A DNA stretch of 8,731 bases from the NCBI GenBank assembly GCA_003695725.1, contig RFHX01000256.1, positions 1 through 8,731 of the forward strand. Reading direction: 5' to 3'. Shown one piece after another: positions 1 through 8,731 of the stretch. A program made the position numbers and the translations under genes. Source of the stretch: J061 sp003695725 [NCBI: Candidatus Schekmanbacteria bacterium]. GTDB taxonomy: Bacteria; Schekmanbacteria; GWA2-38-11. Each line of letters starts with the position of its first letter. The stretch's first letter is position 1. Below the pieces are notes generated by a model, which searched no databases, had not been told where the DNA came from, and saw only the letters and a program-made list of their open reading frames with translations.

Positions 1-500
1 ATACAGGGAACCCTCTCGACCTTGCTATAAATAATCAAGGATTTTTTAAAGTCAATACACCCAATGGGATAAAATATACAAGAAATGGTAATTTTTCTTT
101 AGACAAGTCCGGTCGCCTAATCACATCAGAAGGATATTCAGTCCTTGGAGAATCAGGGGAAATAATCTTAAAGGATTCAAATATAAAAATTGAAAATGAT
201 GGATCAATAAAATCAGGTAAATCTACAATAGGGAAAATTGCTTTGGTCAATTTCAAAGATCTATCAGTATTAAAGAGGGATGGCAACTCTTTCTATCTCC
301 CCTTAGGAATGGAAGATCAAGAAATTCCTGCAGAAGATGCAACAGTTAGCCAAGGTTATCTTGAACTCTCGAATGTCAACATAGTTCAAGAAATGGTAAA
401 AATGTTGACCGTCGTAAGAGCAAATGAATCATACCAAAAGATAATTGAAAACTTCAATACAATCAATTTTAAGGCATCCAACGAACTCGGAAAATTTTAA
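1..500 (+). CDS. flgF: FlgF, proximal/distal rod protein (3' part; start lies before the window)
   Basis: The open frame (codons starting at position 3) gives 165 residues ending in TAA at 498-500, with no start because the gene enters from the left edge. FlgF is a rod subunit exported by the flagellar type III system. The translation has the DLAINNQGFFKV segment followed by YTRNGNFSLDKSGRLIT, both typical of FlgF/FlgG/FlgE-type proteins. It ends in the C-terminal rod/hook helix region (SQGYLELSNVNIVQEM, then a long helix). Roughly the first third of the protein is missing. It is assigned to FlgF rather than FlgG because the next gene is a clear full-length FlgG and because its central domain is short. 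The tail VVRANESYQKIIENFN replaces the QRAYE signature of FlgG. A truncated second FlgG paralogue is the main alternative. Confidence 0.88.
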   Translation, partial: TGNPLDLAINNQGFFKVNTPNGIKYTRNGNFSLDKSGRLITSEGYSVLGESGEIILKDSNIKIENDGSIKSGKSTIGKIALVNFKDLSVLKRDGNSFYLPLGMEDQEIPAEDATVSQGYLELSNVNIVQEMVKMLTVVRANESYQKIIENFNTINFKASNELGKF

Positions 501-510
501 AATTATTATA

Positions 511-518
511 AAGGAGGG
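511..518 (+). promoter_or_regulatory. Strong ribosome binding site of flgG
   Basis: AAGGAGGG lies 7 bases before the ATG at 526 in the 25-base flgF-flgG gap. It is among the strongest Shine-Dalgarno sequences in the window, in keeping with FlgG being needed in more copies than FlgF. Confidence 0.85.
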
Positions 519-525
519 TTTTTAA

Positions 526-1314
526 ATGATTAGAGCATTATGGACAGCGGCATCAGGTATGGAAGCCCAACAGCTCAATATAGATGTCATTGCAAACAAC
601 TTGGCAAATGTAAATACTGTAGGTTTTAAAAGAAGCCGGGCTGATTTTCAGGAACTACTTTATAAAAGCTTGCAAACACCGGGAAATTCTTCATCAGCAA
701 CAAGTGAAATTCCAACAGGAGCCCAAATAGGACTTGGAGTAAAGCCTGTTGCAGTTCAAAAGCTCTTTTCACAGGGTGATTATCAGCAAACAGAAAACCA
801 GCTCGACATTGCAATAGAAGGAGATGGTTTTTTTCAGGTATTACAGCCAAACGGAGAAATAGCATATACACGGGCAGGCTCGTTCAAGAAGAATAGCGAA
901 GGACAAATTGTTACATCAGACGGCTATCCCTTAGAGCCATCTATCACAATTTCCCCAGATGCAATATCAGTAACTATAGGAAGTGATGGCACTGTTTCTG
1001 TTGTGGAAGCAGGCTCGGATACCTCAAACATTGTTGGGCAGATAGAACTTGCAAAGTTTTTAAACCCTGCAGGACTTAAAAGTATTGGACGCAATCTCTA
1101 TGTGCCAACAAGCGCATCAGGAGATGTTGTAACTGGAATCCCTGGTGAAACAGGATTTGGAACATTGAATCAGGGGTATTTAGAAATGTCCAATGTAAAT
1201 GTAGTTGAAGAGATGGTTAATATGATAATTGCGCAACGGGCATATGAAACAAACGCCAAAGCAATTACAGCCGCTGACGAAATGCTTCAACAAGCTAATA
1301 ATGTAACAAGGTAA
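526..1314 (+). CDS. flgG: FlgG, distal rod protein
   Basis: A 262-residue protein, close to the usual ~260 for FlgG, which builds the distal rod crossing the periplasm. The N-terminal rod signature [14 protein letters not shown] is at residues 23-36. A central [20 protein letters not shown] segment follows. The C-terminal rod/hook domain starts near residue 214 ([20 protein letters not shown]) and contains QRAYE at 237-241. There is no Sec signal peptide, as expected for a type III export substrate. The ATG at 526 is preceded by AAGGAGGG at 7-base spacing, so the start is secure. It sits between flgF and flgA, the usual rod-then-ring order. Nothing is truncated or unusual. Confidence 0.98.
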
Positions 1315-1336
1315 TCGATTATTGAAGGACAAATAA

Positions 1337-2323
1337 ATGAACAAAATTAAAATGTTACACAAATATTATTGGATAACTGGTTTATTTACAGCAATGGCTT
1401 TTCTTCTCACACTTGCATCAGCTGAAAATATGATCAATATTAAAGCAAAGGAGAAATGTACGGTTGCAGGAGAGAAAATCCTCCTTTCTGACATTGCAAC
1501 GATTTCCACAGAAGACAATCTTTTAAAACAGAAATTGGAAAATCTTGAAATTGGATTTTCTCCATATATCGGAATGTCAAGAAACCTTACAGCAAAAGAA
1601 ATAAAAATCCGTTTGAAACAAAACAATATTCCTTTAGAAAGAGTTAATCTTGATTTTCCCGAAAGTGTATATGTAACTCGAGATTTTCAAACTTTGAATT
1701 CCAAAGAAATAGAAAAAACTGTCAGCAAGTACTTTGACAAAAAATTTGCTTCCAATCCTGACATAAAATTAAAGAGAATAAGAGGGGCTCAAAACCTGAC
1801 TCTTCCTGCAGGAAAAATCAGTACCAACATAGAAATTGTTCGAAAATCGATATCCGGCAACACTTATTCAATTCTTTTCACTGTATTTGTAAATGGCAAA
1901 AAAAGTGCATTTTTACAATTGTCAGCAGATGTTGAAAAAATCGAAGATATTGTAGTGGCAAGAAAAAAAATATTCAGAAATCAGATAATAACTGAAAAGG
2001 ATGTAACTGTAATAAGAAAGATATCGGATATGAGGACTAAAAACAATTTTTCTAAAATAAGCGATGTAATAGGAAAAAAAGCTACAAGATTGATTGATGT
2101 CAACAAAGCCATAACATCAGATATGGTCGAAGAGATTCCTCTGCTTGAAAGAGGAGATGTAGTTTCTATAAGAGTAATTTCAAATGGCTTAATGGTTTCT
2201 GCGTTGGGAGAAGTTTTAAGTAAAGGATATCAGGGAAAAAAGGTAAAAGTCAGGAATATAGATTCAGGAAAAATTCTAAAAGCAACAGTAATGAATAAAA
2301 AGGAGGTTAGAATTGAACTATAA
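1337..2323 (+). CDS. flgA: FlgA, P-ring assembly chaperone (periplasmic)
   Basis: A 328-residue protein with an N-terminal Sec signal peptide: positive residues, a hydrophobic stretch at about residues 12-26, then a predicted cut after A27-S28-A29. FlgA is the periplasmic chaperone that helps FlgI subunits form the P ring. The mature N-terminus has the TVAGEKILLSDIA pattern seen in longer FlgA proteins. The C-terminal part holds a SAF-type domain from about residue 204 (DIVVARKKIFRNQIITEKDV) and then the final beta domain (GDVVSIRV near 273, KVRNIDSGKILKATV near 303). It is about 100 residues longer than E. coli FlgA, because of the extra N-terminal region common outside enterobacteria. The ATG at 1337 follows GAAGGAC at 1324-1330. 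Its 3' end overlaps flgH by 11 bases. Confidence 0.95.
   Translation: MNKIKMLHKYYWITGLFTAMAFLLTLASAENMINIKAKEKCTVAGEKILLSDIATISTEDNLLKQKLENLEIGFSPYIGMSRNLTAKEIKIRLKQNNIPLERVNLDFPESVYVTRDFQTLNSKEIEKTVSKYFDKKFASNPDIKLKRIRGAQNLTLPAGKISTNIEIVRKSISGNTYSILFTVFVNGKKSAFLQLSADVEKIEDIVVARKKIFRNQIITEKDVTVIRKISDMRTKNNFSKISDVIGKKATRLIDVNKAITSDMVEEIPLLERGDVVSIRVISNGLMVSALGEVLSKGYQGKKVKVRNIDSGKILKATVMNKKEVRIEL
2300..2307 (+). promoter_or_regulatory. Ribosome binding site of flgH, inside the end of flgA
   Basis: AAGGAGGT lies 5 bases before a TTG at 2313, within the last flgA codons. It decides the flgH start: no ATG or GTG in the flgH frame fits the signal peptide, and the TTG is directly followed by a lipoprotein leader. 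Confidence 0.85.
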
Positions 2324-3026
2324 AATAGTAAAGTTTTTTACTCTCATAACTTGCCTCCTCTTCCTTGTATCGTGCGCAAGCGGACCTTCGAGTGTGCCAA
2401 AACACATCCAAAAGATAGATAGCGATGAAACAGCACTTACTCAACAAGAGGAAATCAGTTATGACCGCGGATCTATATGGACGGATAATGGTTTTAACAG
2501 CAATCTCTTTTCTGACCAGAAAGCATCCAGAGTAGGAGATGTAATAACAGTTATTGTTCAAGAGACTGCAACTGCCAATAAATCAGCATCAACAAAAGCA
2601 AGCAAAGATTCATCAATTGAAAATAGCGCTTCAGCTCTTTTTGGTTTTGAAAAAGCAGTGCAGCTAAGAAATCCAAACTTCAATCCCAGCGCTCTTATGA
2701 AAACGGAACACAAAGATTCTTTTGACGGTCAGGGAAAAACTTCAAGGTCCGGTGATTTTAAAACAACTCTTTCGGCAATTGTCATAAAGGTTTATCCCAA
2801 CCATAACCTTCTAATTAGAGGAAGCAGAACAATAACATTAAATGAAGAAGAACAGATAATAACTCTGACCGGGATAGTAAGGCCCGAGGACCTTTCATAT
2901 GAAAACACAGTATATTCAACAAAAATAGCTAATGCAAAAATCACATATACAGGCAAAGGTGTAATAGCGGACAAACAGCATCCGGGATGGATGACAAGGA
3001 TAATTTCATGGATATGGCCATTTTAA
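2313..3026 (+). CDS. flgH: FlgH, flagellar L-ring lipoprotein
   Basis: A 237-residue protein (E. coli FlgH is about 232) that forms the outer-membrane L ring around the rod. The start is TTG at 2313, chosen from the strong AAGGAGGT 5 bases upstream and the leader that follows. It has a lipoprotein signal peptide with the lipobox LVSC, giving a lipidated Cys21; Ala at +2 fits outer-membrane sorting. Family motifs run in order: GSIWTDNG (53-60), LFSDQKASRVGDVITVIVQE (65-84), FDGQGKTSRSGDF in the middle, an IRGSRTITLNEEEQ stretch, GIVRPEDLSYENTVYSTKIA, and the terminal GWMTRIISWIWPF. The 11-base overlap with flgA suggests translational coupling. The flgI ribosome-binding site begins in its stop codon. 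Confidence 0.97.
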   Translation: MNYKIVKFFTLITCLLFLVSCASGPSSVPKHIQKIDSDETALTQQEEISYDRGSIWTDNGFNSNLFSDQKASRVGDVITVIVQETATANKSASTKASKDSSIENSASALFGFEKAVQLRNPNFNPSALMKTEHKDSFDGQGKTSRSGDFKTTLSAIVIKVYPNHNLLIRGSRTITLNEEEQIITLTGIVRPEDLSYENTVYSTKIANAKITYTGKGVIADKQHPGWMTRIISWIWPF

Positions 3027-3030
3027 GGGA
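3025..3030 (+). promoter_or_regulatory. Ribosome binding site of flgI, overlapping the flgH stop
   Basis: AAGGGA begins within the flgH TAA (3024-3026) and lies 7 bases before the ATG at 3038. It supports that ATG over an in-frame ATG at 2987 inside flgH. Confidence 0.75.
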
Positions 3031-3037
3031 AAAATAT

Positions 3038-4147
3038 ATGAAACTTTTTAGAGGGATATTCATTTTTTTATTTATTCTCTTATTTTTATCACTCAATAGC
3101 GCAAATGCAGTAAAGATCAGAGATTTGGCATACATTGAAGGATTAAGAGGCAATAAATTGATTGGTTATGGATTGGTTGTCGGTTTGAATGGCACAGGCG
3201 ACAAACAGGGGACAGAATTCACAATTCAGTCATTAACTAATATGCTGAGAAAAAACGGCATATTAGTTTCACCTGATGATGTAAAAGTAAAAAATGTTGC
3301 AGCAGTAATGGTAACTGCAGACCTACCGCCTTTTCCAAGAAAAGGAATGCGGATAGATGTCCTTGTTTCATCGATTGGTGATGCAACAAGTCTTCAAGGC
3401 GGCACTCTTCTTCTTACTCCTTTAAAAGGGGCAGATGGAAAAATATATGCAGTAGCTCAGGGGCCTTTATCGATAGGAGGTTTTTCTGCAGGAGGTGCTG
3501 GCGGTGAAAAAGTTCAGAAAAATCATTTAAATGCAGGCAAGATTCCTGATGGTGCCATTATAGAGAGAGAAATTCCCTATAACTTTTCAAATACCTCAAG
3601 AATAACCTTTTCGCTTAGAAATTCAGATTTCACAACTACAAACAAAGTTGCTGAAAAGATAAACTCATTTATAGGTAATTCGATAGCTTTCCCAATGGAT
3701 GCTGTGAATGTAACTGTGGACATTCCTGATGAATATAGAAACAACCCCGTTAGATTTGTTTCATTGATTGAAAACCTTGATGTTACACCTGAAATTCCTG
3801 CTAAGATCGTCATTGATGAAAGGACAGGCACAGTTGTCGTAGGGGAAAATGTAAGGATTTCCACACTTGCTATTTCTCACGGCAATTTGACAATCGAAAT
3901 AAATTCAAAGTTCAAGATATCACAGCCATCCCCATTTTCAAAAAAGGGTGAAACAGTCGTTGTACCCGAAACAAAAACTTCTATAAAAGAGGAAAAAGGG
4001 CATCTGATTTTAGTTGAAGGCGGTGTCAGCATAAAAGAATTAGTAAGAGCTCTCAATGCTATTGGTGTAACAACACGCGACTTGATAACTATCTTTCAGG
4101 CTATCAAAGCCGCTGGTGCATTGCATGCCGAACTTGAAATAATTTAG
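3038..4147 (+). CDS. flgI: FlgI, flagellar P-ring protein
   Basis: From the ATG at 3038 this is 369 residues, the usual FlgI length. FlgI is secreted to the periplasm and forms the P ring around the rod at the peptidoglycan layer. A clear Sec signal peptide (K2, R5, hydrophobic residues 7-17) is predicted to be cut after A22-N23-A24. The mature protein opens with VKIRDLAYIEGLRGN and GYGLVVGLNGTGD (43-55), then KNVAAVMVTADLPPF, VSSIGDATSLQGGTLLLTPL and the IDERTGTVVVGENVRIS segment, all highly characteristic. The frame stays open upstream to an ATG at 2987. Starting there would put 17 charged residues before the signal peptide and overlap flgH, so 3038 is preferred. Secretion and folding should depend on FlgA, encoded two genes upstream. 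Confidence 0.98.
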   Translation: MKLFRGIFIFLFILLFLSLNSANAVKIRDLAYIEGLRGNKLIGYGLVVGLNGTGDKQGTEFTIQSLTNMLRKNGILVSPDDVKVKNVAAVMVTADLPPFPRKGMRIDVLVSSIGDATSLQGGTLLLTPLKGADGKIYAVAQGPLSIGGFSAGGAGGEKVQKNHLNAGKIPDGAIIEREIPYNFSNTSRITFSLRNSDFTTTNKVAEKINSFIGNSIAFPMDAVNVTVDIPDEYRNNPVRFVSLIENLDVTPEIPAKIVIDERTGTVVVGENVRISTLAISHGNLTIEINSKFKISQPSPFSKKGETVVVPETKTSIKEEKGHLILVEGGVSIKELVRALNAIGVTTRDLITIFQAIKAAGALHAELEII

Positions 4148-4156
4148 TGAAATTAT
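4139..4156 (+). promoter_or_regulatory. Small A/U hairpin over the flgI stop and flgJ start
   Basis: ATAATTT (4139-4145) and AAATTAT (4150-4156) are perfect complements around an AGTG loop. The flgI stop TAG (4145-4147) lies at the loop, and the first two bases of the flgJ ATG (4155-4157) are in the 3' arm. With no Shine-Dalgarno for flgJ, this fits coupled translation. The stem is all A-U and may be chance in AT-rich DNA. Confidence 0.35.
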
Positions 4157-4958
4157 GGCAACAAATATAGATAAAACATTAGTGAAATTCTTCTCAAATA
4201 GACTGAAGGAAGATATAAAATCTCTTCAAGCAGAAAGAAGAACTGCAAATGCAAATAAATCTTTGAAAAATCTACCTCCTAAGGAAGCTTTGAAAGAATT
4301 TGAATCCCTTTTTGTCTTCTATATGCTCAAAGAAATGACAAAGAATAACACATCCCAGGGGTTATTTGGAAAAGGATTCGGGAATGAATATTTCACAGAT
4401 ATGTTTAATCAAGAAGTGGCAAGAGCGCTTTCAAAAGGCGGTGGAATAGGAATTGCTGATTTTATAGAGAAAAACAGTAAGTTAAAAATTATAAAAAAAG
4501 ACAATAGAAATAGAATAGAAAACTTTCTGCCTTCACAACAACACAAGCATAGCAAGGAAAAAGAAAAAGTAAGTATCAGTAAGATTGTGCAGGGTGGAAG
4601 AATTTCTTCTCCATTTGGAGTAAGAAATGATCCATTCACTGGGGAAAAACGTTTTCATGATGGGATAGATATTGCTTGTGCTGAAGGGACCAAGGTTTAT
4701 CCTATTATGTCCGGTAAGGTTATATTTAGTGGAGAAATGAGAGGATATGGGAATGTAGTAATCATTGAACATAATAACGGAATCCAATCTTATTACGCAC
4801 ATAATAAGGTTAATTTCGTCAAAAAAGGAGATCTTATTACAACAAATACACCAATAGCATTATCCGGAAAAACAGGGAGGGCTACGGGGCCTCATCTACA
4901 TTTCGAGCTTCGAGCCGACAATAAACCTCAAAACCCTGAAAAATATTTAAAAATTTAG
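4155..4958 (+). CDS. flgJ: FlgJ-type rod-binding protein fused to an M23 (LytM-like) peptidase
   Basis: A 267-residue, two-domain protein. Residues ~35-106 match the FlgJ rod-binding domain (LKEFESLFVFYMLKEMTKN at 46-64, then FGNEYFTDMFNQEVARALSKGGGIGIADFI). A charged linker (~107-146) leads to an M23 endopeptidase domain (~147-267). The zinc site looks intact: H168 and D172 (HDGID), with H249 in PHLHFE; the catalytic-type histidines H216 (YYAH) and H247 are also present. It probably caps or nucleates the rod while cutting peptide cross-links in the wall to let the rod through. Enterobacterial FlgJ instead carries a GH73 glucosaminidase. No signal peptide is seen, so export through the flagellar channel is likely. 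The ATG lacks a clear ribosome-binding site and sits 7 bases after the flgI stop, so it is probably coupled to flgI translation. Confidence 0.93.
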   Translation: MATNIDKTLVKFFSNRLKEDIKSLQAERRTANANKSLKNLPPKEALKEFESLFVFYMLKEMTKNNTSQGLFGKGFGNEYFTDMFNQEVARALSKGGGIGIADFIEKNSKLKIIKKDNRNRIENFLPSQQHKHSKEKEKVSISKIVQGGRISSPFGVRNDPFTGEKRFHDGIDIACAEGTKVYPIMSGKVIFSGEMRGYGNVVIIEHNNGIQSYYAHNKVNFVKKGDLITTNTPIALSGKTGRATGPHLHFELRADNKPQNPEKYLKI

Positions 4959-4959
4959 T

Positions 4960-4985
4960 TAATAATTTATTTATTCTTCCGATAA
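4960..4985 (+). promoter_or_regulatory. Putative sigma28 (FliA-type) promoter for flgM and the late genes
   Basis: The -10-like TCCGATAA at 4978-4985 matches 7 of 8 bases of the sigma28 -10 consensus GCCGATAA. TAATAATT at 4960-4967 matches 5 of 8 bases of TAAAGTTT, with a 10-base spacer against the usual 11. It starts right after the flgJ stop, in the longest intergenic gap, just before the gene for the anti-sigma28 factor, which is a usual place for a late (class 3) flagellar promoter. Transcription would start near 4991-4995. The -35 match is weak. Confidence 0.6.
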
Positions 4986-5008
4986 GAGTACAAACTTTTA
5001 TCTGGAAG
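4976..5008 (+). promoter_or_regulatory. Hairpin pairing the flgM ribosome-binding site with the promoter -10 region
   Basis: CTTCCGATAA (4976-4985) is complementary to TTATC-T-GGAAG (4998-5008): ten base pairs with one bulged T at 5003 and a 12-base loop. The 3' arm covers the first part of the flgM Shine-Dalgarno, GGAAGGAG. There is no U tract, so it does not look like a terminator. An mRNA starting at the adjacent promoter would lack the 5' arm. Confidence 0.5.
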
Positions 5009-5011
5009 GAG
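5006..5011 (+). promoter_or_regulatory. Ribosome binding site of flgM
   Basis: AAGGAG lies 7 bases before the ATG at 5019 within GGAAGGAGAG. Its first three bases are in the 3' arm of the hairpin at 4976-5008. Confidence 0.85.
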
Positions 5012-5018
5012 AGAAAAT

Positions 5019-5324
5019 ATGAAAGTTGATGAAAAGAACAACATAATAAGCAAAATTTCAAACATTAAGACAGAACAAAAAGCGATAAAGAATGTTTCTC
5101 AAAAACCTAAAGACAATGATTCTGACGATATTAAGGTCAAAATCTCTTCACAGGGAGTCAAACTGTCTGAATATGTAAAAAAAATCAAAGAAATTGAAGG
5201 CAATAGAGCTGAAAAAATTCAAAATTTAAAAAAGAGCATAGAAGAAGGTACCTATAAAGTAGATGCAGAAAAAATCGCTGATAAAATTATCAAAGACTAT
5301 TTACAGGAAATAGCAGACGAATAA
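5019..5324 (+). CDS. flgM: FlgM, anti-sigma28 factor
   Basis: A 101-residue, lysine-rich protein of typical FlgM size. FlgM binds sigma28 (FliA) until the hook is complete and is then exported, releasing late-gene transcription. The family pattern is in the C-terminal half: VKLSEYVKKIKEI (47-59), then R63, EKIQNLKKSIEEGTYKVD (65-82) and AEKIADKIIKDYLQEI (83-98), the helices that clasp sigma28. The N-terminal ~40 residues are polar and low in order, as expected for an export signal region. It lies directly after a sigma28-like promoter, giving a feedback loop, and immediately before flgN as in many flagellar clusters. The start ATG has a good ribosome-binding site that may be partly hidden by a hairpin. 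Confidence 0.94.
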   Translation: MKVDEKNNIISKISNIKTEQKAIKNVSQKPKDNDSDDIKVKISSQGVKLSEYVKKIKEIEGNRAEKIQNLKKSIEEGTYKVDAEKIADKIIKDYLQEIADE

Positions 5325-5330
5325 TTGCTT

Positions 5331-5840
5331 ATGAAAAATGAAAGCGAAGTATTCAACAATTTTGCCAACATACTGGAAGAAATCACTTCAGTATATACTG
5401 AGTTTTTTCTGGCAATACAGGAACTTACTCTCTCATTGAAAAAGTCTGATTATGCAAAGTTTTTAGAATCGCAAAAGCATTTGGAAACTATTATTTTAAA
5501 AATCCGTCTCCTTGAAGAAGTACGGATAAAAGATGTAAAAAAAATTTCAGAATTAACAGGTTTGGATGAAGAATCTATTACACTATCCACATTGATTGAA
5601 ACTGCGCCGCCTCCAATCAATGAAAGATTCTATGAAATCAAGAAAAAACTAAGCGAAATCATAAATAAAGTTTCTGATTCGACTAAACATACAAAAAACC
5701 TTTTAGAAAGCTCGATTGTTACAATAGAAAATACAATCAATTTCATCAAATCTATATGCACATCAAATCCCGTTTATCAAAAAACAGGAAAGATTGAGAG
5801 CAATAATTTAAAAAGCTCTTTATTTGCGCAAAAGGTTTAA
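5331..5840 (+). CDS. flgN: FlgN, export chaperone for FlgK and FlgL
   Basis: A 169-residue, mostly alpha-helical protein with heptad-like runs (residues ~6-60 and ~95-140), matching FlgN-family chaperones, which bind FlgK and FlgL in the cytosol and deliver them to the export gate. FlgN-like features are the early L-x3-I-T-S-V-Y-x-E-F helix, LLEEVRIKDVKKI near the middle, L-x2-L-I-E-T before the second helix, and a near-terminal NPVYQKTGKI resembling the Y-x2-G ending of the family. Its position between flgM and flgK is the standard one. Similarity is diffuse, as usual for these chaperones. The start is uncertain: ATG at 5331 is chosen, but TTG at 5325, directly after the flgM TAA, is in frame and would add two residues. 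Neither has a clear ribosome-binding site, suggesting coupling to flgM. Confidence 0.82.
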   Translation: MKNESEVFNNFANILEEITSVYTEFFLAIQELTLSLKKSDYAKFLESQKHLETIILKIRLLEEVRIKDVKKISELTGLDEESITLSTLIETAPPPINERFYEIKKKLSEIINKVSDSTKHTKNLLESSIVTIENTINFIKSICTSNPVYQKTGKIESNNLKSSLFAQKV

Positions 5841-5843
5841 ACT

Positions 5844-7517
5844 ATGCCCGGAATTATATCAATACTCGACATTGCTAAAAAATCATTGCTTGTAAATCAA
5901 GCGGCAATGAATGTTACCGGCAACAACATAGCCAATGTAAATAGTAAGGGATATAACCGCCAAGAAGCGATAACTTCTCCTTCAGAAGCATACACATATG
6001 CAGGGAAATACTTTGGCTCAGGAGTAGATTTAGATGAGGTAAGAAGAGTTTATGATAAATATTTAGTAAATCAATTCAATATAGAAACAGCCAATTTAGG
6101 GAAGCTCGATGAAAAAAGGTCTATGCTTGAAAGAATCGAAGCCTTTATGACCTCCTCAGAAGAAAATGGGCTTGGTTCAGCAATATCAGATTTTTTCAAT
6201 TCCTTACAAGATTTAGCTAATGACCCTTCAAGTTCTTCCGCCCGCACCGCTGTAATTTCAGAAGCAAGTTACTTGGCAGACCTCTTTCATAGCACAGATA
6301 CTGAGCTTGATAATATTGAAAAGAATATTGATTTTTCAGCTGAGGGGATAATCAATGAAATTAACAGTATTGCAGAAAGAATTGCCGGTTTAAATGAAGA
6401 GATAGCTAATATTGAAACTTCCGGTGTCAAGGCAAACGACTTAAGAGATGACCGAGATTTACTGTTAAACGACTTGGCTTCAAAGATAGATATAACTTAT
6501 TTTGAAGACGATTCTGGCCAAGTCACAGTTATGATAAATGGTGGCAAGGCATTGGTCCATAGAACTTCTTATTGGTCCCTCAAAACAGAACCTGATTATT
6601 CCAATGAAAACATTTTAACAATAAAATATATTGGAGAAGGGAATACAGAAGCAGATATAACAAATAAGATCCAAGGTGGAAAATTAAAGGGGCTTTTAGA
6701 TATAAGAAATGATATCCTGAAAAAGTATCAGTCTAAAATCGATACGCTTGCTTATTCTATAATAAACGAAATAAATATTCTTCATCAGGCAGGAAGAGGT
6801 CTCGACGGCTCAACAGGTAATCTCTTCTTTAATGCAATATCACCTTCAGCATATGGAAGCAGGGAAAATCAAGGCAGTGCTGATGTATCCTCGGTTTCCG
6901 TTTTATCTCCCTCATCTTTGACATATGACAACTATGAAATAAGATTTACCTCATCTTCGTCCTTCGATATATACAACACCACCACAAAACAATATGTATC
7001 AACAGGGAATAGCTATAGCTCCGGAAGTAATATTGATTTCGAAGGGTTAAGAGTAGTTTTAAGTGATTCAGGCGGTACTCCTGCATCAGGCGATATCTTC
7101 TACATAAAACCGGGAGAAGGAGCAGCAAAAAATATAGAAGTTAATTCTACTATATCCTCAAATATAAATAAAATTGCTGCTGGTCTCACATCGAATCCTG
7201 GTGACAACGAAAATGCATTACAGATGGGAGAACTTCAGTTTTCACCTATTCTTGATTCTGGCAGCTCTACTTTCGAAGAATATTACGGCAACATTCTTTC
7301 TGACCTTGGAAATGATGTCCTTCTTTCGACAGACGAATACAACACGCAAGAAGGATTAATTACTGCATTAAAAGAAAGAATAGAATCAAAATCAGGCGTT
7401 TCACTCGATGAAGAATTGAGTAATTTGCTCAAATTTCAGCACAGTTATCAAGCGTCAGCGAAACTCATTACAGTTGCAGACGAACTCCTTGATACTCTAG
7501 TAAATTTAATAAGATAG
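5844..7517 (+). CDS. flgK: FlgK, hook-filament junction protein 1 (HAP1)
   Basis: A 557-residue protein, close to enterobacterial FlgK (~547). With FlgL it forms the junction between hook and filament after export by the flagellar type III system. The N-terminal rod/hook signature GNNIANVNSKGYNRQ is at 26-40. A long helical D1 region follows (GSAISDFFNSLQDLANDPSS, DLRDDRDLLLNDLASKIDI, then LKGLLDIRNDILKKYQSKID). A Ser/Thr-rich beta insertion near residues 340-435 has the YEIRFTSSSSFDIYNT ... ASGDIFYIKP pattern of the outer domains. The C-terminal helix (LSNLLKFQHSYQASAKLITV, then ADELLDTLVNLIR) completes the core. The ATG at 5844 is 3 bases after flgN and has AAAGG 8 bases upstream. It is encoded next to its likely chaperone FlgN. 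Confidence 0.97.
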   Translation: MPGIISILDIAKKSLLVNQAAMNVTGNNIANVNSKGYNRQEAITSPSEAYTYAGKYFGSGVDLDEVRRVYDKYLVNQFNIETANLGKLDEKRSMLERIEAFMTSSEENGLGSAISDFFNSLQDLANDPSSSSARTAVISEASYLADLFHSTDTELDNIEKNIDFSAEGIINEINSIAERIAGLNEEIANIETSGVKANDLRDDRDLLLNDLASKIDITYFEDDSGQVTVMINGGKALVHRTSYWSLKTEPDYSNENILTIKYIGEGNTEADITNKIQGGKLKGLLDIRNDILKKYQSKIDTLAYSIINEINILHQAGRGLDGSTGNLFFNAISPSAYGSRENQGSADVSSVSVLSPSSLTYDNYEIRFTSSSSFDIYNTTTKQYVSTGNSYSSGSNIDFEGLRVVLSDSGGTPASGDIFYIKPGEGAAKNIEVNSTISSNINKIAAGLTSNPGDNENALQMGELQFSPILDSGSSTFEEYYGNILSDLGNDVLLSTDEYNTQEGLITALKERIESKSGVSLDEELSNLLKFQHSYQASAKLITVADELLDTLVNLIR

Positions 7518-7526
7518 AGGTAAGGT

Positions 7527-8411
7527 ATGAGAGTAACTTATAAAATGATTCTCAGCAGTTTGCTTGATAATATCAGCAATATTAGTGAAAGAATAAATAA
7601 TTTAGAAAAGCAGGCTGCCTCAGGAAAAAGAATCAATAAGCCCTCAGACGACCCCTATGCTTACAATAAATCGCTCAGTTTTAAATCGCTCAAAAAATCT
7701 ATGTCTCAATTCGAAAAAAATCTAAGTTCTGGGAAGGAATGGCTTTCTACTACAGATACCGCATTGCAATCTGCAAATGACCTTCTTATAAGAGCAAAAG
7801 AAATTGCTCTATCGGCTTCAAATGATACAATGAGCGCAGACGAGAGAGAAACTGCCGCAATTGAAGTTCAAGGGCTATTCGAACAAATGGTCCAAATTGC
7901 CAACACGAAACTTGGTTCAAAATACATCTTTGCCGGCACAGCCGTTTCAACAGAAGCTTTCGACAGCAACGGAAACTACAATGGAAATTCAAGCAATATA
8001 AATATTGAAATCGACGCCAATAAAAGAATGACAATAAACTTTACAGGCGACAATATCTTCAAGGGTGCATCAGGGGGAGAAGATGTGTTTGATGTTTTGA
8101 GCGATTTGAAGACAGCTCTTGAAAACAACGACACTGACAACATAGCATCCCAAATCAGCAGAATAGACACTTCAATGAATCAAGTCCTTGATTATAGAGC
8201 AAATACAGGCGCAAAAATAAATCAAATTGAAAATACTGAGACTTGGTATGAAGATTCAAAAGCCAGATTAGATATTTTGTTGTCTGAAAATGAAGATGCT
8301 GATATTATTGAAGTATTGACACAACTTGCAAAAGAACAGTCAGCTTATAAAGCTACACTTGCAACAACATCTGAGATTATGTCAAACACATTAGCTGAAT
8401 TTTTAAAATAA
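7527..8411 (+). CDS. flgL: FlgL, hook-filament junction protein 3 (HAP3)
   Basis: A 294-residue flagellin-like protein that sits between FlgK and the flagellin filament. The N-terminal helix begins MRVTYKMILSSLLDNI, followed by the SGKRINKPSDDP motif at 32-43 common to FlgL and flagellin, then a long D1 helix (LSSGKEWLSTTDTALQSAND). FlgL-specific features are ANTKLGSKYIFAGT and a short central domain. The C-terminal helix ends EVLTQLAKEQSAYKATLATT. The lack of the flagellin N-terminus (IxxNxxSLxAQ) and the place after flgK favour FlgL over flagellin. The ATG at 7527 is preceded by GAGG at 7517-7520, overlapping the flgK stop, with AAGG closer in. FlgN is expected to chaperone it. Confidence 0.96.
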   Translation: MRVTYKMILSSLLDNISNISERINNLEKQAASGKRINKPSDDPYAYNKSLSFKSLKKSMSQFEKNLSSGKEWLSTTDTALQSANDLLIRAKEIALSASNDTMSADERETAAIEVQGLFEQMVQIANTKLGSKYIFAGTAVSTEAFDSNGNYNGNSSNINIEIDANKRMTINFTGDNIFKGASGGEDVFDVLSDLKTALENNDTDNIASQISRIDTSMNQVLDYRANTGAKINQIENTETWYEDSKARLDILLSENEDADIIEVLTQLAKEQSAYKATLATTSEIMSNTLAEFLK

Positions 8412-8417
8412 CATAAC

Positions 8418-8439
8418 TTTTTGCCAAGGAAGGTAAAAA
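8418..8439 (+). promoter_or_regulatory. Hairpin with a CsrA-type target presenting the csrA ribosome-binding site
   Basis: TTTTTGCC (8418-8425) pairs with GGTAAAAA (8432-8439): eight pairs including one G-U, closed by C-G around the six-base loop AAGGAA (8426-8431). The loop plus closing pair reads CAAGGAAG, an exact fit to the CANGGANG hexaloop target known for CsrA/RsmE. The loop is also the csrA Shine-Dalgarno AAGGAAGG, and the stem ends next to the ATG at 8440. CsrA binding here would block ribosomes. Confidence 0.65.
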
Positions 8440-8673
8440 ATGCTTATAATAACCCGGAGGGTTGGAGAATCAATTATTGTTGGAGACAACATTGAAATAA
8501 ATGTCTTGGAAATAAAAGGGAAACAGATAAAAATTGGAATCACAGCGCCTGAAGATGTTTCAATCTATAGAAAGGAGATATACCTAAAAATTATTGAAGA
8601 AAACAGATTAGCAGCCAATGCAGTCAAGAAAGGTATTGAAAGCCTTCAACTATTGTTAAAAGAAAAAAAATAA
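8440..8673 (+). CDS. csrA: CsrA, post-transcriptional regulator (RNA-binding)
   Basis: A 77-residue CsrA. The homodimer binds GGA-containing hairpins in mRNA leaders and usually blocks translation. The family core is intact: an MLIITRRVGESIIVGD start, VLEIKGKQIKIGITAP, then R44-K-E-I-Y. The RNA-contacting residues of E. coli CsrA are kept (R6, R7, R44), with conservative Ile for Leu4 and Ile for Val42. It has a longer C-terminal tail than E. coli CsrA (61 residues), resembling CsrA proteins that partner with FliW, and keeps an EEN motif at 53-55 in the region reported to matter for FliW binding in Bacillus. A probable fliW follows. The start is secured by AAGGAAGG at 8426-8433. The leader and first codons form hairpins with GGA in the loops, so autoregulation is likely. 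Confidence 0.97.
   Translation: MLIITRRVGESIIVGDNIEINVLEIKGKQIKIGITAPEDVSIYRKEIYLKIIEENRLAANAVKKGIESLQLLLKEKK
8451..8463 (+). promoter_or_regulatory. Second GGA-loop hairpin within the first csrA codons
   Basis: AACCC (8451-8455) pairs perfectly with GGGTT (8459-8463) and leaves GGA (8456-8458) as the loop; opening the last C-G pair gives loop CGGAG. It spans csrA codons 4-8, including CGG-AGG for R6-R7, less common arginine codons in a window that mostly uses AGA. GGA to GGA distance from the leader hairpin is 28 bases, suitable for one CsrA dimer to bridge both. Confidence 0.5.
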
Positions 8674-8691
8674 CTTTTCAAGATTAAAAAA

Positions 8692-8731
8692 ATGCAAATT
8701 GAGATCAATAATATTGGCACAGTAGATTTTG
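8692..8731 (+). CDS. fliW: Probable FliW, CsrA antagonist and flagellar assembly factor (5' end only)
   Basis: Only the first 13 codons are present, from ATG at 8692 to the right edge: MQIEINNIGTVDF. This resembles the FliW start (M-x-I-E-T-x2-F/H-G-x-I/V-x). FliW binds CsrA and flagellin in a partner switch and is very often encoded next to csrA, which supports the call as much as the residues do. It begins 18 bases after the csrA stop, with only a weak possible ribosome-binding site (AAG at 8680-8682). The fragment is too short for certainty. Confidence 0.62.
   Translation, partial: MQIEINNIGTVDF

What the first reader, a model, noticed from the sequence alone, without database searches (positions are those of the whole stretch)
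8418..8463. csrA start flanked by two GGA-loop hairpins: predicted CsrA autoregulation
Seen: an 8-pair stem (8418-8425 with 8432-8439) whose loop AAGGAA is the csrA Shine-Dalgarno and fits CANGGANG exactly, plus a perfect 5-bp hairpin (8451-8463) with loop GGA in codons 4-8. The two GGA motifs are 28 bases apart. Known: CsrA/RsmE dimers bind GGA in hexaloops and can bridge two sites; E. coli csrA represses its own translation through leader sites. Inferred: CsrA here shuts off its own synthesis by closing both hairpins, and FliW, encoded next, would relieve this. The second hairpin also involves the codons for the RNA-contacting R6-R7.
Basis: partly seen in the sequence, partly recalled or inferred. 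Interest (0 to 1): 0.62.

Follow-up and report, generated by a model that had tools for sequence, protein, structure and literature searches.

The report
csrA messenger carries its own off-switch
The start of this bacterium's csrA gene folds into a hairpin that looks like a docking site for the CsrA protein itself, so the protein probably limits its own production; the same hairpin, rebuilt with different letters, recurs on csrA genes of distant bacteria, chiefly those whose csrA is not tightly joined behind fliW.

Summary
Both hairpins are present as described. The first (8418-8439) is strongly supported as a CsrA operator on csrA's own ribosome-binding site. Of 30 CCANGGANGG sites in the 2.77 Mb assembly it has the longest uninterrupted stem. 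In a survey of 55 csrA genes from 44 genomes of different families, 12 have a CANGGANG hexaloop with a stem of at least 3 pairs at the Shine-Dalgarno; 15 of 356 other genes do, all flagellin or flaG genes. In 18 csrA leaders chosen by loop alone the stem covaries (0.534; shuffled mean 0.169; best slid frame 0.150). It follows gene architecture: 0 of 58 csrA genes less than 20 nt behind fliW, 7 of 16 further behind, 8 of 12 with csrA before fliW (as here), 1 of 25 with no fliW in the stretch held (cut chosen after seeing the data). The second hairpin (8451-8463) is absent from the only csrA-bearing relative in the phylum, lacks the A that CsrA sites prefer, and is unproven. CsrA autoregulation is known in E. 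coli and Legionella; the cross-family operator on FliW-type csrA and its link to gene order look new. Binding and repression are untested.

The parts
7527..8411 (+). flgL, the gene before csrA; its stop lies 28 nt before the csrA start
   Evidence: ORF; Pfam Flagellin_N; 58.5% identical to the gene at the same place in G001; the name flgL is from position and recall
8418..8439 (+). Hairpin 1: 8-pair stem with hexaloop AAGGAA that holds the csrA Shine-Dalgarno; proposed CsrA operator
   Evidence: covariation supports the inner 4 pairs, not the outer ones
8425..8432 (+). CAAGGAAG core (CANGGANG) of the proposed operator
   Evidence: C-A-n-G-G-A-n-G is kept as CAGGGATG in G001
8440..8673 (+). csrA, 77 aa, FliW-type CsrA with a C-terminal extension
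   Evidence: Pfam CsrA 2.5e-23; best solved relative 5dmb_D, residues 2-75; the only csrA found in the assembly
8451..8463 (+). Hairpin 2: 5-pair stem, GGA triloop in codons 4-8; role unproven
8692..8731 (+). Start of fliW, cut off by the contig end; 18 nt after the csrA stop
   Evidence: read, name inferred; csrA-fliW order in G001; FliW fragment (profile 49-121) near the flagellin gene on contig C341

Best explanation
Hairpin 1 is a CsrA operator. When free CsrA is plentiful it binds the CANGGANG hexaloop, stabilises the stem and covers the Shine-Dalgarno of its own mRNA, so ribosomes cannot start csrA. The site sits between flgL and csrA, so if these genes share one message it lowers csrA, and perhaps the weakly initiated fliW behind it, without touching flgL. 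FliW, by taking CsrA away, would lift the block together with the block on flagellin. Shown here: the structure, its specificity, its recurrence and covariation in distant csrA genes, and its tie to gene order. Inferred: co-transcription, binding, repression and relief by FliW. Hairpin 2 may help as a weak second contact or be a plain structure; it is not needed for the model.
For: Exact CANGGANG hexaloop over the SD. Same-family genome G001 keeps it with different letters, AACC-AGGGAT-GGTT. In the phylum of L016's genome 8 of 12 csrA rows have ACC-hexaloop-GGT. Domain survey 12 of 55 against 0 of 297 genes left after removing every flagellin-, flgL- or flaG-like gene by homology (Fisher 7e-11), and against 15 of 356 with those kept in (3.8e-5). 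The 15 hits are 12 of 13 flaG-like genes and 3 of 46 flagellin- or flgL-like genes, the 3 being flagellins; C. jejuni CsrA binds the flaA and flaG leaders (PMC4894983, passages). Covariation: 87.5% of cells paired against 67.6% shuffled and at most 55.6% slid; 17 cells changed on both sides; 0 of 500 shuffles reach the score. Gene-order link. The same genome's flagellin leader has an 11-pair GGA hairpin and CAAGGAGG at its SD.
Against: No binding or expression data. Only one relative in the same phylum has csrA, so conservation close by rests on one pair. 43 of 55 csrA genes of the domain survey, 24 of 25 on other named contigs and all 27 rows from the phylum of L005's genome lack the hairpin. 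The fold energy of the window leader is unremarkable. The stem in G001 has only 4 uninterrupted pairs and its z-score is -0.23. The outer four pairs of the window's stem have no covariation support (positions 5-8, P 0.27-0.61). SELEX ligands mostly had four or fewer contiguous pairs (PMC7652899, passages), so an 8-pair stem is not required for binding and may even be unfavourable.
Confidence: 0.8

Rival explanations
1. Ordinary SD-sequestering hairpin. The stem only damps translation of csrA (or senses temperature) by partly hiding the SD, and CsrA does not bind it.
For: Hairpin 1 alone folds at -7.0 kcal/mol and would slow ribosome entry by itself.
Against: A plain hairpin would not need CANGGANG or a loop of exactly six. 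Of 15 domain-survey csrA genes with a GGA-hexaloop stem of 3 or more, 12 have CANGGANG. Of the 44 control genes with such a stem 15 have it, and all 15 are flagellin or flaG genes. Sliding the partner, which changes the loop size, destroys the pairing.
Confidence: 0.12
2. Two-site operator: CsrA bridges hairpins 1 and 2, 28 nt apart, as the first reader proposed (compatible with the best explanation).
For: The 28-nt spacing is not far from the 21 nt of C. jejuni flaA and the 18-nt optimum quoted there. Synonymous-codon P = 0.006. Two other lineages, L050 and L069, have an SD hairpin plus a CAAGGAAG hexaloop at the same codons, 30 and 28 nt apart.
Against: Absent in G001; GGA in a triloop without the A at -2; no clear excess of AGG at codon 6 overall (22 of 121 against about 20 expected). 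The third GGA of C. jejuni flaA, in the second codon, was not protected by CsrA.
Confidence: 0.2
3. Chance: A-rich DNA around an SD happens to pair, and the comparative pattern is shared ancestry or hindsight.
For: The gene-order cut (20 nt) and the hairpin definition were set after seeing leaders. Several positives are related (8 from one phylum). Fold z-scores are small.
Against: The 12 positives of the domain survey come from 12 genomes of different families. Covariation beats slid frames, which keep relatedness. Outside csrA the motif hits only flagellin and flaG genes among the 356 examined.
Confidence: 0.06

Closest known systems
E. coli csrA autoregulation (Yakhnin 2011, seen only through the review PMC7652899, passages)
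   Same: CsrA binds the csrA leader, one site overlapping the SD, and represses its own translation
   Different: E. coli uses four leader sites, five promoters and CsrB/C sRNAs, and Gammaproteobacteria lack FliW. Here there is one strong SD hexaloop in a 28-nt gap of a flagellar gene run, next to fliW
Legionella pneumophila CsrA binding its own mRNA (PMC5338858, passages)
   Same: Self-binding and inhibition of csrA translation
   Different: Gammaproteobacterial system; no comparison of site structure was made here
B. subtilis Hag-FliW-CsrA module (PMC6529632, passages; PMC7652899, passages)
   Same: csrA, fliW and flagellin together; flagellin leader carries CsrA-type sites
   Different: In B. 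subtilis fliW overlaps and precedes csrA and csrA translation is coupled to it. Here csrA precedes fliW and carries its own operator-like hairpin
C. jejuni flaA leader SL1/SL2 (PMC4894983, passages)
   Same: GGA hexaloops, the second over the ribosome-binding site, with compensatory changes among species
   Different: That is the flagellin mRNA; the passages I saw describe no csrA operator

Membership tests
CsrA/RsmE-type RNA site (CANGGANG apical hexaloop) | GGA in a hairpin loop with A two bases before it (ANGGAN) | tested here: met
   Hairpin 1: AAGGAA, closing C-G
CsrA/RsmE-type RNA site (CANGGANG apical hexaloop) | Hexaloop geometry kept by covariation | tested here: met
   18 leaders chosen by loop only; score 0.534 against at most 0.150 for slid frames
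CsrA/RsmE-type RNA site (CANGGANG apical hexaloop) | Hairpin 2 as a second such site | tested here: not met
   Triloop GGA, no A at -2, absent in G001
CsrA-repressed mRNA | Site overlaps the SD or start codon | tested here: met
   GGA at -12 of the csrA start; the stem ends at the base before ATG
CsrA-repressed mRNA | CsrA binds and lowers translation | not testable with these tools
   Needs a gel shift and a reporter
CsrA protein family | CsrA profile over the domain | tested here: met
   PF02599 82.2 bits, cut-off 27, profile positions 1-51 of 53
FliW-CsrA-flagellin homeostasis module | fliW and flagellin present with a FliW-type CsrA | tested here: met
   FliW fragment and flagellin on C341; CsrA aligns through residue 75 with 5dmb_D
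FliW-CsrA-flagellin homeostasis module | Flagellin leader with CsrA-type sites | tested here: inconclusive
   An 11-pair hairpin shows AGGA in its loop and the SD is CAAGGAGG, but the SD hexaloop stem is only 3 pairs (+1.2 kcal/mol) and is not in the predicted fold
FliW-CsrA-flagellin homeostasis module | fliW overlapping and upstream of csrA (B. subtilis layout) | tested here: not met
   flgL precedes csrA and fliW follows it in G001 and, cut off, in the window

The most novel reading that the evidence does not exclude
Bacteria with FliW set the dose of CsrA in one of two interchangeable ways. Either csrA is translationally coupled to an overlapping upstream fliW, or, where that coupling is lost or the order reversed, csrA carries its own CsrA operator at the Shine-Dalgarno. 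The hairpin here is one of many independent or anciently retained cases.
Probability: 0.5. Interest if true: 0.68.

Novelty: new variant of a known kind. Interest (0 to 1): 0.52.

Why it matters
Oshiro and colleagues showed that B. subtilis holds FliW, CsrA and flagellin near 1:1:1 partly by coupling csrA to fliW, and predicted that other systems must also limit FliW-CsrA abundance (PMC6529632, passages). A CsrA operator on csrA itself, found where that coupling is missing, is a direct candidate, and it makes the question testable by gene order alone. It would also extend CsrA autoregulation beyond the sRNA-based gammaproteobacterial systems to FliW-based flagellar ones.

Tried and rejected
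Fold energy as evidence: z-scores -1.20, -1.83 and -1.17 do not carry the case, so I used geometry and comparison instead.

Rfam: nothing credible in 7400-8731 (five hits, all far below gathering scores).

Hairpin 2 as a conserved site: rejected as stated, because G001 lacks it and codon 6 shows no clear AGG excess. A related coding hexaloop in other lineages is noted, not claimed.

More csrA from viral contigs: 12 stretches matched a pattern and none encodes a relative.

A first version of the control dropped only the 15 hits from 356 genes (0 of 341). That is circular, so I replaced it by removing every flagellin-, flgL- or flaG-like gene by homology whether it hit or not (0 of 297) and by keeping all genes (15 of 356).

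Rows dropped. 131 csrA starts gave 121 after identical -40..+30 stretches were merged. Six weak or incomplete places (G008, G019 twice, G139, G141 twice) and 12 of 42 csrA were not fetched. Seven matches below the Pfam cut-off were left out. The control genes come from my own simple gene caller, which keeps only starts with a GGA, GGAG or similar upstream. 'No fliW' means none in the 1-3 kb held on either side (less at contig ends), not absence from the genome. In the domain survey 19 such rows come from 10 genomes by my tally, two of which (G076, G137) have another csrA beside fliW; counted by genome Fisher is 0.0016 instead of 4.5e-5. L001 was counted as csrA-fliW although the contig ends in fliW.

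Full report
WHAT IS THERE. The window is the end of a flagellar gene run, flgG-flgA-flgH-flgI-flgJ-flgM-flgN-flgK-flgL-csrA, followed by the first codons of fliW (gene names from Pfam families and recalled synteny). csrA (8440-8673) starts 28 nt after the flgL stop. Hairpin 1 (8418-8439) fills most of that gap: eight pairs, one of them G-U, closing the loop AAGGAA that is the Shine-Dalgarno. Hairpin 2 (8451-8463) lies in codons 4-8.

IS HAIRPIN 1 SPECIAL IN ITS GENOME? Pattern CCANGGANGG occurs 30 times in the 2.77 Mb assembly, against 20 for the reversed pattern. The csrA copy has the longest uninterrupted stem, 8, the next best being 6. In 186,724 bases of the genome 4 of 5380 GGA have a hexaloop stem of 8 or more, and none of 62 CANGGANG has more than 4; with flanks shuffled P is 0.00095. 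Fold energy is unremarkable, so the case does not rest on it.

RELATIVES. The phylum has four held genomes, two with csrA. The other one, G001, has AACC-AGGGAT-GGTT at the same place: the same CANGGANG frame with other letters. I then took csrA from 27 named contigs, from a survey of 145 genomes of which 50 have a csrA match (apart from G000 and G001 those 50 are each of a different family), and from the phyla of L016's and L005's genomes. After merging identical stretches there were 121 csrA starts. A CANGGANG hexaloop with a stem of 3 or more at the SD is found in 2 of 2 (own phylum), 8 of 12 (phylum of L016), 12 of 55 (domain survey; 55 genes of 44 genomes, the 12 from 12 genomes by my tally), 1 of 25 (other named contigs) and 0 of 27 (phylum of L005).

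CONTROL. The same test on 356 other genes (109 from this genome, 247 from the other loci) gave 15 hits. All 15 are filament genes: 12 flaG-like (ten checked by Pfam; L003 and L026 by homology) and 3 flagellins (L017 and L032 by sequence; L158 by Pfam). Sorting all 356 by homology, the hairpin is on 12 of 13 flaG-like genes, 3 of 46 flagellin- or flgL-like genes (40 of these are closest to flgL) and 0 of 297 others. The domain-survey csrA genes, 12 of 55, exceed the 297 others (Fisher 7e-11) and also the full control with filament genes kept (15 of 356, 3.8e-5). C. jejuni CsrA binds the flaA and flaG leaders (PMC4894983, passages). The test therefore picks out known kinds of CsrA target and csrA.

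COVARIATION. Eighteen csrA leaders were chosen by the loop motif only, which fixes the closing C-G pair but not the rest. The four inner pairs are formed in 87.5% of cells, with 17 cells changed on both sides and a covariation score of 0.534. Shuffles average 0.169 (0 of 500 reach the observed value) and frames slid by 1-3 bases reach at most 0.150. The second pair is C-G, A-U or U-A; the third G-C, A-U, U-A or G-U; the fourth U-A, A-U, C-G, G-C or G-U. One search gives the same by position: second pair P 0.014, third 0 of 2000 shuffles, fourth 0.004, and no signal from the fifth pair outward. Two of the 18 (L039, L091) have no stem. The long A-U outer part of the window's stem is thus its own feature.

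GENE ORDER. I built a FliW profile by iteration from G001's FliW (105 open frames) and sorted all 121 rows: fliW upstream with a gap under 20 nt, 0 of 58 with the hairpin; gap of 20 or more, 7 of 16; csrA before fliW, 8 of 12 (window included); fliW elsewhere in the stretch, 7 of 10 (nine of the ten rows from one phylum); no fliW in the stretch, 1 of 25. In the domain survey alone: 0 of 16, 6 of 10, 6 of 10 and 0 of 19. Uncoupled against coupled gives Fisher 1.7e-4. Uncoupled against no fliW gives 4.5e-5, or 0.0016 counted by genome. On the other named contigs only 1 of 6 uncoupled fliW-csrA rows has the hairpin. The 20-nt cut was set after looking. An SD that lies inside fliW is also constrained by coding. 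The rule is therefore a strong lead, not a proof. It fits B. subtilis, where csrA translation is coupled to the overlapping fliW and the authors predict a further limit on FliW-CsrA abundance (PMC6529632, passages).

HOW IT WOULD WORK. CsrA, a dimer, binds ANGGAN hexaloops, and binding over an SD excludes the ribosome (PMC7652899, passages). Here that would make csrA self-limiting. The FliW layer is present: a FliW fragment lies upstream of a PilZ gene and the flagellin gene on contig C341, G001 has csrA-fliW directly, and this CsrA aligns through residue 75 with 5dmb_D. The flagellin leader has an 11-pair GGA hairpin (z -4.15 for the leader) and CAAGGAGG at the SD, as expected of the main target, though the SD hexaloop itself is weak there and not in the predicted fold. 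fliW starts 18 nt after csrA without a clear SD (read), so autorepression might lower both; this is inference, as is co-transcription.

HAIRPIN 2. G001 has no GGA hairpin there. Arg codon 6 is AGG in 22 of 121, about as expected. The long stem is unusual for the codons (P 0.006) but its energy is not (P 0.05). A better-formed coding site, CAAGGAAG in a hexaloop over codons 5-8, occurs in L050, L069, L072 and 8 of 27 rows of the phylum of L005 (P between 0.006 and 0.06 in the six of these tested). A coding contact is possible in general, but the triloop here is a poor one.

NOVELTY. CsrA autoregulation is known in E. coli (PMC7652899, passages) and L. pneumophila (PMC5338858, passages). Searches of the paper library listed no paper whose title or abstract start reports a CsrA operator on csrA in a FliW system, and the passages read show none. 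One search showed 30 of 55 papers and 16 of 17; most subscription papers are not held, so this is not proof of absence. I rate it a new variant of a known kind.

Noticed in passing
L158:1904-2000 (minus strand), flagellin leader of the same genome: An 11-pair hairpin with AGGA in its loop lies about 40 nt upstream of the CAAGGAGG Shine-Dalgarno of the flagellin gene (leader z -4.15), like a two-site CsrA leader.
   Followed up: partly
L002, L003, L004, L006, L008, L009, L010, L012, L014, L020, L023, L026, a gene after csrA: flaG-like genes in these loci (most titled Lachnospiraceae) carry a CANGGANG hexaloop over the Shine-Dalgarno, while the csrA genes of these 12 loci do not.
   Followed up: partly
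L110, L111, L113, L115, L116, L128, L131, L136 and L050, L069, L072, csrA codons 3-9: The codons for the Arg-Lys motif spell CAAGGAAG in the hexaloop of a 5-7 pair hairpin, a possible CsrA site inside csrA coding sequence at the same codon as hairpin 2.
   Followed up: partly
window 4155-4958: FlgJ-like protein with a rod-binding domain fused to a peptidase M23 domain; from memory, the familiar FlgJ fusion carries a glucosaminidase instead.
   Followed up: no
L016, 1558-4417: csrA sits between flgK and flgL in this contig titled Candidatus Cloacimonadota, another layout in which csrA is not directly behind fliW.
   Followed up: partly
window 8692-8731 and contig C341 of the same genome: fliW appears split by the assembly: its first 13 codons end this contig, and a FliW fragment from profile position 49 onward lies near the flagellin gene on C341.
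   Followed up: partly
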